Assembly: GCF_003259525.1 (NCBI RefSeq)
Contig: NZ_QLLO01000003.1
Coordinates: 248,748-312,747 of the forward strand
Direction: 5' to 3'
Source of the DNA: Olleya aquimaris
Lineage (GTDB): Bacteria; Bacteroidota; Bacteroidia; Flavobacteriales; Flavobacteriaceae
Length of the DNA: 64,000 nt
Each line of letters opens with the position of its first letter. Position 1 is the first letter of the stretch. The position numbers and the translations under genes are program-made. Shown in pieces: positions 1 to 64,000 of this stretch. The notes under the pieces were generated by a model that saw nothing but the letters and a program-made list of their open reading frames with translations, had not been told where the DNA came from and searched no databases.

Positions 1-862
1 TTCTACCTACATATTTTCCAGGTCCTCTAGTAAACAGACCTCCTAGTCTCCAATCGTTTTCAGAAATTCCTAATTCACGTAACGGATCGTTTACCACACT
101 ATGTGCTAAATTGGTTAGTGAGTCTCTAGGCGTTTCTTTAAAGTATTGCTCTGCTCTTTCTTCGGTTAAATTTACATAATCAGGTCCAAAAGCAGCCATT
201 AACATCGCTTCACGATACATGACACTTGCTGCTCCGTTATTACTTACAGAGACCATATGATCTAACCACTCGTATAACGAAAACACATCACTTGCAACCA
301 CTTGGCGTTTAACAAGTTTATCTTTTTCAATATCGTAAATAGGAATGGTATGGTGGTCTCCTGTTCCCCAATATCTAGCAGACACATGTATGTCTCTTAA
401 ATACATCGTGCGCTCTTCCCAAGAGTCTGGACAAATTTTAGCCATTTGGTCCATAACTGCCAATAATACCGCTAATTTACCAACACTTCCTGGTTGATAG
501 CCTGCATTTTCATTAAAAGCTGCATAACGTAATTTATCTGGATTAGACATGTCCATAATACTAGCAGAATAGCCAGCACCAGGAAATAGTCTGTTCATGT
601 CTCGTGCAAATTCTTTGTCCTCGACTAATAACTCATTAATACTATCATCAACCTCTAAAAGATTTAATTTAATATCCTTTAAACCCAAATATGCACCATG
701 AGGGATACGGTTGTATTTAACACCTTCTAGTTGCATTTTTCGAAGTTGATACAATCGTTTAATACCTGTTGACTCGTATCCATCAATAGGATAAGGTGTG
801 GTAGTAAAACTGAAAGATATTGTAATAACTAGTAGAATTCCTATGTAAAATAACTGTTTCAT
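1..862 (-). CDS. Exported class A beta-lactamase-like serine hydrolase (3' part outside window)
   Basis: The reading frame starts with ATG at 860-862 and runs off the left edge after about 287 codons. The N-terminus (MKQLFYIGILLVITISFS) looks like a signal peptide, so the protein should act in the periplasm or outer membrane. PGSVGKL places a nucleophile motif SxxK at Ser126-Lys129, and SNN at 207-209 matches the SDN motif of class A beta-lactamases and related D-Ala-D-Ala-type serine hydrolases. The KTG motif would lie beyond the edge. Only 4 bp separate it from the upstream dikinase-like gene, so the two are probably co-transcribed. The substrate is unknown; true antibiotic hydrolysis is only one option. 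Confidence 0.75.
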   Translation of the reverse strand, partial: MKQLFYIGILLVITISFSFTTTPYPIDGYESTGIKRLYQLRKMQLEGVKYNRIPHGAYLGLKDIKLNLLEVDDSINELLVEDKEFARDMNRLFPGAGYSASIMDMSNPDKLRYAAFNENAGYQPGSVGKLAVLLAVMDQMAKICPDSWEERTMYLRDIHVSARYWGTGDHHTIPIYDIEKDKLVKRQVVASDVFSLYEWLDHMVSVSNNGAASVMYREAMLMAAFGPDYVNLTEERAEQYFKETPRDSLTNLAHSVVNDPLRELGISENDWRLGGLFTRGPGKYVGR

Positions 863-866
863 AGTA

Positions 867-3770
867 CTATAATTTGGTGTTTAAACTTATTAATTGATTG
901 GTGTCTGTTTTAGTAGAAATGGATGCTAAATACTCAGAGCTTTTAGCTTGTTTGTTTTCTACAAATGGTCGTATTTGAAACAACCACAGTTTATCATCTT
1001 TAAAACCAAACTCGACATCATAAGCTTGATTTTTATTATCAGAATGTCCCGCCATTAGCTGTCTTATTTTAATTGCTAATTGTCTGATATCTTTGATGTT
1101 TTTTTCATTTAAAATAGGACGCTCAAAAGAGGTGTAATACTTTTTGGTTCCTCCAGTAACAGGTAAGCGTATATATTCTGGTTGTCGTGCTGGAGCTAAT
1201 AATAGGTTGTCCTTTGTAGTAATTAGTCTTGTTTCTGCCATTTGACCATCTACTGCTCCTCCTGCTCCACGACTAAATGCTACTGTTAAATCATTATCGT
1301 TACCAGAGTTAATCCCTTTTGTAATCATAACACCAGAATAATCCACATCTACACTTGGGATTATTAAAATTGAAGGAAATACATTTTCTGGATTGGACAG
1401 GTATTTTTGTCGCCATTTAAAACTTCGTTCAGTGTAAGCCGAAGCCCAGACGTGCTTAACGCCTTCAATAATTTTATCTTCATCCTTAATATTAAATAAG
1501 GTTAGGTTTAAACCTGCGCCTGTAAACTCTTTTAAATCCTCCATATTGGTATCGCTTCTTAAAAAGACAGGCACGTTTCCTATGGAATTTTTGAATACCG
1601 ATTTAAATTGTTGTCTTAAGTCTGACACAAAACTCTCGTCTAACGGAATCTCTAAAATAGCTTTGTGTAATTTGTCTAATGCCTTTAGCTGAAAAGCTTC
1701 AATGTTTTCTTCAGATTGACCCTGAGATTTCATAGCATTCGCCTCTTTAAACGTATCGTTTAAGTACGTCCAATAACTTTTATTTTGATTAGGCATCTCT
1801 TTATTCATATGAGATCTAAATATCCCAAACGGAATAATTAAACCCTCTACTACCTGTTCTGGAAATTGCTTTTTTAACTCTCCTAAATTCGCTGCTTTAG
1901 GTCCACACAGTTTTCCAGAATCTGAGGCATCAACTTCTCTCATATTTACCACAGTATTTACATCTAGCCTAATATCTTTTGTTGGGACTTCTATAACATT
2001 TTTAGTGCGTTCTTGTTTACTAAACAAGGCTTGCTCTGTTTTAGACATGTCCTTTTTAGCTTTTAAAATAACATTTCCTTTGTTGGATACTGCATAAAAC
2101 ACCTCTTGACCATCAAACGATTTTAAATCTTTTAAATTATCGTAAGATAAGGCTGCATTTGGGATTCCTAAATTTCTAGCTAATAACTGCACGTGAGACA
2201 CTAAATTACCTTCTGAAACGGTCATAATTCCTGCTACAGGTTTTAGATCGGATGGTGGTTTTTCAAAAATATAGATGTTATTGGTATTGACTTCGACCTC
2301 ATCCGGATTACCATCAATAACCACTAACTTACCAAAAGCGTAGCCTGGATTTAAGCCTCTAATAGCCGATTGGTTATCAATAGACATGACTTTATTTTCG
2401 ATGTTAGATAATTTAGCCACTAACACGCCTAAATGGCTCACAGCATTACCCATAGACAATGCAATACTGCTGCGTACTCTATCGTCAATAAACCCATACG
2501 CTAAAGGCTCAAATGTTGTGTAGGTATCAACCACATCTTGGTAGTTAGCTTTGGTGGTCGCTGCACTCCACTCGACAATACTTCGGGCACTAATTAAAAT
2601 ATCGTTAAGTTGATCTATGCTTAAATGATCCGCCAAATCGTGTTGGTTTAACTGCTTTTCTATTGCAGAATATTCCCAAGTTTCTATAAGACCAGTGCCT
2701 AAAGACACACACGCTAACGTTTTAATTTTATGTAAGTTTTCAGATAAGGTTTCTGTGTTCCAATTTTGGGTTTCTATTAGCAATTTATTTTCTAATTGAT
2801 TAGACACATCTAAAAGTTTTAAGCGCGTGCTTCCGCCTTTAACTGCTAGAATATCTTGTCTAATATTATATAATACATTGGCAATATCTGCTATTAACTG
2901 TTCTGAAGTTGGGTCTTGTTTGGCAGTTTCGATTAGTGTTTCAAAACTGGTATTAATATCTGGAGTTAGCCTTAATGCTTTAATCTCTTTTTCTAACGCA
3001 ATGATATCTAAAGGCGCATAAAACTGCTCCATGGTTTGTAGCAATGCATTAAAATCTTTTTGTTGTGCTTCAGAAATTTTTGCATTGGTCGTTTTTAAAA
3101 AATTCTTAACCATGATAATATCTGATGCTTCTGGTTGCCCATGAATTTTTATTCTGGCATCCATAAACTTAGGTATGGCTTCCGACAAAAGTTTAGACTG
3201 ACTTCGCATAGTTTGCGCTAAATTATCATCACCATTATGCGGAATATCTTTTAAGGCTTGTCGAATGAGATAATACTTAGATTGTACCAGTTGGTCGTCT
3301 CGCAAAATAGTCTCAAAAAATGTTTTACCCCAAGCTTCTTCATCTTCACTTTGTAAAGCACCTCTGTAAAACTGTCCTTTTCGTAACACCCAACCATCGT
3401 CTATACTAGCTAGGTACTTATTAATTTGATATTGTTTTAGTCTGCTGTAATTGTTTGCTTCATCTAAAAATTCTGGAATGGTATTGCTGGCTAAAATTTC
3501 GCCAAAAAACAAGTGATTAGTTTCTCTTAGCTTTAAAGCAGATTCTTTAAAAGTTGCGTGTTGGATTCCCTCTACATTATCTGGACAAGGGTCTTTAGGT
3601 TCTCTAATAGTACCATCTTCGCAAAACCATTTGATACGATGGTAAGGACCTCTAATGTCATTTTTATATATAGAAACTTGCTCTTTTATTTGTTCTGGAG
3701 ACATTTTTTGAGCCATCAATGTAGCAGAAAATAATAATAGGATGAAGCAAAATAAAAAAGTGTTTTTCAT
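867..3770 (-). CDS. Exported GWD-like protein: phosphohistidine domain followed by PPDK-type ATP-grasp domain
   Basis: 967 aa. Residues 1-20 form a signal peptide. Residues about 25-460 are helical and unrecognised. Residues about 470-575 are a PEP-utiliser swivelling domain with SHVQLLARN around His526, the expected phosphohistidine. Residues about 615-950 are a pyruvate phosphate dikinase N-terminal (ATP-grasp) domain, with CGPKAANLGEL near 620, LRSDTNMEDL near 740 and the closing strand WLFQIRPF near 945. The order His-domain then ATP-grasp is that of alpha-glucan water dikinase; PEP synthase and rifampin phosphotransferase have ATP-grasp first. No pyruvate-binding TIM barrel is present. 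An exported ATP-dependent enzyme is odd because the periplasm lacks ATP, so it may be a binding protein. It precedes the serine hydrolase by 4 bp. Confidence 0.75.
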   Translation of the reverse strand: MKNTFLFCFILLLFSATLMAQKMSPEQIKEQVSIYKNDIRGPYHRIKWFCEDGTIREPKDPCPDNVEGIQHATFKESALKLRETNHLFFGEILASNTIPEFLDEANNYSRLKQYQINKYLASIDDGWVLRKGQFYRGALQSEDEEAWGKTFFETILRDDQLVQSKYYLIRQALKDIPHNGDDNLAQTMRSQSKLLSEAIPKFMDARIKIHGQPEASDIIMVKNFLKTTNAKISEAQQKDFNALLQTMEQFYAPLDIIALEKEIKALRLTPDINTSFETLIETAKQDPTSEQLIADIANVLYNIRQDILAVKGGSTRLKLLDVSNQLENKLLIETQNWNTETLSENLHKIKTLACVSLGTGLIETWEYSAIEKQLNQHDLADHLSIDQLNDILISARSIVEWSAATTKANYQDVVDTYTTFEPLAYGFIDDRVRSSIALSMGNAVSHLGVLVAKLSNIENKVMSIDNQSAIRGLNPGYAFGKLVVIDGNPDEVEVNTNNIYIFEKPPSDLKPVAGIMTVSEGNLVSHVQLLARNLGIPNAALSYDNLKDLKSFDGQEVFYAVSNKGNVILKAKKDMSKTEQALFSKQERTKNVIEVPTKDIRLDVNTVVNMREVDASDSGKLCGPKAANLGELKKQFPEQVVEGLIIPFGIFRSHMNKEMPNQNKSYWTYLNDTFKEANAMKSQGQSEENIEAFQLKALDKLHKAILEIPLDESFVSDLRQQFKSVFKNSIGNVPVFLRSDTNMEDLKEFTGAGLNLTLFNIKDEDKIIEGVKHVWASAYTERSFKWRQKYLSNPENVFPSILIIPSVDVDYSGVMITKGINSGNDNDLTVAFSRGAGGAVDGQMAETRLITTKDNLLLAPARQPEYIRLPVTGGTKKYYTSFERPILNEKNIKDIRQLAIKIRQLMAGHSDNKNQAYDVEFGFKDDKLWLFQIRPFVENKQAKSSEYLASISTKTDTNQLISLNTKL

Positions 3771-3914
3771 TATAATTTATATGTTTATGGAAATATACAA
3801 AATAGTAAATTATACAAAGATTATAAATATATTTCTTTTTAAACTGTACTACTTAGGTTGCACTTTAAACGACATTGATTTCAAATAAATTATAAAAAAT
3901 ATGATACAATAAAA

Positions 3915-3940
3915 AAAGAGCCTTAACAATAAGGCTCTTT
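3915..3940 (-). terminator. Intrinsic terminator after the tandem BNR genes
   Basis: A perfect 10-bp stem (AAAGAGCCTT / AAGGCTCTTT) with a 6-nt loop is followed on the minus strand by a run of T. It lies 48 bp past the stop of the gene at 3988-6666. Confidence 0.85.
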
Positions 3941-3987
3941 AAAATTTAATTTTTGGGTTTAAAAAGAATACAAAAAATTATTACACT

Positions 3988-6666
3988 TTACTCAATTATA
4001 ATTTTTTGAGTGTAGACTTTATTTTCACTATTTATTTTAATAAAATAAAATCCACTTGCATTGTTTTTTAAATCTATAATAGTACTATTACTATCTACCT
4101 TACCTGAACTTATTCGTTTACCAATGTTGTTATAAATTACAAAATCAAATTCTGAGTTAGGATTTTGTAATTTAACATTTAATATACCTTGTTTAACAGG
4201 GTTAGGATAAAATATAGGTGCTTCAGAATCTGACATTGTCACAGTATTAACACCCAAAGTATTAAAATCAACATTAGTTTCCCAAGATCCTCTACCATAA
4301 GTAGCAGCTCTTAGTTTACCAGTTGTAGAAGAGGTATAAAACATCTCTAAATCCTGAACTGCATTTTTAGGTAAATTAGTATCGTAAGGCACCCAAGCAG
4401 ACTGTGTATTATCAATATAATACACACCAATGTCTGCACCAATAAATAGTCCATCTTGTGTACTGTTTTTAATATGCAAAATGGTATTTATCGGTAAATT
4501 TGGTAATGTATTTGAGCTAACATCTGTCCAAGATGTACCACCATTAGTTGTTTTAAACACTTTACTGGTTGCATTATATCCAGAAAACACAACCCAAACT
4601 GTATTAGGATCTGTATTAGAAATTGCTAAGTTTTTTAATGTTGCAGAACCTACTGGAAGTGACCCAGTAACATTTGTCCAATTTACTCCTGCATTTGAAG
4701 ATTTTGAAAGTCTATTTTCTGTAATAGCATAAATAATTTGATGGTTACTTGGTGCTATTTCAAAACGCAATATATTTTTTCCTGCATGCGGAGTGCCAAG
4801 TGCTGTCCAAGTTGGTTGCACATAGTCAGGATTGGTTAAAATATCTGTGCTTTTATATAAGGCTGGTCTTCCTCCTACATACACTAAACTTGCAGTTGTA
4901 GGATCTTGTTTAATAGGTGTAAACCATTCTGAGTTTAAAGAGGTATAACTAGAGACAACACCATTTTTATTACGTGAAAACTCTCCATTTGTGGTAGAAT
5001 ATATTTTAATATTATCACTGGTTCTATCTATAAAACCATCTTCTCCATCACCACCACCAAGTACAGACCAACTACCAGGAGATGTAGTTACTAAAGAACC
5101 TATATCTTGTAATCCTGTAAAGTAAGTATTGACATTTAAAGAAGAAAGTGCAATATTGGTTTGCTGCCCAACTGCTATATTATTGGTAATATCTACCCAC
5201 GTTGATTGTCCATTAGAAATTCCTTTAGAAATTCCTCCATCACAAGTAGAATATAAAGTAGTATTATCATGTGGAGAATACGCTATATATTGAATATCTG
5301 CATGTATATATGGTTCTGGTTCAGTATTTTCTCCTGGATAATCAGGATTAGCACCTAACCAATAGGTTATACGTGTCCAACTTGTTCCTCCGTTTGCAGA
5401 TTGCCACTGATTAATACCTCCTATGGTGATTAAATTTTCATTAATTGGTGACACTGCAATTGCTAAATCATGATTTGCTTGACCACCATCATATCCTGGT
5501 GTTGGAGGTGCTGGTGGATTGGCATCTGCATGTAAAATATTAGGATGTGAAGCTGTAGTTTGATACACTAATGTAAAACTACTTCCGCTATCTGTAGATT
5601 TATAAAACCCTTTTAATCCATTATTAGAATTACCAACAATAGCATAAACTAAATTAGGATTTGCAGCTGTTACAGCCATTTCAATTCTACTAACATCAGA
5701 GGTTGGTATTCCTGTAGCAATAGTCCAACTTACTCCATTATTTGTAGATTTATAGATATAACCTTCAGAACCATTATAAACACTTGCTGCATAAACTGTA
5801 TTAGAGTTACCTGTTCCTGGTTTAAACTCAATATCATAAAAGGCCTCAACATTAGACGTTAATGTATTAGTTACCCATCCATCTGTAGTTCTGTAAATTC
5901 CGCCATCTGTTGCTACCATCATAACCAATGGATTTGCTGGATCCATAATTATTTTAGTGATTTTATAATTATCTGTAGCAGACCAAACTAAACTTGTAGG
6001 ATTCCAAGTGGCACCACCATCTGTCGTTTTTAAAACACCTATACTTCTGCGGTCTGACCCTCTATCTCCTGTTGCTAAATACATGGTAGAGGTAGTTGTT
6101 GGATGAATCACTAACCCTGAAGACCCTATAACCGATAGATAATCTGTGTTAGTTGACCATGTTGATCCTCCATTAGTTGTTTTCCATAAACCACCATCTG
6201 GTGCATTAACATACATGGTTTGTGTATCTATAGGATCAAATGCAATATAACTTAATCTACCAGATCCAGAATCGTAACCAGATGCAATTGATGTTCCGTT
6301 TAATGAGGTCCAATTTGATGCATTAGACATATTAGCTCTAAAATTATTTTGGTCATTGATAGATTCTCTTGTGGACTGATACCTATTTAACCATGTTAAA
6401 TAATTTTCATAATTAGAGGATAAAAGCGACATATCTCCAGAAGGATAAACACGTGGAGCGACTTGATTTTCCCAACGTTTAAAAATTTTATAACCTTCTC
6501 CTTTTTTTGGTGTTTTATCTTTCCAAAATTGATAGAAGTTATTTTGTACGTCGTAAAATGTTGCATTTTTATTATTACTTCTTTCCCACCAGTTTACGGT
6601 TTTTTTATCCTGCGCCATTAGGTTTACAGAGATAAAAAGTAATAGTAATACTATAATTTTTTTCAT
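3988..6666 (-). CDS. Secreted BNR/Asp-box beta-propeller protein with T9SS type A sorting domain
   Basis: 892 aa. A signal peptide (residues 1-19) is followed by a short conserved region (APRVYPSGDMSL near 70-81). Many Asp-box turns such as GGSTW (166-170), GGATW, GVSW and GGTSW run from about 150 to 800, typical of sortilin/VPS10-like seven-bladed or double propellers. The last 75 residues are a classic Por/T9SS tail (FYPNPV near the start, GFYFIKI and YTQKIIIE at the end), so the product should cross the outer membrane by the type IX system and be anchored or released. It is the second of two tandem paralogues, 18 bp after its sister, with a terminator behind it. No catalytic motif was seen; a carbohydrate or protein binding role is possible. 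Confidence 0.85.
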   Translation of the reverse strand: MKKIIVLLLLFISVNLMAQDKKTVNWWERSNNKNATFYDVQNNFYQFWKDKTPKKGEGYKIFKRWENQVAPRVYPSGDMSLLSSNYENYLTWLNRYQSTRESINDQNNFRANMSNASNWTSLNGTSIASGYDSGSGRLSYIAFDPIDTQTMYVNAPDGGLWKTTNGGSTWSTNTDYLSVIGSSGLVIHPTTTSTMYLATGDRGSDRRSIGVLKTTDGGATWNPTSLVWSATDNYKITKIIMDPANPLVMMVATDGGIYRTTDGWVTNTLTSNVEAFYDIEFKPGTGNSNTVYAASVYNGSEGYIYKSTNNGVSWTIATGIPTSDVSRIEMAVTAANPNLVYAIVGNSNNGLKGFYKSTDSGSSFTLVYQTTASHPNILHADANPPAPPTPGYDGGQANHDLAIAVSPINENLITIGGINQWQSANGGTSWTRITYWLGANPDYPGENTEPEPYIHADIQYIAYSPHDNTTLYSTCDGGISKGISNGQSTWVDITNNIAVGQQTNIALSSLNVNTYFTGLQDIGSLVTTSPGSWSVLGGGDGEDGFIDRTSDNIKIYSTTNGEFSRNKNGVVSSYTSLNSEWFTPIKQDPTTASLVYVGGRPALYKSTDILTNPDYVQPTWTALGTPHAGKNILRFEIAPSNHQIIYAITENRLSKSSNAGVNWTNVTGSLPVGSATLKNLAISNTDPNTVWVVFSGYNATSKVFKTTNGGTSWTDVSSNTLPNLPINTILHIKNSTQDGLFIGADIGVYYIDNTQSAWVPYDTNLPKNAVQDLEMFYTSSTTGKLRAATYGRGSWETNVDFNTLGVNTVTMSDSEAPIFYPNPVKQGILNVKLQNPNSEFDFVIYNNIGKRISSGKVDSNSTIIDLKNNASGFYFIKINSENKVYTQKIIIE

Positions 6667-6684
6667 AATCAGTATCGTTAAAAA

Positions 6685-9273
6685 TTAAAATAGAATTTTA
6701 TTAATGGCTACAGAACCATTAACAAGTGTTGTTTTAACAAATAAAACACGCTGACTTTTGGTCATAGTATTATCAGTAAAAATCTTGGTATTAATACCTT
6801 CTTTTTGATACACTCGTTTTCCTAAAACATCATAAATCACTACTTTATCAATGTTATGTAAAGACGATTTTATTTGTAAGAGGTTACTAGTGTTAGTAGA
6901 GATAGTTACAGTACTTTGACTGGTTACACTAGTAAAATCTTCTACACCTAAGGTTTGAGAATTAAGCTCAGACTCCCAAACACCTCTTCCATAAGTTCCT
7001 GCTCTTAATTTATTGGTTGGATAGTAAATTTCTAAATCTCTTACTGCAGCATTTGGTAAATTTGTTTTAAAAGGTTGCCAAGAGGTTATATTATTATTTG
7101 TAATGTAAACACCTATATCTCCACCAACATAAATCTCATCTGCAATACCAGCGTTTCTAAATACAATGGTATTTATTGGCACATTTGGTAATCCTGCAGA
7201 TATATTGGTCCAAGTAGCACCTCCATCTGTAGATTTAAATACTTTATTAGCACTATCGTAACCAGAACAAGTTACCCAAACTTTATTAGGATCTATATTA
7301 GAAACCGTAATGCTAGAATACGCTACAGAAGTTGGCAAAGTACCAGTGACATCTGTAAAAGATCCTCCAGAATTTGTTGATTTAGATATAGCATCTGTTT
7401 GTACCGTATAAATAATAGCAGGATTGCTAGGTGCCACCACAAAATCTTTAATGCTTCCTGTTCCAGATGAAGTCCCTAGAGCAGTCCAGCTGTTACCTTG
7501 GTTTGCAGAAGTGTATAAGGTTGGTGTACCACCAGAATATAATTTAAGGTGATTTACTGGGTCCATTTTAAATGGACTGTAAAAATCTATACCTGTAGGA
7601 AGTCCTGTTTGAATAGCAACTTTTGTTTCTGGTGAAGTACTATAATCTATACGACTATATTTACCTTCTACATACTGTACATAAACTAAGTTGTTATTAG
7701 TATAGTCAATAAAACATTCGCCACCATCACCACCATTGATACCATACCAATCGTTTAAAGTTGAAGTATTTAATATAGTACCATTATCTTGTTCTCCTGC
7801 TACAATTTGAGTTTCTACATTACTTGATAGACCTAATTTTACAACTTGTCCAATTGCTAAATTTCCGCTAATGTCTGTCCATTGATTTCCGTTATCTGTA
7901 GAAATAAATATTCCACCATCATTACACGAATACATGGTTGAAGAACTACCTGGATGGTAAGTTATCTCGTGTACATCTGCATGGACTTCACCAGAATCCC
8001 ATACCGAAACATTTTGCCAAGTACTTCCACCATCAAAAGACCTCCAATGGTTAACACCTCCAATGGTAATATTATTTGGAGCTGTAGGAGAAGCCACAAT
8101 GGATAGGTCAAAAAAGGCTTGACCACCAGAATCCGAACCATCAGATTCGTAACCTAGTAGATTTGGTGTTGTAGACATCGTTGTAAAGGTAGTACCACTA
8201 TCTGTAGAACGATACGTTCCCATATAAGATTGATCGCTAGATTTTCCTATTAAGGCATACACATATGCATCATTTCCTGGTGTTACTGCAAGTGCTATAC
8301 GAGAAATACCTGTAGTTGGTAACCCACTAGTAATTTGTGTCCAAGTCGTACCAAAATCTGTAGATTTATAAAACTTTGTCCCAGCAGCATAAACCGTATT
8401 TGCATTAAGTAGTCCAGGTTTAAATTCCAAATCTTTTATATCAGGATAGGTATTACTAAAGCTTGAATAAGAATTTGTTACCCAACCATTTGTTGTTGTC
8501 CAAACACCCTGATTACCAGACACTATCATTCTTGACGAATCATTTGGATCCATTAACAATTTAGATAAGGTCCATCCATTTGAAGAATTAATGACTAAAC
8601 TTGTTGTGTTCCAAGTTATACCACCATCTGTAGATTTTAAAATTCCTATACTATTTCTATGACCTTCCAAATCTCCTGTTGCCAAATACATGACTTGTGT
8701 ATTTGTTGGATCAATAGCTAAATCAGAACATCCTATAACCGTTAAAAAATCTGTATTTGTCGTCCATGTCGTTCCTCCGTTAGTAGACTTCCATAAACCA
8801 CCATCTGGCGCACCAACATACATAATATTAGAATTGGTAGGATCAAAACGTAAAAAATTGACACGTCCTGCACCTGTACCTGTATATGGTGCAGGTCCTG
8901 ATGCTGGACCAATAGGACCCAACTGTGTCCAATTGCTAGTTACAGAAGACGATGATCTAGCATTATAATAACCATTAGCCAATTCCCACTTCATATAGTT
9001 ATCATAAGTAGTAGTGGGTAAAGACATGTCGCCAGACGGATACACTCTTGGTGCCATAAAGTCTTCCCAACGCTTAAAAGGTTTATATCCTTTACCTCTT
9101 TCTATGGTTTTATCTTTCCAATAATTATAAAAATTGTCTTGTACTTGATAAAATGTAGCGTTTTTATTGTTGTTCATTTTTGTCCAATCAATGCTAGAAT
9201 CCGATTGGTTACGTGTTTGCGAAAACACCATTGTTGTAAATAACAGAATTGTTAAAGAGTAGATTTTTTTCAT
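6685..9273 (-). CDS. Secreted BNR/Asp-box beta-propeller protein, paralogue with divergent C-terminus
   Basis: 862 aa, signal peptide at residues 1-18. It shares the N-terminal signature (NNKNATFYxVQxNFY, then APRVYPSGDMSL) and the GGTTW/GGATW Asp-box repeats with the next gene, so the two arose by tandem duplication. The final 80 residues still look like a T9SS sorting domain (VVIYDVLGKRVYQ, ending AINKILF) but lack the FYPNPV opening seen in the sister protein. It is probably transcribed together with 3988-6666 and lies downstream of the regulator at 9404-10990. Confidence 0.8.
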   Translation of the reverse strand: MKKIYSLTILLFTTMVFSQTRNQSDSSIDWTKMNNNKNATFYQVQDNFYNYWKDKTIERGKGYKPFKRWEDFMAPRVYPSGDMSLPTTTYDNYMKWELANGYYNARSSSSVTSNWTQLGPIGPASGPAPYTGTGAGRVNFLRFDPTNSNIMYVGAPDGGLWKSTNGGTTWTTNTDFLTVIGCSDLAIDPTNTQVMYLATGDLEGHRNSIGILKSTDGGITWNTTSLVINSSNGWTLSKLLMDPNDSSRMIVSGNQGVWTTTNGWVTNSYSSFSNTYPDIKDLEFKPGLLNANTVYAAGTKFYKSTDFGTTWTQITSGLPTTGISRIALAVTPGNDAYVYALIGKSSDQSYMGTYRSTDSGTTFTTMSTTPNLLGYESDGSDSGGQAFFDLSIVASPTAPNNITIGGVNHWRSFDGGSTWQNVSVWDSGEVHADVHEITYHPGSSSTMYSCNDGGIFISTDNGNQWTDISGNLAIGQVVKLGLSSNVETQIVAGEQDNGTILNTSTLNDWYGINGGDGGECFIDYTNNNLVYVQYVEGKYSRIDYSTSPETKVAIQTGLPTGIDFYSPFKMDPVNHLKLYSGGTPTLYTSANQGNSWTALGTSSGTGSIKDFVVAPSNPAIIYTVQTDAISKSTNSGGSFTDVTGTLPTSVAYSSITVSNIDPNKVWVTCSGYDSANKVFKSTDGGATWTNISAGLPNVPINTIVFRNAGIADEIYVGGDIGVYITNNNITSWQPFKTNLPNAAVRDLEIYYPTNKLRAGTYGRGVWESELNSQTLGVEDFTSVTSQSTVTISTNTSNLLQIKSSLHNIDKVVIYDVLGKRVYQKEGINTKIFTDNTMTKSQRVLFVKTTLVNGSVAINKILF

Positions 9274-9403
9274 TAATATAAATAGGTTTAAATATTTCTA
9301 TAACAAATATCTATATCCATTTAAAATAATGCATATTTTTTACCACGCACTTACCACGCAACTCACTAAAATTAACATATAACAGACTATATGACTAATA
9401 AAA

Positions 9404-10990
9404 CTATTTAAAATTTTCGTGAAGGTATTCTACTAATTGTGCTTCTCCTTTTTGGAAATTTAATTTTTTTCTAATGCGATAACGCTTACTTTCTATAGCT
9501 CTAAAAGTAGTATTTAAAAAAGCTGCAATTTCTTTGTTTTTAAATCCTACAAAAATATAGTAGCAAACAATAATTTCTGAATGATTTAACTGTGGGTGTT
9601 TTTCAGCTATTTGTGTAAAAAAATTAATATTTAAGTCATTTATTAAATCTAAATGGTTCTCTCCCTTGGCTAATAATGTAGAAGAGTTATGATGAATATT
9701 CTTATATAAATCTTTAATTCTGATTTTTTGATCAGAAGTGTTATCTATAGAAGAAATTGTTTTAATTTCTTTTTTAACCTCACTAATATACTCTTCTAAA
9801 CCATGTACTTTAGCTTTTAGCTTTTCATGATTAGATTTAAGATAGGACGATTCGTTCTCGTTATTTATGTACCTTCTATTTGTAGATTTAAATTTTTTAT
9901 ACCCTAAAATAAATAGCAACATTAGTACAGCTAAAACAGACGTTAGTATAACAATTAAATTTTTGCTGAATCGTTTTTTATCAGTTACAGAATCTAGCAA
10001 GTCTTCCGTTTTTTCTAAGGATTCATTAATTTTTAAACTTGCATTTATATTTTTTTCTAATAATGTAGTCTGAAAATTTGATAACGAATCTATATACTTA
10101 GCTTTCCCTTCTATGTCGTTTAAATAACCAAAGTAATCTGCATACGTTTTAAAATACAATTCTGTATCACTTGTATTCATAGCGTGTCTTAACTCTTCAG
10201 ACTTTTTAAGATAAAACAAAGCTGAATCCATTGTTTTTTTATTTAAATGGTATTCTGCAAAACACGTTGTAAGGGTAACTTTATGCACATCATACAAGTG
10301 TTTTGATATTGTGGTGTCTGTTAATGATTTTAAACGATTATAATATTTATGAGATTGATATAAGTCGTCTTGATGTATGTAATTAGAGCTTAACATAAAC
10401 AATGCATACATATAATAATAACCATCGTCCTTTATGGCTTTGTACTTATCAAGATGTTGTAAAATTAGAGCGTTACTTTTAGAATAATTCTTTTTATAAA
10501 GTTCTACATAAGCATACATTTGTTGTACTTCTGCAAGCCCATTGGTATTCTCCGATTTTTTAAAATAGGTTTCGGCATCTTTAAGATATTTAAAAGCAGT
10601 AGAGTCCTTTTTAATAAAATAGGTGTTAAAAAATAATTCTATGGAAGCAACACCTGCTACGTCGTAGTTTTTTTCAACTTTTCCATATTTTAATGCCATT
10701 AAAGAGTTCTGAATCAGTTCTGCTTTATTATTTAATCTATCATTTATAAAGACTTTTATCTGATAATATTCTGCAAGATAACCTTGTATAGAAACCTCAA
10801 CAGGTTCTGGAATAGAATCTAAAAACAATTGGGCTTTCTGGGGTGAGCGATCTAAATAGTAATCTGCAGAGTCTATATACCTGACATAATTAGTATTAAC
10901 CTTTTTTTGACCATAGACCAAACTATTCAATAACAAAAAGCAATAAAAAAAATATAAAGATTTGATTCTGTAGGTATTAAAAAAAAACAA
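9404..10990 (-). CDS. Membrane-anchored TPR regulator with cytoplasmic LuxR-type HTH
   Basis: 528 aa. Residues 1-28 look like a signal peptide or anchor. Helical TPR-like repeats fill about 35-310. One transmembrane helix lies at 344-364, then a coiled coil (about 380-415), and a LuxR/GerE-type helix-turn-helix occupies about 465-520 (NHSEIIVCYYIFVGFKNKEIAAFL). This layout puts a TPR sensor outside the cytoplasmic membrane and a DNA-binding domain inside. It is common in Bacteroidota. It lies immediately upstream of the two propeller genes on the same strand (131 bp gap), which are its most likely targets; that link is inferred from position. Confidence 0.7.
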   Translation of the reverse strand: MFFFNTYRIKSLYFFYCFLLLNSLVYGQKKVNTNYVRYIDSADYYLDRSPQKAQLFLDSIPEPVEVSIQGYLAEYYQIKVFINDRLNNKAELIQNSLMALKYGKVEKNYDVAGVASIELFFNTYFIKKDSTAFKYLKDAETYFKKSENTNGLAEVQQMYAYVELYKKNYSKSNALILQHLDKYKAIKDDGYYYMYALFMLSSNYIHQDDLYQSHKYYNRLKSLTDTTISKHLYDVHKVTLTTCFAEYHLNKKTMDSALFYLKKSEELRHAMNTSDTELYFKTYADYFGYLNDIEGKAKYIDSLSNFQTTLLEKNINASLKINESLEKTEDLLDSVTDKKRFSKNLIVILTSVLAVLMLLFILGYKKFKSTNRRYINNENESSYLKSNHEKLKAKVHGLEEYISEVKKEIKTISSIDNTSDQKIRIKDLYKNIHHNSSTLLAKGENHLDLINDLNINFFTQIAEKHPQLNHSEIIVCYYIFVGFKNKEIAAFLNTTFRAIESKRYRIRKKLNFQKGEAQLVEYLHENFK

Positions 10991-11101
10991 TTGTTGGCGA
11001 TTAAAATTAATGGGTTAAAGATAATTATAATAAAGTAAAATAATAATGATATTATAAATTGTATCTCACTAAAATCCTTAATTAAAGTTTATTTTTGCAG
11101 C

Positions 11102-12298
11102 ATGCAAAACCAGCCTGCCTTTAAAAAAGAATTTGTTGCCTTAATGGCATCGCTAATGTCTATTGTAGCGTTGTCTATTGATGCGCTTTTACCTGCATTA
11201 CCAGACATTGGTTCGGCTTTACAAGTAAGTGATCCAGCCGAAAACCAAAAGCTAATCACCATGATTTTTTTAGGCTTAGGCTTTGGACAACTTATTTTTG
11301 GACCGTTATCGGATAGTTTTGGTAGAAAACCAATGGTCTACATTGGCTTTTTTATATTTATTATTGCCAGCTACATTTGTGTGACTACCAAAAGCTTTGA
11401 GGTGATGGTAATGGGTCGTATACTTCAAGGTGTCGGTTTATCCTCGCCTCGTACCATATCGCTTGCCATGATTAGGGATAGTTATAGTGGCGACTTTATG
11501 GCCAAAGTAGTTAGTATTGTGGTGATGTTTTTTATTTTGGTTCCAATAGTTGCACCAACCGTTGGTCAAACCCTATTACACCTACTTAATTGGCAAGCCA
11601 TTTTTAATTTTAATGTTTTTATTGGATTAGGAATTATTATATGGTTTTGGAGACGTCAACCCGAAACCTTGCCCAAATCTAAACGTATAGCGTTTTCGCC
11701 AAGTATTTTTATAACAGGAGCCAAAGAATTTATACGCTATAAAGATGCTATTTCCTTTACACTTGCTTCAGGATTTATAACAGGATCGTTTATGGTGTAT
11801 TTAAGCACCTCGCAACAGATTTTTCAAGAGCAATACCAATTAGGCGAGCTGTTTCCGTATATTTTTGCCAGTACTGCTATTGCTGTAGGCTTTTCGACGT
11901 TTACTAATAGTCGGTTTGTCATGCGTTTTGGCGCTTATAATATGGCGTATTATGCCACTATCGCTTATTTTGCAATTTCACTATTGTACGTGTTGGTATT
12001 CCATACTGGTCAAAATCCAAGTTTAGTGGTCTTGATGTTGTTTTTTTTAACACAGTTTTTTGCGGTTGGGTTTTTATTTGGAAACTATCGTAGTTTAGCA
12101 ATGCAACCTCTAGGTCATATTGCAGGTATTGGAGCTGCTATTAACGGATTTGTCTCTACCGTTATGGCTGTACCTATTGCCAATTATATTGGTAGTTTTG
12201 TCACCGATTCTGTGCTCCCATTGTTTGTAGGGTTTAGTGTCTTTGGTGCTTTAGCCTTATTAGTCTTTGTGTTTTTAAAACGCACACAACGTGCTTAA
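11102..12298 (+). CDS. MFS transporter, Bcr/CflA drug-resistance family
   Basis: 398 aa with about 12 hydrophobic segments. The loop 2-3 MFS signature GPLSDSFGRKP is at residues 67-77 and the family C-type motif GVGLSSPRT is near 113-121. Length and start (MQNQPAFKKEF) fit Bcr/CflA exporters, which expel drugs or small metabolites by proton antiport. A -7-like TATTTTTG ends only 4 nt before the ATG (11090-11097), which would give an almost leaderless mRNA. It is divergent from the TPR regulator. Confidence 0.85.
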   Translation: MQNQPAFKKEFVALMASLMSIVALSIDALLPALPDIGSALQVSDPAENQKLITMIFLGLGFGQLIFGPLSDSFGRKPMVYIGFFIFIIASYICVTTKSFEVMVMGRILQGVGLSSPRTISLAMIRDSYSGDFMAKVVSIVVMFFILVPIVAPTVGQTLLHLLNWQAIFNFNVFIGLGIIIWFWRRQPETLPKSKRIAFSPSIFITGAKEFIRYKDAISFTLASGFITGSFMVYLSTSQQIFQEQYQLGELFPYIFASTAIAVGFSTFTNSRFVMRFGAYNMAYYATIAYFAISLLYVLVFHTGQNPSLVVLMLFFLTQFFAVGFLFGNYRSLAMQPLGHIAGIGAAINGFVSTVMAVPIANYIGSFVTDSVLPLFVGFSVFGALALLVFVFLKRTQRA

Positions 12299-12352
12299 AA
12301 AGGACTAATTTTACAAAAAATAGTATCTTACCACAGTACAACCAACATTACC

Positions 12353-12640
12353 ATGTCTGACAATTCCACATTAAAAACCTGGTTACAAGTTATTATAGAT
12401 CTGTTTGAAGCTTTTTTTAAAAGCTCTAGAACCACCAAACGGACGTGGCACCAACACGTGGTCCCTTACTATGGTGATTGGGCAGTACGCAGAGAAGGCA
12501 ACAAACGCATTACCTCTAAGCACAGAAAACAAAGCACAGCCATTAACAAAGCCAAAAGGATAGCCAAAAAACGGAAAGCCGATGTGATTATCCACAGACA
12601 AGATGGAACCATTCGGGATCGGGTGAGTTTTGGGGATTAA
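12353..12640 (+). CDS. DUF2188 domain protein
   Basis: 95 aa, soluble, very basic. The second half (WAVRREGN, then TAINKAKRIAKKRKADVIIHRQDGTIRD) matches the DUF2188 pattern of a small fold ending in a conserved HxxDGxIR strand. The molecular role of the family is not known. It follows the MFS gene by 54 bp and converges with hsdR, ending 15 bp from the hsdR stop codon. No terminator is visible between them. Confidence 0.7.
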   Translation: MSDNSTLKTWLQVIIDLFEAFFKSSRTTKRTWHQHVVPYYGDWAVRREGNKRITSKHRKQSTAINKAKRIAKKRKADVIIHRQDGTIRDRVSFGD

Positions 12641-12655
12641 ATTTAAGTGAGAAAA

Positions 12656-15600
12656 TTACTTATTATACTTCTTAAAATTTTCAGCCTGTTCAAAAATCTC
12701 TTTAAAAACCTCATCTTTAGTAATTGGTGGATAATCGTTTTCAGCTAAAAGAATTATTAAATCTACTTTTAACTCGGCTTTTATATCGTCTCGATGATTC
12801 CAGTCTGTATATTTTGCTTTATCATCTACTACTTTTTTCACTTCTTTGGCTAGATGAATTAATTTATCTTCTGGGTAATCGAAGTCATATTTATGTGCTA
12901 TAGCTTTTAAAATATCGTAAAAAGCTTTTTCTTCAAAATCGATACCTATATCAGAAAATGAATTTTTTTCCTTTCTAAGGTCATGATACAAGTCTATGAT
13001 TTCATCTGTAAAGTCTTCTAAAACGTTACTCTGTAAAATATCATTTTCACTACGCTCATTGTATTTATCTACGATGGTTTTAAACTTTTTAGAAAAGTCT
13101 ATACCTTGCATTTTATTGGTTTTCTTTAATGCATCAATCGCTTTTAAAAGTAATTGTTGCAATAGTTTTATTTTAGTATTGGGTAATTTTATTTTTTCAA
13201 TTTTGGCTAAATAAGCCTCATCAAAAATATCAATCTCACTTTGTTTATCTTCTCCTAATTTAAAAATCTCCTCTACACCATCACTTAGTAAGGCTTCTTT
13301 TATCATTTCACGCACTCTAGCATTCATCTGTGCGGTATCTGGTGCATTGCCTTTTGTTAGTTTAAATACAATAGAACGAATGGCAAGGTAAAAATGTATA
13401 TGGTCTTTTTGTTCTTCGGTAAATGCATTGGCACTACAACAGATATCATAAGCTACTTTTAAACGTTTTACAATATTCATAAAACGTGTTTCAATATTTT
13501 TTGTTAGCTGTACATATTCAGCACCATTATTAAGACACTCCAATTGTTTAACACCAACTCCAGAAAAATAATCTGATGCGTCAAACTTATGAAAGAGTTT
13601 TGCTAATAAATCCAACTGATCTTTTACCACCACTATAGACGTTTGTATGTCTTCAAAATTCTGACCATCTACTGCAGAGTATTGCTTTAAAGCCAAATTC
13701 ATTTGCTTTTTAAAGCCAATATAATCTACCACCAAACCTTTTTCTTTAGACTTGTACTTTCTATTAACTCTAGAGATAGTTTGTATTAAATTGTGTTGCT
13801 GTATAGGTTTATCTATATACATGGTATCTAAAAAAGGGACATCAAAACCTGTTAACCACATATCTACTACAATAGCGATTTTAAAGTTAGATTTTTCGTT
13901 TTTAAATTGTCGGTCTAATTCTTTTCTATCTTCTTTAGTACCTAAAAGGTTATACATTTCTTTAGGATCGTCCTTACCTCGTGTCATTATCATTTTAATG
14001 CGCTCCATAGGTTTGATTTCCTTTTTCTCTTTTTCTGTAAGCATAGAACCTTCTTCAAATGCTTTTACTTCTGCCCATTGGGGACGTAAAGCAATAATTT
14101 CTTTGTATAAATTAAATGCAATTGGTCTTGAACTACAAACAAATAAAGCTTTCCCTTTTATAGTTGCACCTTCTTCTATTCTGGTCTCATAATGTTTTAC
14201 AAAATCTTCAGCTACTGCTTTAAGCCGATCTGGATCGCCAATAATAGCATTCATATTTGCTGATGCTTTTTTACTTTCTTCTATTTGGTAATCGTTAGCT
14301 CCATCTTCTGCACATTGATTATAATAATCTTCTATTTCTTCTAGTTTAGAGTTCTCTAAGACTACTTTAGCTGCACGACCTTCATACACAATACGTACTG
14401 TAATTTCGTCTTTTTCAGACTCAGTCATGGTATACGAATCTATAATATCTCCAAAGACATTTAATGTGGCATCAATGGGTGTACCTGTAAAACCAACATA
14501 GGTGGCGTTTGGCAAAGAGTCGTGCAAATACTTAGCAAAACCATAAGTCTTTTTTACACCATCTTCTGTTACAGTTATTTTTTGATCTAAGTTAATTTGA
14601 CTACGATGTGCTTCGTCTGAAATACAAATTACATTGGTACGCTCTGTTAACAATTCTAAGTCTTCCGTAAATTTATGAATGGTAGTTAAAAATACGCCAC
14701 CGCTCTTTCTTCCTTTTAGTAGTTCTTTTAACTCTTTTCTACTTTCAACACTAATAATACTATTGTCTCCTATGTATTGTTTTGCATTGGTAAATTGTGC
14801 GGATAATTGATCGTCTAAATCGGTACGGTCTGTAATAATAATTAGCGTTGGACTTTTAAAATGTGGACTACGCATTAACAATCTAGACAAAAACAACATA
14901 GTATAACTTTTACCACAACCTGTAGCTCCAAAATAAGTTCCACCCTTTCCGTCGCCTTCTGGTTTTTGGTGCTCCTTTATGTTTTCTAATAATTTTGTAG
15001 CTGCATAATATTGCGGATAACGACATACTATTTTAAGCTCGTGTTTATTAGAATCTGGAAAGTATATAAAATTATGAATGACCTCACGAAGTCTGTTTTT
15101 GTTAAATAAACCTTGTATCATGGTGTACATACTATTAATACCATCAACTTCTTTGTCTAAACCTAATACTTTTCGCCATGCGTAGTAAAACTCGTAATTA
15201 CTAAAAAAAGATCCCATTTTACTATTAACACCATCGCTAATAATACAAAACGCATTGTATTTAAATAATTCTGGTATATCACGTCTGTAACGCGTAGTTA
15301 ATTGTACATAGGCATCGTGTATGGTTGTGTTTTCTCGAATAGCTGTTTTAAATTCAAAAACTACTAAAGGCATACCATTTATATATAATATACCATCTGG
15401 AATACGCTTTTCATATCCATAGATTTCTAATTGATTTACTATTTTATAGGTGTTGTTGTCTTTATGTGAATAATCTATAAGATGAATGTATAAGTCTTTT
15501 TTAGAACGGTCTTCGCGCTCTAACTGAAAGCCATTACACACCAATTTCATGATTTGTTTGTTAGACTCGTACAAATCTGAAGCACTAAACACTTCTAGCT

Positions 15601-15799
15601 TACGGATTACCGAATTAATTTCGGCATCTGTAATTTGTTCGTTTTTATATTGGCTTTGTAAATAGGTTTTTATATCCGCTTTAATAAGCACTTCTTCTTG
15701 TTTGCGTGTAATAGTATTACCCAAAACATGCGGAATCCCTTCGTTACCCAATAACTCTATAAAAACGTTTTCTAGTTGTGCTTCTGTGAATTTGTTCAT
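12656..15799 (-). CDS. hsdR: Type I restriction endonuclease subunit R
   Basis: 1047 aa, full length. N-terminal nuclease domain with PD at 134-135 and ExK (EFK) at 149-151. SF2 motor with Walker A GATGCGKS (291-298), DEAH box (395-398) and TGTP motif III (438-441), followed by the second RecA-like domain and a helical tail that docks on the methylase. It cuts unmodified DNA after translocation. In this operon it is the last of nine genes, 20 bp after the DUF262 gene and about 5.3 kb downstream of hsdS, so the modification subunits are made before the nuclease. Confidence 0.95.
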   Translation of the reverse strand: MNKFTEAQLENVFIELLGNEGIPHVLGNTITRKQEEVLIKADIKTYLQSQYKNEQITDAEINSVIRKLEVFSASDLYESNKQIMKLVCNGFQLEREDRSKKDLYIHLIDYSHKDNNTYKIVNQLEIYGYEKRIPDGILYINGMPLVVFEFKTAIRENTTIHDAYVQLTTRYRRDIPELFKYNAFCIISDGVNSKMGSFFSNYEFYYAWRKVLGLDKEVDGINSMYTMIQGLFNKNRLREVIHNFIYFPDSNKHELKIVCRYPQYYAATKLLENIKEHQKPEGDGKGGTYFGATGCGKSYTMLFLSRLLMRSPHFKSPTLIIITDRTDLDDQLSAQFTNAKQYIGDNSIISVESRKELKELLKGRKSGGVFLTTIHKFTEDLELLTERTNVICISDEAHRSQINLDQKITVTEDGVKKTYGFAKYLHDSLPNATYVGFTGTPIDATLNVFGDIIDSYTMTESEKDEITVRIVYEGRAAKVVLENSKLEEIEDYYNQCAEDGANDYQIEESKKASANMNAIIGDPDRLKAVAEDFVKHYETRIEEGATIKGKALFVCSSRPIAFNLYKEIIALRPQWAEVKAFEEGSMLTEKEKKEIKPMERIKMIMTRGKDDPKEMYNLLGTKEDRKELDRQFKNEKSNFKIAIVVDMWLTGFDVPFLDTMYIDKPIQQHNLIQTISRVNRKYKSKEKGLVVDYIGFKKQMNLALKQYSAVDGQNFEDIQTSIVVVKDQLDLLAKLFHKFDASDYFSGVGVKQLECLNNGAEYVQLTKNIETRFMNIVKRLKVAYDICCSANAFTEEQKDHIHFYLAIRSIVFKLTKGNAPDTAQMNARVREMIKEALLSDGVEEIFKLGEDKQSEIDIFDEAYLAKIEKIKLPNTKIKLLQQLLLKAIDALKKTNKMQGIDFSKKFKTIVDKYNERSENDILQSNVLEDFTDEIIDLYHDLRKEKNSFSDIGIDFEEKAFYDILKAIAHKYDFDYPEDKLIHLAKEVKKVVDDKAKYTDWNHRDDIKAELKVDLIILLAENDYPPITKDEVFKEIFEQAENFKKYNK

Positions 15800-15819
15800 C
15801 TCTTAAATTTTATAAAAGT

Positions 15820-17556
15820 CTAATTCTTCCAAACTTTTATTGCATTATGCGCTAAAAATCTAGCACGTTCTTCAATTATTTCTTCATTCCATTCTGAACG
15901 TTCTAAGAAGTCACCCATAGTTTCTATACCTCGTGCAAAACGTTTTAAACCACCACGCTCTCCTCTTCCATTTAATTTAGTTTCCCAATTGGCATCTCTA
16001 ATAGATGAATTTAATGATGAAGTTATTATTGCTAAATTCCCTAATGTTAAAAGCTTTCTATTTCTATTAATTTTTGCTTCTTCAGTATCTAATTTCTCCC
16101 AATTATTTTCCCATTTCTTTGGCATTAAATGCTCTAAACTATAAGAAGTTAGACCTAACAAAGCTGTTGATTGTGACGAGCGGTCTCGAATTTTAGATTC
16201 TAACATATAAAGAATACCACGAGTTTGACGATTAATTATTTTTGAATTTTGAAAACCATCAGACACTTCTTTATGAGAAGGCATATAATTTACTTGTCCT
16301 TCTAATGAATCTAAATATGCTTTTAAATCTTTTGAAGTTTTTATATTTCTACCAATAAAACGGTCTGTAAATAATTGATTATAGTTTTTATTAGAAGCTC
16401 TACAAATTATTCGTCTCATGATATAAGACTCTAATATTTCAAAAATCTTATTTCTTTCTTCATCTATTTCTACATTGTCATCTGTTGGTGCTGTGTTTTT
16501 TAAAACATATAAAACATAAGGTATTAATGTAGTGTTTTCTAATCCAAAAATTAAGGTGTTTATACGTTCTATACCAGCTTCCTCTGGTAATTCTTCTTCA
16601 ATATCAGAATATAAAATATCATCATAATACAAGGTAGCATATTCTTTAATTTCTTGGATAATCTCCTTCTTATCTATATTATAATTTTCTATAAACGATT
16701 TATAAGATTCAAACAAACCATCAAATTTAGTATACACTAACTTATCTTCTGTTTTTACCTTTATGTTAGGTGCATTAATTTTTATTTGTAAAAACGCATA
16801 AAAAAACAATTCTATATTTTGGCGTTTTTGTCTACCAGCTAAAACTTCATATTCCCAAAAATCTACCGTTTCATCATCTTTTTCAAAAATTGGTTTCCAA
16901 TTAGTTTCGTAATCTTCAACATCCTCTCTTCCAAAAAAGAAATTTTTTAATAATTCTGCTACTGTTAATCTTACACCTAAAGAGTTTATAGTGTCAAAAA
17001 TCTGTTGTTCATCTTCTTTCTCATCTAAATCAATACCAACAAACATTATGTTGTTCATAATTCTGTCGTAATCTAAACTTCGCTTGCTAATATGTTTTCT
17101 AAAATAATTATAACATTCTATTATTTTACCATTGCCATTAAGCTCAATCAATTCATTTAAGTCAAGAACTTTATTAAAACTATCAATATCATGATGGTTA
17201 TGCCTTAATGCAATGTCTTTTTCTTTATTTAAAATTCTAAATCTGCCATCAAACTTAAACGCATCTCCTGTATGTAAACACAATACTTTAAAAAAGATAC
17301 TTAGAGTAGTTAAACGTTGTTGGCCATCTACAACAGACCTAACATCGCCTACCGTCTCAGAAGTTGTTGTAGGCTTTTGTTTTAAAATTACTGAGCCTAA
17401 AAAATAAGGTTTGTTAGATTTAGAGATTAGCTCCATATCGTCTAACAAACGTTCCCATTGTGCATCATCCCAAACATAAGCACGTTGAAAAAATGGAATT
17501 TCTAAAATACGTCCTCCATTAAAGACATCACTCACTAATTTTTTACTAGCATTCAT
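15820..17556 (-). CDS. GmrSD-like protein (DUF262 + DUF1524)
   Basis: 578 aa. The DUF262 (GmrS-like, ParB/sulfiredoxin-type NTPase) half has PFFQRAYVW at 21-29 and VVDGQQRLTTL at 76-86. The C-terminal DUF1524 (GmrD-like, HNH/His-Me nuclease) half has LEHLMPK at 474-480 with catalytic-candidate His476 and conserved Asn residues after it. GmrSD enzymes are type IV restriction nucleases that cut modified phage DNA. Here it sits 21 bp behind the 189-aa gene and 20 bp before hsdR, inside the type I operon. A type IV activity would complement the type I system by attacking phages with modified bases; this is inference from the family. Confidence 0.85.
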   Translation of the reverse strand: MNASKKLVSDVFNGGRILEIPFFQRAYVWDDAQWERLLDDMELISKSNKPYFLGSVILKQKPTTTSETVGDVRSVVDGQQRLTTLSIFFKVLCLHTGDAFKFDGRFRILNKEKDIALRHNHHDIDSFNKVLDLNELIELNGNGKIIECYNYFRKHISKRSLDYDRIMNNIMFVGIDLDEKEDEQQIFDTINSLGVRLTVAELLKNFFFGREDVEDYETNWKPIFEKDDETVDFWEYEVLAGRQKRQNIELFFYAFLQIKINAPNIKVKTEDKLVYTKFDGLFESYKSFIENYNIDKKEIIQEIKEYATLYYDDILYSDIEEELPEEAGIERINTLIFGLENTTLIPYVLYVLKNTAPTDDNVEIDEERNKIFEILESYIMRRIICRASNKNYNQLFTDRFIGRNIKTSKDLKAYLDSLEGQVNYMPSHKEVSDGFQNSKIINRQTRGILYMLESKIRDRSSQSTALLGLTSYSLEHLMPKKWENNWEKLDTEEAKINRNRKLLTLGNLAIITSSLNSSIRDANWETKLNGRGERGGLKRFARGIETMGDFLERSEWNEEIIEERARFLAHNAIKVWKN

Positions 17557-17577
17557 TGATTATAGCGTGTTTTTATA

Positions 17578-18147
17578 TTATATAGTTTTTTCTGGAATAT
17601 TTAATTCTATATTGAAAGTTTTACAATAATTAGAAAAGTCTCGTAATTGCTTCAAAGCCTCATCTTGAGTAAAAAAACAATCTAAAGCGTAGTTTTTAAA
17701 TACTAATTTTTTATCTTCAGATGCACCAAGTGTAGTTTTTGTAGATGCGGATAAAAGCGGAAAATTTCTATCTAAATCTCCTGCAACAAATATTAATTCT
17801 GTTTTAGACGTTTCTACTGGTTTAAATTGTTCTATATCTAACTCGTTAATTTTATTTTGTGCTTTAGCTTCATAAAATCCAGAGTCGTTTTTTAAAACTA
17901 CAGAAAACTGTATAGGATTTTCATTATCCTTACCTTCAAATCTAAAGTCGTAGCAATACATATAAATCCAGTCCCAAGCCCAATGATTTAAACCATTTCC
18001 AGATTTTGAACTAAATAATGGCTTTCCTTTTTTAAATGGTAAATCATAGGTCTCACCAATAAACTTCATTAAGTCTAATATGCGTCTTTGATAATCGTAA
18101 AGTAACCTATAAGCTTTACGTATTTCTAATGGTAAATTATCTTTCAT
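17578..18147 (-). CDS. Unknown protein, defence-cassette gene C
   Basis: 189 aa, soluble, no signal peptide. I do not recognise the family. Features visible are an N-terminal helix pair (LLYDYQRRILDLMKFIGETY), an aromatic patch (NHWAWDWIYMYCYDF near 54-68) and a mixed alpha/beta remainder. It overlaps the preceding PD-(D/E)xK gene by 11 bp, so translation is probably coupled and the two products may act together. Function is not assigned. Confidence 0.75.
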   Translation of the reverse strand: MKDNLPLEIRKAYRLLYDYQRRILDLMKFIGETYDLPFKKGKPLFSSKSGNGLNHWAWDWIYMYCYDFRFEGKDNENPIQFSVVLKNDSGFYEAKAQNKINELDIEQFKPVETSKTELIFVAGDLDRNFPLLSASTKTTLGASEDKKLVFKNYALDCFFTQDEALKQLRDFSNYCKTFNIELNIPEKTI

Positions 18148-18808
18148 AATTAAAATTAAAGCTTTGTATCGCTTTAGTATTTATAGTAAATATTTCACAT
18201 TCTTGTAACCACATTTTTTGATGAAACCCATGCATTGCAAATACATTTATTATATCTTCAAACAACAAAATTGTTGGTTTTTGATTTGGAATGCTTTGCT
18301 CTAAGTAGCTCTTATAAATAGTATCTATACTTTTTAGTAAACTTGTCCAATTGGTTTTGGATTGCAAAACCTTAATATTATTTATTATAAAATCTTCTTT
18401 CTTACAATTAATATCCAAACCACCAAGTTGTATTAAATACACTGTTTTTTGGTCATCTATATACTCATTTAAATAAGCTTTTATCTCGTTTTTTAATTGG
18501 TAATTACTTTGTTGATTAACATCATAACGTTTGGCTTCAATAATTAAATCAAAATCTTTAAAACGCATAAATACATCTGGCTCTACATAGTTTTTATTAC
18601 TTGTATTTTTTGCATTCCATTTTGCCCAATACTGTATGTCTAAAATCTCACCACAATAACTAGGTAAATGGTCTTGGTGTAAGGCTTGTTTTAAAATATG
18701 CCAAAACAAATCTGTTGGTAAATATTTAAGTAAATCGAACACTGACGCTGTTAAACTATCTTCACAGACATCTAATTTGCCTTTACCATATTTAAAATAG
18801 GATATCAT
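18137..18808 (-). CDS. Putative PD-(D/E)xK nuclease, defence-cassette gene B
   Basis: 223 aa. The pattern of a PD-(D/E)xK restriction-like core is visible: Glu16 in the first helix (CEDSLTASVFDLL), EPD at 76-78 with Asp78 and EAK at 91-93 on the next strand (LIIEAKRYD). The rest is alpha/beta with YLIQLGGLD as a later core strand. It lies 2 bp after the 172-aa gene and overlaps the 189-aa gene by 11 bp. A nuclease role is inferred from the motif; no close named family was recognised. Confidence 0.7.
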   Translation of the reverse strand: MISYFKYGKGKLDVCEDSLTASVFDLLKYLPTDLFWHILKQALHQDHLPSYCGEILDIQYWAKWNAKNTSNKNYVEPDVFMRFKDFDLIIEAKRYDVNQQSNYQLKNEIKAYLNEYIDDQKTVYLIQLGGLDINCKKEDFIINNIKVLQSKTNWTSLLKSIDTIYKSYLEQSIPNQKPTILLFEDIINVFAMHGFHQKMWLQECEIFTINTKAIQSFNFNYER

Positions 18809-18810
18809 AA

Positions 18811-19329
18811 TTATCTTCTATCAAAATTAACCAACTCCCATTGTGCAATGCTTTGCTGGCTCTCTTTGGCTTTACCTCTTATATCTTGAATAATTTGCAT
18901 ATAGGTATCCGCACATTCTAACTGTGTCCAATTCACTAAAGGTTGCTTGTATAAGCGTTGTTGTATAATTCTGTCTACAGGGCAATGTGGTGGTTGTGGT
19001 ATGATACCCAAACACCAGTAATATTTTAAAACCAGATTAAGTAATTTTTGGCTGACACCGATATTAATAGCTGCTTTTAATACATGACTAAAGTTTTCTG
19101 TAAACCTACTTATGGCTTGTATATTTTCTAGATGAATGCTATCCTCAGTTATTGGCGTTTGGTATTGACTTACAATAGTATTCTCTACATAACCTCTTAG
19201 CTTGTTTCTAAAATAGGTGCGTTCTTTTTCTTTTGTCTTAGGTTTGTAAATACCTGTGTGCTGAAACGCACCACCAAAGGTGAGTAACCAAATTTCTTCT
19301 ATTAAAAAGGCTTGTTGTTGATTATCCAT
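18811..19329 (-). CDS. Unknown protein, defence-cassette gene A
   Basis: 172 aa, mostly helical, soluble. A striking run CLGIIPQPPHCPVDRIIQ lies near residues 115-132, followed by NWTQLECADTYMQII. I do not know a function. It lies 14 bp after the OLD-family gene and 2 bp before the PD-(D/E)xK gene, so it is part of one transcript with both. The tight spacing with genes B and C suggests a three-gene module. Confidence 0.7.
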   Translation of the reverse strand: MDNQQQAFLIEEIWLLTFGGAFQHTGIYKPKTKEKERTYFRNKLRGYVENTIVSQYQTPITEDSIHLENIQAISRFTENFSHVLKAAINIGVSQKLLNLVLKYYWCLGIIPQPPHCPVDRIIQQRLYKQPLVNWTQLECADTYMQIIQDIRGKAKESQQSIAQWELVNFDRR

Positions 19330-19343
19330 TTAGCAATTCACTT

Positions 19344-21137
19344 TTAACTAATTATTTTCTCTAAAAAATCTATTAATTCTTGTTCCAACACCTCTTCAAA
19401 TTGTTCTTTAGTCATTGAATTGAAAATATTAATATTGTCTTTCTTCTTTATTCCTTTTTCCTTAAAAAACTCTTGTAAATCTTCATCCTCTCCAAAAAAA
19501 TGAATTTCATAAGGTTTTAATCTAAAATAGAAATCTTCTAAAACTCTTGGATGATAATAACTTTCAAGGTTAGATTTATGCAAAGCATAACCAGTACCAA
19601 AATTAGAATTGAAATTAACAATTGATTGAGCTTGAATTAGTGGCTTTTTAGGGTTTCTTATCGATAACCCTTTATCACTATCTAATAACAAAAATAGTTC
19701 TCGTCCATTTTTTTTAAAATATGAAATATTAATAAAGCTATCTACACTGCTTCCTCCAGTTGGTAGAACCAAAACATTTTCTTCCAAATCTTTATCAAAA
19801 AGCTTTTGACATATAAGCTTATAAGCGATTGCATCATCTTTACCTTCAACAAAAAGAATTTTCTCAAAACTATCTCTTAGGTTAAACGATGGTTTTATTC
19901 CTAATTCGTCAATAATTTTAAATACAAAATCTTCTTTTGTTGCTTCGGTTGCATATTCGTATACAGTTTGTCCATCTTTTTTACAAAGAATAACAGATTC
20001 TGGATTAGTGGCTCCTGCAAAAACTGGTGAATGCGTTGTAATTACTATTTGATTCTCTTCAGATAATTCTTTTAAAGCATTCAACAAATCTTCTTGAGCA
20101 GATGGATGTAAAAATGTTTCAGGTTCTTCAATTAAATAAACGATATTGTTTCCTTTATTTTTTTCTGCCAAATATCTAAATCTAGCAACCATAAATAAAC
20201 GTCTATAACCAGTTCCTTTATGGCTCATAGGTATAGGATTAGCATCTCCATCAAACTGAAAACGAACATCTACATTTTTTATAGCATCTTTCCATGTTAT
20301 TTGAGGTTTTATTTCAACCTTTTGTAATGATGAAGTATAATCAGACATAAAACTTTTAATTGAATCTGCTTCGTTTTGCATTTCTGCCTCAATCTCATTT
20401 TCTATAACTCGAAGGCGTTGTGTTTCATCTTGTGTTTCTCTGTTGAAGTAATCTGAAATCTCTGTAACAGAATTTGTTTTAAATTTTGTATCGGCTTCTA
20501 ACCCGTAATCTGAAACAAATAGTTCTACTTGAGGAAATAAACTATTAATCTTAAAACTATCTACTATAAATTTACCTTCTATCTGAACACCTTTAGTGAT
20601 AGCGAATTCTTTTATATGTTTTATTTTTTCAATTTTTGAATTTCGTCCTTTTCCTTCAACGGGAATTACTATTGTATTGTCTGCAATAATTTTGTTTAAT
20701 TCTTCGTCAGTTTTAAAATATAAATTAGCAAACTCTTCATCATCAAAATCTTTAATTAATATGGATTCTTTAGTATATACTTTACCCGACTTACTAATTT
20801 CTCTTTCATAAATGATTGTTCCATCAAAAATAAAATCATTTAAAAATTCCTCTAATCCATCAGCCTTTTTAATCTTAGATTTTATTTTGGCTTCTAAAAT
20901 TTCTTTTAAATTAGAATGTTCAAATACTACTTGAAATACAATTGAAGAATCAATATCGTTAAAATCTGAGTCTACAACAGAATAATTTTTAGCATCTAAA
21001 AAAGTAGCAATTGCATTAAGGACTATAGACTTTCCTGCATCGTTTTTACCCACAACAGATGATAAACTTCTAAGAGGTACTTCTTGTTTATTCTTAACAC
21101 CTCTGTAATTCGTAATAGCAATATTTTTTAATTTCAT
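19344..21137 (-). CDS. OLD-family ATPase/TOPRIM nuclease
   Basis: 597 aa. ABC-type ATPase: Walker A GKNDAGKS (30-37), signature-like SHKGTGYRRL (305-314), Walker B VYLIEEPE (333-340), H-loop TTHSP (367-371). C-terminal TOPRIM: LFVEGKDDAIAY (428-439) with the metal-binding Glu, and LLLDSDKG (483-490). OLD proteins and the related GajA subunit of Gabija are phage-defence nucleases. Class 2 OLD/GajA proteins pair with a UvrD-like helicase (GajB); none is present here, so this is a class 1-like or cassette-specific enzyme. It follows hsdS by 10 bp. Confidence 0.9.
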   Translation of the reverse strand: MKLKNIAITNYRGVKNKQEVPLRSLSSVVGKNDAGKSIVLNAIATFLDAKNYSVVDSDFNDIDSSIVFQVVFEHSNLKEILEAKIKSKIKKADGLEEFLNDFIFDGTIIYEREISKSGKVYTKESILIKDFDDEEFANLYFKTDEELNKIIADNTIVIPVEGKGRNSKIEKIKHIKEFAITKGVQIEGKFIVDSFKINSLFPQVELFVSDYGLEADTKFKTNSVTEISDYFNRETQDETQRLRVIENEIEAEMQNEADSIKSFMSDYTSSLQKVEIKPQITWKDAIKNVDVRFQFDGDANPIPMSHKGTGYRRLFMVARFRYLAEKNKGNNIVYLIEEPETFLHPSAQEDLLNALKELSEENQIVITTHSPVFAGATNPESVILCKKDGQTVYEYATEATKEDFVFKIIDELGIKPSFNLRDSFEKILFVEGKDDAIAYKLICQKLFDKDLEENVLVLPTGGSSVDSFINISYFKKNGRELFLLLDSDKGLSIRNPKKPLIQAQSIVNFNSNFGTGYALHKSNLESYYHPRVLEDFYFRLKPYEIHFFGEDEDLQEFFKEKGIKKKDNINIFNSMTKEQFEEVLEQELIDFLEKIIS

Positions 21138-21147
21138 ATAATACTAA

Positions 21148-22305
21148 TTAAGCCTCTACTGTTTTAGTTTCTACTTTTGACATTTTGGAAAGGATTAAAT
21201 CTTTTAATTCATTCAACTTAACTATCTCTTTTAGGTTTAAACGAATTCTTTTAAGCATCCATAATGTTTTTAAACTAAATGATAATACTTCCTCCTTCGA
21301 AAAGCAAGGTATTGGCATATCCAAAATTTCACTTGGTCTAATTCTTTGATGACTATTACTCGTCCCTGTTGCCCTACTGGTTAAATATTCTATTGATTCA
21401 TTCGATTTCAAAACAAAATAAATAAAACCAAATAAATCAATAGTTTTCGGAACGAAAACCAGAAATTCAGTTGAGCAAACAGCATTTTCATTTGCAATAC
21501 CATATATATTCCATACTCTAGGAAAGCGAGGATTTAATTTTGATAATAAAATCGAATTTGATACTACTTTGTATTTATGACTTCTTATTGTTTTGGTTTT
21601 TTCGAATGATGGCAGACCTTTTTCATCATAATTAGGAATACTATAATGTTCTAAAATATCAAACTTGCATTTAGCAGGATGTATGGTTTCTTTTGATTGA
21701 AAAACGAGATCACTTAATAATATATTTTCATTATCAGTATTTTTCTTATCCACAAACCAATGTTTATACAAGGCTTGTGCAGTGTCTTCTAGTTTTTGGT
21801 TTAGGGTTTCGTTTAGTTTAATACGGTTGACGATGGTGTTGTATTCTGCTACTATTTCGCGTTGTTTTTCTATGGATGGGATGGGTAGTTCTAACTCGCA
21901 TAAAGATTCCCAACTAAAACCACCACGAACACTACTATCTGTAGTAAACCAAACGTTTCTATCAAACTCTGAACGTCTGCACCACATCATTAAATATTCT
22001 GGATCTAATTCGTTATGGTCTAATATTTCAAAAACTACATAAGCTGGCGAAACTATTATTGGTTCGTCTTCTAACAACACACTGATTGGTAAAATTTCAT
22101 CACGACCAACGTGCATTGGGTTGTATGCAAACTGATATTTTTCTACAACTCTATATCGCGATAAATCTGTTCCTTGAATATTAGCAACAGATTCCATAAA
22201 TTCTTTATTTATACGAATCCCTTTTAATACAGAAACTGAACCATCAGTATTTTTCTTTTTAATCTGTTTTATGTAATTACCAAGTGGCTTATAATTCGAT
22301 TTCAT
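21148..22305 (-). CDS. hsdS: Type I restriction-modification specificity subunit S
   Basis: 385 aa. Two target-recognition domains (about 1-150 and 200-350) are separated by a conserved helical spacer (EKQREIVAEYNTIVNRIKLNETL, near 160-185), and a second shorter helical segment ends the protein. It binds the bipartite DNA target and directs both methylation and cutting. The start overlaps the end of hsdM by 17 bp, which is usual for translational coupling. The ATG choice gives MKSNYKPLGNYI, a standard HsdS opening. Confidence 0.93.
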   Translation of the reverse strand: MKSNYKPLGNYIKQIKKKNTDGSVSVLKGIRINKEFMESVANIQGTDLSRYRVVEKYQFAYNPMHVGRDEILPISVLLEDEPIIVSPAYVVFEILDHNELDPEYLMMWCRRSEFDRNVWFTTDSSVRGGFSWESLCELELPIPSIEKQREIVAEYNTIVNRIKLNETLNQKLEDTAQALYKHWFVDKKNTDNENILLSDLVFQSKETIHPAKCKFDILEHYSIPNYDEKGLPSFEKTKTIRSHKYKVVSNSILLSKLNPRFPRVWNIYGIANENAVCSTEFLVFVPKTIDLFGFIYFVLKSNESIEYLTSRATGTSNSHQRIRPSEILDMPIPCFSKEEVLSFSLKTLWMLKRIRLNLKEIVKLNELKDLILSKMSKVETKTVEA

Positions 22306-23863
22306 AGCCTAACTCTTTAAATACATTTAACAATTCGGTTTTAGATTTTGCTTCTTCTTTCAATAAATCTGAAAATTCAGATTGTAAAGTTTTCATCTTC
22401 TCATCAAAATTGATGTTCTCGTCTCGGTTAACAAACTCTATATATTTACTTGGTACTAAAGAGTAGTCTTTTTTGCGTATTTCTTCAATGGTTGCAGACT
22501 GACAAAACTCACCAATGTTTTCATAGTTATCTTCATATGACGCTTGTTGCCAATTGTGATATGTTGAAGATATTTTATTTATTTCATCAACGGAAAATTG
22601 AATGTATTTCTTTTCAAATGGTATTCCTACTTTTCTTAAATCAATAAAAAGAGTTTCATCTTCACGATTACGATATTGTTTTTCAACTCCATTAATAATA
22701 ACTGTTCTTTCTTTTTTATTATTATTTAATACCCAAAGTGTAACACTAATATCTGTGGTATAAAACATCTTTTGAGGTAATACCAAGATAGCTTCTACTA
22801 ATTTATTTTCAATGAGTTTTTTACGTATTTCGTATTCGGTTCCTCCACCAGATAATGCACCATTGGCTAGTATAAAACCTGCAACACCATTATCTGAGAG
22901 TTTAGACACCATATTTAGTATCCAAGCATAATTGGCGTTACCTGTTTGTGGTACCTCGTAACCTCGCCAACGTGGGTCGTCTAGTAACTCGTCTGTAGCT
23001 CTCCAATCCTTTTGGTTAAACGGTGGATTTGCCATAATATAATCTGCCTTTAAATCTGGGTGTTGGTCTTTGGCAAAGGTATCTGCTGGCACATCGCCTA
23101 GATTGGCAGAAATACCACGTATGGCAAGGTTCATTTTTGCTAGCTTGTAGGTGGTAGCTGTGTATTCTTGCCCATAAATAGAAACGTCTTTTTTATTACC
23201 ATTGTGGCTGTCTATAAACTTCAGAGACTGTACAAACATACCACCAGAACCACAAGCAGGATCGTAAATTTTACCTTTGTAAGGTTCTATTAACTCTGCA
23301 ATAAGGTTTACAATACTTTTTGGGGTGTAGAATTCGCCTTTACCTTTACCTTCTGCTATAGCAAATTTGCTTAAAAAATACTCGTACACACGACCTACAA
23401 TATCTTGTTGTTGGTCTTTTAAGGTGTCTATATTATTTATGGTGTCTAGTAAAGCTGCTAACTTACTAACGTCCATATTTAGTCGCGAAAAATAATTGTC
23501 TGGTAAGGCACCTTTAAGCGATGGATTGTTTTTTTCTACGGTATATAAAGCGGTATCTATTTTTAAAGCAATATCGTCTTGTTTGGCATTGGCGATGATG
23601 TAGCTCCAACGCGATTCTTCGGTTAGATAGAATACATTGTCTTGCGCATAAAATTCTACCATATCTAGAAACTTCTCTTTACCATCATCAATTAATTCTT
23701 GACGGCGTTTTTGGAATTTATCACTAGCAAATTTTAGGAATATTAAACCTAGTACAACGTGTTTGTATTCTGAGCTTTCTACGGTTCCTCTAAGTTTATT
23801 TGCAGAATCCCAAAGGGTTTCTTCTATAGATTTTGTTTTTTTAGTGGTTGCTTTTATAGCCAT
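22289..23863 (-). CDS. hsdM: Type I restriction-modification methylase subunit M
   Basis: 524 aa. N-terminal HsdM helical domain (about 10-145), then an N6-adenine methyltransferase domain with the SAM motif DPACGSGGM (201-209) and catalytic NPPF (279-282). It methylates the HsdS target to protect host DNA. The gene follows the small HTH-like gene by 3 bp and overlaps hsdS by 17 bp. Confidence 0.97.
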   Translation of the reverse strand: MAIKATTKKTKSIEETLWDSANKLRGTVESSEYKHVVLGLIFLKFASDKFQKRRQELIDDGKEKFLDMVEFYAQDNVFYLTEESRWSYIIANAKQDDIALKIDTALYTVEKNNPSLKGALPDNYFSRLNMDVSKLAALLDTINNIDTLKDQQQDIVGRVYEYFLSKFAIAEGKGKGEFYTPKSIVNLIAELIEPYKGKIYDPACGSGGMFVQSLKFIDSHNGNKKDVSIYGQEYTATTYKLAKMNLAIRGISANLGDVPADTFAKDQHPDLKADYIMANPPFNQKDWRATDELLDDPRWRGYEVPQTGNANYAWILNMVSKLSDNGVAGFILANGALSGGGTEYEIRKKLIENKLVEAILVLPQKMFYTTDISVTLWVLNNNKKERTVIINGVEKQYRNREDETLFIDLRKVGIPFEKKYIQFSVDEINKISSTYHNWQQASYEDNYENIGEFCQSATIEEIRKKDYSLVPSKYIEFVNRDENINFDEKMKTLQSEFSDLLKEEAKSKTELLNVFKELGYEIEL

Positions 23864-23866
23864 GTA

Positions 23867-24100
23867 TTAAATATTGTCTTTTACTGTTACGTATTTTGCT
23901 AGCTTGATACCTTTATTGATTTCTGCAAAATATCTATCAGATATATTAGCTGCAATTGCTATTTCCTTTTTGTTGCTTTTACTTTTTTTTAGTTCTTCCG
24001 CATATTTAATTCCAAATAAATGTATCATTGCTACTGCTTCACCTTTTGGTGCGTTGTGGTACATGTTTTCTAATGCTGCTGCTAATTGGTTGTCTGTCAT
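23867..24100 (-). CDS. Small HTH-like protein leading the type I operon
   Basis: 77 aa. The sequence (HLFGIKYAEEL, then KEIAIAANISDRYFAEINKGIKLAKYV) has the look of the HTH-like proteins often found just before hsdM in Bacteroidota. A helix-turn-helix in the second half is plausible (EIAIAANIS...YFAEINKG). It is the first gene of the operon and could be a controller that sets the level of the downstream genes, as C proteins do in type II systems. That role is inferred; an inverted repeat 116-136 bp upstream of its start is a possible target. Confidence 0.75.
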   Translation of the reverse strand: MTDNQLAAALENMYHNAPKGEAVAMIHLFGIKYAEELKKSKSNKKEIAIAANISDRYFAEINKGIKLAKYVTVKDNI

Positions 24101-24190
24101 GATTTACTTTTAAATGTATTGAAAAACACTAAGCTTCTAATAATAAGCGATTTACTTATTTATTAAAAGAATTAGCAAATAGGGAGAGTT

Positions 24191-24236
24191 TAAATATAAA
24201 AACTTTTTTAAAATTTAGCCCAATTGCAATGGGCTA
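24191..24236 (-). promoter_or_regulatory. Candidate promoter and operator of the defence operon
   Basis: On the minus strand a -7-like TATATTTA (24191-24198) lies 22 bp downstream of a TTG (24221-24223). An inverted repeat TAGCCCA-N7-TGGGCTA (24216-24236) covers that -33 position. The inverted repeat is followed on the plus strand by TTTTTATT and could instead be a plus-strand terminator, but no plus-strand gene ends here. The leader to the first gene would be about 90 nt. Confidence 0.35.
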
Positions 24237-24297
24237 TTTTTATTGGTAATTAAAGGCACAATAACAACGTGTTTATTATCAGTTATTTAATGTCACT

Positions 24298-24330
24298 TTT
24301 GGGTTTTATTAAGGGTTATGTTTATATTTG
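24298..24330 (+). promoter_or_regulatory. Promoter of a short transcript (candidate sRNA)
   Basis: TTTG at 24298-24301 and TATATTTG at 24323-24330 are separated by 21 bp, matching the Bacteroidota consensus (TTTG, 19-21 bp, TAnnTTTG). Transcription would start near 24336. Confidence 0.55.
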
Positions 24331-24355
24331 TACCGTAATTTATAATTACACGAAT

Positions 24356-24411
24356 GCGTAAGAACATTCAAGACCTTATTAAACCTAGCCTAAAAAACGA
24401 GATTCTAGCTG
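24356..24411 (+). repeat. Direct repeat copy R1
   Basis: R1 pairs with R2 (24677-24734). The core 24365-24411 is 39/47 identical to R2, with CGAGATTCTAGCTG fully conserved at the right end and TCAAGACCTTAT near the left. R1 lies inside the candidate sRNA. Confidence 0.8.
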
Positions 24412-24423
24412 TATTTTTAGGCT
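24387..24423 (+). terminator. Intrinsic terminator of the short plus-strand transcript
   Basis: A 10-bp stem (AGCCTAAAAA / TTTTTAGGCT) with a 17-nt loop is followed by seven T residues. It stands about 55-90 nt after the predicted start of transcription. Confidence 0.65.
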
Positions 24424-24666
24424 TTTTTTATGCTTTACTTTTGCCTATTGTCCTTTGTTTTTTAATGATTTGTTATTGGGTAAAGGTGTTTTTTTATTAA
24501 AAGGTAGTGTATAATCTTAAACAATCCCACCTGAACCACTAAAAAAGTCCTAGCTTTTAATAAGATGCTCAACAAGGTAGGTCGACATAGGCAACATCAA
24601 ATGCAAAGTACCGCAGCTTCCGTTAACAAGTTGCGCAACGACCTAGCCCATTTTTGGGCATAAAAA

Positions 24667-24700
24667 AAGGTCCTGAGCGGTAAGAAACACTCAAGACCTT
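24667..24700 (-). terminator. Intrinsic terminator of the HU-like gene
   Basis: On the minus strand AAGGTCTTGAG pairs with CTCAGGACCTT (11 bp with one G-U pair, 12-nt loop) and is followed by seven T residues. It begins 28 nt past the HU stop codon and separates the HU gene from the defence operon. Confidence 0.8.
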
Positions 24701-24734
24701 ATCAAATCTAACCTGATTTACGAGATTCTAGCTG
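24677..24734 (+). repeat. Direct repeat copy R2, at the HU 3' end
   Basis: Second copy of the repeat described at 24356-24411. It covers the final codons and stop of the HU-like gene and the upstream arm of its terminator. The DNA between R1 and R2 (24412-24676) holds no recognisable gene; one 32-codon frame (24565-24663) has no support. Confidence 0.8.
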
Positions 24735-25111
24735 GCTTTTTTATAGGTTAAATCTGTTAGTAAACTACGTAAGCGTCTACCTGGTCTAAACAAAACACGT
24801 GCTTTAGTAATTAAGCCTGCGTTGACTTCTTCTGGTGTGTCACGACCTTCTGAACTGACACTGACTTGAAAATTACCCAAACGCCCTAATTTTACAATTC
24901 GACCTTGATCAAGCGACCGTATAATATTACGCTCTAATGAAAGTAATACTGCGTAACAGTCAGACTCGGTTACTGTACACTCGTAAGCAATTTGCTCTGA
25001 TAGTACATCTAAATCTACTTCGCCATCTGCTATTGCCGATGCGTAGTACTTCTCAGGTAACGTGATGTCCTGAGGATTTCGTTTGGCTTGCGCCTTAAAT
25101 TTAATTGCCAT
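24728..25111 (-). CDS. HU-like DNA-binding protein (Bacteroidota HU-HIG type)
   Basis: 127 aa, basic. The layout fits the histone-like family of Bacteroidota: KRNPQDITLPEKYYA near the N-terminus, a helical region, GRIVKLGRLGNFQVSVSSEG (residues about 71-90) for the DNA-binding beta arm, and a C-terminal RVLFRPGRRLRSLL. These proteins bind and bend DNA and are frequent in variable genome regions. The gene is monocistronic: its own terminator lies at 24667-24700. Confidence 0.85.
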   Translation of the reverse strand: MAIKFKAQAKRNPQDITLPEKYYASAIADGEVDLDVLSEQIAYECTVTESDCYAVLLSLERNIIRSLDQGRIVKLGRLGNFQVSVSSEGRDTPEEVNAGLITKARVLFRPGRRLRSLLTDLTYKKAS

Positions 25112-25575
25112 AGGCTTTCTAAATTTTTATAAAAATTATAAAATAAATGTTTGTCTTAGTGCACCTAAGTGCCTAACTGACAGTACAAAGATTAGAAAAT
25201 TATATTCAAATTAAAAAAGAACCTATCAACAAAATTACTTGAAAAATCTACAAGATATTGGGTGTTAAAAAGCATATAAAAAACCACTTTATCGATATTA
25301 TAAAACCGTATACCTATAATTTTTTAGTGTTGCATTATTTAGTAAGAAATTAGCTACAAGTATTTTTTGTAAAGAAACTATACAATTGTTAATAACCTAC
25401 AATCATGACACCGCTTTTTGTTCAATTTTAATAAAAAAAGTGACTTTTTATTCAATTTAAGATGTTTTTTAGCCCATTTAAGTGTAAAAAAGGGATAAAC
25501 TTGTAGTTTTTATTACAAGGGTATAACTGTCTTAAAGAAAATTAAGACGTTAATTTAAAGCATCATGAAATAGAG
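25112..25575. other. Non-coding region between HU-like gene and a secreted-protein gene
   Basis: No reading frame is supported. Visible items are TTAGTGCACCTAA (near-palindrome, about 25158-25170) upstream of the HU gene, a direct repeat TTTTTnTTCAATTT (25415-25428 and 25445-25458, 30 bp apart), and two inverted repeats, CTTGTA/TACAAG (25500-25519) and GTCTTAA/TTAAGAC (25529-25548). The inverted repeats lie just past the stop of the gene at 25576 and may act as weak terminators on the minus strand. Confidence 0.5.
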
Positions 25576-27600
25576 TTACTTTGAATTAGATTTTGACTCA
25601 TTTTTTCCAAAAATAAAGAAAGAATATCCTAATTGTATTTGAGAATAATTATTTGCAGAATAACCCATCTCATGATTTAAACGCCATCTTAAAAAGATTT
25701 GACCTTTATTTCCAACATCAACATAACCTTTAAATTCAAATTCGTTGACCCAATTAGATATTTTTCTTCTGTAGCCATCTACAGGATTGGCTTTACTTTT
25801 AAATTCTAGTTTATCACTAATTAAATGCACATACTTTGGTCGCCACATAGCATAAAACCCATAACGTTCTTCTGGTAATAAATGCATTTTAATTTCTGGA
25901 TAAAAGGTCCAATAACTAACGGAATATTCTGTTGGTTTTAAATTGTCAGACCCAATACTCTTGATACTATCTTGTATTGCTGTACGATTAAACTTGAGAC
26001 CACCATTAATATGAAATTGATGTTTTAAATCCGGGTTGTCTATTAGTATAAAATTTATATTTTGACCGACATTCCAGGTACGATAATTTAATAAATCTAT
26101 AGGTGTTGTATAACGCTTAGCATCTAACACAACTGTATTATCTTCCAAAGTAATTTCATTGTCTATTCGTTCTGGGTGTAATCGTCGTTCTTTATCTTCA
26201 ATTTTAGTAATTCCACCTGAAGCTTCTATATATTGAAATAAACCATAACCACTAAACAGCCAATTTAAATACCTGTAAGCATCTTTTCTTTCAGTATTAA
26301 TGTTAAAGTGCTTAGAAAGTTCCATTTGTATTAAACCATTTGGTGACTCAGCATCAAACCCTTGAAAATCGCTATACACTTCCATTTCTAGAATTTTTCG
26401 AGATTCTTCTTTAGTTAAAGTTAGTTTATCTCCACCATTCACACTGGCTTTTTGGTCCATAGGACTGAAATCTCTAGTTAACTTATTAGGATAAAAATCA
26501 TAATTTATAAGATCGTCCATAAAAATTTTAATCCGACTTTTTAAATTTGCATTATAAATTTCATTATCTCTGGTTAACCTATCAAAATCTCCAACCTTAA
26601 ACTGCTTATCCACTTGGTTTAATCTTAATCCTACATTAAGAAGTTTTTTGTAATTTTCTCTACTAGTAAATCCAATACCATATAAGTTAGTAAATATCAT
26701 TTTAGCATTATTCTTTAAAAAAGAAGGTATTAAATTACAGTTATAACTATTATTATCTGCATCACAATCTAAATGTCCAATAACCTTTATTATTTCTAAA
26801 AATCCTTTAGAAAATTCAAATTCTACGTTATCAATTACTAGAAACGTAAGTACGACATCATTTTTTTCTGGGATGTATTGAGGAAAGAGATTTGATAAAT
26901 ACTTATCTTTTAAAGCTTTATACGTTTCATTATTTTGTAGAAGAGATGAAGTATACTCATTAAATTTAATATACTTTTCCTCTTCCTCAAGATTGTCGTC
27001 AGCAATTAATTGGTACTTATCTATTCTAATTTCTTGAGCTATTTTTATAATACTATCTTGATAATTCTGTGGTTTAATTTTTATTAAAAAATCTATTTGC
27101 TTAACTTTTTCTTGAAATTTTAGACTAGCCTCATTCTTGTATTCTTTAATTAATTCTTTAAAATCATCGCTGTCTAAATAAACAGGTATTCTATCATTAA
27201 CTTTAAGGATTCCAGTATTTGGTTTATAATCTAAATTGTCTAATACTCTAAGGTTATTTGCAAAACTATAATAGATACTTTCTGCTTCTTGATCTATTCT
27301 TTTTAAAGCATCAGCATCATAATCATCATCACTTTCAGTCATTGATTTTTCTAATAGACCTACATAAACTAAATTTCTGAATTGTTTTTTAAAATCAAAA
27401 AAACTTCCAACTGTGCTACCAATATTAAATTCTTCTTCTTTTTCTCCTTTAGATAACTTAATTTTATACTTACCGTCTGATTTAGAAATCTCTACTTCTA
27501 TTCTATCCTGGTTAATAATAAAATAGTCTGTTAATGTTGTCTGAGCATAAGAAAATTGGACGATTAATAAGCATAAAGCAAATTGTAAAATAGTTTTCAT
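25576..27600 (-). CDS. Exported protein of unknown function, possible outer-membrane C-terminus
   Basis: 674 aa. A clear signal peptide (MKTILQFALCLLIVQFSYAQ) leads. The middle is soluble and charged. The last 150 residues alternate short beta-strand-like stretches (YSVSYWTFYPEIKMHLL, GQIFLRWRLNHEMGY, QIQLGYSFFIFG), which resembles part of an outer-membrane barrel. I recognise no family. It is monocistronic, divergent from the SRAP gene. Confidence 0.7.
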   Translation of the reverse strand: MKTILQFALCLLIVQFSYAQTTLTDYFIINQDRIEVEISKSDGKYKIKLSKGEKEEEFNIGSTVGSFFDFKKQFRNLVYVGLLEKSMTESDDDYDADALKRIDQEAESIYYSFANNLRVLDNLDYKPNTGILKVNDRIPVYLDSDDFKELIKEYKNEASLKFQEKVKQIDFLIKIKPQNYQDSIIKIAQEIRIDKYQLIADDNLEEEEKYIKFNEYTSSLLQNNETYKALKDKYLSNLFPQYIPEKNDVVLTFLVIDNVEFEFSKGFLEIIKVIGHLDCDADNNSYNCNLIPSFLKNNAKMIFTNLYGIGFTSRENYKKLLNVGLRLNQVDKQFKVGDFDRLTRDNEIYNANLKSRIKIFMDDLINYDFYPNKLTRDFSPMDQKASVNGGDKLTLTKEESRKILEMEVYSDFQGFDAESPNGLIQMELSKHFNINTERKDAYRYLNWLFSGYGLFQYIEASGGITKIEDKERRLHPERIDNEITLEDNTVVLDAKRYTTPIDLLNYRTWNVGQNINFILIDNPDLKHQFHINGGLKFNRTAIQDSIKSIGSDNLKPTEYSVSYWTFYPEIKMHLLPEERYGFYAMWRPKYVHLISDKLEFKSKANPVDGYRRKISNWVNEFEFKGYVDVGNKGQIFLRWRLNHEMGYSANNYSQIQLGYSFFIFGKNESKSNSK

Positions 27601-27843
27601 AGGGGTTAGTTTTAGTATAAATTATTAGCACAAATCCTTTGTTTAAGGTGTGCTTCAATATTAAATTTTATAATATATTGCTATTAATTATAACCTGTCC
27701 AATAAAACGGTAATCTGCAAATAGGAAATAAATACTTTAGGGAGTATTCTATAAATTTAATAAAAATAAATTAAATCCTAAGTCTATTCATATGCAAACC
27801 GTTATTTAAAATAACTTTTTGGTATCTTTAAAATAAAAACCAC

Positions 27844-28581
27844 ATGTGTTTTCATACTAGTGTTAAAGATCGGGTGATTAAAATAGAAAAACGCTTTGGT
27901 GTAACCATTAGCGACACTAATATTGTGACCCTTTTTGACCAACCCAACTACCACCTTAATGGGTTTGCGCATCCTAATATGTTAGTGATTCCGCAAGGAA
28001 AACCAGAAGTGCTAGCGCCTGGAGTTTGGGGCATTGTACCAGATGATAATACTCCAGAAACTATAAAACCCTATTACAAAGAGGCTGTACGTTTTGGTGG
28101 TGGTTTAAATGCACAAAGCGAAAAATTGTTTAGCCATTTTGTGTATAAAAATGTGGCACTTACCCAACGCTGTATTATACCTGTATCTGGTTTTTTCGAG
28201 CCACATACAGTAGGTAAAAAAAAGTTTCCGTTTTACATCCACAGACAGGATGACCAACTTATGGGATTGGCTGGTATCTATACCGTTATTGGCACCTATA
28301 TTACCTATAGTATTTTAACTAAAAAAGCGTCGCCTTTATTTGCCGAAATACACAATGTTAAGAATAGACAACCTGTTATTTTAGAGCCTTCCCTAGAACA
28401 GGATTGGCTGAACCCAGAATTATCGACTACAGAAGTTATGGAGTTGATCGCGGAACCCTTTCCGGATAGTACTTTAGAGACCTATCCTGTAAGTAAAGAG
28501 CTGTTTAGTCCTAAGGTTGATAGTAATACAGCAGACAGTATAAAACCTGTGCAGTATCCAGAATTAAATACCTTGTTTTAA
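27844..28581 (+). CDS. SRAP (YedK/HMCES) abasic-site DNA-protein crosslinking protein
   Basis: 245 aa. Cys2 directly follows the initiator Met (MCFHTS), as required for the thiazolidine crosslink with abasic sites in single-stranded DNA. RCIIPVSGFFEPH (near 106-118) carries the conserved Glu and EIHNVKNRQPVIL (near 168-180) the conserved His region. These proteins protect stalled forks and are often called SOS response-associated peptidases. An isolated gene here. Confidence 0.9.
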   Translation: MCFHTSVKDRVIKIEKRFGVTISDTNIVTLFDQPNYHLNGFAHPNMLVIPQGKPEVLAPGVWGIVPDDNTPETIKPYYKEAVRFGGGLNAQSEKLFSHFVYKNVALTQRCIIPVSGFFEPHTVGKKKFPFYIHRQDDQLMGLAGIYTVIGTYITYSILTKKASPLFAEIHNVKNRQPVILEPSLEQDWLNPELSTTEVMELIAEPFPDSTLETYPVSKELFSPKVDSNTADSIKPVQYPELNTLF

Positions 28582-28624
28582 TACCACTTACATCAAGCGA
28601 TAATGCTATAGATTGGATTACAGA

Positions 28625-29500
28625 TTAGCGTTGTCCTTTTTTAAATCCGTAGGTGTTTTGATGGATAAAATCTTTAGGAAATTGATCGTCGCCTTTAAAC
28701 CCAATAAGTACTTGACCACTATCTTCTGGGATGTAATTGGTTTTAAAAATATAATCCCATAGACTTAAACTAATACCATAATTGACTCCGTGAGTGCCTT
28801 TTGGTAAGGTGTAGGCATGATGGTATAAATGCATCACCGGATTATTAAAGATGTATTTAAAAACGCCCCAAGTTATTTTGATATTGGCATGGTTTAAATG
28901 CCCAATAGTAATAGCAATAAAATGAACAATATAGGCTTGTTCGGGCTCAAAACCTCCAAGTATCATAACACCAAAGGTTTTTAAAGGTTTGTACAAGATA
29001 TTTTCCATCCAATGGTAACGTAAATGCGCAGCAAATCCCATTTCTTTGACACTGTGGTGCACCTTATGAAACTTCCATAAAAACGGATAGCGATGCAATA
29101 ACACATGGGTAAACCATTGCACAAAATCTAGAACTACAAAAAACACCAGTAATTGTATCCACATAGGCCAATGGGCAATATCGATAAGCGCTAAGCTTTT
29201 TACAGTTATATTTAAATCTGTAAACAACACACCCAATACCTTGTAAACGCCTGCTATAACAATAGCAAAAATGAAAAAGTTAAAATACATATAGAAGGCA
29301 TCTAGCCAGAAATCTTTACGGAAAATAGCTTGTTGTTTTCGCCAAGGAAACGCAATTTCTAACAGCCATACAACTAATGAAATCAAGGTGAGTCCCCAAA
29401 AATAATTGGTGTACCAAGGGACTTCAAACAAGATCGATTTCCAGGTCCAAGACACTGTCCCATTAAAAGCAGTTACAAATGCATCAATATATTTTTCCAT
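28625..29500 (-). CDS. Fatty acid hydroxylase / sterol desaturase family membrane protein
   Basis: 291 aa with several transmembrane helices. The diiron histidine clusters of the family are present: HVLLH (about 135-139), HKVHH (about 147-151), HLNH and HLYHH (about 227-231). The enzyme should oxidise a lipid substrate with O2 in the cytoplasmic membrane; the substrate is not evident. A Crp-type 44-bp promoter module at 29527-29570 resembles that of the sulfur cluster. Confidence 0.85.
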   Translation of the reverse strand: MEKYIDAFVTAFNGTVSWTWKSILFEVPWYTNYFWGLTLISLVVWLLEIAFPWRKQQAIFRKDFWLDAFYMYFNFFIFAIVIAGVYKVLGVLFTDLNITVKSLALIDIAHWPMWIQLLVFFVVLDFVQWFTHVLLHRYPFLWKFHKVHHSVKEMGFAAHLRYHWMENILYKPLKTFGVMILGGFEPEQAYIVHFIAITIGHLNHANIKITWGVFKYIFNNPVMHLYHHAYTLPKGTHGVNYGISLSLWDYIFKTNYIPEDSGQVLIGFKGDDQFPKDFIHQNTYGFKKGQR

Positions 29501-29526
29501 TGGTAATGTATACAGTTTTGAAAGGT

Positions 29527-29570
29527 TAAAGTTAAGACATTTACATAATGTATGATGTAATATATGTTAC
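29527..29570 (-). promoter_or_regulatory. Candidate Crp/Fnr-type promoter of the fatty acid hydroxylase gene
   Basis: GTAAT-ATAT-GTTAC (29557-29570, one mismatch from the sulfur-cluster palindrome) lies 22 bp upstream of TAACTTTA (minus strand, 29527-29534). Spacing is identical to the four sites in the sulfur cluster. One-mismatch sites alone are expected by chance in 64 kb, so the shared spacing is the main support. Confidence 0.4.
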
Positions 29571-29607
29571 AGAAGTTGTCGTAAAACAGATGTGTACATA
29601 ACAAAAA

Positions 29608-29630
29608 AAGTGCTCATTTACTGAGCACTT
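29608..29630 (-). terminator. Intrinsic terminator of the alcohol dehydrogenase gene
   Basis: A 9-bp stem (AAGTGCTCA / TGAGCACTT) with a 5-nt loop, followed on the minus strand by a T run, 23 bp past the stop at 29653. Confidence 0.85.
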
Positions 29631-29652
29631 ATTATAATCTTAAACGTTAGTA

Positions 29653-30657
29653 TTACGCTTTTAATACCACTCTAAATCTAGCGTTACCGTCTTCCAGGTG
29701 TTTAATGGCTTGGTTAACGTCTTCTAGTTTAAATTCTTCAACCGTAGGATAGATATCATGACGTACACAAAACTCTAACATTTTTCTGGTGAGTGCGATG
29801 CTTCCTAATGGGCTACCTCCAACCGACTTTTCGCCAGATATCATGCTAAATGCTGGGATTTCCATGGGTTCTAACACAGCTCCAACGGTATGTAGTTTTC
29901 CTTGTGGTGCTAAGGTGCTTAAAAAAGCGTCCCAATTTAACTTCACGTTAGTGGTATTTAATATAAAATCTAAAGTTCCAGCAATGCTTTCCAGTTCTTC
30001 ACTATTAGTAGAATCGACTACATTGTGTGCTCCCATTTTTTTAAGCGCATCCGTTTTATCTTTATTGGACGTAAATGCAGTCACCTCGCAACCCCAAGCT
30101 TTTAAAAACTTAAGTGCCATATGCCCTAATCCACCAATACCTATCACTCCCACTTTATCTGTAGGTTGTACACCTGATAAGACTATAGGGTTAAACACGG
30201 TAATTCCGCCACAAAATAAAGGTCCAGCTTTAGCCATATCAATACCTTCTGGTAATAGTGTAGCCCAAGACCAATGTCCTCTAACTATATCTGCAAAACC
30301 TCCATGACGACCTACTATCGTTGCTTCTGCCGATCCACACAAGTGCTGTTTACCATCCATACATTGGTTGCAGTGTAAACAAGAAGCACTGTACCAACCT
30401 AGTCCTACTTTGTCTCCTTTTTTTAGTCCTTTAACCTCTTTACCAACATCTAACACTTCGCCAACAATTTCGTGTCCAGGAACTAATGGATATTGAGATA
30501 ATCCCCAATCGTTATTGACCATACTTAAATCGCTGTGACATAACCCACAATAATGGACTTTAATATCGACTTCTTCGTTACCAATATCTGGTAAATTATA
30601 ATTAAAAGGTTCTAATTGTTCTCCAGCAGCTTTGGCTGCATATGCGTTTACTTTCAT
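29653..30657 (-). CDS. Zinc-dependent NAD(P) alcohol dehydrogenase (YahK/cinnamyl-alcohol type)
   Basis: 334 aa. Catalytic zinc ligands CGLCHSD (Cys37 region) and GHE (about 63-65); structural zinc cysteines CLHCNQCMDGKQHLC (about 93-107); Rossmann glycine motif GIGGLGHMA (about 172-180). It reduces aldehydes with NAD(P)H in the cytoplasm. Monocistronic, with its own terminator at 29608-29630. Confidence 0.9.
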   Translation of the reverse strand: MKVNAYAAKAAGEQLEPFNYNLPDIGNEEVDIKVHYCGLCHSDLSMVNNDWGLSQYPLVPGHEIVGEVLDVGKEVKGLKKGDKVGLGWYSASCLHCNQCMDGKQHLCGSAEATIVGRHGGFADIVRGHWSWATLLPEGIDMAKAGPLFCGGITVFNPIVLSGVQPTDKVGVIGIGGLGHMALKFLKAWGCEVTAFTSNKDKTDALKKMGAHNVVDSTNSEELESIAGTLDFILNTTNVKLNWDAFLSTLAPQGKLHTVGAVLEPMEIPAFSMISGEKSVGGSPLGSIALTRKMLEFCVRHDIYPTVEEFKLEDVNQAIKHLEDGNARFRVVLKA

Positions 30658-30817
30658 AGTGTTCTTTTTTTGTTATTCTTAATCTAATAAAGGTACTAAC
30701 TAATTTTTGAAGCAAATCATATATTGAAGGTGATCTATAATAAAATTATGTTAAAATAGAATGTCATTAGTTTTATTAGTATATTTATCTAATAACCAAC
30801 ACAATACATAAACCATT

Positions 30818-31306
30818 ATGAAAACAAACATTAAATTATTTGGGATTTTAGTTTTGGCAGCAGTATTATTTTCTGCTTGTGAAACTAAAGAAAAAGAAGT
30901 TGCTGTAGACAAGGATGCTTTAACTGCAGAGCTACAAGCAATGGAAGATGCTTTTGCAGCAGGTCAAAAAGCTAAAGACGCAGACGCAGTTGTTGCCTAT
31001 TATAGTGACGATGCCATAAGTTATGGTCAAAATGAAAAACCTAGAGTAGGAAAAGCAGCCATTAAAGCTGATATGGAAGAAGGATTTGCAAAGGACACTT
31101 TGGGACATTACAACGTCTATAAAGTTGTAGATGTTTTTGCTGATGGAGACTTAGCTGTAGAAGTAGGCTCTTGGACACGTTATGACTCCTCTGGTAGTGA
31201 AGTTAATAACGGACATTACATGTCGGTTTTTGAAAAACGCGATGGTAAATACGTTTGCGTTAGAGATATGGGAAGCACTGCAACACCATTAAAAAAAGAT
31301 GAATAA
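30818..31306 (+). CDS. DUF4440/SnoaL-like (NTF2 fold) lipoprotein
   Basis: 162 aa. A lipoprotein signal (LAAVLFSAC, Cys20) is followed by an NTF2-like domain (MEDAFAAGQKAKDADAVVAYYSDDAISYG, then GKAAIKADMEEGF). Such domains bind small ligands or are catalytic; no specific role can be read. Monocistronic between two terminators. Confidence 0.8.
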   Translation: MKTNIKLFGILVLAAVLFSACETKEKEVAVDKDALTAELQAMEDAFAAGQKAKDADAVVAYYSDDAISYGQNEKPRVGKAAIKADMEEGFAKDTLGHYNVYKVVDVFADGDLAVEVGSWTRYDSSGSEVNNGHYMSVFEKRDGKYVCVRDMGSTATPLKKDE

Positions 31307-31331
31307 GCCACTTTAGTTTAGCGCTTAATTT

Positions 31332-31363
31332 AAAAAAGACAACCTAAACAGGTTGTCTTTTTT
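31332..31363. terminator. Bidirectional terminator between convergent genes
   Basis: A perfect 14-bp stem (AAAAAAGACAACCT / AGGTTGTCTTTTTT) with a 4-nt loop serves both the lipoprotein gene (+) and acsA (-). Confidence 0.9.
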
Positions 31364-31395
31364 AATTGACTTAATATTATTAGTTTCTACTCAAT

Positions 31396-33342
31396 TTATA
31401 GTACATTATCCATAATCTCTTGCACACATTCTGGATTAAGTAATGTACTGGTATCACCAAGGTTATCGGTTTCACTAGCTGCTATTTTACGTAAAATACG
31501 ACGCATGATTTTTCCGCTTCGGGTTTTTGGTAATCCACTAGTAAACTGGATTTTATCCAACTTAGCAATAGGTCCTATTTGCTCTGTAATTAACTGGTTA
31601 ATCTCCAAACGTAAAGCCTCTTGGTCACTAGTTGATCCAATATCTTTTAACGTGACAAAACCATACAGCGCATTCCCTTTAATGTCATGAGGAAAACCTA
31701 CTATAGCGCTTTCTGCAACTATTGGATGCTCGTTAATAGCATCTTCTATTGGTGCAGTCCCTAAATTATGTCCAGAGACAATAATAACATCGTCCACACG
31801 ACCAGTAATACGGTAATTACCAGATGCATCACGTAATGCACCATCGCCTGGAAAGTACTTGTTTTTATAGGCAGAAAAATAGACATTTTTATACCGTTGA
31901 TGATCGCCATAAATAGTTCTAGCAATGGATGGCCAAGGAAATTGTATTGCTAAAATACCTTCTGCTGGATTCCCTTCAATTATAGTTCCATCTGTATCTA
32001 ATAGTACTGGCTGAACACCAGGTAATGGTAAGGTTGCAAAGGTTGGTTTGTCTTTAGTCACACCTGCTAAAGAGGATATCATAATACCTCCTGTTTCGGT
32101 TTGCCACCATGTATCTACTATTGGGCATTTTCCTTTTCCGACGTAATCGTTATACCAATTCCATGCTTCTAGATTAATAGGCTCTCCTACTGTGCCTAAT
32201 GTTTTTAAATGTTTCAGATTATAATTATCTGCATAATTAGTGTCCTGTTTTGCTAAGGCTCTAATAGCTGTTGGAGCAGTATAAAACTGATTGACTTTGT
32301 GTTTTTCACAAATGTCCCAAAAGCGACCATAATCAGGGTAACTTGGCACACCTTCAAACATTAATGTGGTTGCACCATTGGCTAATGGACCATACACAAT
32401 ATAACTATGACCTGTAATCCATCCAATATCTGCAGTACACCAATACACATCTTTTGGGCTAGATCGTGTATAATCTCTACCAAAATCGTTGGTTTTACTG
32501 CAACTATATTGAAATACATTTCTAAACGTATACGCTGTATAGACCATATATCCACCACAAGTATGTACCATACCTTTTGGTTTTCCTGTAGAACCAGAAG
32601 TATATAATATAAACAACATATCTTCTGCATCCATGATTTCTGCAGGACAATTATCGTCTACTGTCTTAAGTTGATCATGCCACCATACTTGGTTTTTTAA
32701 TAAAGTCACATCATTATTAACACGCTTTAAAACAATGGTTGTTTGTATGGTTGGACAGGTTTCTAATGCTTGGTCTGCAATGTCTTTTAAAGGCGTTATT
32801 TTGGTGCCTCTAAAACCACCATCTGCGGTTAATAACACTTTACATGCTGCATCATTAATTCTTGCTGATAAAGCAGATGCAGAAAATCCTGCAAATACAA
32901 CCGAATGAACTGCACCAATTCTGGCACAGGCTAAAACAGCAACAGTTAATTCTGGTACCATTGGCATGTAAATACACACACGATCGCCTTTTTTTACATT
33001 ATTGGCTTTAAGCACGTTAGCAAACTTACAGACTTTGCTATGTAATGCTTTATAAGTGAAGTATTGCGCACCTTCATTAGGATCGTTAGGTTCAAAAATA
33101 AGTGCAGTTTCATTACCTCTATCTTTTAAATGTCGATCTAAACAGTTTTCTGTGATATTGAGTTTTCCATCTTTAAACCATGTGACTTCAGGTTTTGTAA
33201 AATCCCATTCTAAGACTTTAGACCACTTTTTTTTCCAAACAAAAGACTCTGCTATTTCTTCCCAAAAAGCTTCTGGGTTATCTATACTAGCTTGATAAGC
33301 TTTTTCATATTCTTTGTAAGAATTAATTTGAAATCTTTGCAT
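31396..33342 (-). CDS. acsA: Acetyl-coenzyme A synthetase
   Basis: 648 aa, the usual length. The adenylation motif YTSGSTGKPKG is at about 247-257, and the C-terminal SGKIMRR motif with the acetylation-target lysine is near 610. It activates acetate to acetyl-CoA via acetyl-AMP in the cytoplasm. Monocistronic, with a terminator shared with the preceding convergent gene. Confidence 0.95.
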   Translation of the reverse strand: MQRFQINSYKEYEKAYQASIDNPEAFWEEIAESFVWKKKWSKVLEWDFTKPEVTWFKDGKLNITENCLDRHLKDRGNETALIFEPNDPNEGAQYFTYKALHSKVCKFANVLKANNVKKGDRVCIYMPMVPELTVAVLACARIGAVHSVVFAGFSASALSARINDAACKVLLTADGGFRGTKITPLKDIADQALETCPTIQTTIVLKRVNNDVTLLKNQVWWHDQLKTVDDNCPAEIMDAEDMLFILYTSGSTGKPKGMVHTCGGYMVYTAYTFRNVFQYSCSKTNDFGRDYTRSSPKDVYWCTADIGWITGHSYIVYGPLANGATTLMFEGVPSYPDYGRFWDICEKHKVNQFYTAPTAIRALAKQDTNYADNYNLKHLKTLGTVGEPINLEAWNWYNDYVGKGKCPIVDTWWQTETGGIMISSLAGVTKDKPTFATLPLPGVQPVLLDTDGTIIEGNPAEGILAIQFPWPSIARTIYGDHQRYKNVYFSAYKNKYFPGDGALRDASGNYRITGRVDDVIIVSGHNLGTAPIEDAINEHPIVAESAIVGFPHDIKGNALYGFVTLKDIGSTSDQEALRLEINQLITEQIGPIAKLDKIQFTSGLPKTRSGKIMRRILRKIAASETDNLGDTSTLLNPECVQEIMDNVL

Positions 33343-33534
33343 CGGTTTATAAGTATTAAAAGTGAATTAAAAGTACTAAATATTATTAATATTTCTGATT
33401 ATTTTACTTACTGTCACTAATTGGTTTTTATATATGTTAATACTTGGTATTTGTTTTAATCAAAACTGCACAGTAATTAATGAATTAAACAAAATATGAA
33501 TCGAATATTAAACAATCCTAAAGTTAGCGATCCA

Positions 33535-33713
33535 TCTAATTTAGCTTCTGTTCATTTTTCCTTGATGAAAAACGAACCAAAAAATCACTATCAAAATTAG
33601 GAAATTGCTAAAGCACCAGTCACTTTCGGAGCTACGTGCTTAATGCTACGCATTGCATCTCCACTCCTTCGTTCATTATTTCTGAATTTTGATGTTTTCC
33701 GACGGTGTCGGAA
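33535..33713. repeat. Structured intergenic element, candidate dispersed repeat
   Basis: The 421-bp gap between acsA and the symporter holds no gene. It carries a long imperfect hairpin with arms 33590-33605 and 33678-33693 (14 of 16 pairs) and a second small inverted repeat TTCCGAC-GGT-GTCGGAA (33697-33713). The left flank (33561-33587, CTTGATGAAAAACGAACC and following) resembles intergenic repeats I recall from other flavobacterial genomes. GC content rises in the middle relative to the surroundings. Confidence 0.45.
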
Positions 33714-33763
33714 TTTCAAGTCGCATTTGTATTCATCATTTAAAACACACAATAATTATTGTT

Positions 33764-35149
33764 TTAGCTATTGTTTTGTTTCATTCTTTTAAAATAGGCT
33801 TTAGCTTCTTTAACCACTTTTGGAGCTAAAATTAGCGTTGCCAACATGGTAGGAATTGCCATTAAAGCAAATACACCATCTATAAGGTTAATCATCATCT
33901 CAAATGGTGTGGTTGCTGCTAAAACAATACTGGTAATATATAAATACTTATAATAATGTTGGTTTTTTACTCCTACTAAAAACGACATACATTTAGTACC
34001 ATAATAGGCATAAGAAAATAGCGAAGACACGCTGAATATAAAAACACAAATCATTAATAAATACTGTCCATACCCAGGAATGGCTTGCTGAAATGCAGAT
34101 GCAGTTAGCGTCACTCCGTTGTCTGATGTGGTTTCCCAAACACCTGTCACTAAAATAGCCAAAGCGGTTAAAGTACATACAATTAATGTGTCAATAACTG
34201 GTCCCATCATTGCTACTAATCCTTCTCTAACAGGTTCGTTAGTTTTTGCTGCGCCATGCGCCAATGGTGCTGTACCTATACCTGCTTCGTTAGAAAACGC
34301 ACCACGTCTAATACCTAAAATAATTAATGCGCCTAACATACCTCCAAAAACAGCATCGCCTTTTATGTAATTAGCTTCAAAAGCATCTGTAAATATTAAA
34401 GTGAAGTATTTTGGGATTTCGGTATAATTAATTCCTAAAATAATCAAGACTAAAATAAAATATAGAATCACCATTGAAGGTACCATTTTGGACGCAATGG
34501 TACTAATACGTTTTAATCCTCCAAGAATCACTATAGATGTAAAAACCACTAAAATAGCTGCCAATATAAGGTTTGAAGTAAAACTAACTTCCACACCATT
34601 TGGAATTAATATAATATCATTAATAGCTTGTTTTAATTGATTTACATTAACAACGGGAAGCGCTCCTAACATTCCAAAAAAGCTAAACATAACTGCTAAA
34701 AATTTCCAGTTTTTGCCTAAACCTTCTGTAATAAAATACATGGGACCACCTTGAATTTGACCTGCAGAATCCTTTCCACGATACATAATGGCTAAAGTTG
34801 ATGTAAAAAACTTTGTTGCCATACCTACAATTGCACTTATCCACATCCAAAACATGGCTCCTGGCCCACCTACCGAAATAGCTAACGCGACACCTGCAAT
34901 ATTTCCCATACCAATGGTAGAAGATAATGCTGTAGTTAATGCTTTAAAATGACTAATTTCTCCTAAATCTGACGCATTATCGTACTTCCCTCTTAACACT
35001 TGAATGGCGTGTCCTAAATACCTAAAGGGTAAAAATTTAGAAAGTACCAACAAATAGGTACCTCCTCCAATTAATAATATTAATAAGGGTAAACCCCAAA
35101 CAAATGAAGAAAACTGCTCTACTAAAGTATTTAATGTATCGTACACCAT
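33764..35149 (-). CDS. Sodium/alanine symporter, AGCS family
   Basis: 461 aa with about 10-11 transmembrane helices. The family signature lies at about 75-105 (TALSSTIGMGNIAGVAL, GGPGAMFWMW) and GGPMYFITEGLG at about 136-147. It imports alanine or glycine with Na+. Monocistronic. Confidence 0.92.
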   Translation of the reverse strand: MVYDTLNTLVEQFSSFVWGLPLLILLIGGGTYLLVLSKFLPFRYLGHAIQVLRGKYDNASDLGEISHFKALTTALSSTIGMGNIAGVALAISVGGPGAMFWMWISAIVGMATKFFTSTLAIMYRGKDSAGQIQGGPMYFITEGLGKNWKFLAVMFSFFGMLGALPVVNVNQLKQAINDIILIPNGVEVSFTSNLILAAILVVFTSIVILGGLKRISTIASKMVPSMVILYFILVLIILGINYTEIPKYFTLIFTDAFEANYIKGDAVFGGMLGALIILGIRRGAFSNEAGIGTAPLAHGAAKTNEPVREGLVAMMGPVIDTLIVCTLTALAILVTGVWETTSDNGVTLTASAFQQAIPGYGQYLLMICVFIFSVSSLFSYAYYGTKCMSFLVGVKNQHYYKYLYITSIVLAATTPFEMMINLIDGVFALMAIPTMLATLILAPKVVKEAKAYFKRMKQNNS

Positions 35150-35209
35150 ATAAAAATTTAAAGTTTAAATATAACCTATTATATTTACACCACTAACACG
35201 TAATACCAT

Positions 35210-36298
35210 TTGAAACCAACACGTCTTTTTTTTCTGGATGCAGTCAGAGCATTTGCTATTTTAATGATGCTACAAGGTCATTTTATTGATACACTATTGC
35301 ATCCTATTTACAGAGATAATTCTTATACTGCTTATACGATCTGGTCCTATTTTAGAGGGATTACTGCTCCTGTGTTTTTTACAATTACAGGTTTGGTTTT
35401 TGTGTATTTATTATTAAAATCTAAAGAAAAAGGTACAGACAACAAGCGCATAAAAAAAGGGTTAAATCGTGGTTTGCTACTTATTGGATTGGGTTATGCT
35501 TTGCGATTTTCTTTTATTAGTTTAATGTATGGAAAGGTAAACATGAACTTTTTACAAGTTGATGTGTTACAATGCATTGGATTGTCACTTATTCTATTAA
35601 TTATACTGTATAGACTTAGTTTTAAAAACGAATGGCTTTTAGCAACCTTATTTTTAGTTATTGGTTTTACTGTATTTGTTACCGAACCCCTTTACAGAAC
35701 ACTAAAACTAGAAGCTGTGCCTGTGCTATTTTCTAATTATTTAAGTCTTGCAAATGGCTCTGTGTTTGCAATAATCCCTTGGTTTGGGTACGTGGCTTTT
35801 GGAGGGTTTACAGCAGTTTTATTTTCTAAGTTTGGACATAAAAACAATTATAAACCTTTTAAGATTATTAGTTTTTTAGTGATTGGTTTACTATTAATTT
35901 TTTATTCGTCGATAGCACTAAAAGTTTTAGATAATATGTTTAACATCCCTTTATTTACAAGAAGTGCAAATTATAATTATTTATTTAGCAGGCTAGGAAA
36001 TGTGCTGGTTATATTTGGATTATTTTACGCTTTTGAAAGCTATTTAAAGCAAGCTCTTATCTCAAAAATTGGACAAAAAACTTTGTCAATTTACGTGATT
36101 CATTTTATGATTATTTACGGAAGTTTTACTGGATTAAGCTTAAAACAGTTTTTCTATAAAAGTTTAACACCAACCGAAGCTATTATAGGTGCTATTATAT
36201 TTATGATAGTGGTTTGTCTAATTTCTTTTTACTATGTCAAAACCAATACCTTTATTTATAAGAAGATTCGAGGTTTGTATGAGAAGTTGAGAAGGTGA
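35210..36298 (+). CDS. DUF1624 / heparan-alpha-glucosaminide N-acetyltransferase-like membrane protein
   Basis: 362 aa, about 10 transmembrane helices. The opening LFFLDAVRAFAILMMLQGHF with a conserved His matches the acyltransferase-related DUF1624 family. The start is TTG at 35210; an in-frame TAA lies 9 bp upstream and no ATG exists before the conserved region. It probably transfers an acyl group to an envelope sugar; substrate unknown. Confidence 0.75.
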   Translation: MKPTRLFFLDAVRAFAILMMLQGHFIDTLLHPIYRDNSYTAYTIWSYFRGITAPVFFTITGLVFVYLLLKSKEKGTDNKRIKKGLNRGLLLIGLGYALRFSFISLMYGKVNMNFLQVDVLQCIGLSLILLIILYRLSFKNEWLLATLFLVIGFTVFVTEPLYRTLKLEAVPVLFSNYLSLANGSVFAIIPWFGYVAFGGFTAVLFSKFGHKNNYKPFKIISFLVIGLLLIFYSSIALKVLDNMFNIPLFTRSANYNYLFSRLGNVLVIFGLFYAFESYLKQALISKIGQKTLSIYVIHFMIIYGSFTGLSLKQFFYKSLTPTEAIIGAIIFMIVVCLISFYYVKTNTFIYKKIRGLYEKLRR

Positions 36299-36440
36299 AA
36301 TAAGTCCTGATTTGACTTTATTAAATAAATCAATTTACTACGTTTAACGACCGATATTAAACATTTGTACTCAACTTGCCAATGTATTGAAACGTTTTAT
36401 AATGCATAAGTTAAACAACACTCTACAAAATTATCAAAAT

Positions 36441-37391
36441 TTACCCTTTCAAATACTCCAAAACGTTTTCTTCAATACGCTTTTGAATATCACTTACATC
36501 AGCTTTTACGAATGGTTCTCCCATAATGTTTTCGTATAACTCAATATAACGCTCAGATACGGTTTCGATATATTCATCACTCATTTCTGGAACGGTTTGC
36601 CCTTCTAAGCCTTGAAAGTTGTTAGCTATTAACCACTGACGAACAAACTCTTTTGATAATTGCTTTTGTGCTTCGTTATTATCTTGACGGTCTTGGTAAC
36701 CTTCTGCATAAAAGTAGCGCGAGGAGTCTGGTGTATGTATTTCGTCTATCAATACTATTTTTTCGTCTTTAGTTTTTCCAAATTCATATTTGGTATCTAC
36801 TAAAATTAATCCTCTGGATGCAGCTATTTCTGTTCCACGTTGAAACAATTTACGTGTATAATCCTCTAAAATCAGGTAATCTTCTTCACTAACAATCCCT
36901 TTTTTTAAGATGTCTTCTCGCGAAATATCCTCGTCATGATCTCCCATTTCGGCTTTTGTAGCTGGAGTAATGATAGGCTCTGGAAACTTATCATTTTCCT
37001 TCATTCCTTCTGGCATCTCAACTCCACAAAGTAATCGTTTACCTGCTTTATACTCGCGTGCAGCATGACCTGACAAATACCCACGAATCACCATTTCGAC
37101 TTTAAAAGGAGTACACAAATGTCCAACTGCAACATTAGGATCTGGAGTGGCTGTTAACCAATTTGGCACCAAATCTTCAGTAGCTTTCATCATGCTTGTG
37201 GCAATCTGATTAAGGATTTGTCCTTTGTAAGGGATTCCTTTTGGCATTACCACATCAAACGCACTAAGTCGATCTGTTGCAATCATGACCAGTTCTTCGT
37301 CATTGATATTATATACCTCTCTAACTTTTCCTTTGTAAACGCTTTTTTGGTTTGGGAAGTTGAAATTGGATGCTATTATTGTGTTACTCAT
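36441..37391 (-). CDS. purC: Phosphoribosylaminoimidazole-succinocarboxamide synthase
   Basis: 316 aa. The SAICAR synthase signature [10 protein letters not shown] (20-29) with [12 protein letters not shown] (about 40-51), and DTKYEFG near 206-212. It joins CAIR and aspartate in purine synthesis. The length suits the long PurC of Bacteroidota. It lies 81 bp downstream of phoH, same strand, possibly co-transcribed. Confidence 0.95.
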
Positions 37392-37472
37392 TAGTTGATT
37401 TGTTTACACTTCGACAAGCTCAGTGTGACATTTAGTTATTATTTATACTGTCTACTGTGACTGCTTTATAGA

Positions 37473-38426
37473 CTACTCCCTATTCTCAATATTTTTATAA
37501 GCTGCAATAATTTTCTTGACTAGTTTATGACGAATCACATCTTTATCATCAAGAAAAATCATACCTACACCTTCAACTCCTTTTAAAATAAGTAAAGCTT
37601 CTTTAAGTCCAGAAATGGTACGACGTGGTAAATCTATTTGACCAGGATCACCTGTTAATAAAAACTTAGCGCTTTTACCCATTCTGGTTAAAAACATCTT
37701 CATTTGCGCATGTGTGGTATTTTGTCCTTCGTCCAAAATCACAAACGCATGATCTAGCGTACGTCCACGCATAAAGGCTAAAGGTGCGATTTGTATGGTT
37801 CCGTTTTCGATATACTGTGCTAGTTTTTCCGCAGGAATCATATCGCGCAAGGCATCATATAACGGTTGCATGTAAGGGTCTAGTTTTTCTTTTAAATCGC
37901 CTGGAAGAAATCCTAAATTTTCGCCTGCTTCTACTGCTGGACGCGTTAAAATAATTCGTTTAACTTCTTTATTTTTTAGGGCTTGTACAGCTAATGCGAC
38001 TCCTGTATAGGTTTTACCTGTTCCTGCAGGACCAATAGCAAAAACCATATCGTTTTTACGCATCAGCTCGACCATCTTACGTTGGTTGGCTGTTATGGCT
38101 TTAATTGGTTTACCGTTTGCACCATGGACTAAAACTTCTCCGCTTTTTTCAGAAGTTGTATAATCGTCACTACTTTGACTAGTTAATACGCGCTCTATGA
38201 CGTTTTCGTCTAATTTATTGTACTTAGAAAAATGCTTAAGCAACATAGTCATGCGTCTATCAAACTCTTCAAGAAGCTCTTCGTCACCATAGGCTTTTAC
38301 TTTGTTTCCTCTAGCAACTATTTTAAGTTTAGGGAAGTATTTTTTTAGTAGTGTAATGTTTTCGTTTCCGGTTCCAAAAAATTCTTTTGGAGAGATCTCT
38401 TCAAGTTCAATAATTATTTCGTTCAA
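37473..38426 (-). CDS. PhoH family ATPase
   Basis: 317 aa. N-terminal KH-like region, then PhoH domain with Walker A GPAGTGKTYTG (about 136-146), the PhoH motif RPAVEAGENLGFLPGDL (about 165-181) and Walker B FVILDEGQNTT (about 233-243). PhoH-like proteins are RNA-related ATPases of SF1 type. Divergent from the SAM hydrolase gene. Confidence 0.93.
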   Translation of the reverse strand: MNEIIIELEEISPKEFFGTGNENITLLKKYFPKLKIVARGNKVKAYGDEELLEEFDRRMTMLLKHFSKYNKLDENVIERVLTSQSSDDYTTSEKSGEVLVHGANGKPIKAITANQRKMVELMRKNDMVFAIGPAGTGKTYTGVALAVQALKNKEVKRIILTRPAVEAGENLGFLPGDLKEKLDPYMQPLYDALRDMIPAEKLAQYIENGTIQIAPLAFMRGRTLDHAFVILDEGQNTTHAQMKMFLTRMGKSAKFLLTGDPGQIDLPRRTISGLKEALLILKGVEGVGMIFLDDKDVIRHKLVKKIIAAYKNIENRE

Positions 38427-38546
38427 AAGCGTTGCATTTATTAAATTAATCTGTACAATTTTATTAGTTTTGTTTTCGTGATGCTAACCTAACAAACTTA
38501 CACAATTTTTATGTGTTTGTGGTTAAAAAAATATCAACAATAATAC

Positions 38547-39380
38547 ATGCCAATAATAACATTAACGACAGACTTTGGAGAGAAAGATCACTTTGCTGGC
38601 GCAATAAAAGGTGCTATTTACAGTGAATTGCCTGAGGTTAAAATTGTTGATATCTCGCATTCTATTTCTCCTTTTAATATTGCTGAGGCTGCTTATATTA
38701 TTCAAAATGCTTACAGTAGTTTTCCTAAAGGAACCATTCATGTTATTGGTATAGACTCTGAAATCAACCCAGAAAACAAACATATTGCTGTAGAGTTGGA
38801 CGATCACTATTTTGTGTGTGCCAATAATGGGATTATGAGTATGATTGCTAACGAGATTGCACCTTCTAAGCTGGTAGAAATTAATATCCATGATAAGATA
38901 GAAACAAGCTTTCCGGTGTTGGATGTGTTTGTAAAAGTAGCATGTCATATTGCACGTGGTGGTACCTTAGAAGTTATTGGTAAAGCTATTGATAAGATTA
39001 AACCCATAAAAAATTTGGTGCCTTACGTCAATGAAGAGCAAACCCAAATTATAGGCAGTATCATTTATATTGATAATTACGGAAATGTCGTGACCAACAT
39101 TAGAAAAAACTTTTTCGAAAAGCTGCAAAAAGGTCGCAATTACGAGGTGTCTGCAAGAAATTACAAGTTTAAAAAAATACACAGTAAGTATAGTGATATT
39201 ATAAATTTTGACATCCCAGAAGACAAGCGTAATGATGAAGGACGAGGGTTAGTGGTGTTTAATAGCTCTAATTGTTTAGAGATTGCCATTTATAAAAGTA
39301 ACAACCAAACTGTTGGAAGCGCAAGTAGTTTGATGGGATTAGCGTTACGAGATACAGTGACAATTAATTTTTTAAAGTAA
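38547..39380 (+). CDS. S-adenosyl-L-methionine hydrolase (DUF62 / SAM hydroxide adenosyltransferase family)
   Basis: 277 aa. Starts with ITLTTDFGEKDHFAGAIKG, the N-terminal SAM-binding signature; the Asp-containing KIVDISHSISPFNI follows at about 33-46 and the C-terminal domain holds FNSSNCLEIAIYKSN. Members hydrolyse SAM to adenosine and methionine. The ABM gene follows 41 bp downstream on the same strand; the gap holds the short GC-richer stretch TTTTCGCTTTCGCGGAAA (39386-39403). Confidence 0.88.
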   Translation: MPIITLTTDFGEKDHFAGAIKGAIYSELPEVKIVDISHSISPFNIAEAAYIIQNAYSSFPKGTIHVIGIDSEINPENKHIAVELDDHYFVCANNGIMSMIANEIAPSKLVEINIHDKIETSFPVLDVFVKVACHIARGGTLEVIGKAIDKIKPIKNLVPYVNEEQTQIIGSIIYIDNYGNVVTNIRKNFFEKLQKGRNYEVSARNYKFKKIHSKYSDIINFDIPEDKRNDEGRGLVVFNSSNCLEIAIYKSNNQTVGSASSLMGLALRDTVTINFLK

Positions 39381-39421
39381 TAAGATTTTCGCTTTCGCGG
39401 AAATTACAAAAGGGAGTATTT

Positions 39422-39718
39422 ATGTTGGTAAGAATTGTAAAATTAAGTTTTGAAGACGCACATATTGACACCTTTTTGGCTAATTTTGAAACGGTAAAAG
39501 ATAAAATTAGAAGCTTTGAAGGTAATCAATTACTAGAATTGTACAGAGACAAGCACAATAGCAATGTGTTTTTTACGTATAGCTATTGGAACAATGAAAG
39601 CGATTTAGAAAATTACCGAAACTCTAATTTATTTAAAAGTATTTGGGCTAAAACCAAACCTTTGTTTAATGCTAAACCTGAAGCTTGGAGTGTGGATAAA
39701 TTGGCGATTTTAGATTGA
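39422..39718 (+). CDS. Antibiotic biosynthesis monooxygenase (ABM) domain protein
   Basis: 98 aa dimeric ferredoxin-like fold: MLVRIVKLSFEDAHIDTFLANF, FEGNQLLELYRDK, VFFTYSYWNNESDLENYRNS. Such small proteins are heme-degrading or quinol monooxygenases, or simple dimeric binding proteins; no catalytic residue fixes the choice. Confidence 0.8.
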   Translation: MLVRIVKLSFEDAHIDTFLANFETVKDKIRSFEGNQLLELYRDKHNSNVFFTYSYWNNESDLENYRNSNLFKSIWAKTKPLFNAKPEAWSVDKLAILD

Positions 39719-39795
39719 TGATTTACGATTGAAATATAATAGACTGTTTTGTAAACTTTAAATACTTTTAACTTTATAACTTTTAACTTAAATTA

Positions 39796-40509
39796 ATGCT
39801 AGCCATACTTAAAAAAGAAATCAACTCCTTCTTCGCTTCACCAATAGGGTATTTAGTGATTGCCATATTCTTGCTATTAAATGGACTTTTTTTGTGGGTG
39901 TTTAAAGGCGAATTCAATATTTTAGATAATGGTTTTGCAGATGTATCGACGTTTTTTTTATTAGCACCTTGGATTTTAATATTCTTGATTCCAGCGGTAA
40001 CTATGCGAAGTTTTAGTGACGAGAAAAAACAAGGGACTTTGGAGTTGTTACTTACCAAACCCATTAGCACCTTACAGTTAGTTTTAGGTAAATATTTTGG
40101 AGCATTTATATTAATCATTATAGCTTTAATACCAACATTACTTTATGTTTACACAGTATATCAATTAGGTAATCCTGTAGGTAATTTAGATTTTGGAAGT
40201 ACTTTAGGATCGTATTTTGGGTTGTTATTTTTAGTAGCAGCCTACACCGCAATTGGTGTATTTGCATCAACAATTTCAGATAACCAAATAGTGGCTTTTA
40301 TAATAGCTGTATTTTTATGCTTGTTCTTCTTTATAGGTTTTGAAGGTATTGCAGACGTAACATCTAGTAATTTTATCGATAATTTAGGAATGAATGCTCA
40401 CTACAAAAGTATGAGTCGTGGTGTGTTAGACACCAGAGATATTATTTATTTTTTAAGTGTCGCTGTATTGTTTATAGCGTTAACTAAATTCAACATCAAA
40501 AAACAATAA
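39796..40509 (+). CDS. gldF: Gliding-motility ABC transporter permease GldF
   Basis: 237 aa, six transmembrane helices. MLAILKKEINSFFASPIGYLV at the N-terminus and SFSDEKKQGTLELLLTKPIS (about 74-93) match GldF. With GldG and the ATPase GldA it forms an ABC exporter needed for gliding in Flavobacterium johnsoniae. gldA is not in the window. Followed after 1 bp by the 161-aa gene. Confidence 0.92.
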   Translation: MLAILKKEINSFFASPIGYLVIAIFLLLNGLFLWVFKGEFNILDNGFADVSTFFLLAPWILIFLIPAVTMRSFSDEKKQGTLELLLTKPISTLQLVLGKYFGAFILIIIALIPTLLYVYTVYQLGNPVGNLDFGSTLGSYFGLLFLVAAYTAIGVFASTISDNQIVAFIIAVFLCLFFFIGFEGIADVTSSNFIDNLGMNAHYKSMSRGVLDTRDIIYFLSVAVLFIALTKFNIKKQ

Positions 40510-40510
40510 A

Positions 40511-40996
40511 ATGGTTATTACAACTGGTTTAGTCCTATCGTTTATTGTTGTTTTTATATTAGCTTGGTTGTTTATAAAAACCATAGGTAATAACAAATGG
40601 TTAAGCTTATTGGTTAGTATTATTGCTACCCCTCTACTCTATTTTTGGATGTTTTATCCCATGTTAAATATTTTTACAAGCTATCATCATCAAAAGTATT
40701 TTAATGCAGAAGATTGGCAGGAGTTTCCGGAGTTACGTTATGAAATGGTAGACCAAATAAAACAACAAAATCAACTTATTGGTAAAACAAAACAAGAGGT
40801 TGAAGCTGAGCTGGGAGAACCAGAATGGTTTGGTTGGGACGAAACAATTAAAGCCAATTCTAATGACCTATGGAACTATAATTTAGGCTTTAAACCTGGT
40901 GCATTTAATAACCAACAAGAGTGTTTAGAATTACAATTTAAAAACGATACAGTAGCAGCATTAAAAACCTATCAACTTGAGAAAAAATTTGAATAA
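40511..40996 (+). CDS. Membrane-anchored BamE/SmpA-like protein between gldF and gldG
   Basis: 161 aa. Two N-terminal transmembrane helices (about 5-23 and 31-50), then a soluble domain with LIGKTKQEVEAELGEPE (about 94-110), LWNYNLGF and LELQFKNDTVAAL. This is the pattern of BamE/SmpA-like beta-alpha folds (IGxTxxxV...LGxP, then strands). It starts 1 bp after gldF and overlaps gldG, so translation is coupled. It is not a standard member of the gldFG pair; a role with the exporter is inferred from position. Confidence 0.75.
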   Translation: MVITTGLVLSFIVVFILAWLFIKTIGNNKWLSLLVSIIATPLLYFWMFYPMLNIFTSYHHQKYFNAEDWQEFPELRYEMVDQIKQQNQLIGKTKQEVEAELGEPEWFGWDETIKANSNDLWNYNLGFKPGAFNNQQECLELQFKNDTVAALKTYQLEKKFE

Positions 40997-42656
40997 TACC
41001 ATCAAACATATAGGCTTATTAATTATTGGGTTACTCCTTATAAACATACTTTCAAACAAGGTGTATAAACGTTTTGATTTGACGTTAGACCAGCGTTTTA
41101 CACTTAATCCATCTGCTTTGGATATTATAAAAAAAGTGGATTCACCTGTAATTATTGATGTGTTTTTGGAGGGTGACGATTTTCCGTCTGAATTCAGAAA
41201 GTTAAAAACCGAAACTAAACAATTACTTGAAGAATTTTCGGCTTACAATAGCAACATAAGTTTCAACTTTATAAATCCTATTGAAGATGATGCGACACGA
41301 GATCAAAATATTCAGCAATTAAATGCACGTGGATTAACACCTATGCAACTAACTGTTAAAGAAAATGGTAAATCTAGTCAAGCAGTTATTTTTCCTTGGG
41401 CTTTAGCAAGTTATAATAATGCAACTGTTAAAATTCCTCTAGTAAAAAATACAATTGGAGCTACACAACAACAATTAGTTACTAATTCTGTACAACATCT
41501 AGAATATGCATTTGCAGATGGTTTAAGCAAATTAGTTAACCCTAAACGACGCAAAATAGCAGTGTTAAAAGGTAATGGACAGCTAGAAAACAGATATATA
41601 GCAGATTATATAAAAACCCTAAAGGATTACTATTTTATTGCACCTTTTACTTTAGATAGTGTGTCTAAAGATGCTGAAAATACCTTGCAAAAACTGAAAG
41701 GCTACGATTTAATTATCAACGCAAAACCAACAGTAGCGTTTACAGAAGAAGAAAAATACATTTTAGACCAATACACCATGAATGGTGGAAAAAGCCTATG
41801 GTTACTTGAAAAAGTGGCTATGAGCAAAGATAGTTTGTACAACGATTTAGGTAAAAACGTAGCTGTACCAATGGATTTAAATTTAACCGATTTTTTCTTT
41901 AAATACGGTGTACGTATCAATCCGTTAATTGTTAGCTCTATGTACTCTGCGCCTATTACCTTAGCGTCTGGAGAAGGTAGTAATAGCCAATTTCAGAGTT
42001 ACCCTTGGACCTATTCACCATTAGCAAAAGGCAACTCTAACCATCCTATAGTCAACAATTTAGACTTTTTAAAGTTTGACTTTTCCAACCCAATCGATAC
42101 ATTAAAAAATGGGACGACTAAAACCATCTTATTACAAACTGCGCCATTAACTAAATTAGAAGGCACACCAAGAGAGATAAGCTTGGATATGGTTAACGAC
42201 CAACTAGACCCAAAATCATTTAATAAAGGTCCGCAAACACTAGCAGTATTATTAGAAAACACCTTTACTTCTGTCTATAAAAATAGGGTTAAACCTGTTG
42301 CCATTTCAGACAATAAAGATGAAAGTGTGCCAACTAAAATGGTGGTCGTATCTGATGGCGATGTTATTAAAAATGAAGTGGGTAGAAATGGTGTGGAAGA
42401 GTTGGGATTTGACAAATACACTGGACAAACATTTGGTAACAAAGAATTTTTAGTAAATGTGGCTAATTTCCTTTTAGACGATACTGGACTTATAAACATT
42501 CGATCTAAAGAAATAGCAGTTGCCTTTTTAAATCCAGAAAAAATAACCGAAGAAAAAACAAAGTGGCAACTCATAAATATCTTACTACCATTGCTTTTAC
42601 TGGGTGTTTTTGGTTTTGCTTTTAACTACTTTAGAAAGAAAAAATACGCCAAGTAA
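40977..42656 (+). CDS. gldG: Gliding-motility ABC transporter substrate-binding/auxiliary protein GldG
   Basis: 559 aa. N-terminal transmembrane helix, then RFDLTLDQRFTLN (near 33-45) and a long periplasmic ABC-type domain (YPWTYSPLAKGNSNHPIVNNLDF) ending in a C-terminal helix. Both possible starts are TTG (40977 or 40989); the first overlaps the upstream gene by 20 bp, the second by 8 bp, and 40989 gives a more compact N-terminus (MNNTIKHIG). Partner of GldF. Confidence 0.92.
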   Translation: MRKNLNNTIKHIGLLIIGLLLINILSNKVYKRFDLTLDQRFTLNPSALDIIKKVDSPVIIDVFLEGDDFPSEFRKLKTETKQLLEEFSAYNSNISFNFINPIEDDATRDQNIQQLNARGLTPMQLTVKENGKSSQAVIFPWALASYNNATVKIPLVKNTIGATQQQLVTNSVQHLEYAFADGLSKLVNPKRRKIAVLKGNGQLENRYIADYIKTLKDYYFIAPFTLDSVSKDAENTLQKLKGYDLIINAKPTVAFTEEEKYILDQYTMNGGKSLWLLEKVAMSKDSLYNDLGKNVAVPMDLNLTDFFFKYGVRINPLIVSSMYSAPITLASGEGSNSQFQSYPWTYSPLAKGNSNHPIVNNLDFLKFDFSNPIDTLKNGTTKTILLQTAPLTKLEGTPREISLDMVNDQLDPKSFNKGPQTLAVLLENTFTSVYKNRVKPVAISDNKDESVPTKMVVVSDGDVIKNEVGRNGVEELGFDKYTGQTFGNKEFLVNVANFLLDDTGLINIRSKEIAVAFLNPEKITEEKTKWQLINILLPLLLLGVFGFAFNYFRKKKYAK

Positions 42657-42695
42657 GTGTTAATAAGTTTGTTTCCAATTTAAAGACATTAACAA

Positions 42696-42703
42696 TATAT
42701 TTG
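42696..42703 (+). promoter_or_regulatory. -7 element of the dnaN promoter
   Basis: TATATTTG matches TAnnTTTG 38 bp before the dnaN ATG. A TTTG lies 24 bp upstream, longer than the usual 19-21 bp, so the -33 assignment is uncertain. Confidence 0.4.
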
Positions 42704-42740
42704 TAATACGAATATTAACAGAACATAACGCAAATAAATA

Positions 42741-43859
42741 ATGAAATTTATTGTATCAAGTACCTATTTACTAAAACAATTACAAGTTTTAGGAGGTGTT
42801 ATAAACAGCTCGAATACACTACCAATTTTAGATAATTTTTTATTCGAAATCAATCAAAATAAATTAACAGTTTCTGCAAGCGATTTAGAAACCACGATGT
42901 CTGCAGTTTTAGATGTAGAAAGTGATAACGAAGGTAGTGTTGCTATTCCTGCACGTTTATTGTTAGATACTTTAAAAACTTTTCCAGAGCAACCCTTAAC
43001 TTTTGTTATAGAAGACAATAATACAGTTGAAATTAGCTCTAACCATGGTAAATATGCTTTAGCTTATGCAGACGGGAACGAGTTCCCAAAATCGGTAAGC
43101 TTAGAAGATCCAAGCAGCACTAAAATGCCTGGACATATCTTAGCAACTGCAATAAACAAAACCATCTTTGCAGCAGGAAATGACGATTTAAGACCAGTAA
43201 TGAGTGGTGTGTTTTTTCAATTTTCTACAGAAGGGTTAACCTTTGTAGCAACAGATGCACACAAGCTAGTAAAATACGGTCGTGAGGATGTGAAAGCGTC
43301 TCAAGTAGCCGAGTTTATTATGCCAAAAAAACCTTTAAATCTTTTAAAAGGAATTTTAGCAGCAAGCGAAGAAGAAGTGACTATTGAATATAACGATTCA
43401 AATGCAAAATTCACTTTTGAAAACACAGTGTTAATCTGTCGTTTAATTGATGGGAAATACCCTAATTACGAAGCAGTAATCCCAAAAGAGAATCCAAATA
43501 AATTAACTATAGACAGAACACAGTTTTTAAACTCTGTACGTCGTGTTAGTATTTTCTCTAACAAAACAACGCATCAAATTAGATTAAAAATAGCTGGTGC
43601 AGAATTAAACATTTCTGCAGAAGATATTGACTACTCTAACAAAGCAGAAGAGCGTTTAACTTGTGATTACCAAGGAGATGATATGCAGATAGGCTTTAAC
43701 TCTCGTTTTTTAACAGAGATGTTAAACAACTTAAATTCTAATGAGGTACAATTAGAATTAAGTATGCCTAACAGAGCAGGTATTTTAACACCTATTGACG
43801 ATTTAGATGAAGGCGAAACTGTAACCATGTTAGTGATGCCAGTTATGCTAAACAGTTAA
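42741..43859 (+). CDS. dnaN: DNA polymerase III beta sliding clamp
   Basis: 372 aa, full length. Three repeated clamp domains; signature stretches include FIVSSTYLLKQLQVLGGVIN at the start, GKYPNYEAVIPKENP (near 243-257) and the C-terminal MLVMPVM that forms the protein-binding pocket. It holds the polymerase on DNA. Monocistronic, with a strong terminator behind. Confidence 0.97.
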   Translation: MKFIVSSTYLLKQLQVLGGVINSSNTLPILDNFLFEINQNKLTVSASDLETTMSAVLDVESDNEGSVAIPARLLLDTLKTFPEQPLTFVIEDNNTVEISSNHGKYALAYADGNEFPKSVSLEDPSSTKMPGHILATAINKTIFAAGNDDLRPVMSGVFFQFSTEGLTFVATDAHKLVKYGREDVKASQVAEFIMPKKPLNLLKGILAASEEEVTIEYNDSNAKFTFENTVLICRLIDGKYPNYEAVIPKENPNKLTIDRTQFLNSVRRVSIFSNKTTHQIRLKIAGAELNISAEDIDYSNKAEERLTCDYQGDDMQIGFNSRFLTEMLNNLNSNEVQLELSMPNRAGILTPIDDLDEGETVTMLVMPVMLNS

Positions 43860-43878
43860 ATTTTATTATAATTATCAT

Positions 43879-43910
43879 AAAAAAAGCAATTCTAAAGAAT
43901 TGCTTTTTTT
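43879..43910 (+). terminator. Intrinsic terminator of dnaN
   Basis: A 14-bp stem (AAAAAAAGCAATTC / GAATTGCTTTTTTT) with loop TAAA, 20 bp after the stop. Confidence 0.92.
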
Positions 43911-44014
43911 GTTTGTAGTAAAATCATATTAACTTTTCTTACATTTGCAAGACACATGGTTCTTAATAGTTCCCTAAATTTTAAATTATTAAGAATGTAT
44001 AATTAATTCATATT

Positions 44015-44392
44015 ATGACTAATAGTATCAGACTAGTTTTAGTTTGTTTTCTTTTTTTTACTCAATTATCGTGTACCAACGATGATGTTTCAATCCCAAC
44101 CAAAGAAGCTCATCCCATAGTTGGAGAATGGTTAAGAAGTGATTTTACAGCAGTACCTTTAAATGAATTTAGACTTATTTTTTTAGATAATAACGAAGGA
44201 TTTAGAATATTTTTAGTCTCTACAAACAATGGTGATATAGGTACAACTACAGATTTTAATTGGAGTGTGGACAACAACACCTTAACTATTACAGAAATAG
44301 AAAACGAAACCATAGTCACCTCATTTGATTTTACATCAACAGGCAATTTAGTACTACCAGAATATTCCGAACTAGAGTTTATTAGACAATAA
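44015..44392 (+). CDS. Small lipoprotein, lipocalin-like
   Basis: 125 aa. Lipoprotein signal ending LSC (Cys20), then a short beta-rich domain (HPIVGEWLRSDF, NNEGFRIFL, FNWSVDNNTLTITEIEN). The pattern fits small lipocalin-like proteins of Bacteroidota; ligand unknown. Ends at a bidirectional terminator. Confidence 0.7.
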   Translation: MTNSIRLVLVCFLFFTQLSCTNDDVSIPTKEAHPIVGEWLRSDFTAVPLNEFRLIFLDNNEGFRIFLVSTNNGDIGTTTDFNWSVDNNTLTITEIENETIVTSFDFTSTGNLVLPEYSELEFIRQ

Positions 44393-44409
44393 TCTTAATA
44401 TTTAAATTA

Positions 44410-44438
44410 AAAAACGCAACCCAATGGGTTGCGTTTTT
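44410..44438. terminator. Bidirectional terminator between convergent genes
   Basis: A 13-bp stem (AAAAACGCAACCC / GGGTTGCGTTTTT) with a 3-nt loop. Confidence 0.9.
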
Positions 44439-44459
44439 GTCTTTATCCACTTAATATAA

Positions 44460-44798
44460 CTAACTAATAAAATTAAAAGATAAAGGGTAATTTGGGTTTT
44501 CGCCATTACTAACTTTAATAGCGTTAATAATTGGATATATAATTGAAACTAGCCCTAAGACTAACCATCCTAAAAGCCCTAATCCAAATAACAAAATTAA
44601 TGGTACACATATTATGTATAGTACAACTAAACTCAATTGGAAGTTTACTATGGTTTTACCATGAACATCCATTTGGTAAACTTTGTTCTTTTGGGTTAAC
44701 CAAATAATTAACGGAAGGATTAAACTTCCAAACCCTAAAATTAAAGTCACTAGCTGACTTAAATGGGTTAATACTAATAATTGTCTGTCTTCTTTCAT
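44460..44798 (-). CDS. DUF4870 membrane protein
   Basis: 112 aa with three hydrophobic segments. LSQLVTLILGFGSLILPLIIWLTQ, then VNFQLSLVVLYIIC, then GLVSIIYPIINAIKVSNGE is the DUF4870 pattern. Role unknown. Monocistronic. Confidence 0.85.
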   Translation of the reverse strand: MKEDRQLLVLTHLSQLVTLILGFGSLILPLIIWLTQKNKVYQMDVHGKTIVNFQLSLVVLYIICVPLILLFGLGLLGWLVLGLVSIIYPIINAIKVSNGENPNYPLSFNFIS

Positions 44799-44883
44799 AA
44801 CGATTTGATTTGATGATTGATATAAACCAACAGATTGGCTTACATAAATAAGACGTCAAATCATCAAAAATGTTACAAAAAAA

Positions 44884-45300
44884 TTAGTGAGGTAATTTAC
44901 TTTTTAAAACACCGTAAACAAAAGTCCCTAAGATTGCTCCTAGCAATAATATAAAAATACTGATGTAACCTGTACCCAATAAGGCATACATTGGACCTGG
45001 ACAGGCACCAGCTAAAGCCCAACCAAAACCAAAGATAATTCCTCCAACAAAGTAATTGGTAAATCCTTTATCTTTATCCTTAACCTGTATAGGTTTTCCA
45101 TTAAAAGTCTTTATTTCTTTCTGTTTAATTAATTGCACTAAAGCAATTCCAACAATAACAGCAGAACCAATAACGCCATACATATGGAAGCTTTTAAATT
45201 GAAACATTTCAAAAATTCTAAACCACGAAGCAACTTCAGAAATTATTAAAAGGATTCCAAAAACAAATCCAACACTAAAAAAAGCTATATATTTTTTCAT
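44884..45300 (-). CDS. YeeE/YedE family protein, second half
   Basis: 138 aa, about four transmembrane helices. AGACPGPMYALLG carries the Cys motif of the second half of YeeE-type thiosulfate transporters. It starts 1 bp after the stop of the first half and both should form one channel. Regulated with its partner from the promoter module at 45861-45904. Confidence 0.9.
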   Translation of the reverse strand: MKKYIAFFSVGFVFGILLIISEVASWFRIFEMFQFKSFHMYGVIGSAVIVGIALVQLIKQKEIKTFNGKPIQVKDKDKGFTNYFVGGIIFGFGWALAGACPGPMYALLGTGYISIFILLLGAILGTFVYGVLKSKLPH

Positions 45301-45301
45301 C

Positions 45302-45847
45302 TTAAAAAATTAAAGGGAATATTAAATGAACCATGACTAAACCTCCAATAAAAAAACCAATTACTGAAAATAATGACGGTCTTTGTAAATTACTTAGTCC
45401 CATAATGGCATGACCAGAAGTACATCCTCCAGCATAACGTGCACCAAAACCAACTAAAAAACCTGCTATTAATATAATAGCAAAACCTTTAACAGTTAAT
45501 AGTTGATCCAAACTAAATAGTTCTGCTGGGAAATAAGAAGAATTGACACTGTCAAATCCATAGGCGTTTAACTGATTAACAACGTCTTCGTTTATCTGAG
45601 GTGGATCTACTTTTAGCACTTGGAAGGCAAATATCCCTCCAGAAATTACGCCTAAAAGCACAACCAAACTCCAAATATTATCTCTCCAGTTTGTACAAAA
45701 GAAACTAGAGAATCGACCAGCTCCAGACATAGAGCATATGGTTCTTAAATTTGAAGACATTCCAAATGTTTTACCTAATCTTAAAAGTAAAAACATAATT
45801 ATTGCTATTAAAGGTCCAGCAATAAACCAAGGTAAGGGATTGAGCAT
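45302..45847 (-). CDS. YeeE/YedE family protein, first half
   Basis: 181 aa, about five transmembrane helices. GGCTSGHAIMGLSNLQRPS (about 144-162) is the thiosulfate-permeation cysteine motif of YeeE/YedE. In Escherichia and thermophile YeeE the two halves are one chain; in Bacteroidota they are commonly split, as here. Likely moves thiosulfate or a related sulfur species across the cytoplasmic membrane. Its promoter is preceded by a perfect GTAAC-N4-GTTAC palindrome. Confidence 0.9.
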   Translation of the reverse strand: MLNPLPWFIAGPLIAIIMFLLLRLGKTFGMSSNLRTICSMSGAGRFSSFFCTNWRDNIWSLVVLLGVISGGIFAFQVLKVDPPQINEDVVNQLNAYGFDSVNSSYFPAELFSLDQLLTVKGFAIILIAGFLVGFGARYAGGCTSGHAIMGLSNLQRPSLFSVIGFFIGGLVMVHLIFPLIF

Positions 45848-45860
45848 AATTTTTTTTTGA

Positions 45861-45904
45861 CAAAGAAATGGATTTTTGTCAACATAAAAAGTAACTAAAG
45901 TTAC
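45861..45904 (-). promoter_or_regulatory. Sulfur-regulon promoter module of the YeeE pair
   Basis: GTAAC-TAAA-GTTAC (45891-45904) lies 22 bp upstream of TTTCTTTG (45861-45868, minus strand), a one-mismatch -7 element. The leader is about 10 nt. The palindrome centre would be about 41 bp upstream of the start of transcription, the class II activator position. Confidence 0.7.
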
Positions 45905-45941
45905 ATAGTAGCTAGTTACTTATTAAACAATTGATTTTTAA

Positions 45942-46082
45942 TTATTTATTTGATTTCTTTTTATCACTATTAGTCATAAAATTAATTAAAATAGCTACAA
46001 GAGCTACACAAACTAATCCAAAAATAGCAATCATAATGACGCCATTATTCCAATTATATAAGGCAAAAGTTTTCAATATCAT
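45942..46082 (-). CDS. 46-aa single-pass membrane peptide
   Basis: ATG at 46080-46082, stop at 45942-45944. The peptide has one transmembrane helix (GVIMIAIFGLVCVALVAILI, residues 15-34) and a lysine-rich tail, so the C-terminus should be cytoplasmic. It lies in a 325-bp gap and has its own Fnr-like promoter module (46112-46155) with a leader of about 26 nt, which is why I accept it as a gene. The family is not recognised. Confidence 0.6.
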   Translation of the reverse strand: MILKTFALYNWNNGVIMIAIFGLVCVALVAILINFMTNSDKKKSNK

Positions 46083-46111
46083 ATCTAATAATTAATGATT
46101 AAATTCAATTG

Positions 46112-46155
46112 TAAAACTAGTAAAGGGAAGTATTAATTATTATGACAATTGTCAT
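46112..46155 (-). promoter_or_regulatory. Fnr-like promoter module of the 46-aa peptide gene
   Basis: A perfect palindrome ATGAC-AATT-GTCAT (46142-46155) lies 22 bp upstream of TAGTTTTA (46112-46119, minus strand). Geometry equals that of the GTAAC sites, but the half-site TGAC-N4-GTCA is Fnr-like. Confidence 0.55.
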
Positions 46156-46172
46156 TAATTCAAAAAATAAGT

Positions 46173-46778
46173 TTAAAACACGGTCTTAGAAATTTTCTTT
46201 TTTTGAATAATAAAAAATAATTCTTTTCCTTGCCTAGGTTTAATAGAATTATAAGCTTGTTCCATAATGTTAATTTTAAAATAAGGTTTAAAATATTCAA
46301 GGTATTCTGCTTTACAACCTCCAAAAGGAGGATGTGTGTCGTTTAAAGGTGCATCAAATAGTAAACCAGTTACTTTACCTTTATCTTGTAACAATTCAGA
46401 TGCTTTTGCAGCATAAGCTGGACGTAAATTAGGGTCTAAAGCACAAAAAAAAGTTTGCTCGATAATTAAATCGAAACTCATATCTAAATCAAAAAAATCG
46501 CTTTTAACAAGATGTGACTTTGGAAAAGAAGGAACTCTTGCATTAAAATTATTTAAAGCTGTTTTTGACACATCCACAACATACACATTATTAAAACCAT
46601 TATTGTGTAAATATTCGGCTTCATAGCTGTTACCACCTCCAGGAATTAGAATGTTAAAGTTCTTATTTGTTAACTGATCAAAATAGGCTTTTAATGGTGG
46701 TGAGATTTTCCCTAAATCCCATCCAATATCATTGGATTGGTATCTGTTATCCCAGAAGTCTTCATTTAAATCCATCAA
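46173..46778 (-). CDS. TPMT-type SAM-dependent methyltransferase
   Basis: 201 aa. WDNRYQSNDIGWDLG near the N-terminus and the SAM motif ILIPGGGNSYEAEYL (about 44-58) with VYVVDVSKTAL mark the thiopurine S-methyltransferase-like family, followed by EQTFFCALDP. These enzymes methylate thiols and inorganic sulfur, selenium or tellurium species. It overlaps the thioredoxin stop by 4 bp in a sulfur cluster, so methylation of sulfide or a thiol is the favoured guess. Confidence 0.85.
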   Translation of the reverse strand: MMDLNEDFWDNRYQSNDIGWDLGKISPPLKAYFDQLTNKNFNILIPGGGNSYEAEYLHNNGFNNVYVVDVSKTALNNFNARVPSFPKSHLVKSDFFDLDMSFDLIIEQTFFCALDPNLRPAYAAKASELLQDKGKVTGLLFDAPLNDTHPPFGGCKAEYLEYFKPYFKINIMEQAYNSIKPRQGKELFFIIQKKKISKTVF

Positions 46779-47074
46779 TTTGATTTTATAATATTAATAA
46801 TATCATTTTTTTGAAGCACACCAGATTGTCTCCACACTTGTTTTCCGTTTTTAAACAAAATCATGGTTGGTACACCTCTAACTTGATATTTTGAAGCTAA
46901 AGCTTGATTTTTATCAACATCAATTTTAATGATTGAAACACCTTCACCTAAATCGTCTTTTACCTCTTTTAATATTGGACTCAATGTTTTACAAGGTCCA
47001 CACCAAGTGGCAAAAAAGTCTACTAAAACAGGAATATCTTTATTAATAATTTCTGAAAATTTGCTCATATTCAA
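46775..47074 (-). CDS. Thioredoxin
   Basis: 99 aa with active site WCGPC (24-28) and the cis-proline GVPTM near 66-70. A cytoplasmic disulfide reductase; in this cluster it may reduce persulfides or sulfane sulfur. Lies 2 bp after the cytochrome gene and overlaps the methyltransferase by 4 bp. Confidence 0.93.
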   Translation of the reverse strand: MNMSKFSEIINKDIPVLVDFFATWCGPCKTLSPILKEVKDDLGEGVSIIKIDVDKNQALASKYQVRGVPTMILFKNGKQVWRQSGVLQKNDIINIIKSN

Positions 47075-47076
47075 AT

Positions 47077-47535
47077 TTACATTTTTTTATGCTTCCCTTT
47101 TTCTTCTTTAAAATGCTCTTCAAACCATTCTGGTTGGTCAATATCATGTTCAAACATATAATCAGCTATTTGCTTTATTGTTTCTTCAGGAAATGATTGC
47201 TTAGGCATAACTCCAAAACGTTTTACAGCTCCATACATTTTAGCATCGTCTACATTAGGATTTTTTATCCAATTTTGCATAGATGTAATAAATTGCTCTT
47301 TTGTTGTGTCATCATTTAAATAATGCTTTTTTACTGCTATCATTGGTGGCCCAAGCCTATTGTCATGATCAGCTGATGGACTATGACAGATATAACAGTG
47401 AGTTTCCATTAATTTTTTTCCTGGATGATTGTTAGCTTCCATTTGTTTTTCGAAAGCAGAAAACTCTTTATTTTTAGAATTGTTGCAATTGAATAGAAAA
47501 ACAGAAAGCATTCCTAGTACTATTAATTTTTTCAT
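47077..47535 (-). CDS. Monoheme cytochrome c lipoprotein
   Basis: I place the start at ATG 47533-47535 (MKKLIVLGMLSVFLFNC), which gives a good lipoprotein signal; an upstream ATG at 47566-47568 would overlap the HMA gene and spoil the signal. A single CxxCH (CYICH, near 46-50) and the distal Met in GVMPKQ fit a class I cytochrome c in the periplasm. It sits between the HMA and thioredoxin genes in one transcript. An electron carrier for sulfur oxidation is possible. Confidence 0.85.
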   Translation of the reverse strand: MKKLIVLGMLSVFLFNCNNSKNKEFSAFEKQMEANNHPGKKLMETHCYICHSPSADHDNRLGPPMIAVKKHYLNDDTTKEQFITSMQNWIKNPNVDDAKMYGAVKRFGVMPKQSFPEETIKQIADYMFEHDIDQPEWFEEHFKEEKGKHKKM

Positions 47536-47540
47536 ATTAT

Positions 47541-47810
47541 TTATTTTAAAAATTTGCCTTTTGCACAACTTGCAAAAGACTTCGCTTTTGAAGTCAATGA
47601 ATTTGTATCATCAATTGAAGGATAGCCTAAAGATTTAAGTGCGTCTTTTACTGTAAAAGCATCAGTTTCATTTATATAACTAAATGATACTTTACTGTCT
47701 TCTTCATCTACATTAATATTAGTAATGTTTTTAATTTCTGATAACTTTGTAGTTATGGTATGCGCACAACCACCACATTTTAAGTTTTGAATTATTATTG
47801 AGGTTTTCAT
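47541..47810 (-). CDS. Heavy-metal-associated (HMA) domain protein
   Basis: 89 aa. The metal-binding motif GGCAH (residues 13-17; usual form GxCxxC, here the second Cys is His) lies in an HMA fold (IIIQNLKCGGCAHTITTKL). CxxC is replaced by CGGCA with Cys12 and Cys15, so CxxC is actually present as C-G-G-C. It is the first gene of a four-gene unit behind a GTAAC-N4-GTTAC promoter. Cu(I) or another soft metal is the likely ligand. Confidence 0.85.
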   Translation of the reverse strand: MKTSIIIQNLKCGGCAHTITTKLSEIKNITNINVDEEDSKVSFSYINETDAFTVKDALKSLGYPSIDDTNSLTSKAKSFASCAKGKFLK

Positions 47811-47881
47811 GTGTGTATTATTTTAATTTTGGATAAAAACTATTCTTTTTTAGTCTCCTTTCATATTTAAACTATATCCTA

Positions 47882-47925
47882 TAAAATTAATAAATAAAAC
47901 ACTATTTATCAGTAACTTTTGTTAC
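47882..47925 (-). promoter_or_regulatory. Sulfur-regulon promoter module of the HMA-cytochrome-thioredoxin-TPMT unit
   Basis: GTAAC-TTTT-GTTAC (47912-47925) lies 22 bp upstream of TAATTTTA (47882-47889, minus strand). The leader is about 68 nt. The module overlaps nothing else; a terminator lies 3 bp to its right. Confidence 0.65.
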
Positions 47926-47927
47926 AC

Positions 47928-47965
47928 AAAAAGCGCGTATTACATTACTGCAATACGCGCTTTTT
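47928..47965 (-). terminator. Intrinsic terminator of the MBL-rhodanese gene
   Basis: A 14-bp stem (AAAAAGCGCGTATT / AATACGCGCTTTTT) with a 10-nt loop, about 18 bp past the stop at 47983. Confidence 0.9.
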
Positions 47966-47982
47966 ACTAACTAAAATTTATA

Positions 47983-49398
47983 TTATTTTAAAGTCGAAGG
48001 ACAAACATAGTCCGTTCTTGGTATATCTGTTTTCTTAATAGCACCATAACCACCAGCTACATCAATTAGGTTATGGATTCCTCTACTTTTTAATATCGAC
48101 GCTGCAATTACAGATCTGTAACCTCCTGCACAATGGATGTAAAACGGTTTATCTTCTGGAAACTCGCTTAAATGGTCATTGATATTATCTAATGACGTAT
48201 GGTTTGCACCATCTACATGTTCTGATGAAAACTCGCCATCTTTTCTAACATCAAAAATAACGTCCTTATTTTCTGGATAGCGTTTAGCAAATTCTTCTGC
48301 AGAAATTGAAGTTAATGTATCGTATTCTAATCCTGCATTTTTCCATGCCTCAAAGCTACCTTCTAAATACCCAACAACATTATCAAAACCTACACGAGAT
48401 AAACGTGTAATTACTTCTTCTTCTCTACCATCTGGCGCAACTAAAAGTATAGGCTGACTCACATCTGCAATTAATGCACCTACCCAAGGAGCAAATCCAC
48501 CATCGATACCAATAAATATAGATCTAGGAATATGTCCTTTTATAAACTCTGATTGATGACGTACGTCTAAAACAATAGCATCTGTTTCGTTTGCAACAGC
48601 TTCAAAAGCTTGTGGTGATAAAGGCTTTTGTGATATCTTCATGACTTTATCTAAACTTTCATACCCTTTAATATTCATCATAACATTTTGAGGAAAATAA
48701 GCTGGTGGTTCAGATAAACCGTCTAACAATTCGGCTATAAATTCTTCTTTAGTCATGTCTGCACGTAAGGCATAGTTTGTTTTCTTCTGGTTACCCAACG
48801 TATCTGTAGTCTCCTTACTCATGTTTTTACCACATGCAGAACCTGCACCATGTGCTGGATACACAATAATATCATCTGGAAGTGTCATTATTTTATTACG
48901 TAGCGAATCAAACAAATAACCTGCTAATTTCTCTTTTGTTAAATCTGAAGCTACTTTTTGTGCTAAATCTGGACGTCCAACATCGCCAATAAATAAGGTA
49001 TCTCCTGTAACTATACCGTGTTCTTTACCGTTTTCATCTATTAAAAGATAGGTGGTACTTTCCATGGTATGTCCTGGTGTATGGATGACTTTAATTTTGT
49101 AGTCACCCACTGTAAACACTTGATTATCTTCTGCTATAAGTGCTTTATAATTTGGATTAGCGGTAGGTCCAAAAACTATTTGAGCACCTGTTTTGTTTTG
49201 TAAATCTAAATGACCAGAAACAAAATCTGCATGAAAATGAGTTTCAAAAATATATTTGATTGTTGCATTATCAGATTTTGCTTTTTCTATATAAGGTTGA
49301 ACTTCTCTTAATGGATCTATAATTGCTGCTTCGCCTTTACTTTCAATGTAATAGGCAGCTTGCGCTAAACATCCTGTGTATATTTGTTGTATATTCAT
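47983..49398 (-). CDS. Metallo-beta-lactamase/rhodanese fusion (persulfide dioxygenase-like)
   Basis: 471 aa. Residues 1-235 are an MBL fold with THFHADFVSGH (about 51-61) and GDTLFIGDVGRPD, as in ETHE1-type persulfide dioxygenases. Two rhodanese domains follow (about 270-350 and 370-465). The first lacks the catalytic Cys (VAPDG where a Cys loop is expected); the second has CAGGYRS with the active cysteine. It should oxidise glutathione- or CoA-type persulfides or move sulfane sulfur in the cytoplasm. It is a monocistronic unit behind its own GTAAC promoter. Confidence 0.92.
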   Translation of the reverse strand: MNIQQIYTGCLAQAAYYIESKGEAAIIDPLREVQPYIEKAKSDNATIKYIFETHFHADFVSGHLDLQNKTGAQIVFGPTANPNYKALIAEDNQVFTVGDYKIKVIHTPGHTMESTTYLLIDENGKEHGIVTGDTLFIGDVGRPDLAQKVASDLTKEKLAGYLFDSLRNKIMTLPDDIIVYPAHGAGSACGKNMSKETTDTLGNQKKTNYALRADMTKEEFIAELLDGLSEPPAYFPQNVMMNIKGYESLDKVMKISQKPLSPQAFEAVANETDAIVLDVRHQSEFIKGHIPRSIFIGIDGGFAPWVGALIADVSQPILLVAPDGREEEVITRLSRVGFDNVVGYLEGSFEAWKNAGLEYDTLTSISAEEFAKRYPENKDVIFDVRKDGEFSSEHVDGANHTSLDNINDHLSEFPEDKPFYIHCAGGYRSVIAASILKSRGIHNLIDVAGGYGAIKKTDIPRTDYVCPSTLK

Positions 49399-49472
49399 TT
49401 TTAATAAATTTTTAATTGTTTTTAAAATGTATTCGCCTTTGGGCTAGACTAATACTTGTATTATTTTCTATT

Positions 49473-49516
49473 CAAAAATAGTACGAAAATTATTTTTTTG
49501 CAGTAACAAAAGTTAC
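49473..49516 (-). promoter_or_regulatory. Sulfur-regulon promoter module of the MBL-rhodanese gene
   Basis: GTAAC-AAAA-GTTAC (49503-49516) lies 22 bp upstream of TATTTTTG (49473-49480, minus strand), a full match to TAnnTTTG. No -33 TTTG is present, consistent with an activator-dependent promoter. Confidence 0.72.
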
Positions 49517-49523
49517 ATAGTTG

Positions 49524-50321
49524 TTAAGTTAATTCTTTAAATATTATGTAAATACCCATAATAAAAACAAACCAACCAAATCCTTTTTTTAATTTTTTAC
49601 CTTCAATAAAATTGGATAAATATATTCCCAAAAATATACCAACCACTGATACTGCTGTAAAGCTTAACAAAAATAACCAATCTATTTCTAAATTTTCGAC
49701 ATCACCTATAAATCCTATTAACGACTTAATAGCTATTATTAATAATGAGGTGGCAACTGCTTTTTTCATTGGTAACTTTGCCAACAACACTAATGCTGGA
49801 ATGATTAAAAAACCACCTCCTGCTCCAACTATTCCTGTTAAAACTCCAACAACAATACCTTCAATAATTATTAATGGATAGTTGTATTTTACTGTAGACT
49901 CTGCATCACTAGTGTTGGAATTATTTTTAATCATAAAAATAGAAGCAACCAACATAACTAAAGCAAAAAACAGCATGATTGCTATGTTTTTGGTTACTAA
50001 AAAACCTCCTAAACTGAAAAGCTTTTCAGGTATTGCAGGTACCATATATTTTCTGGTAGAATACACCGCAATAAATGCAGGTATAGCAAAAACAATAGCA
50101 GTTTTAAAGTCGACTAAACCTTTTTGTATATTTTGAATAGCACCAACTAATGCAGACACACCAACAACAAATAAAGAATAAGCAGTTGCTGTTACTGGAT
50201 TTACAAATAATAAATACACTAATATAGGAACAGTTAATATTGATCCTCCACCTCCAATAAGACCTAAAACAACACCTATTAGAAGTGCTCCAAAATACCC
50301 AAATACCTGTAGTATATCCAT
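49524..50321 (-). CDS. Sulfite exporter TauE/SafE family protein
   Basis: 265 aa, about eight transmembrane helices, with the two GxGGG repeats (GLIGGGGS near 22-29 and GIVGAGGG near 163-170). The family exports sulfite, sulfoacetate or related anions. Its promoter is the best GTAAC module. It lies between the MBL-rhodanese gene and the Crp/Fnr regulator. Confidence 0.9.
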   Translation of the reverse strand: MDILQVFGYFGALLIGVVLGLIGGGGSILTVPILVYLLFVNPVTATAYSLFVVGVSALVGAIQNIQKGLVDFKTAIVFAIPAFIAVYSTRKYMVPAIPEKLFSLGGFLVTKNIAIMLFFALVMLVASIFMIKNNSNTSDAESTVKYNYPLIIIEGIVVGVLTGIVGAGGGFLIIPALVLLAKLPMKKAVATSLLIIAIKSLIGFIGDVENLEIDWLFLLSFTAVSVVGIFLGIYLSNFIEGKKLKKGFGWFVFIMGIYIIFKELT

Positions 50322-50339
50322 AACTTAAATTTCAGTTTA

Positions 50340-50383
50340 CAAAACTAGTATTTAATGGCGTTTTGATGCGTAACAAAAGTTAC
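50340..50383 (-). promoter_or_regulatory. Sulfur-regulon promoter module of the TauE/SafE gene
   Basis: GTAAC-AAAA-GTTAC (50370-50383) lies 22 bp upstream of TAGTTTTG (50340-50347, minus strand), a full match to TAnnTTTG. The leader is about 15 nt. The palindrome ends 4 bp short of the regulator stop codon. Confidence 0.72.
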
Positions 50384-50387
50384 ATTA

Positions 50388-51020
50388 CTACAAATCTATA
50401 ACTTTAATATTATTGCGATGTAACTCTATTTTACCATCAATCTCTAGGGTTTTTAGTAATCTAGATATAACCACTCTTGATGTATGTAAATCTCTTGCAA
50501 TTTCTTGATGAGTGACGTGTATTAAATCATTATGATTAACCATTGCTTTATCTTTTAGGTATTTAAACAAACGCTCGTCCATTTTTAAAAAGGCAATGGT
50601 ATCTATAGCTTCTAAAAGTTCTGTCATACGGTTGTGATAACTTTGTAATACAAATTGCTGCCATGATTTGTATTTACCTAGCCATTCTTCCATTTTAGAT
50701 ACTGGAATCATAATTAATTTGGTATCTGTTTCGGCTACAGCTCTAATTTCACTTTTAGAATTTCCTAAACAACAAGATAAAGTCATAGCACACGTATCAC
50801 CTTGTTCTATGAAGTATAAAATAAGTTCGTCTCCTTCATCATCTTCTCTCAATATTTTAATAGCACCACTAACTAATAAAGGCATAGACTTGATGTAATC
50901 CCCTATTTCTATAAGCTTTAAGCCTTCAGGTATATCTCTGTATGTTCCTACATTATTAATTTCTTGAAGTAATTCATCTTCAAACAAATAGCCATAATGT
51001 TGTTGTAATTCTTGATACAT
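50388..51020 (-). CDS. Crp/Fnr-family transcription regulator of the sulfur cluster
   Basis: 210 aa. Cyclic-nucleotide-binding-like domain (about 1-115), dimerisation helix (about 115-145) and a winged HTH with THQEIARDLHTSRVVISRLLKTLE (170-193). All three cysteines of the protein are Cys77, Cys83 and Cys84, in the loop that holds the effector in Crp relatives; there is no N-terminal Fnr-type Fe-S cluster motif. A thiol or persulfide sensor is therefore possible. The likely targets are the GTAAC-N4-GTTAC promoters. The pairing of this regulator with those sites is inferred. Confidence 0.9.
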   Translation of the reverse strand: MYQELQQHYGYLFEDELLQEINNVGTYRDIPEGLKLIEIGDYIKSMPLLVSGAIKILREDDEGDELILYFIEQGDTCAMTLSCCLGNSKSEIRAVAETDTKLIMIPVSKMEEWLGKYKSWQQFVLQSYHNRMTELLEAIDTIAFLKMDERLFKYLKDKAMVNHNDLIHVTHQEIARDLHTSRVVISRLLKTLEIDGKIELHRNNIKVIDL

Positions 51021-51063
51021 TTTTTACTTTTTAATAAGGTAAAGTTATGTAATTAACTTAAAT

Positions 51064-51077
51064 GTAACTTGTGATAC
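51064..51077. promoter_or_regulatory. Weak Crp-type site between the regulator and the HAD gene
   Basis: GTAAC-TTGT-GATAC differs by one base from the sulfur palindrome. The spacing to -7-like elements on either side (18 bp to TAACTTTA on the minus strand, 24 bp to TATCTTCG on the plus strand) is not the usual 22 bp, so autoregulation is only a possibility. Confidence 0.25.
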
Positions 51078-51127
51078 TGAAGAAATTATAGATTGCTTTA
51101 ATATCTTCGTAAAAAATTAATTACGTA

Positions 51128-51787
51128 ATGGTTAAAGCAATTTTATTTGATATGGATGGTGTTATTGTAGATACGGAACCACTACACCACAAAGCTTATT
51201 ATAACATGTTTAGTGATTTTAACATCACTGTTAATGAAGATTTATATCAAAGTTTTACAGGTCAATCCACAAAAAATATTTGTAAAAAACTTGTCAATCA
51301 CTTTAAACTAGATCATACAGCTTTAGAACTAGAGTTGTGTAAACGCAACCATTTTAATGGGTTATTTAATCATGACGAGAGCTTAACATTGCTGGATGGT
51401 GTTTTAGATATTATACAAGATTATTACAATAATGGTCTAACTTTAGTATTAGCCTCTTCTGCCTCTATGGGAACCATTAACAAAGTCTTTACACGTTTTA
51501 ATTTAGACCAATATTTTAAAGCAAAAATTAGTGGTGCAGATTTAAAAGCTTCTAAACCACATCCCGAAATTTTTGAAAAAGCAGCTCAATTAGCAGGTTT
51601 CTCACAACAAGAGTGTATTGTTATCGAGGATTCTACAAACGGAATACTTGCAGCTAAAGCAGCAGGCAGTTTTTGTATTGGTTATGATAGTTTACATTCT
51701 AAAAATCAGGATTATTCTAAAGCCGATTTAGTGATCTCGGATTTTAAAGCAATTAATTACGACACCATCAAAGCAATTTTAGACTAG
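51128..51787 (+). CDS. HAD-family phosphatase, beta-phosphoglucomutase-like
   Basis: 219 aa. DMDGVIVDTEP (8-18) with both catalytic aspartates, LASSAS (motif II), KPHPEIFEKA and VIEDSTNGILAAKAAG (motifs III-IV). It acts on a small phosphorylated metabolite in the cytoplasm; substrate unknown. Divergent from the Crp/Fnr gene. Confidence 0.9.
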   Translation: MVKAILFDMDGVIVDTEPLHHKAYYNMFSDFNITVNEDLYQSFTGQSTKNICKKLVNHFKLDHTALELELCKRNHFNGLFNHDESLTLLDGVLDIIQDYYNNGLTLVLASSASMGTINKVFTRFNLDQYFKAKISGADLKASKPHPEIFEKAAQLAGFSQQECIVIEDSTNGILAAKAAGSFCIGYDSLHSKNQDYSKADLVISDFKAINYDTIKAILD

Positions 51788-51808
51788 CCAACTATTATTG
51801 CTGCTTTT

Positions 51809-51852
51809 ATGACATCTATCATATTTTAAAATTAATTTCTCAGCTAACTTTG
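51809..51852 (+). promoter_or_regulatory. Fnr-like promoter module of hemN
   Basis: ATGAC-ATCT-ATCAT (51809-51822) lies 22 bp upstream of TAACTTTG (51845-51852), a full match to TAnnTTTG, and 22 nt before the hemN ATG. Geometry equals the sulfur modules; half-sites resemble TGAT-N4-ATCA Fnr boxes, in keeping with an anaerobically used enzyme. Confidence 0.55.
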
Positions 51853-51874
51853 ACTTATCAAAAAAAGTTAAAGT

Positions 51875-53239
51875 ATGTGCTTTTCTTTAGTAAATAAATA
51901 TAACGTCGCTGGTCCAAGGTATACCAGCTATCCTACTGTTCCGTATTGGAATGAGGCTCTATTTTCTATCAAACAATGGAAACAAACATTAATTCAAGCA
52001 TTTAATGAGAGTAATACATCTGAAGGTATTAGCCTATATATTCATCTTCCTTTCTGCGAAAGTTTGTGCACCTTTTGTGGGTGCAATAAACGCATCACTA
52101 AACGTCATGAGGTAGAAACTCCTTACATTAAAGCGGTTTTAAAAGAATGGTCTTTGTATTGCAAATTATTTGATCAAAAACCAATGATTAAAGAGTTGCA
52201 TTTAGGAGGTGGAACACCCACCTTTTTTTCTCCTGAAAATTTAACTCTTTTAATACACGGAATAAAACAAAAAGCCACTTTAGCAGATGATTATGAATTT
52301 AGTTTTGAAGGTCATCCAAACAATACTACCAAAACGCATTTACAAACTCTTTTTGATTTAGGGTTTAAGCGTGTTAGTTTTGGAGTGCAAGATTACAATC
52401 CTATTGTACAGAAAGCCATCCATAGATTACAACCTTTTGAAAACGTTAAGCGTGTCACAGAACAAGCCAGATCCATTGGATATACCTCTATTGGTCATGA
52501 TATAATTTTTGGTTTACCGTTTCAAACGGAAGCGCACGTTGAAGAAACTATAAAAAAAACAAAGCAACTTTTACCAGATCGTATTGCATTTTATAGCTAT
52601 GCACATGTCCCTTGGATAAAAGGTAATGGTCAACGAGGGTTTAAAGACAGTGATTTACCTGCACCAAGTATTAAACAAAACCAGTACCAATTAGGTAAAA
52701 CATTATTAGCAGAAGCAGGATACCATGATATTGGTATGGACCATTTTGCTTTAAAAACAGATGCGCTTTATACAGCCAGTAAATCTGAAACGATGCATCG
52801 TAACTTTATGGGTTATACCGCCTCTAAAACTAAAGCTATGATTGGCTTAGGTGTGTCTTCTATAAGCGACAGTTGGTATGCATTTGCACAAAATGTTAAA
52901 ACATTGGAAGATTACTATCAATTATTAGATAATAATACAATCCCTGTTTTTAGAGGACATATATTGTCTAAAGAAGACTTAATTATAAGGCAACATATTT
53001 TAAATCTCATGTGTCATTTTAAAACTAGCTGGATGGCAAACGGATTATATTTTGAAGATGTACCCGAAGTAATTTTGAAGCTTCAAGAAATGCAAAATGA
53101 TGGGTTACTAAAAATAGAATTAAATCAAATTTTTATTACAGAAAAAGGCAAACCATTTGTTAGAAATATATGTATGGCTTTTGACCTGCTATTACAACGT
53201 AACAAACCTGAAACACAACTGTTTTCGATGACAATTTAA
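51875..53239 (+). CDS. hemN: Oxygen-independent coproporphyrinogen III oxidase
   Basis: 454 aa. Radical SAM cluster CESLCTFCGC (Cys61, Cys65, Cys68, with Cys70 as the family's extra Cys), GGGTP (near 111-115) and GGH/YSFEGHPN substrate regions. It makes protoporphyrinogen IX without O2, for heme at low oxygen. The Fnr-like module in front fits that use. A weak hairpin follows. Confidence 0.95.
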   Translation: MCFSLVNKYNVAGPRYTSYPTVPYWNEALFSIKQWKQTLIQAFNESNTSEGISLYIHLPFCESLCTFCGCNKRITKRHEVETPYIKAVLKEWSLYCKLFDQKPMIKELHLGGGTPTFFSPENLTLLIHGIKQKATLADDYEFSFEGHPNNTTKTHLQTLFDLGFKRVSFGVQDYNPIVQKAIHRLQPFENVKRVTEQARSIGYTSIGHDIIFGLPFQTEAHVEETIKKTKQLLPDRIAFYSYAHVPWIKGNGQRGFKDSDLPAPSIKQNQYQLGKTLLAEAGYHDIGMDHFALKTDALYTASKSETMHRNFMGYTASKTKAMIGLGVSSISDSWYAFAQNVKTLEDYYQLLDNNTIPVFRGHILSKEDLIIRQHILNLMCHFKTSWMANGLYFEDVPEVILKLQEMQNDGLLKIELNQIFITEKGKPFVRNICMAFDLLLQRNKPETQLFSMTI

Positions 53240-53264
53240 ACTGTTAATTAATCTATAAATGACA

Positions 53265-53284
53265 AATCATTCTACTAAATGATT
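53265..53284 (+). terminator. Possible terminator of hemN
   Basis: A 7-bp stem (AATCATT / AATGATT), 6-nt loop, followed by GTTATTTTTA. Weak and AT-rich. Confidence 0.4.
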
Positions 53285-53325
53285 GTTATTTTTATACTAA
53301 ATCCATAACCCTTAAAACCCTAAAG

Positions 53326-54162
53326 ATGAAAAAAATAATCGTACCAGTAGATTTCTCAGAACATTCAAATTATGCATTAGAATCTGCAGCTATTTTAGCA
53401 AAAAAATATAATGCAGACATATTAGCATTACACATGTTAGAAATCTCCGAAACCATATTAACCAAAGGTGAAACAGATTTACAAGCTGAAACTATTTTCT
53501 TTATGAAATTAGCCGAAAAACGCTTTAGTGAATTCTTACAACAAGACTATTTAGAAGGTGTAAATGTTACTCCCATTGTAAAACATTTTAAAGTGTTTAG
53601 TGAGGTCAATGATGTAGCACAACAGCATAACGCAGACTTAATAGTTATGGGATCTCATGGTAGTAGTGGTTTAAAAGAAATTTTTGTTGGTTCTAACACA
53701 GAAAAAGTAGTGAGGCATGCAGAAATACCTGTATTAGTGGTTAAAAATAAACCTACAAATCTTAGTTTTGATAATGTGGTTTTTGCATCAGATTTTTCAG
53801 AAAACGCAGTAACACCCTATTTAAATGCTAGTAAATTATTTGAAAAATTAGGCTCTAACTTGCATTTAATTTATATCAATACACCTGGTGATAATTTTAG
53901 CAGCTCGTCAGAAATGGAACAAACTGTTGCTGATTTTTTACAAAAAGCAGATGGTAACTTAGATAAGTTGTCGGAAGTAAAATTTATCTCTGACTATACT
54001 GTAGAAAAGGGTGTGTTAAATTATGCTAATGTATCTGGTGCAGATGCTATAGCAGTAGCAACTCATGGTCGTACTGGATTTGCTCATTTTTTATCTGGAA
54101 GCATTTCGGAAGATATTGCAAATCACGCATCATTACCTGTAGTAACATTTAGAAAAAAATAA
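53326..54162 (+). CDS. Universal stress protein, two intact Usp domains
   Basis: 278 aa. Domain 1 starts with VPVDFSEHSNYAL and has the ATP-binding GSHGSSGLKEIFVGSNTEK; domain 2 has ATHGRTGFAHFLSGSIS. Both carry the G-x2-G-x9-G-S/T pattern. Usp proteins support survival under energy or oxygen stress. First of three related genes in this region. Confidence 0.92.
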   Translation: MKKIIVPVDFSEHSNYALESAAILAKKYNADILALHMLEISETILTKGETDLQAETIFFMKLAEKRFSEFLQQDYLEGVNVTPIVKHFKVFSEVNDVAQQHNADLIVMGSHGSSGLKEIFVGSNTEKVVRHAEIPVLVVKNKPTNLSFDNVVFASDFSENAVTPYLNASKLFEKLGSNLHLIYINTPGDNFSSSSEMEQTVADFLQKADGNLDKLSEVKFISDYTVEKGVLNYANVSGADAIAVATHGRTGFAHFLSGSISEDIANHASLPVVTFRKK

Positions 54163-54185
54163 ATCTTAAATTTTAGTTAGTTGAT

Positions 54186-54223
54186 AAAACCTATCATAAT
54201 GAGCAATCATTGTGGTAGGTTTT
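54186..54223 (+). terminator. Terminator after the first universal stress gene
   Basis: An extended stem (AAAACCTAtcATAATGA / TCATTgTGgTAGGTTTT with G-U pairs), loop GCAA, followed by TCTTTTT. Confidence 0.8.
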
Positions 54224-54302
54224 TCTTTTTAAAACCTAATAATTATCATGTTTTTTCTACTGGTTTACTAGTAACTTTAGGTAATTATTAAACGTAGTAG
54301 TA

Positions 54303-55151
54303 ATGAAACATATATTAATACCAACAGATTTTTCCGATAATGCTTGGAGTGCTTTGGTATATGCTGTAAAGCTTTTTAAAAATGATGTTTGTAAATTTTA
54401 TTTACTACATACAGAGCCTTTAGCACCTTCCTCTTTATCAGCTTTATCAGATGTTTACATAAAAAGCATCATGAAACAAAGTAACGCGCAGTTAGAAGAG
54501 TTAAAACAGCAAATTATGGTTAGTGATGCTAATGCCAATCATACGTTTCAGACTGATATTAAATTTTCAACTCTTAATCAAGCAGTTAAAAGTTGTATTG
54601 ATGACTACCCAATAGATTTAATTATTATGGGAACTAAAGGTAAAACCAAAAATAAATCAATGTTTTTAGGAAGCAACACCGTTAGTTTAGTAGATAAGAA
54701 TAAAAAATGTCCAGTATTAATTGTTCCTGATGAGTATGATTATAAACCAATCAAACAAATAGTATTCTCAACAGATTTAAACAGATTTTATAATGATAAA
54801 GAACTTAAAACTATAAACAATTTTGCTTTTGATAATAATGCAGTTTTAAGAGTTATAAATATTCAAACAGACAAACCATTAACAGACCTTCAACAATACA
54901 ATTTAACGGTTTTAAAAAAGAGTTTTGAAGGTTTTGAAACACATTACCACTCGGTACCAAATTATGCAAAAAAAGCTGAAATCATTAATACATTTATTGA
55001 TGATTTAGAAATAGACTTGTTAGTTATGGTTAATTATAAGCATAGCATTTTTGAACGCTATTTTAACGAACCTATTATTAAAAAAATAGGATTTGAACCA
55101 CATGTCCCTTTTTTAGTAATTCCTGATAACAATAAAAACTCAACAACATGA
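54303..55151 (+). CDS. Universal stress protein, second domain degenerate
   Basis: 282 aa. Domain 1 has PTDFSDNAWSALVYA and GTKGKTKNKSMFLGSNTVS; domain 2 keeps the fold but has lost the glycine motif (NYKHSIFERYFNEP). A -7-like TAACTTTA is at 54272-54279. The stop overlaps the next ATG by 4 bp, so the 146-aa and following genes form one operon (54303-56959). Confidence 0.88.
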   Translation: MKHILIPTDFSDNAWSALVYAVKLFKNDVCKFYLLHTEPLAPSSLSALSDVYIKSIMKQSNAQLEELKQQIMVSDANANHTFQTDIKFSTLNQAVKSCIDDYPIDLIIMGTKGKTKNKSMFLGSNTVSLVDKNKKCPVLIVPDEYDYKPIKQIVFSTDLNRFYNDKELKTINNFAFDNNAVLRVINIQTDKPLTDLQQYNLTVLKKSFEGFETHYHSVPNYAKKAEIINTFIDDLEIDLLVMVNYKHSIFERYFNEPIIKKIGFEPHVPFLVIPDNNKNSTT

Positions 55152-55588
55152 AAACACATAAACAAGAAAAAATTACAGAATGGTATAGTGCAGATCGTAT
55201 GCATGAAATGTCAAAAAATTGGTTGTCTGATCTAAATTTTATTAAAGACGAACAACTGTTTTTAGAAGATTTAATAACCAATTACACGCAAAAAATTATT
55301 GATAGTGATGCTTTAGACAGAGCACAAAATGTAGCAACAGCATTACAAAGAACCAAACGAGGCAATCAAAAACTTTTAACTGCTTTAAAAAGACACGAAA
55401 ACGAGTTACAAATTATGGTAGATGGTAAGGATGAGCTTGAAAAGGAAAACAAGTACAAAGCAGAACATCAAGAATTTACCAAAACCATAAGCTCATTTTA
55501 TTTTGATTATAAAGCAGTAAAATTTGAGATTTTTGAGTTAGTTAAACAATTAATGAAAACAGATAAAGAAGAACATTTATTAAAATAA
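55148..55588 (+). CDS. Small coiled-coil protein of unknown function
   Basis: 146 aa, soluble and highly helical (KQLMKTDKEEH, ENELQIMVDGKDELEKEN). Likely a coiled coil. Translationally coupled to the Usp gene. Function not known. Confidence 0.75.
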   Translation: MKTHKQEKITEWYSADRMHEMSKNWLSDLNFIKDEQLFLEDLITNYTQKIIDSDALDRAQNVATALQRTKRGNQKLLTALKRHENELQIMVDGKDELEKENKYKAEHQEFTKTISSFYFDYKAVKFEIFELVKQLMKTDKEEHLLK

Positions 55589-55593
55589 AATGT

Positions 55594-56229
55594 ATGAAAA
55601 ATTTAATCTATCCTTTCTTAATTCTACTATTTTATAGTTGTGATAGTACACAATTAAAAGACCGTTGGATAAGTCCAGAAGCCGATAATTACACGCTAGA
55701 GAAGGTGTTTATTATTGGTTTAACAGACCATTTAGAAGCAAAAGAAAAATTTGAAAAAAAATTACAAAGTCAATTTGCTATTAGAGGTATTGAAGCCACA
55801 ACTAGTTTAAACATCTTAGAGACAGACGTTCTATTAAAAAAAAGAACTGAAGAAGATTTAAACCTATTGGAAGAAAAACTTCTTAAAGAAGGCTATAATG
55901 CTATAATATTTAGCAAAGTTGTTGGGATAAAAAATAAAATAAAATACAAAGAAGACTATTCTGACCTTGACAACAATCATAAACGGTTTAATGATGACTA
56001 TTTAATGTATCAAGATCAATTTTTTAATCCTGATGCTTACAAAGAATATCAAGTTTATAATGCAGAAACCTCTATATATTGCATTTGTCCTACTAAAGAG
56101 CGTACTTTAATCTGGAAAGGGTACATAGACATTATTGATCCAGAAAATATAAACGAAACGGTTAATGACTATTCAAAATTACTTATTCTGGTATTGGAAG
56201 AGGACGGAATCATACCATTAAAAGAATAA
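55594..56229 (+). CDS. Lipoprotein of unknown function
   Basis: 211 aa. Signal with lipobox LLFYSC (Cys16), then WISPEADNYTLEKVFIIGLTDH and an alpha/beta domain. I recognise no family. It is in the Usp-TauE operon, 5 bp after the coiled-coil gene. Confidence 0.75.
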   Translation: MKNLIYPFLILLFYSCDSTQLKDRWISPEADNYTLEKVFIIGLTDHLEAKEKFEKKLQSQFAIRGIEATTSLNILETDVLLKKRTEEDLNLLEEKLLKEGYNAIIFSKVVGIKNKIKYKEDYSDLDNNHKRFNDDYLMYQDQFFNPDAYKEYQVYNAETSIYCICPTKERTLIWKGYIDIIDPENINETVNDYSKLLILVLEEDGIIPLKE

Positions 56230-56233
56230 AAAT

Positions 56234-56959
56234 ATGCTATCTAAATACTTTGGTGTTTTTATATTCTTAGTCTTACTAGCAGAAATATTGGGCACTGTTG
56301 GTGGATTTGGATCGTCTGTTTTTTTTGTACCTGTTGCTAACTTCTTTTTCGATTTTCAAAGTGTATTAGGTATTACTGCGCTTTTTCACCTTTCTAGTAA
56401 TATTATTAAAATTGGCTTTTTTAGAAAAGGTATTGACAAACGTGTGGTTTTATATTTAGGTATACCTGCTATAATTTTTGTGTCATTAGGTGCTTATTTA
56501 AGTCAGTTTTTTGACCCAAAAATTCTGACTTATTTTTTAGGTGGATTTTTAATTATTTTAAGCTTAGTCTTTTTAATTTTTAGACAACTAAAAATTAAAG
56601 ACAAAAATAGTAACGCAGTTATTGGTGGAGCATTATCAGGTCTAAGTGCTGGGTTATTGGGTACTGGTGGAGCTATAAGAGGCATTACTTTGTCTGCCTT
56701 TAAAATGAATAAAGAAAAGTTTATTGCCACCTCAGCAGTTATAGATTTAGGGGTAGATTTTAGTAGATCTATTGTCTATTATCAAAACGGATACATTCAC
56801 AAACATGATTTATACTTGATCCCTATCTTAATCATAGTAAGCATTGTTGGTACTTACATAGGGAAGAAAATATTGAATAAAATCTCTCAAGACCAATTTA
56901 GAAACTTTGTTTTAATACTTATTCTTTTAATAGGCATTGCAAGTATCATCTCCACTTAA
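56234..56959 (+). CDS. Sulfite exporter TauE/SafE family protein
   Basis: 241 aa, about seven to eight transmembrane helices, GTVGGFGSS near 21-29 and the second glycine repeat GLLGTGGAIRG near 139-149. Last gene of the operon. Its TAA shares four bases (TTAA) with the stop of the convergent Usp gene. Confidence 0.88.
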   Translation: MLSKYFGVFIFLVLLAEILGTVGGFGSSVFFVPVANFFFDFQSVLGITALFHLSSNIIKIGFFRKGIDKRVVLYLGIPAIIFVSLGAYLSQFFDPKILTYFLGGFLIILSLVFLIFRQLKIKDKNSNAVIGGALSGLSAGLLGTGGAIRGITLSAFKMNKEKFIATSAVIDLGVDFSRSIVYYQNGYIHKHDLYLIPILIIVSIVGTYIGKKILNKISQDQFRNFVLILILLIGIASIIST

Positions 56960-57789
56960 TCATGTAAAATAAATAAAGGAATTGATGCAATTTTACTGTG
57001 CTTAGTTATTGGAGAGCCAGAAAATAAACGCTCCAAAAAGCTTGTTTTTTGGATGATAAACACTTCAAAATCTATTGCATGAGTTTGCACATAGGTATCT
57101 ACTACATGATGCATTGGCACATTAGTTATGTTATGATAATCATAATCTGAAGCTTTAAATAATGATTTTAATGCTTTGGCATCTTTTGCTGTAATCGAAT
57201 TATTTTCAGCAGATTCTGTAATTCTCAAAATATGGTATTTAGCATCTTTTTTATCCACTAATTCCAAAATGACTTGTAGTCTTTTGCTATTTAATTCATC
57301 GTTTTCGTCTAAAGGAATTAATACCTCTTTAGGCTTAGCAAAATTATAATCCTTAGGAATAATAAGTGTTGGGCAATTTACTTTTCTAATGACGTTTAAC
57401 GTATTACTACCAAACACTACCTCATCTGCTCCAGTAACACCATTGGTACCCATAACTATTAAATCTATAGTTTGAAGCTCTACTAACTGATTAATAGCGT
57501 CTGTAAACACATCATAATCTATATGAATAGAGAATGTGTGATTGTTGTTTTTATAGTTGTTTTGAAGCGTTGCCATTAAATCTTCTAAATCTTCTTTAGG
57601 AGATTTTACTATTGAAGCATACAAATTGTCGTTACCTGTGGTCATTAAATCTGCAGAAGTAAATGTTGATGCTTTATGCACATAAACCAAATGACATTTT
57701 AAAGTTTGAGCCTCTAATAGCTGTAAAGCATAGTGTATTGCATTTTTAGAACTTTCTGAAAAATCGGTAAGTAATAATATGTTTTTCAT
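56956..57789 (-). CDS. Universal stress protein, second domain degenerate
   Basis: 277 aa. Domain 1: LTDFSESSKNAIHYALQLL and GTNGVTGADEVVFGSNTLN. Domain 2 retains QKTSFLERLFSGSPIT but lacks the full glycine motif. Converges with the TauE gene with a 4-bp overlap at the two stop codons. Separated from the cbb3 operon by 87 bp. Confidence 0.9.
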   Translation of the reverse strand: MKNILLLTDFSESSKNAIHYALQLLEAQTLKCHLVYVHKASTFTSADLMTTGNDNLYASIVKSPKEDLEDLMATLQNNYKNNNHTFSIHIDYDVFTDAINQLVELQTIDLIVMGTNGVTGADEVVFGSNTLNVIRKVNCPTLIIPKDYNFAKPKEVLIPLDENDELNSKRLQVILELVDKKDAKYHILRITESAENNSITAKDAKALKSLFKASDYDYHNITNVPMHHVVDTYVQTHAIDFEVFIIQKTSFLERLFSGSPITKHSKIASIPLFILHD

Positions 57790-57825
57790 TTAAATAAGAA
57801 TAAAATTTTATGTCAATAGCTTTTT

Positions 57826-57853
57826 CTAATTTACGACTTTAAGTCGAAATTAG
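57826..57853. repeat. Inverted repeat between the Usp gene and the cbb3 operon
   Basis: CTAATTT-A-CGACTT and AAGTCGAAATTAG pair over 13 bp with one bulged A and almost no loop. No T run follows on either strand, so a terminator is unlikely; it may be an operator or a processing site. Confidence 0.4.
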
Positions 57854-57876
57854 ATGGCGAACAATTAAAAAAACTA

Positions 57877-58578
57877 TTAATGACAATCAATACTGCTTTG
57901 CACCATCTCCACCACAGGACTTGGAGATATAAAAGGAATGCCAAGACCTAAACCTCTTAATATAAATAGTGCACCAATAACTACAACAAAAACAGGAATA
58001 ACTTTTTGGATACGTTGTTTAATGGTTGTATTTAAAAATTTACCAAGATATATAGCTGTAGTCATTAACGGAATAGTCCCTAAACCAAAAAATGCCATAT
58101 ATAAACTACCTTGCAGAGCTGTTCCTGTTGCAATTGCACCAAAAACTGCCATATAAACTAAACCACATGGTAAAAACCCGTTTAAAAACCCAATAGTTAA
58201 AAAGGTGTCTGCAGTTTTCTTTTTTAAAGCTTGTCCCATTTGTTTTTTTACAAATCCTACAGCTTTAAAAATTGGTTTAACTATTAAGTGTTGACCTATT
58301 TTTTTATATGGAAATATAATAACCACTATCATTAACGCTCCAATAATAATAGATAGTTTTTGTTGTAAACCAAAAATATAAAGGCTTTTACCTATTAAAC
58401 CAAAAACTAATCCAATAATACTGTAAGCTAACAAACGACCAATGTGGTAAGCGGTTATTTGACTCACTTTTTTAAACGAATTACTTCTATCCACAGGTAG
58501 CATAAAGGCAATAGGACCACACATCCCAACACAGTGGAAGCTTCCTAAAAGACCAAATATAATTGCGGATAAAAGCAT
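57877..58578 (-). CDS. TauE/SafE-type membrane protein of the cbb3 operon
   Basis: 233 aa, six transmembrane helices; opens MLLSAIIFGLLGSFHCVGMCGP, with FHCxGMCGP as the metal/heme-related motif of DsbD-like and cytochrome-biogenesis-associated membrane proteins often found behind ccoH. Joined to ccoH without a gap (stop and start 0 bp apart). Probably helps in copper or heme supply to the oxidase. Confidence 0.85.
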   Translation of the reverse strand: MLLSAIIFGLLGSFHCVGMCGPIAFMLPVDRSNSFKKVSQITAYHIGRLLAYSIIGLVFGLIGKSLYIFGLQQKLSIIIGALMIVVIIFPYKKIGQHLIVKPIFKAVGFVKKQMGQALKKKTADTFLTIGFLNGFLPCGLVYMAVFGAIATGTALQGSLYMAFFGLGTIPLMTTAIYLGKFLNTTIKQRIQKVIPVFVVVIGALFILRGLGLGIPFISPSPVVEMVQSSIDCH

Positions 58579-59025
58579 TTAATAAGTAATATCTTCTTTA
58601 AACATATAGTTTTTATCGTTGTACATCCAATCTATTTTAATGTTCCAACGACCATCCAACAAACGTTTGTCAGGTATGAGCAAATTGTGATTAGACAACA
58701 AAATTGTGGTTTCGAAGTCTAGTTGTTTGTTAGATGGTCTATATAGGAACACTTTTCCTGAAATGGCGCTATAATCTAGGTCTTCTGGAAAACTAATAAT
58801 CATGCCTTCCGGAGTTTTTTTCCAAGTTAGTTTAGACGTTAATTCTTTTGAGTTTTCTTCTTTATTAATATCGTTTTGATACTCTAATTCTTGTTTGTAA
58901 TAATCTTCACTTACCAAGTCATGATCTAGGTCTTTATTAACATTCATACTAATAACAAAGTACATGATAAAGCTTATAAAAGCTATAAATGCAATAACTA
59001 TAGACGTTCCCCAATTTAATTTCAT
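58579..59025 (-). CDS. ccoH: cbb3 oxidase assembly protein FixH/CcoH
   Basis: 148 aa. One N-terminal transmembrane helix (IVIAFIAFISFIMYFVISM), VNKDLDHDLVSEDYYKQELEYQ typical of FixH, then a beta domain (FPEDLDYSAISGKVFLYRPSNKQLDF). Helps assemble or supply copper to the oxidase. Confidence 0.9.
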   Translation of the reverse strand: MKLNWGTSIVIAFIAFISFIMYFVISMNVNKDLDHDLVSEDYYKQELEYQNDINKEENSKELTSKLTWKKTPEGMIISFPEDLDYSAISGKVFLYRPSNKQLDFETTILLSNHNLLIPDKRLLDGRWNIKIDWMYNDKNYMFKEDITY

Positions 59026-59037
59026 AATATCTTTTTA

Positions 59038-60459
59038 TTAAAAACTTCTTGGTCCCAAGAAGTTTATAGTTGTTGTTTCAATTAACTTATCACTACTGTA
59101 TACCTCTACGGTTACTTTGGTTCGGTCTCCACTAAGCAGACTTTCGTCAAGTTCAATAAACATAGTACCTTCTGCCAATCCCTGAGCTGGCACTACAAAA
59201 CTTTTATCTGTAGATACTAATGTAATTGTACCCTCTATTGCTCTTAATTTAAAACTAACATTAGATATGTCTTCTGTGGTTTTATTAACTAATTTATAAG
59301 TAAACACATTACTTATAATGGTTTCACCTTTATGCTCGTAACGTTGACCTGGCAATCTTAAAATATTAGCTTCTATGTCGTTACGCAACTGTAACATGGT
59401 AAATAAAGCGCCAATAAGCACAATTAATACTATGATGTAACCTTTAAGACGTGCGGTCCATTTAAATGGTTCTTTATCTTCAATATTGGCTTCGCTAGCA
59501 TAACGTATTAATCCTGTAGGCAAACCTACTTTTTCCATAATGGTATCACACTCGTCAATACAAGCGGTACAATTAACACATTCTAATTGTGTACCATTTC
59601 TAATATCAATACCTGTTGGACACACATGTACGCATTGAAAACAATCAATACAATCACCATGACCTAAAGCTGCTCTATCCTCATCCTTTCGCCATTTTTT
59701 ACGTCCGTTTTCTCCTTCTCCACGCTTATGATCATAGGCAACAACTATAGATTTATTATCTAAAAGAACCCCTTGTAATCGACCATAAGGACACGCAATG
59801 ATACATACTTGTTCTCTGAACCAAGAAAACACAAAGTAGAATAAACCAGTAAATATTAATAAAGGAATTAACGTTCCTACATGTTTAAAGGGTCCTTCAT
59901 TTACATATTCTAATAGTTTGTCACTACCTATTAAATAGGCTAGAAAAATATTAGCGATTAAAAATGAAATGATAAAAAATATGGTATGCTTTAATACTCG
60001 TTTTTTTATTTTTTCTGAGGTCCACTTCGATTTTTTTAAACGCATTTGCTTTCCTCTATCTCCATCTATCCAAAATTCGATACGTCTAAAAACCATTTCC
60101 ATAAAAATGGTTTGCGGACAAATCCAACCACAGAATATACGTCCAAAAGCTACTGTAAACAATGTGATGAAGATTACACCAATAATCATTGATATAACAA
60201 ATAGGTGAAAATCTTGAGGCCAAAACGGAAAACCAAAAATATTAAATCGACGCTCTATTACATTAAACAATAAAAACTGATTCCCATTTATTTTAATAAA
60301 TGGAGCTGCAAATAAAAAGGCTAATAAAAAGTAACTCACATACTTTCTATAATCGTAAAACGTACCACTTGGTTTTTTTGGAAAAACCCAAGCACGTTTA
60401 CCCTCTTCGTTTATTGTTGCTATCGAGTCTCTAAAGGATTCGTTTTTTGGAGCTTCCAT
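59038..60459 (-). CDS. ccoG: cbb3 oxidase accessory protein FixG/CcoG
   Basis: 473 aa. Transmembrane segments, GRIFCGWICPQT, and two 4Fe-4S ferredoxin clusters (CIDCFQCVHVCP and CVNCTACIDECD, about 276-310). The C-terminal Ig-like FixG domain follows. It reduces Cu(II) for the oxidase. In a continuous operon with ccoP and ccoH. Confidence 0.95.
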   Translation of the reverse strand: MEAPKNESFRDSIATINEEGKRAWVFPKKPSGTFYDYRKYVSYFLLAFLFAAPFIKINGNQFLLFNVIERRFNIFGFPFWPQDFHLFVISMIIGVIFITLFTVAFGRIFCGWICPQTIFMEMVFRRIEFWIDGDRGKQMRLKKSKWTSEKIKKRVLKHTIFFIISFLIANIFLAYLIGSDKLLEYVNEGPFKHVGTLIPLLIFTGLFYFVFSWFREQVCIIACPYGRLQGVLLDNKSIVVAYDHKRGEGENGRKKWRKDEDRAALGHGDCIDCFQCVHVCPTGIDIRNGTQLECVNCTACIDECDTIMEKVGLPTGLIRYASEANIEDKEPFKWTARLKGYIIVLIVLIGALFTMLQLRNDIEANILRLPGQRYEHKGETIISNVFTYKLVNKTTEDISNVSFKLRAIEGTITLVSTDKSFVVPAQGLAEGTMFIELDESLLSGDRTKVTVEVYSSDKLIETTTINFLGPRSF

Positions 60460-60472
60460 TTCTTTTTATCCT

Positions 60473-61435
60473 TTATTCATTTACAGAAACAGATTTCTCT
60501 ACCTCTAAAACCTCTATATCTTTAGCTTCTTCAGGGATTTCTAAATCTTCTACTCCTTCTGGTTGCCATAATTGTCCTTCAGGATCTTTTGGACTAGCTG
60601 GTGTTGTTCCTTGTAAAGACAAGACGTAACTTGCTACTTGTGCCATTTCAACAGGTTTTAAACCTTCTTTTTTCCACGATACCATTCCTTTTCCAGAACG
60701 ACCACCTTCAGATATGGTTTTAAAGACACTTTTAATATCACCTCCTAATATCCAATACTTATCTGTAAGATTAGGACCAATTCCTCCTCCTCCATCTGCC
60801 ACATGACATGCTACGCAATTAGTTGTATAAATGGCTTTTCCAGCTTTTAAATCTGCAGCATCTGTTAACAAGGTTACTGTATTAAAATCAACAAGGTTTT
60901 TAGCTGTTTTTTTGTATTCTTCTAATTCAATTTTAGCTTGAGCATACTCTTGCTCTATTTCGTCTTGTTGTGTATCTCCATCAAAAATGTGATACTTAGC
61001 TAAGTAAACAACTGCAAATACAATAGAGATATAAAAAGAATACACCCACCATGGTGGTAAGTTATTGTCTAACTCTTTTATACCATCGTAATTATGGTCT
61101 AAGATAATTTCGTGTTCTTCTTCTATAGGTTTATCATCTCCTTTTAACTTGCTATACCACGCTTTTAGTTTGGTAAACTGAGGTACTTTAGTCTTGCTTG
61201 CCAAATAACGCTGTTTTGCTTCTTCATCTAAACTCTGAAACAATACGTTTTCAATAGAGCCTACAATACCTTCAATAGCAATTAATACAAATAATATCAA
61301 TGCTAAAAATAACATGATAATTGGGTGCTCTAAAAAGGCTGGTTTATCTCCTGAGTCTACAAAATATTCAACCAATCCAAAGATGGCAAAGAATATAACA
61401 GGAACTCTGACGTATGATGGGATTAAATTTCTCAT
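60473..61435 (-). CDS. ccoP: cbb3 oxidase subunit III, monoheme CcoP
   Basis: 320 aa. Two transmembrane segments, a long linker and a single heme c motif CVACH (207-211). Canonical CcoP has two CxxCH motifs; monoheme forms are usual in Bacteroidota. It accepts electrons for the oxidase. Overlaps ccoQ by 4 bp. Confidence 0.93.
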   Translation of the reverse strand: MRNLIPSYVRVPVIFFAIFGLVEYFVDSGDKPAFLEHPIIMLFLALILFVLIAIEGIVGSIENVLFQSLDEEAKQRYLASKTKVPQFTKLKAWYSKLKGDDKPIEEEHEIILDHNYDGIKELDNNLPPWWVYSFYISIVFAVVYLAKYHIFDGDTQQDEIEQEYAQAKIELEEYKKTAKNLVDFNTVTLLTDAADLKAGKAIYTTNCVACHVADGGGGIGPNLTDKYWILGGDIKSVFKTISEGGRSGKGMVSWKKEGLKPVEMAQVASYVLSLQGTTPASPKDPEGQLWQPEGVEDLEIPEEAKDIEVLEVEKSVSVNE

Positions 61436-61623
61436 GATTCGGTATCGTTTTGGTTGTCTAATTCTAATGGTATATTACTAACTTTAGTGATGTAATCCTT
61501 TTTAGCGGTTAGAACCCACCAAAAAAGTATTACAAAAAAGCCAAAGAATATAAGCAGTGATAGTATTGGGTATATTTCTATACCAGTAATACTTTCTAAA
61601 TGATTTTTTACAAATTTTAACAT
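61432..61623 (-). CDS. ccoQ: CcoQ-like small subunit
   Basis: 63 aa, one transmembrane helix (LLIFFGFFVILFWWVLTA). Position between ccoNO and ccoP, and 4-bp overlap with ccoP, identify it as the FixQ-like subunit. Confidence 0.85.
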   Translation of the reverse strand: MLKFVKNHLESITGIEIYPILSLLIFFGFFVILFWWVLTAKKDYITKVSNIPLELDNQNDTES

Positions 61624-61629
61624 GGCGTA

Positions 61630-63825
61630 TTAGTTTTGTGCGGTTGTAGTTTCTGTATCATCAACATTAATATCTGTTCCTAAGCGTTGCAGATAAGCAA
61701 TTAAAGCGACAATCTCTCTGTTTTTCATTTCAACAAAATCTGCTCCAGCTTTTTGTTTACTAGCTTGATAAGCTTCAACAAAATCTGGGTCTGAATGTAG
61801 ATTTTCTTCAATTTGAGCACCTTGTGCTAACATATTAGCTTGTGCATTAGCTATATCCTTCTCTGTATAAGGCACTCCTAAAGCAACCATAGTACGCATT
61901 TTAGCTTCGGTTTGAGATTTATCCAGCTCATCTTCTATTAACCATTGGTATCTTGGCATAATAGATTTTTTATTCATAGCCTGAGGATCATACATGTGGT
62001 TAAAGTGCCAGTTGTCGTTATACTTTTTACCTATTCTATGTAAATCTGGACCAGTACGTTTACTTCCCCATAAAAATGGATGGTCATAAACATATTCTCC
62101 TGCTTTACTATACTCGCCATAACGTTCTACTTCACTTCTAAAAGGACGTACCATTTGCGAGTGACATCCAACACAACCTTCACGTATGTAGATATCTCGA
62201 CCTTCTAGTTCTAATGGCGAATATGGTTCTACACTACTAATAGTAGGAATATTAGATTTAACCATAATCGTTGGGACAATCTGTATAATTCCACCAATTA
62301 AAATTGCGATAGTAGCATATATAGTTAATTTAATTGGTTTACGCTCTAGCCAAGTATGGTAGCCTTCTCCAGCAACTCGTTTTTTAGAGACACGTTGTAA
62401 TGCTGCAGCTTCAGCTAATTCGTCTTCAACAACACTTCCTTTTCTAATAGTAACAATAATATTATATACTAAAATTAGCATACCTACCAAGTACAAGGTA
62501 CCACCAATAGCACGCATCCAGTACATTGGCATAATCTCGGTAACGGTTTCAAGAAAATTTCCATACTTAATATTGCCATCTGGATTGAATTGCTTCCACA
62601 TACTTGCTTGTGTAAATCCAGCAACATACATTGGTAAAGCGTACATAATTATTCCTAAGGTACCCATCCAAAAGTGAAGATTGGCAAGTGGCAACGAGTG
62701 TAATTTTGTTTTAAATAATTTTGGTACTAAATAGTAAATCATACCAAAAGTTAAAAACCCATTCCAAGCTAACGCACCTACGTGTACGTGTGCAATGATC
62801 CAATCTGTAAAGTGAGCAATTGCATTTACGTTTTTAAGTGATAGCATTGGACCTTCAAACGTAGCCATACCATAACCTGTAATAGCTACTACCATAAACT
62901 TAAGTACAGGATCTACACGAACTTTGTCCCAAGCACCACGAAGCGTTAACAGTCCGTTTATCATTCCTCCCCAAGAAGGCATTAATAACATCACAGAAAA
63001 GGTAACTCCTAAATTCTGAGCCCATTCTGGTAAAGCGGTATATAATAAGTGGTGAGGTCCTGCCCAAATGTAAATAAAGATTAACGACCAAAAGTGTACG
63101 ATGGATAATCTATATGAATATACAGGTCTGTTAGCTGCTTTAGGTACAAAATAGTACATTAATCCCAAGAAAGGCGTGGTTAAGAAAAAGGCAACCGCAT
63201 TATGACCATACCACCATTGTACTAAGGCATCCTGTACACCAGCATAAACCGAATAACTTTTCATACCAGTTAAACTAACTGGTAACTCTAAACTATTAAA
63301 AATATGTAACACTGCAACTGTAACAAACGTAGCAATGTAAAACCAGATAGCAACGTATAAATGACGCTGACGACGTTTTAACATCGTACCAATTAAGTTT
63401 GCTCCAAAAGCTACCCAAATTAATGCAATTGCAATATCAAAAGGCCATTCTAACTCTGCATATTCTTTAGAAGTGGTATAGCCTAATGGTAATGTAATGG
63501 CTGCACCAACAATAATTAATTGCCATCCCCAAAAATTTATATTGCTTAGCAAATCGCTAAACATTCTTGCTTTTAACAGACGTTGAGTAGAGTAATATAC
63601 TCCAGCAAAAATAGCGTTACCCACAAATGCAAAAATCACCGCATTGGTGTGTAGTGGTCTTAAACGACCAAAGCTAAGCCATGAAATCCCATCTGTCATA
63701 TTTGGGAATAAAAACATGAACGCTAAAATGAGTCCTACTAACATACCTACAACTCCCCAGAGCATGGTAGCGTAAAGAAACTTTTTAACAATCTTGTTAT
63801 CGTAATAAAATTGCTGCATTTCCAT
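61630..63825 (-). CDS. ccoNO: cbb3 oxidase fused subunits I and II
   Basis: 731 aa. CcoN part (about 1-460) with heme/CuB histidines in WWYGHNAV, GPHHLLYT and HVHVGALAWNGF. CcoO part follows a transmembrane helix with CVGCH (551-555) and RTGPDLHRIG. Fusion of ccoN and ccoO is the Bacteroidota form. The enzyme reduces O2 with high affinity. Confidence 0.97.
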   Translation of the reverse strand: MEMQQFYYDNKIVKKFLYATMLWGVVGMLVGLILAFMFLFPNMTDGISWLSFGRLRPLHTNAVIFAFVGNAIFAGVYYSTQRLLKARMFSDLLSNINFWGWQLIIVGAAITLPLGYTTSKEYAELEWPFDIAIALIWVAFGANLIGTMLKRRQRHLYVAIWFYIATFVTVAVLHIFNSLELPVSLTGMKSYSVYAGVQDALVQWWYGHNAVAFFLTTPFLGLMYYFVPKAANRPVYSYRLSIVHFWSLIFIYIWAGPHHLLYTALPEWAQNLGVTFSVMLLMPSWGGMINGLLTLRGAWDKVRVDPVLKFMVVAITGYGMATFEGPMLSLKNVNAIAHFTDWIIAHVHVGALAWNGFLTFGMIYYLVPKLFKTKLHSLPLANLHFWMGTLGIIMYALPMYVAGFTQASMWKQFNPDGNIKYGNFLETVTEIMPMYWMRAIGGTLYLVGMLILVYNIIVTIRKGSVVEDELAEAAALQRVSKKRVAGEGYHTWLERKPIKLTIYATIAILIGGIIQIVPTIMVKSNIPTISSVEPYSPLELEGRDIYIREGCVGCHSQMVRPFRSEVERYGEYSKAGEYVYDHPFLWGSKRTGPDLHRIGKKYNDNWHFNHMYDPQAMNKKSIMPRYQWLIEDELDKSQTEAKMRTMVALGVPYTEKDIANAQANMLAQGAQIEENLHSDPDFVEAYQASKQKAGADFVEMKNREIVALIAYLQRLGTDINVDDTETTTAQN

Positions 63826-63836
63826 AATAATTGTGA

Positions 63837-64000
63837 TTAGTCTTTATTGTTGTTTTTAGTTATAGTTTTTGATTTAGTTTTAACTAATTCGTCTTCAAAT
63901 AGAATTCGAACAGAAGGTGTGTAACTATCGTCAAATTGTCCGTTTTTGACTGCCATGATAAAGGCAATAAAAAAGATAATTGCAACAATAATGCTTACTG
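63837..64000 (-). CDS. ccoS: cbb3 oxidase maturation protein CcoS (5' part outside window)
   Basis: Partial, 54 codons to the stop at 63837-63839. A hydrophobic helix (SIIVAIIFFIAFIMAV) followed by KNGQFDDSYTPSVRILFEDE is the CcoS signature. It lies 11 bp before ccoNO. Confidence 0.9.
   Translation of the reverse strand, partial: VSIIVAIIFFIAFIMAVKNGQFDDSYTPSVRILFEDELVKTKSKTITKNNNKD

What the first reader, a model, noticed from the sequence alone, without database searches (positions are those of the whole stretch)
12656..24100. Five-gene accessory defence cassette lodged between hsdS and hsdR of a type I operon
The order HTH-hsdM-hsdS-[OLD nuclease, 172-aa, PD-(D/E)xK 223-aa, 189-aa, DUF262/DUF1524]-hsdR is continuous, one strand, gaps of 2-21 bp or overlaps, so one transcript is likely. 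It brings together type I restriction, an OLD/TOPRIM nuclease and a GmrSD-like type IV nuclease. Layering type I and type IV activities would restrict both unmodified and modified phage DNA. Genes inserted in type I loci are known; this set is not one I can name. Placing hsdR last also delays the nuclease.
Basis: partly seen in the sequence, partly recalled or inferred. Interest (0 to 1): 0.8.

Follow-up and report, generated by a model that had tools for sequence, protein, structure and literature searches.

The report
Swappable defence slot inside restriction operon
A marine-type bacterium carries several different antivirus genes packed between two genes of a common DNA-cutting defence system; relatives carry other antivirus systems in the same spot, so the spot behaves like an exchangeable slot rather than one new five-part machine.

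Summary
In detail: one-strand, tightly packed HTH-hsdM-hsdS-[OLD, 172-aa, PD-(D/E)xK, 189-aa, GmrSD]-hsdR. The reading "a five-gene cassette" is not. The 223/189-aa pair is the listed candidate PDC-M15A/B; no other locus examined holds all five. Of 27 usable related operons, 25 carry genes just before hsdR and 23 carry recognised defence families there: Thoeris-type, Gabija, Kiwa, CBASS, SIR2-HerA, AbiE, DRT4, RloC-like, OLD. Extra genes lie between hsdS and hsdR in 24 of 26 operons, between hsdM and hsdS in 1 of 26. Cargo follows the HsdR tree little better than shuffled labels, and neighbouring genes differ strongly in synonymous divergence (0.01 beside 0.61): a recombination mosaic. The principle is published (rlo genes, TgvAB, DarTG2). 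Newer: measured turnover in one lineage, and the 172-aa gene, the only cargo of seven tested that clearly tracks HsdR, in R-M operons at 12 of 13 loci, in no known family, with a suggestive, not significant, HhH-GPD-glycosylase-like signature.

The parts
23867..24100 (-). 77-aa HTH-like regulator, first gene of the operon, perhaps RptR-like
   Evidence: Profile of 4 homologues against PDB chains: RptR 9r2z is the only entry listed, E 0.11, positions 1-68 of 74 against residues 1-66 of 79. Suggestive only. Found in 2 of 296 genomes of the phylum, own included.
22289..23863 (-). hsdM, type I methyltransferase subunit
   Evidence: Pfam N6_Mtase 340 bits, HsdM_N 81 bits; DPACGSGG and NPPF present.
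21148..22305 (-). hsdS, specificity subunit; its stop codon is the left edge of the cargo slot
   Evidence: Pfam Methylase_S; in L006 and L014 its last 84 and 48 bp keep homology while the cargo after it does not.
19344..21137 (-). cargo module 1: OLD-family ATPase-TOPRIM protein, no GajB beside it
   Evidence: AAA_15 142 bits, OLD-like_TOPRIM 25 bits; PADLOC Old 137 bits; PDB 6p74 OLD E 3.4e-14. 60% identical OLD in the slot of L022.
18811..19329 (-). cargo module 2: 172-aa helical protein of unknown family (p172)
   Evidence: No Pfam, PADLOC or NCBIfam match; R-M operon context in 12 of 13 loci; tracks HsdR tree, 2 of 300 shuffles as good; AlphaFold pLDDT 79, helical.
18137..18808 (-). cargo module 3a: PDC-M15A, PD-(D/E)xK-like motif
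   Evidence: PADLOC PDC-M15A 259 bits; EPD and EAK; adjacent to M15B in 8 of 8 copies.
17578..18147 (-). cargo module 3b: PDC-M15B, partner of unknown function
   Evidence: PADLOC PDC-M15B 184 bits; overlaps M15A by 11 bp.
15820..17556 (-). cargo module 4: GmrSD-like (DUF262 + DUF1524) protein
   Evidence: GmrSD_N 129 bits, GmrSD_C 60 bits; QR, DGQQR, FxxxN and HLMPKKW present.
12656..15799 (-). hsdR, type I restriction and translocase subunit; its start codon is the right edge of the slot
   Evidence: HSDR_N, SWI2_SNF2, T1RH-like_C 315 bits; homology to L006, L007, L014 resumes at 15799 and to L015 at 15814.

Best explanation
The locus is a type I restriction-modification operon whose interval between hsdS and hsdR is a recombination-active cargo slot. 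In this genome the slot holds a stack of separable defence modules: an OLD protein, the 172-aa protein, the PDC-M15A/B pair and a GmrSD-like protein. Inferred working: one transcript, set by the promoter before the 77-aa regulator, delivers all parts together. HsdMSR cuts DNA that lacks the host mark; the GmrSD-like enzyme cuts DNA with modified bases that HsdMSR cannot cut; OLD and M15AB act as further, independent nuclease-type modules. Modules enter and leave by homologous recombination anchored in the conserved hsdM/hsdS and hsdR genes, and at times in shared slot genes such as p172 or a Thoeris-type TIR gene, so a new system gains an existing promoter at once. Shown: gene order, families, cargo turnover, mosaic divergence. 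Inferred: co-transcription, activity of each module, the recombination route, regulation by the HTH.
For: Anatomy and families. Genes before hsdR in 25 of 27 usable operons, recognised defence families in 23. Position control: extra genes between hsdS and hsdR in 24 of 26, between hsdM and hsdS in 1 of 26. The first-cargo label changes 21 times on a 29-tip HsdR tree (18 labels, so at least 17; 300 shuffles mean 22.3, 35 as low). L016 and L017, each 0.011 from their fork, carry RloC-like against Gabija. DNA homology stops at the hsdS end and resumes at the hsdR start. Synonymous differences per site in one strain pair: window-L014 p172 0.15 (95% 0.08-0.23), hsdR 0.53 (0.48-0.58); L007-L014 TIR gene 0.01, hsdR 0.61. 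Cargo GC 0.28-0.29, hsd ends 0.32-0.33. Published parallels.
Against: No expression data; co-transcription rests on spacing. Activity of OLD, M15AB and p172 is not shown here or in the passages I read. With all OLD/GajA-type first cargo pooled (14 labels) the tree needs 18 changes against a shuffle mean of 20.4, and only 6 of 300 shuffles did as well, so some cargo is inherited. Low synonymous divergence can also come from codon constraint in a short gene, though 0.01 beside 0.61 in one operon is hard to explain so. Quick tree, 8 of 26 inner branches under 80 support; labels set by me.
Confidence: 0.8

Rival explanations
1. The five genes form one integrated multi-protein defence system, with OLD, p172, M15AB and GmrSD acting together with HsdMSR.
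For: Tight single-strand packing with overlaps; p172 and M15AB also occur together in a second type I operon of the same genome, about 50% identical, and M15AB beside a 61-aa p172 fragment in L106.
Against: No other locus examined holds all five. OLD, p172 and M15AB each occur without the others. In the TgvAB precedent the embedded genes protect independently of HsdR cutting (passage).
Confidence: 0.08
2. p172 is a structural or regulatory accessory of the restriction complex (for instance against phage anti-restriction proteins, or controlling HsdR), not a nuclease or glycosylase. This competes only with the glycosylase reading of p172, not with the slot model.
For: p172 is the only one of seven cargo families that clearly tracks HsdR; 12 of 13 loci are R-M operons; it occurs with many different cargoes.
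Against: In L061 it follows a C5-methyltransferase (Pfam 251 bits) and no hsdR was seen by BLAST in that stretch. It is absent from 22 of 29 tree operons and broken in L006 (one in-frame stop) and L106 (fragment), so the restriction complex does not need it.
Confidence: 0.35
3. Ordinary defence-island clustering: the genes fell together by chance and the interval has no special properties.
For: Defence genes cluster in general; the hsd operons sit at different chromosomal sites (no flank homology to L006, L007, L014, L015 in the stretches held).
Against: Cargo lies between hsdS and hsdR in 24 of 26 operons and between hsdM and hsdS in 1 of 26, with edges at the hsdS stop and hsdR start. Gene density outside the operons was not measured. 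Odds lowered from 0.1 after this control was run.
Confidence: 0.07

Closest known systems
TgvAB in the type I operon of VPI-2 (PMC11411939; passages read)
   Same: GmrSD-family genes embedded among hsd genes; layered restriction of unmodified and modified DNA; anti-phage effect shown by experiment there.
   Different: Two DUF262 proteins needed there, one DUF262-DUF1524 protein here; no OLD, p172 or M15AB named in the passages.
RptR-RMS-DarTG2-M48 island of EPEC (PMC12255303; passages read)
   Same: Small regulator first (79 aa there, 77 here), then hsd genes, defence genes between hsdS and hsdR; [quoted passage not shown]
   Different: Cargo is a toxin-antitoxin system; the RptR site TAGCTA is absent upstream of the window's HTH (nearest match 25351); homology of the HTH to RptR is only suggestive.
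rlo/mlo genes of Campylobacter jejuni hsd loci (PMC5183652 and PMC2928727; passages read; Miller 2005 itself not read)
   Different: Other cargo; no measure of cargo turnover in the passages I read, beyond 'extensive rearrangements' within a family.
PADLOC phage-defence candidate PDC-M15 (Payne 2024 preprint, known to me from recall and from its citation in PMC12988326, passages)
   Same: M15A and M15B match their models over nearly full length.
   Different: No function for M15 in anything I read; p172 has no PADLOC match.

Membership tests
Type I restriction-modification | HsdM, HsdS and HsdR with catalytic motifs | tested here: met
   Pfam families and motifs.
GmrSD / type IV restriction | DUF262 with QR, DGQQR, FxxxN and DUF1524 H...N motif (list from PMC11411939) | tested here: met
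   Domains; motifs.
GmrSD / type IV restriction | Cleaves DNA with modified bases only | not testable with these tools
   Needs biochemistry; the related SspE senses phosphorothioate marks (passage).
OLD nuclease | ATPase domain plus OLD-type TOPRIM | tested here: met
   AAA_15 and OLD-like_TOPRIM above cut-off.
Gabija | GajA followed by GajB UvrD-like helicase (pairing recalled) | tested here: not met
   Next gene is p172, no PADLOC match; none of the listed matches of the eight operon proteins is GajB (long lists are cut at 25).
PARIS (AriAB) | AriA ATPase with AriB partner (recalled) | tested here: not met
   AriA models match OLD (136 bits); p172, M15A and M15B, whose lists are complete, match no AriB.
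PDC-M15 | Adjacent M15A and M15B | tested here: met
   259 and 184 bits, overlapping genes.
RptR regulators | Homology to RptR with conserved Glu58 and Lys61 | tested here: inconclusive
   Only entry listed is 9r2z, E 0.11 (with 3 rows it was second, E 0.36; no hit with one sequence). E60 and K63 invariant in 4 homologues, opposite E and K of RptR in that alignment.
RptR regulators | TAGCTA palindromes in the promoter | tested here: not met
   None within 1 kb upstream; whole-window count 15 against shuffled mean 22.
HhH-GPD DNA glycosylases (p172) | Significant profile or fold match to the superfamily | tested here: inconclusive
HhH-GPD DNA glycosylases (p172) | GxGxK hairpin followed by PVD aspartate (recalled) | tested here: inconclusive
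   G91-V-S-Q-K95 and P117-V-D119 align in register with the family consensus at forced low accuracy; second hairpin Gly absent; D119 invariant in 11 sequences, K95 in 10 of 11.

The most novel reading that the evidence does not exclude
The 172-aa protein is a new kind of restriction-modification accessory: a minimal HhH-GPD-fold DNA glycosylase (K95 and D119 as active-site pair) that travels with type I and C5-methyltransferase operons. It would open a base-excision arm beside restriction, removing modified bases from phage DNA or repairing methylation-linked lesions, while also serving as a homology anchor for swapping defence modules on either side.
Probability: 0.2. Interest if true: 0.75.

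Novelty: new variant of a known kind. Interest (0 to 1): 0.5.

Why it matters
It turns "a defence gene found inside a restriction operon" into something measurable: one operon lineage in one bacterial family whose slot holds about a dozen kinds of defence, with gene-by-gene divergence that orders the exchanges. It gives a cheap search rule (read the hsdS-hsdR interval of related operons) and singles out one unnamed gene that behaves unlike the other cargo tested.

Tried and rejected

16 genomes with weak p172-profile hits (20-25 bits, one place each inside 533-580-aa frames) and one (L004) were treated as chance. In the clusters L006 p172 counts by its 103-aa ORF after the stop. Not all cargo was scanned: representatives and some members; the rest by BLAST cluster.
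Full report
WHAT IS THERE. The window is a stretch of a 2.95-Mb, 21-contig genome; its nearest named hsd relatives are Winogradskyella, Flavobacteriaceae. The minus strand carries HTH (77 aa), hsdM, hsdS, OLD, a 172-aa gene (p172), a 223-aa gene, a 189-aa gene, a GmrSD-like gene and hsdR, with gaps of 2 to 21 bp or overlaps. Domain searches confirm hsdM, hsdS, hsdR, OLD and GmrSD, and motifs expected of active enzymes are present. PADLOC names the 223- and 189-aa genes as the candidate pair PDC-M15A and PDC-M15B. p172 matches nothing in Pfam, PADLOC or NCBIfam and only a chance-level PHROG (E 0.22).

THE SLOT IN RELATIVES. A search of 397 genomes of the same family with HsdR found 30 with E at most 1e-200, own included. 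Three hits at contig edges or partial were dropped; 26 regions were fetched, giving 27 usable operons with the window. ORF maps show genes before hsdR in 25 of 27; two have none (L030, gap -3 bp; L036, 336 bp without an ORF of 50 aa). In one of the 25 (L019) the contig ends before hsdS. Among the 26 operons with hsdM and hsdS in view (window plus the 25), extra genes lie between hsdS and hsdR in 24 and between hsdM and hsdS in one (L038, a 648-aa gene). In 23 of 27 at least one slot gene belongs to a PADLOC family, directly or by its BLAST cluster: Thoeris-type TIR genes (L014, L021, L028, L034), Gabija (L017 by its twin L008, GajA 711 and GajB 739 bits; L023), RloC-like PDC-S06 (L016), AbiE (L015, L021, L032), SIR2 with HerA (L029, L031), AbiU with DRT4 (L020), OLD-type (window, L019, L022, L024, L025, L026, L027), UG39 reverse transcriptase (L026), AriA-like (L018), Kiwa (L033, KwaA and KwaB), PifA-like (L037) and CBASS (L038: phospholipase, cyclase, E1-E2). 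Without a match: L035 (254 aa) and L039 (199 aa). Three further named relatives agree: L006 and L007 (Winogradskyella; TIR genes, SLOG, p172, further genes) and L009 (Polaribacter; RloC-like, p172, PDC-S26).

TURNOVER AND MOSAICISM. On an HsdR tree of 29 operons the first-cargo class changes 21 times (quick method, 8 of 26 inner branches under 80, labels mine). With 18 labels the least possible is 17; shuffled labels need 22.3 on average, and 35 of 300 shuffles need 21 or fewer, so cargo follows HsdR descent little better than chance. A coarser labelling with all OLD/GajA-type genes pooled shows some inheritance: 18 changes against 20.4, 6 of 300. L016 and L017, each 0.011 from their common fork, hold RloC-like and Gabija cargo. 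DNA comparison with L006, L007, L014 and L015 gives homology in hsdM and the start of hsdS, in L006 and L014 also in the last 84 and 48 bp of hsdS, then none until p172 (L006, L007, L014) and hsdR, which resumes at its start codon or, in L015, 15 bp before it. Synonymous differences per site vary by gene in one strain pair: window-L014 p172 0.15 (95% 0.08-0.23), hsdM 0.42, hsdR 0.53; L007-L014 TIR gene 0.01, hsdM 0.36, hsdR 0.61; L006-L014 hsdR 0.18, hsdM 0.35, SLOG gene 0.43. Genes of one operon thus have different histories, as expected of exchange by homologous recombination. About 6 kb on each side of the window operon gave no match by blastn, tblastx or tblastn of seven flank proteins in the stretches held of L006, L007, L014 and L015 (for L006 and L007 only about 2 kb beyond hsdR was held), so the operon also sits at different sites.

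THE MODULES ARE SEPARABLE. PDC-M15B was found in 7 of 349 family genomes, 8 copies; M15A is adjacent in 8 of 8. Five lie within or at the edge of type I operons (window, L010, L105, L106, L107). L103 has two hsdM-like genes and a weak hsdS match, but helicase genes where hsdR would stand. L102 (beside a leucyl-tRNA synthetase) and L104 show no hsd gene by BLAST to a small reference set in the stretch held. OLD of 56-60% identity lies in the slots of L022 and L027 without p172 or M15. The own genome carries a second, different type I operon (EcoEI-type HsdR C-terminus) with M15A, M15B and p172 about 50% identical to the window's, beside EcsC and a 934-aa gene; p172 follows M15AB there and precedes it here.

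p172. Thirteen distinct loci were seen: window, L006 (one in-frame stop), L007, L008/L017, L009, L010, L011, L012 (here just downstream of hsdR), L014, L016, L060, L061 and a fragment in L106. Eleven are in type I operons, L061 follows a C5-methyltransferase (Pfam 251 bits), and L060 is at a contig end. So 12 of 13 are R-M contexts, with many different cargoes. In the 29-operon tree p172 is present in 7 with 3 changes; 2 of 300 shuffles did as well, while for the six other cargo families tested (TIR, AlbA, PDC-S26, DUF262-b, 343-aa, OLD/GajA) 91 to 300 of 300 did (no correction for seven tests). Two clades carry the signal, so it amounts to few events. Its low synonymous divergence in window-L014 says it is also exchanged within the lineage. 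AlphaFold with only 4 sequences gives a helical model, pLDDT 79; fold searches found nothing significant. Its conserved stretch G-V-S-Q-K...P-V-D aligns in register with the GVGxK...PVD signature of HhH-GPD glycosylases (catalytic roles recalled), but the score is not significant (P 0.2; 1 of 30 shuffled controls higher). I hold this as a lead.

REGULATION. The HTH gene is found in 2 of 296 genomes of the phylum, own included, and among the hsd loci upstream of hsdM only in the window and L006. A 4-row profile lists RptR (9r2z), the repressor of an EPEC type I island, as the only PDB entry, E 0.11; RptR's TAGCTA site is absent. Perhaps a distant relative with another operator.

KNOWN OR NEW. 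Cargo between hsdS and hsdR is known: rlo genes in Campylobacter (PMC5183652, PMC2928727; passages), TgvAB, tested (PMC11411939; passages), DarTG2 with RptR, where the authors call the site a potential recombination hotspot (PMC12255303; passages), and the guilt-by-embedding work behind the PDC names (seen only through PMC12988326, passages, and recall). What I did not find in print (search listings) is the measured turnover in one operon lineage, the gene-by-gene mosaic, and p172. Verdict: a new variant of a known kind; the window's particular set is a snapshot of a changing stack.

Noticed in passing
G000:C1:96000-115900 (L010): The same genome carries a second, different type I operon (EcoEI-type HsdR) with PDC-M15A/B and p172 about 50% identical to the window's, plus an EcsC-family gene and a 934-aa gene without PADLOC match.
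   Followed up: partly
window 24363-24418 and 24686-24741: A 56-nt direct repeat, 82% identical, lies between the HU-HIG gene and the HTH gene; it may be a trace of insertion of the operon beside the HU gene.
   Followed up: no
L113:7964-8596 (G002): An OGG-like (PF21790) gene follows hsdS in another type I operon of the phylum, with hsdR two genes on: a putative glycosylase gene in the same slot.
   Followed up: partly
L061:7208-10411 (G902): A C5-methyltransferase followed by a p172 homologue, preceded by two genes (263 and 222 aa) without Pfam match that may be its restriction partners.
   Followed up: partly
L103:2058-19020 (G637): PDC-M15A/B in an operon with two hsdM-like genes, a DUF262-like gene, an hsdS-like gene and, in place of hsdR, a DEAD-helicase gene overlapping a UvrD/helicase gene; a different system with the same cargo pair.
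   Followed up: no
L006:14130-15155, L024:13060-14091, L010:13017-15821: Slot genes without a family: a 341-aa gene (no Pfam or PADLOC match), a 343-aa family in 4 of 29 operons (no PADLOC match) and a 934-aa gene; guilt-by-embedding candidates.
   Followed up: no
L022:3695-5056 and 8 relatives: An AlbA/Schlafen-type protein with a RecG-C-like domain (one member scanned) recurs in 9 of 29 slots next to different systems, in 7 of the 9 as the last ORF before hsdR.
   Followed up: no
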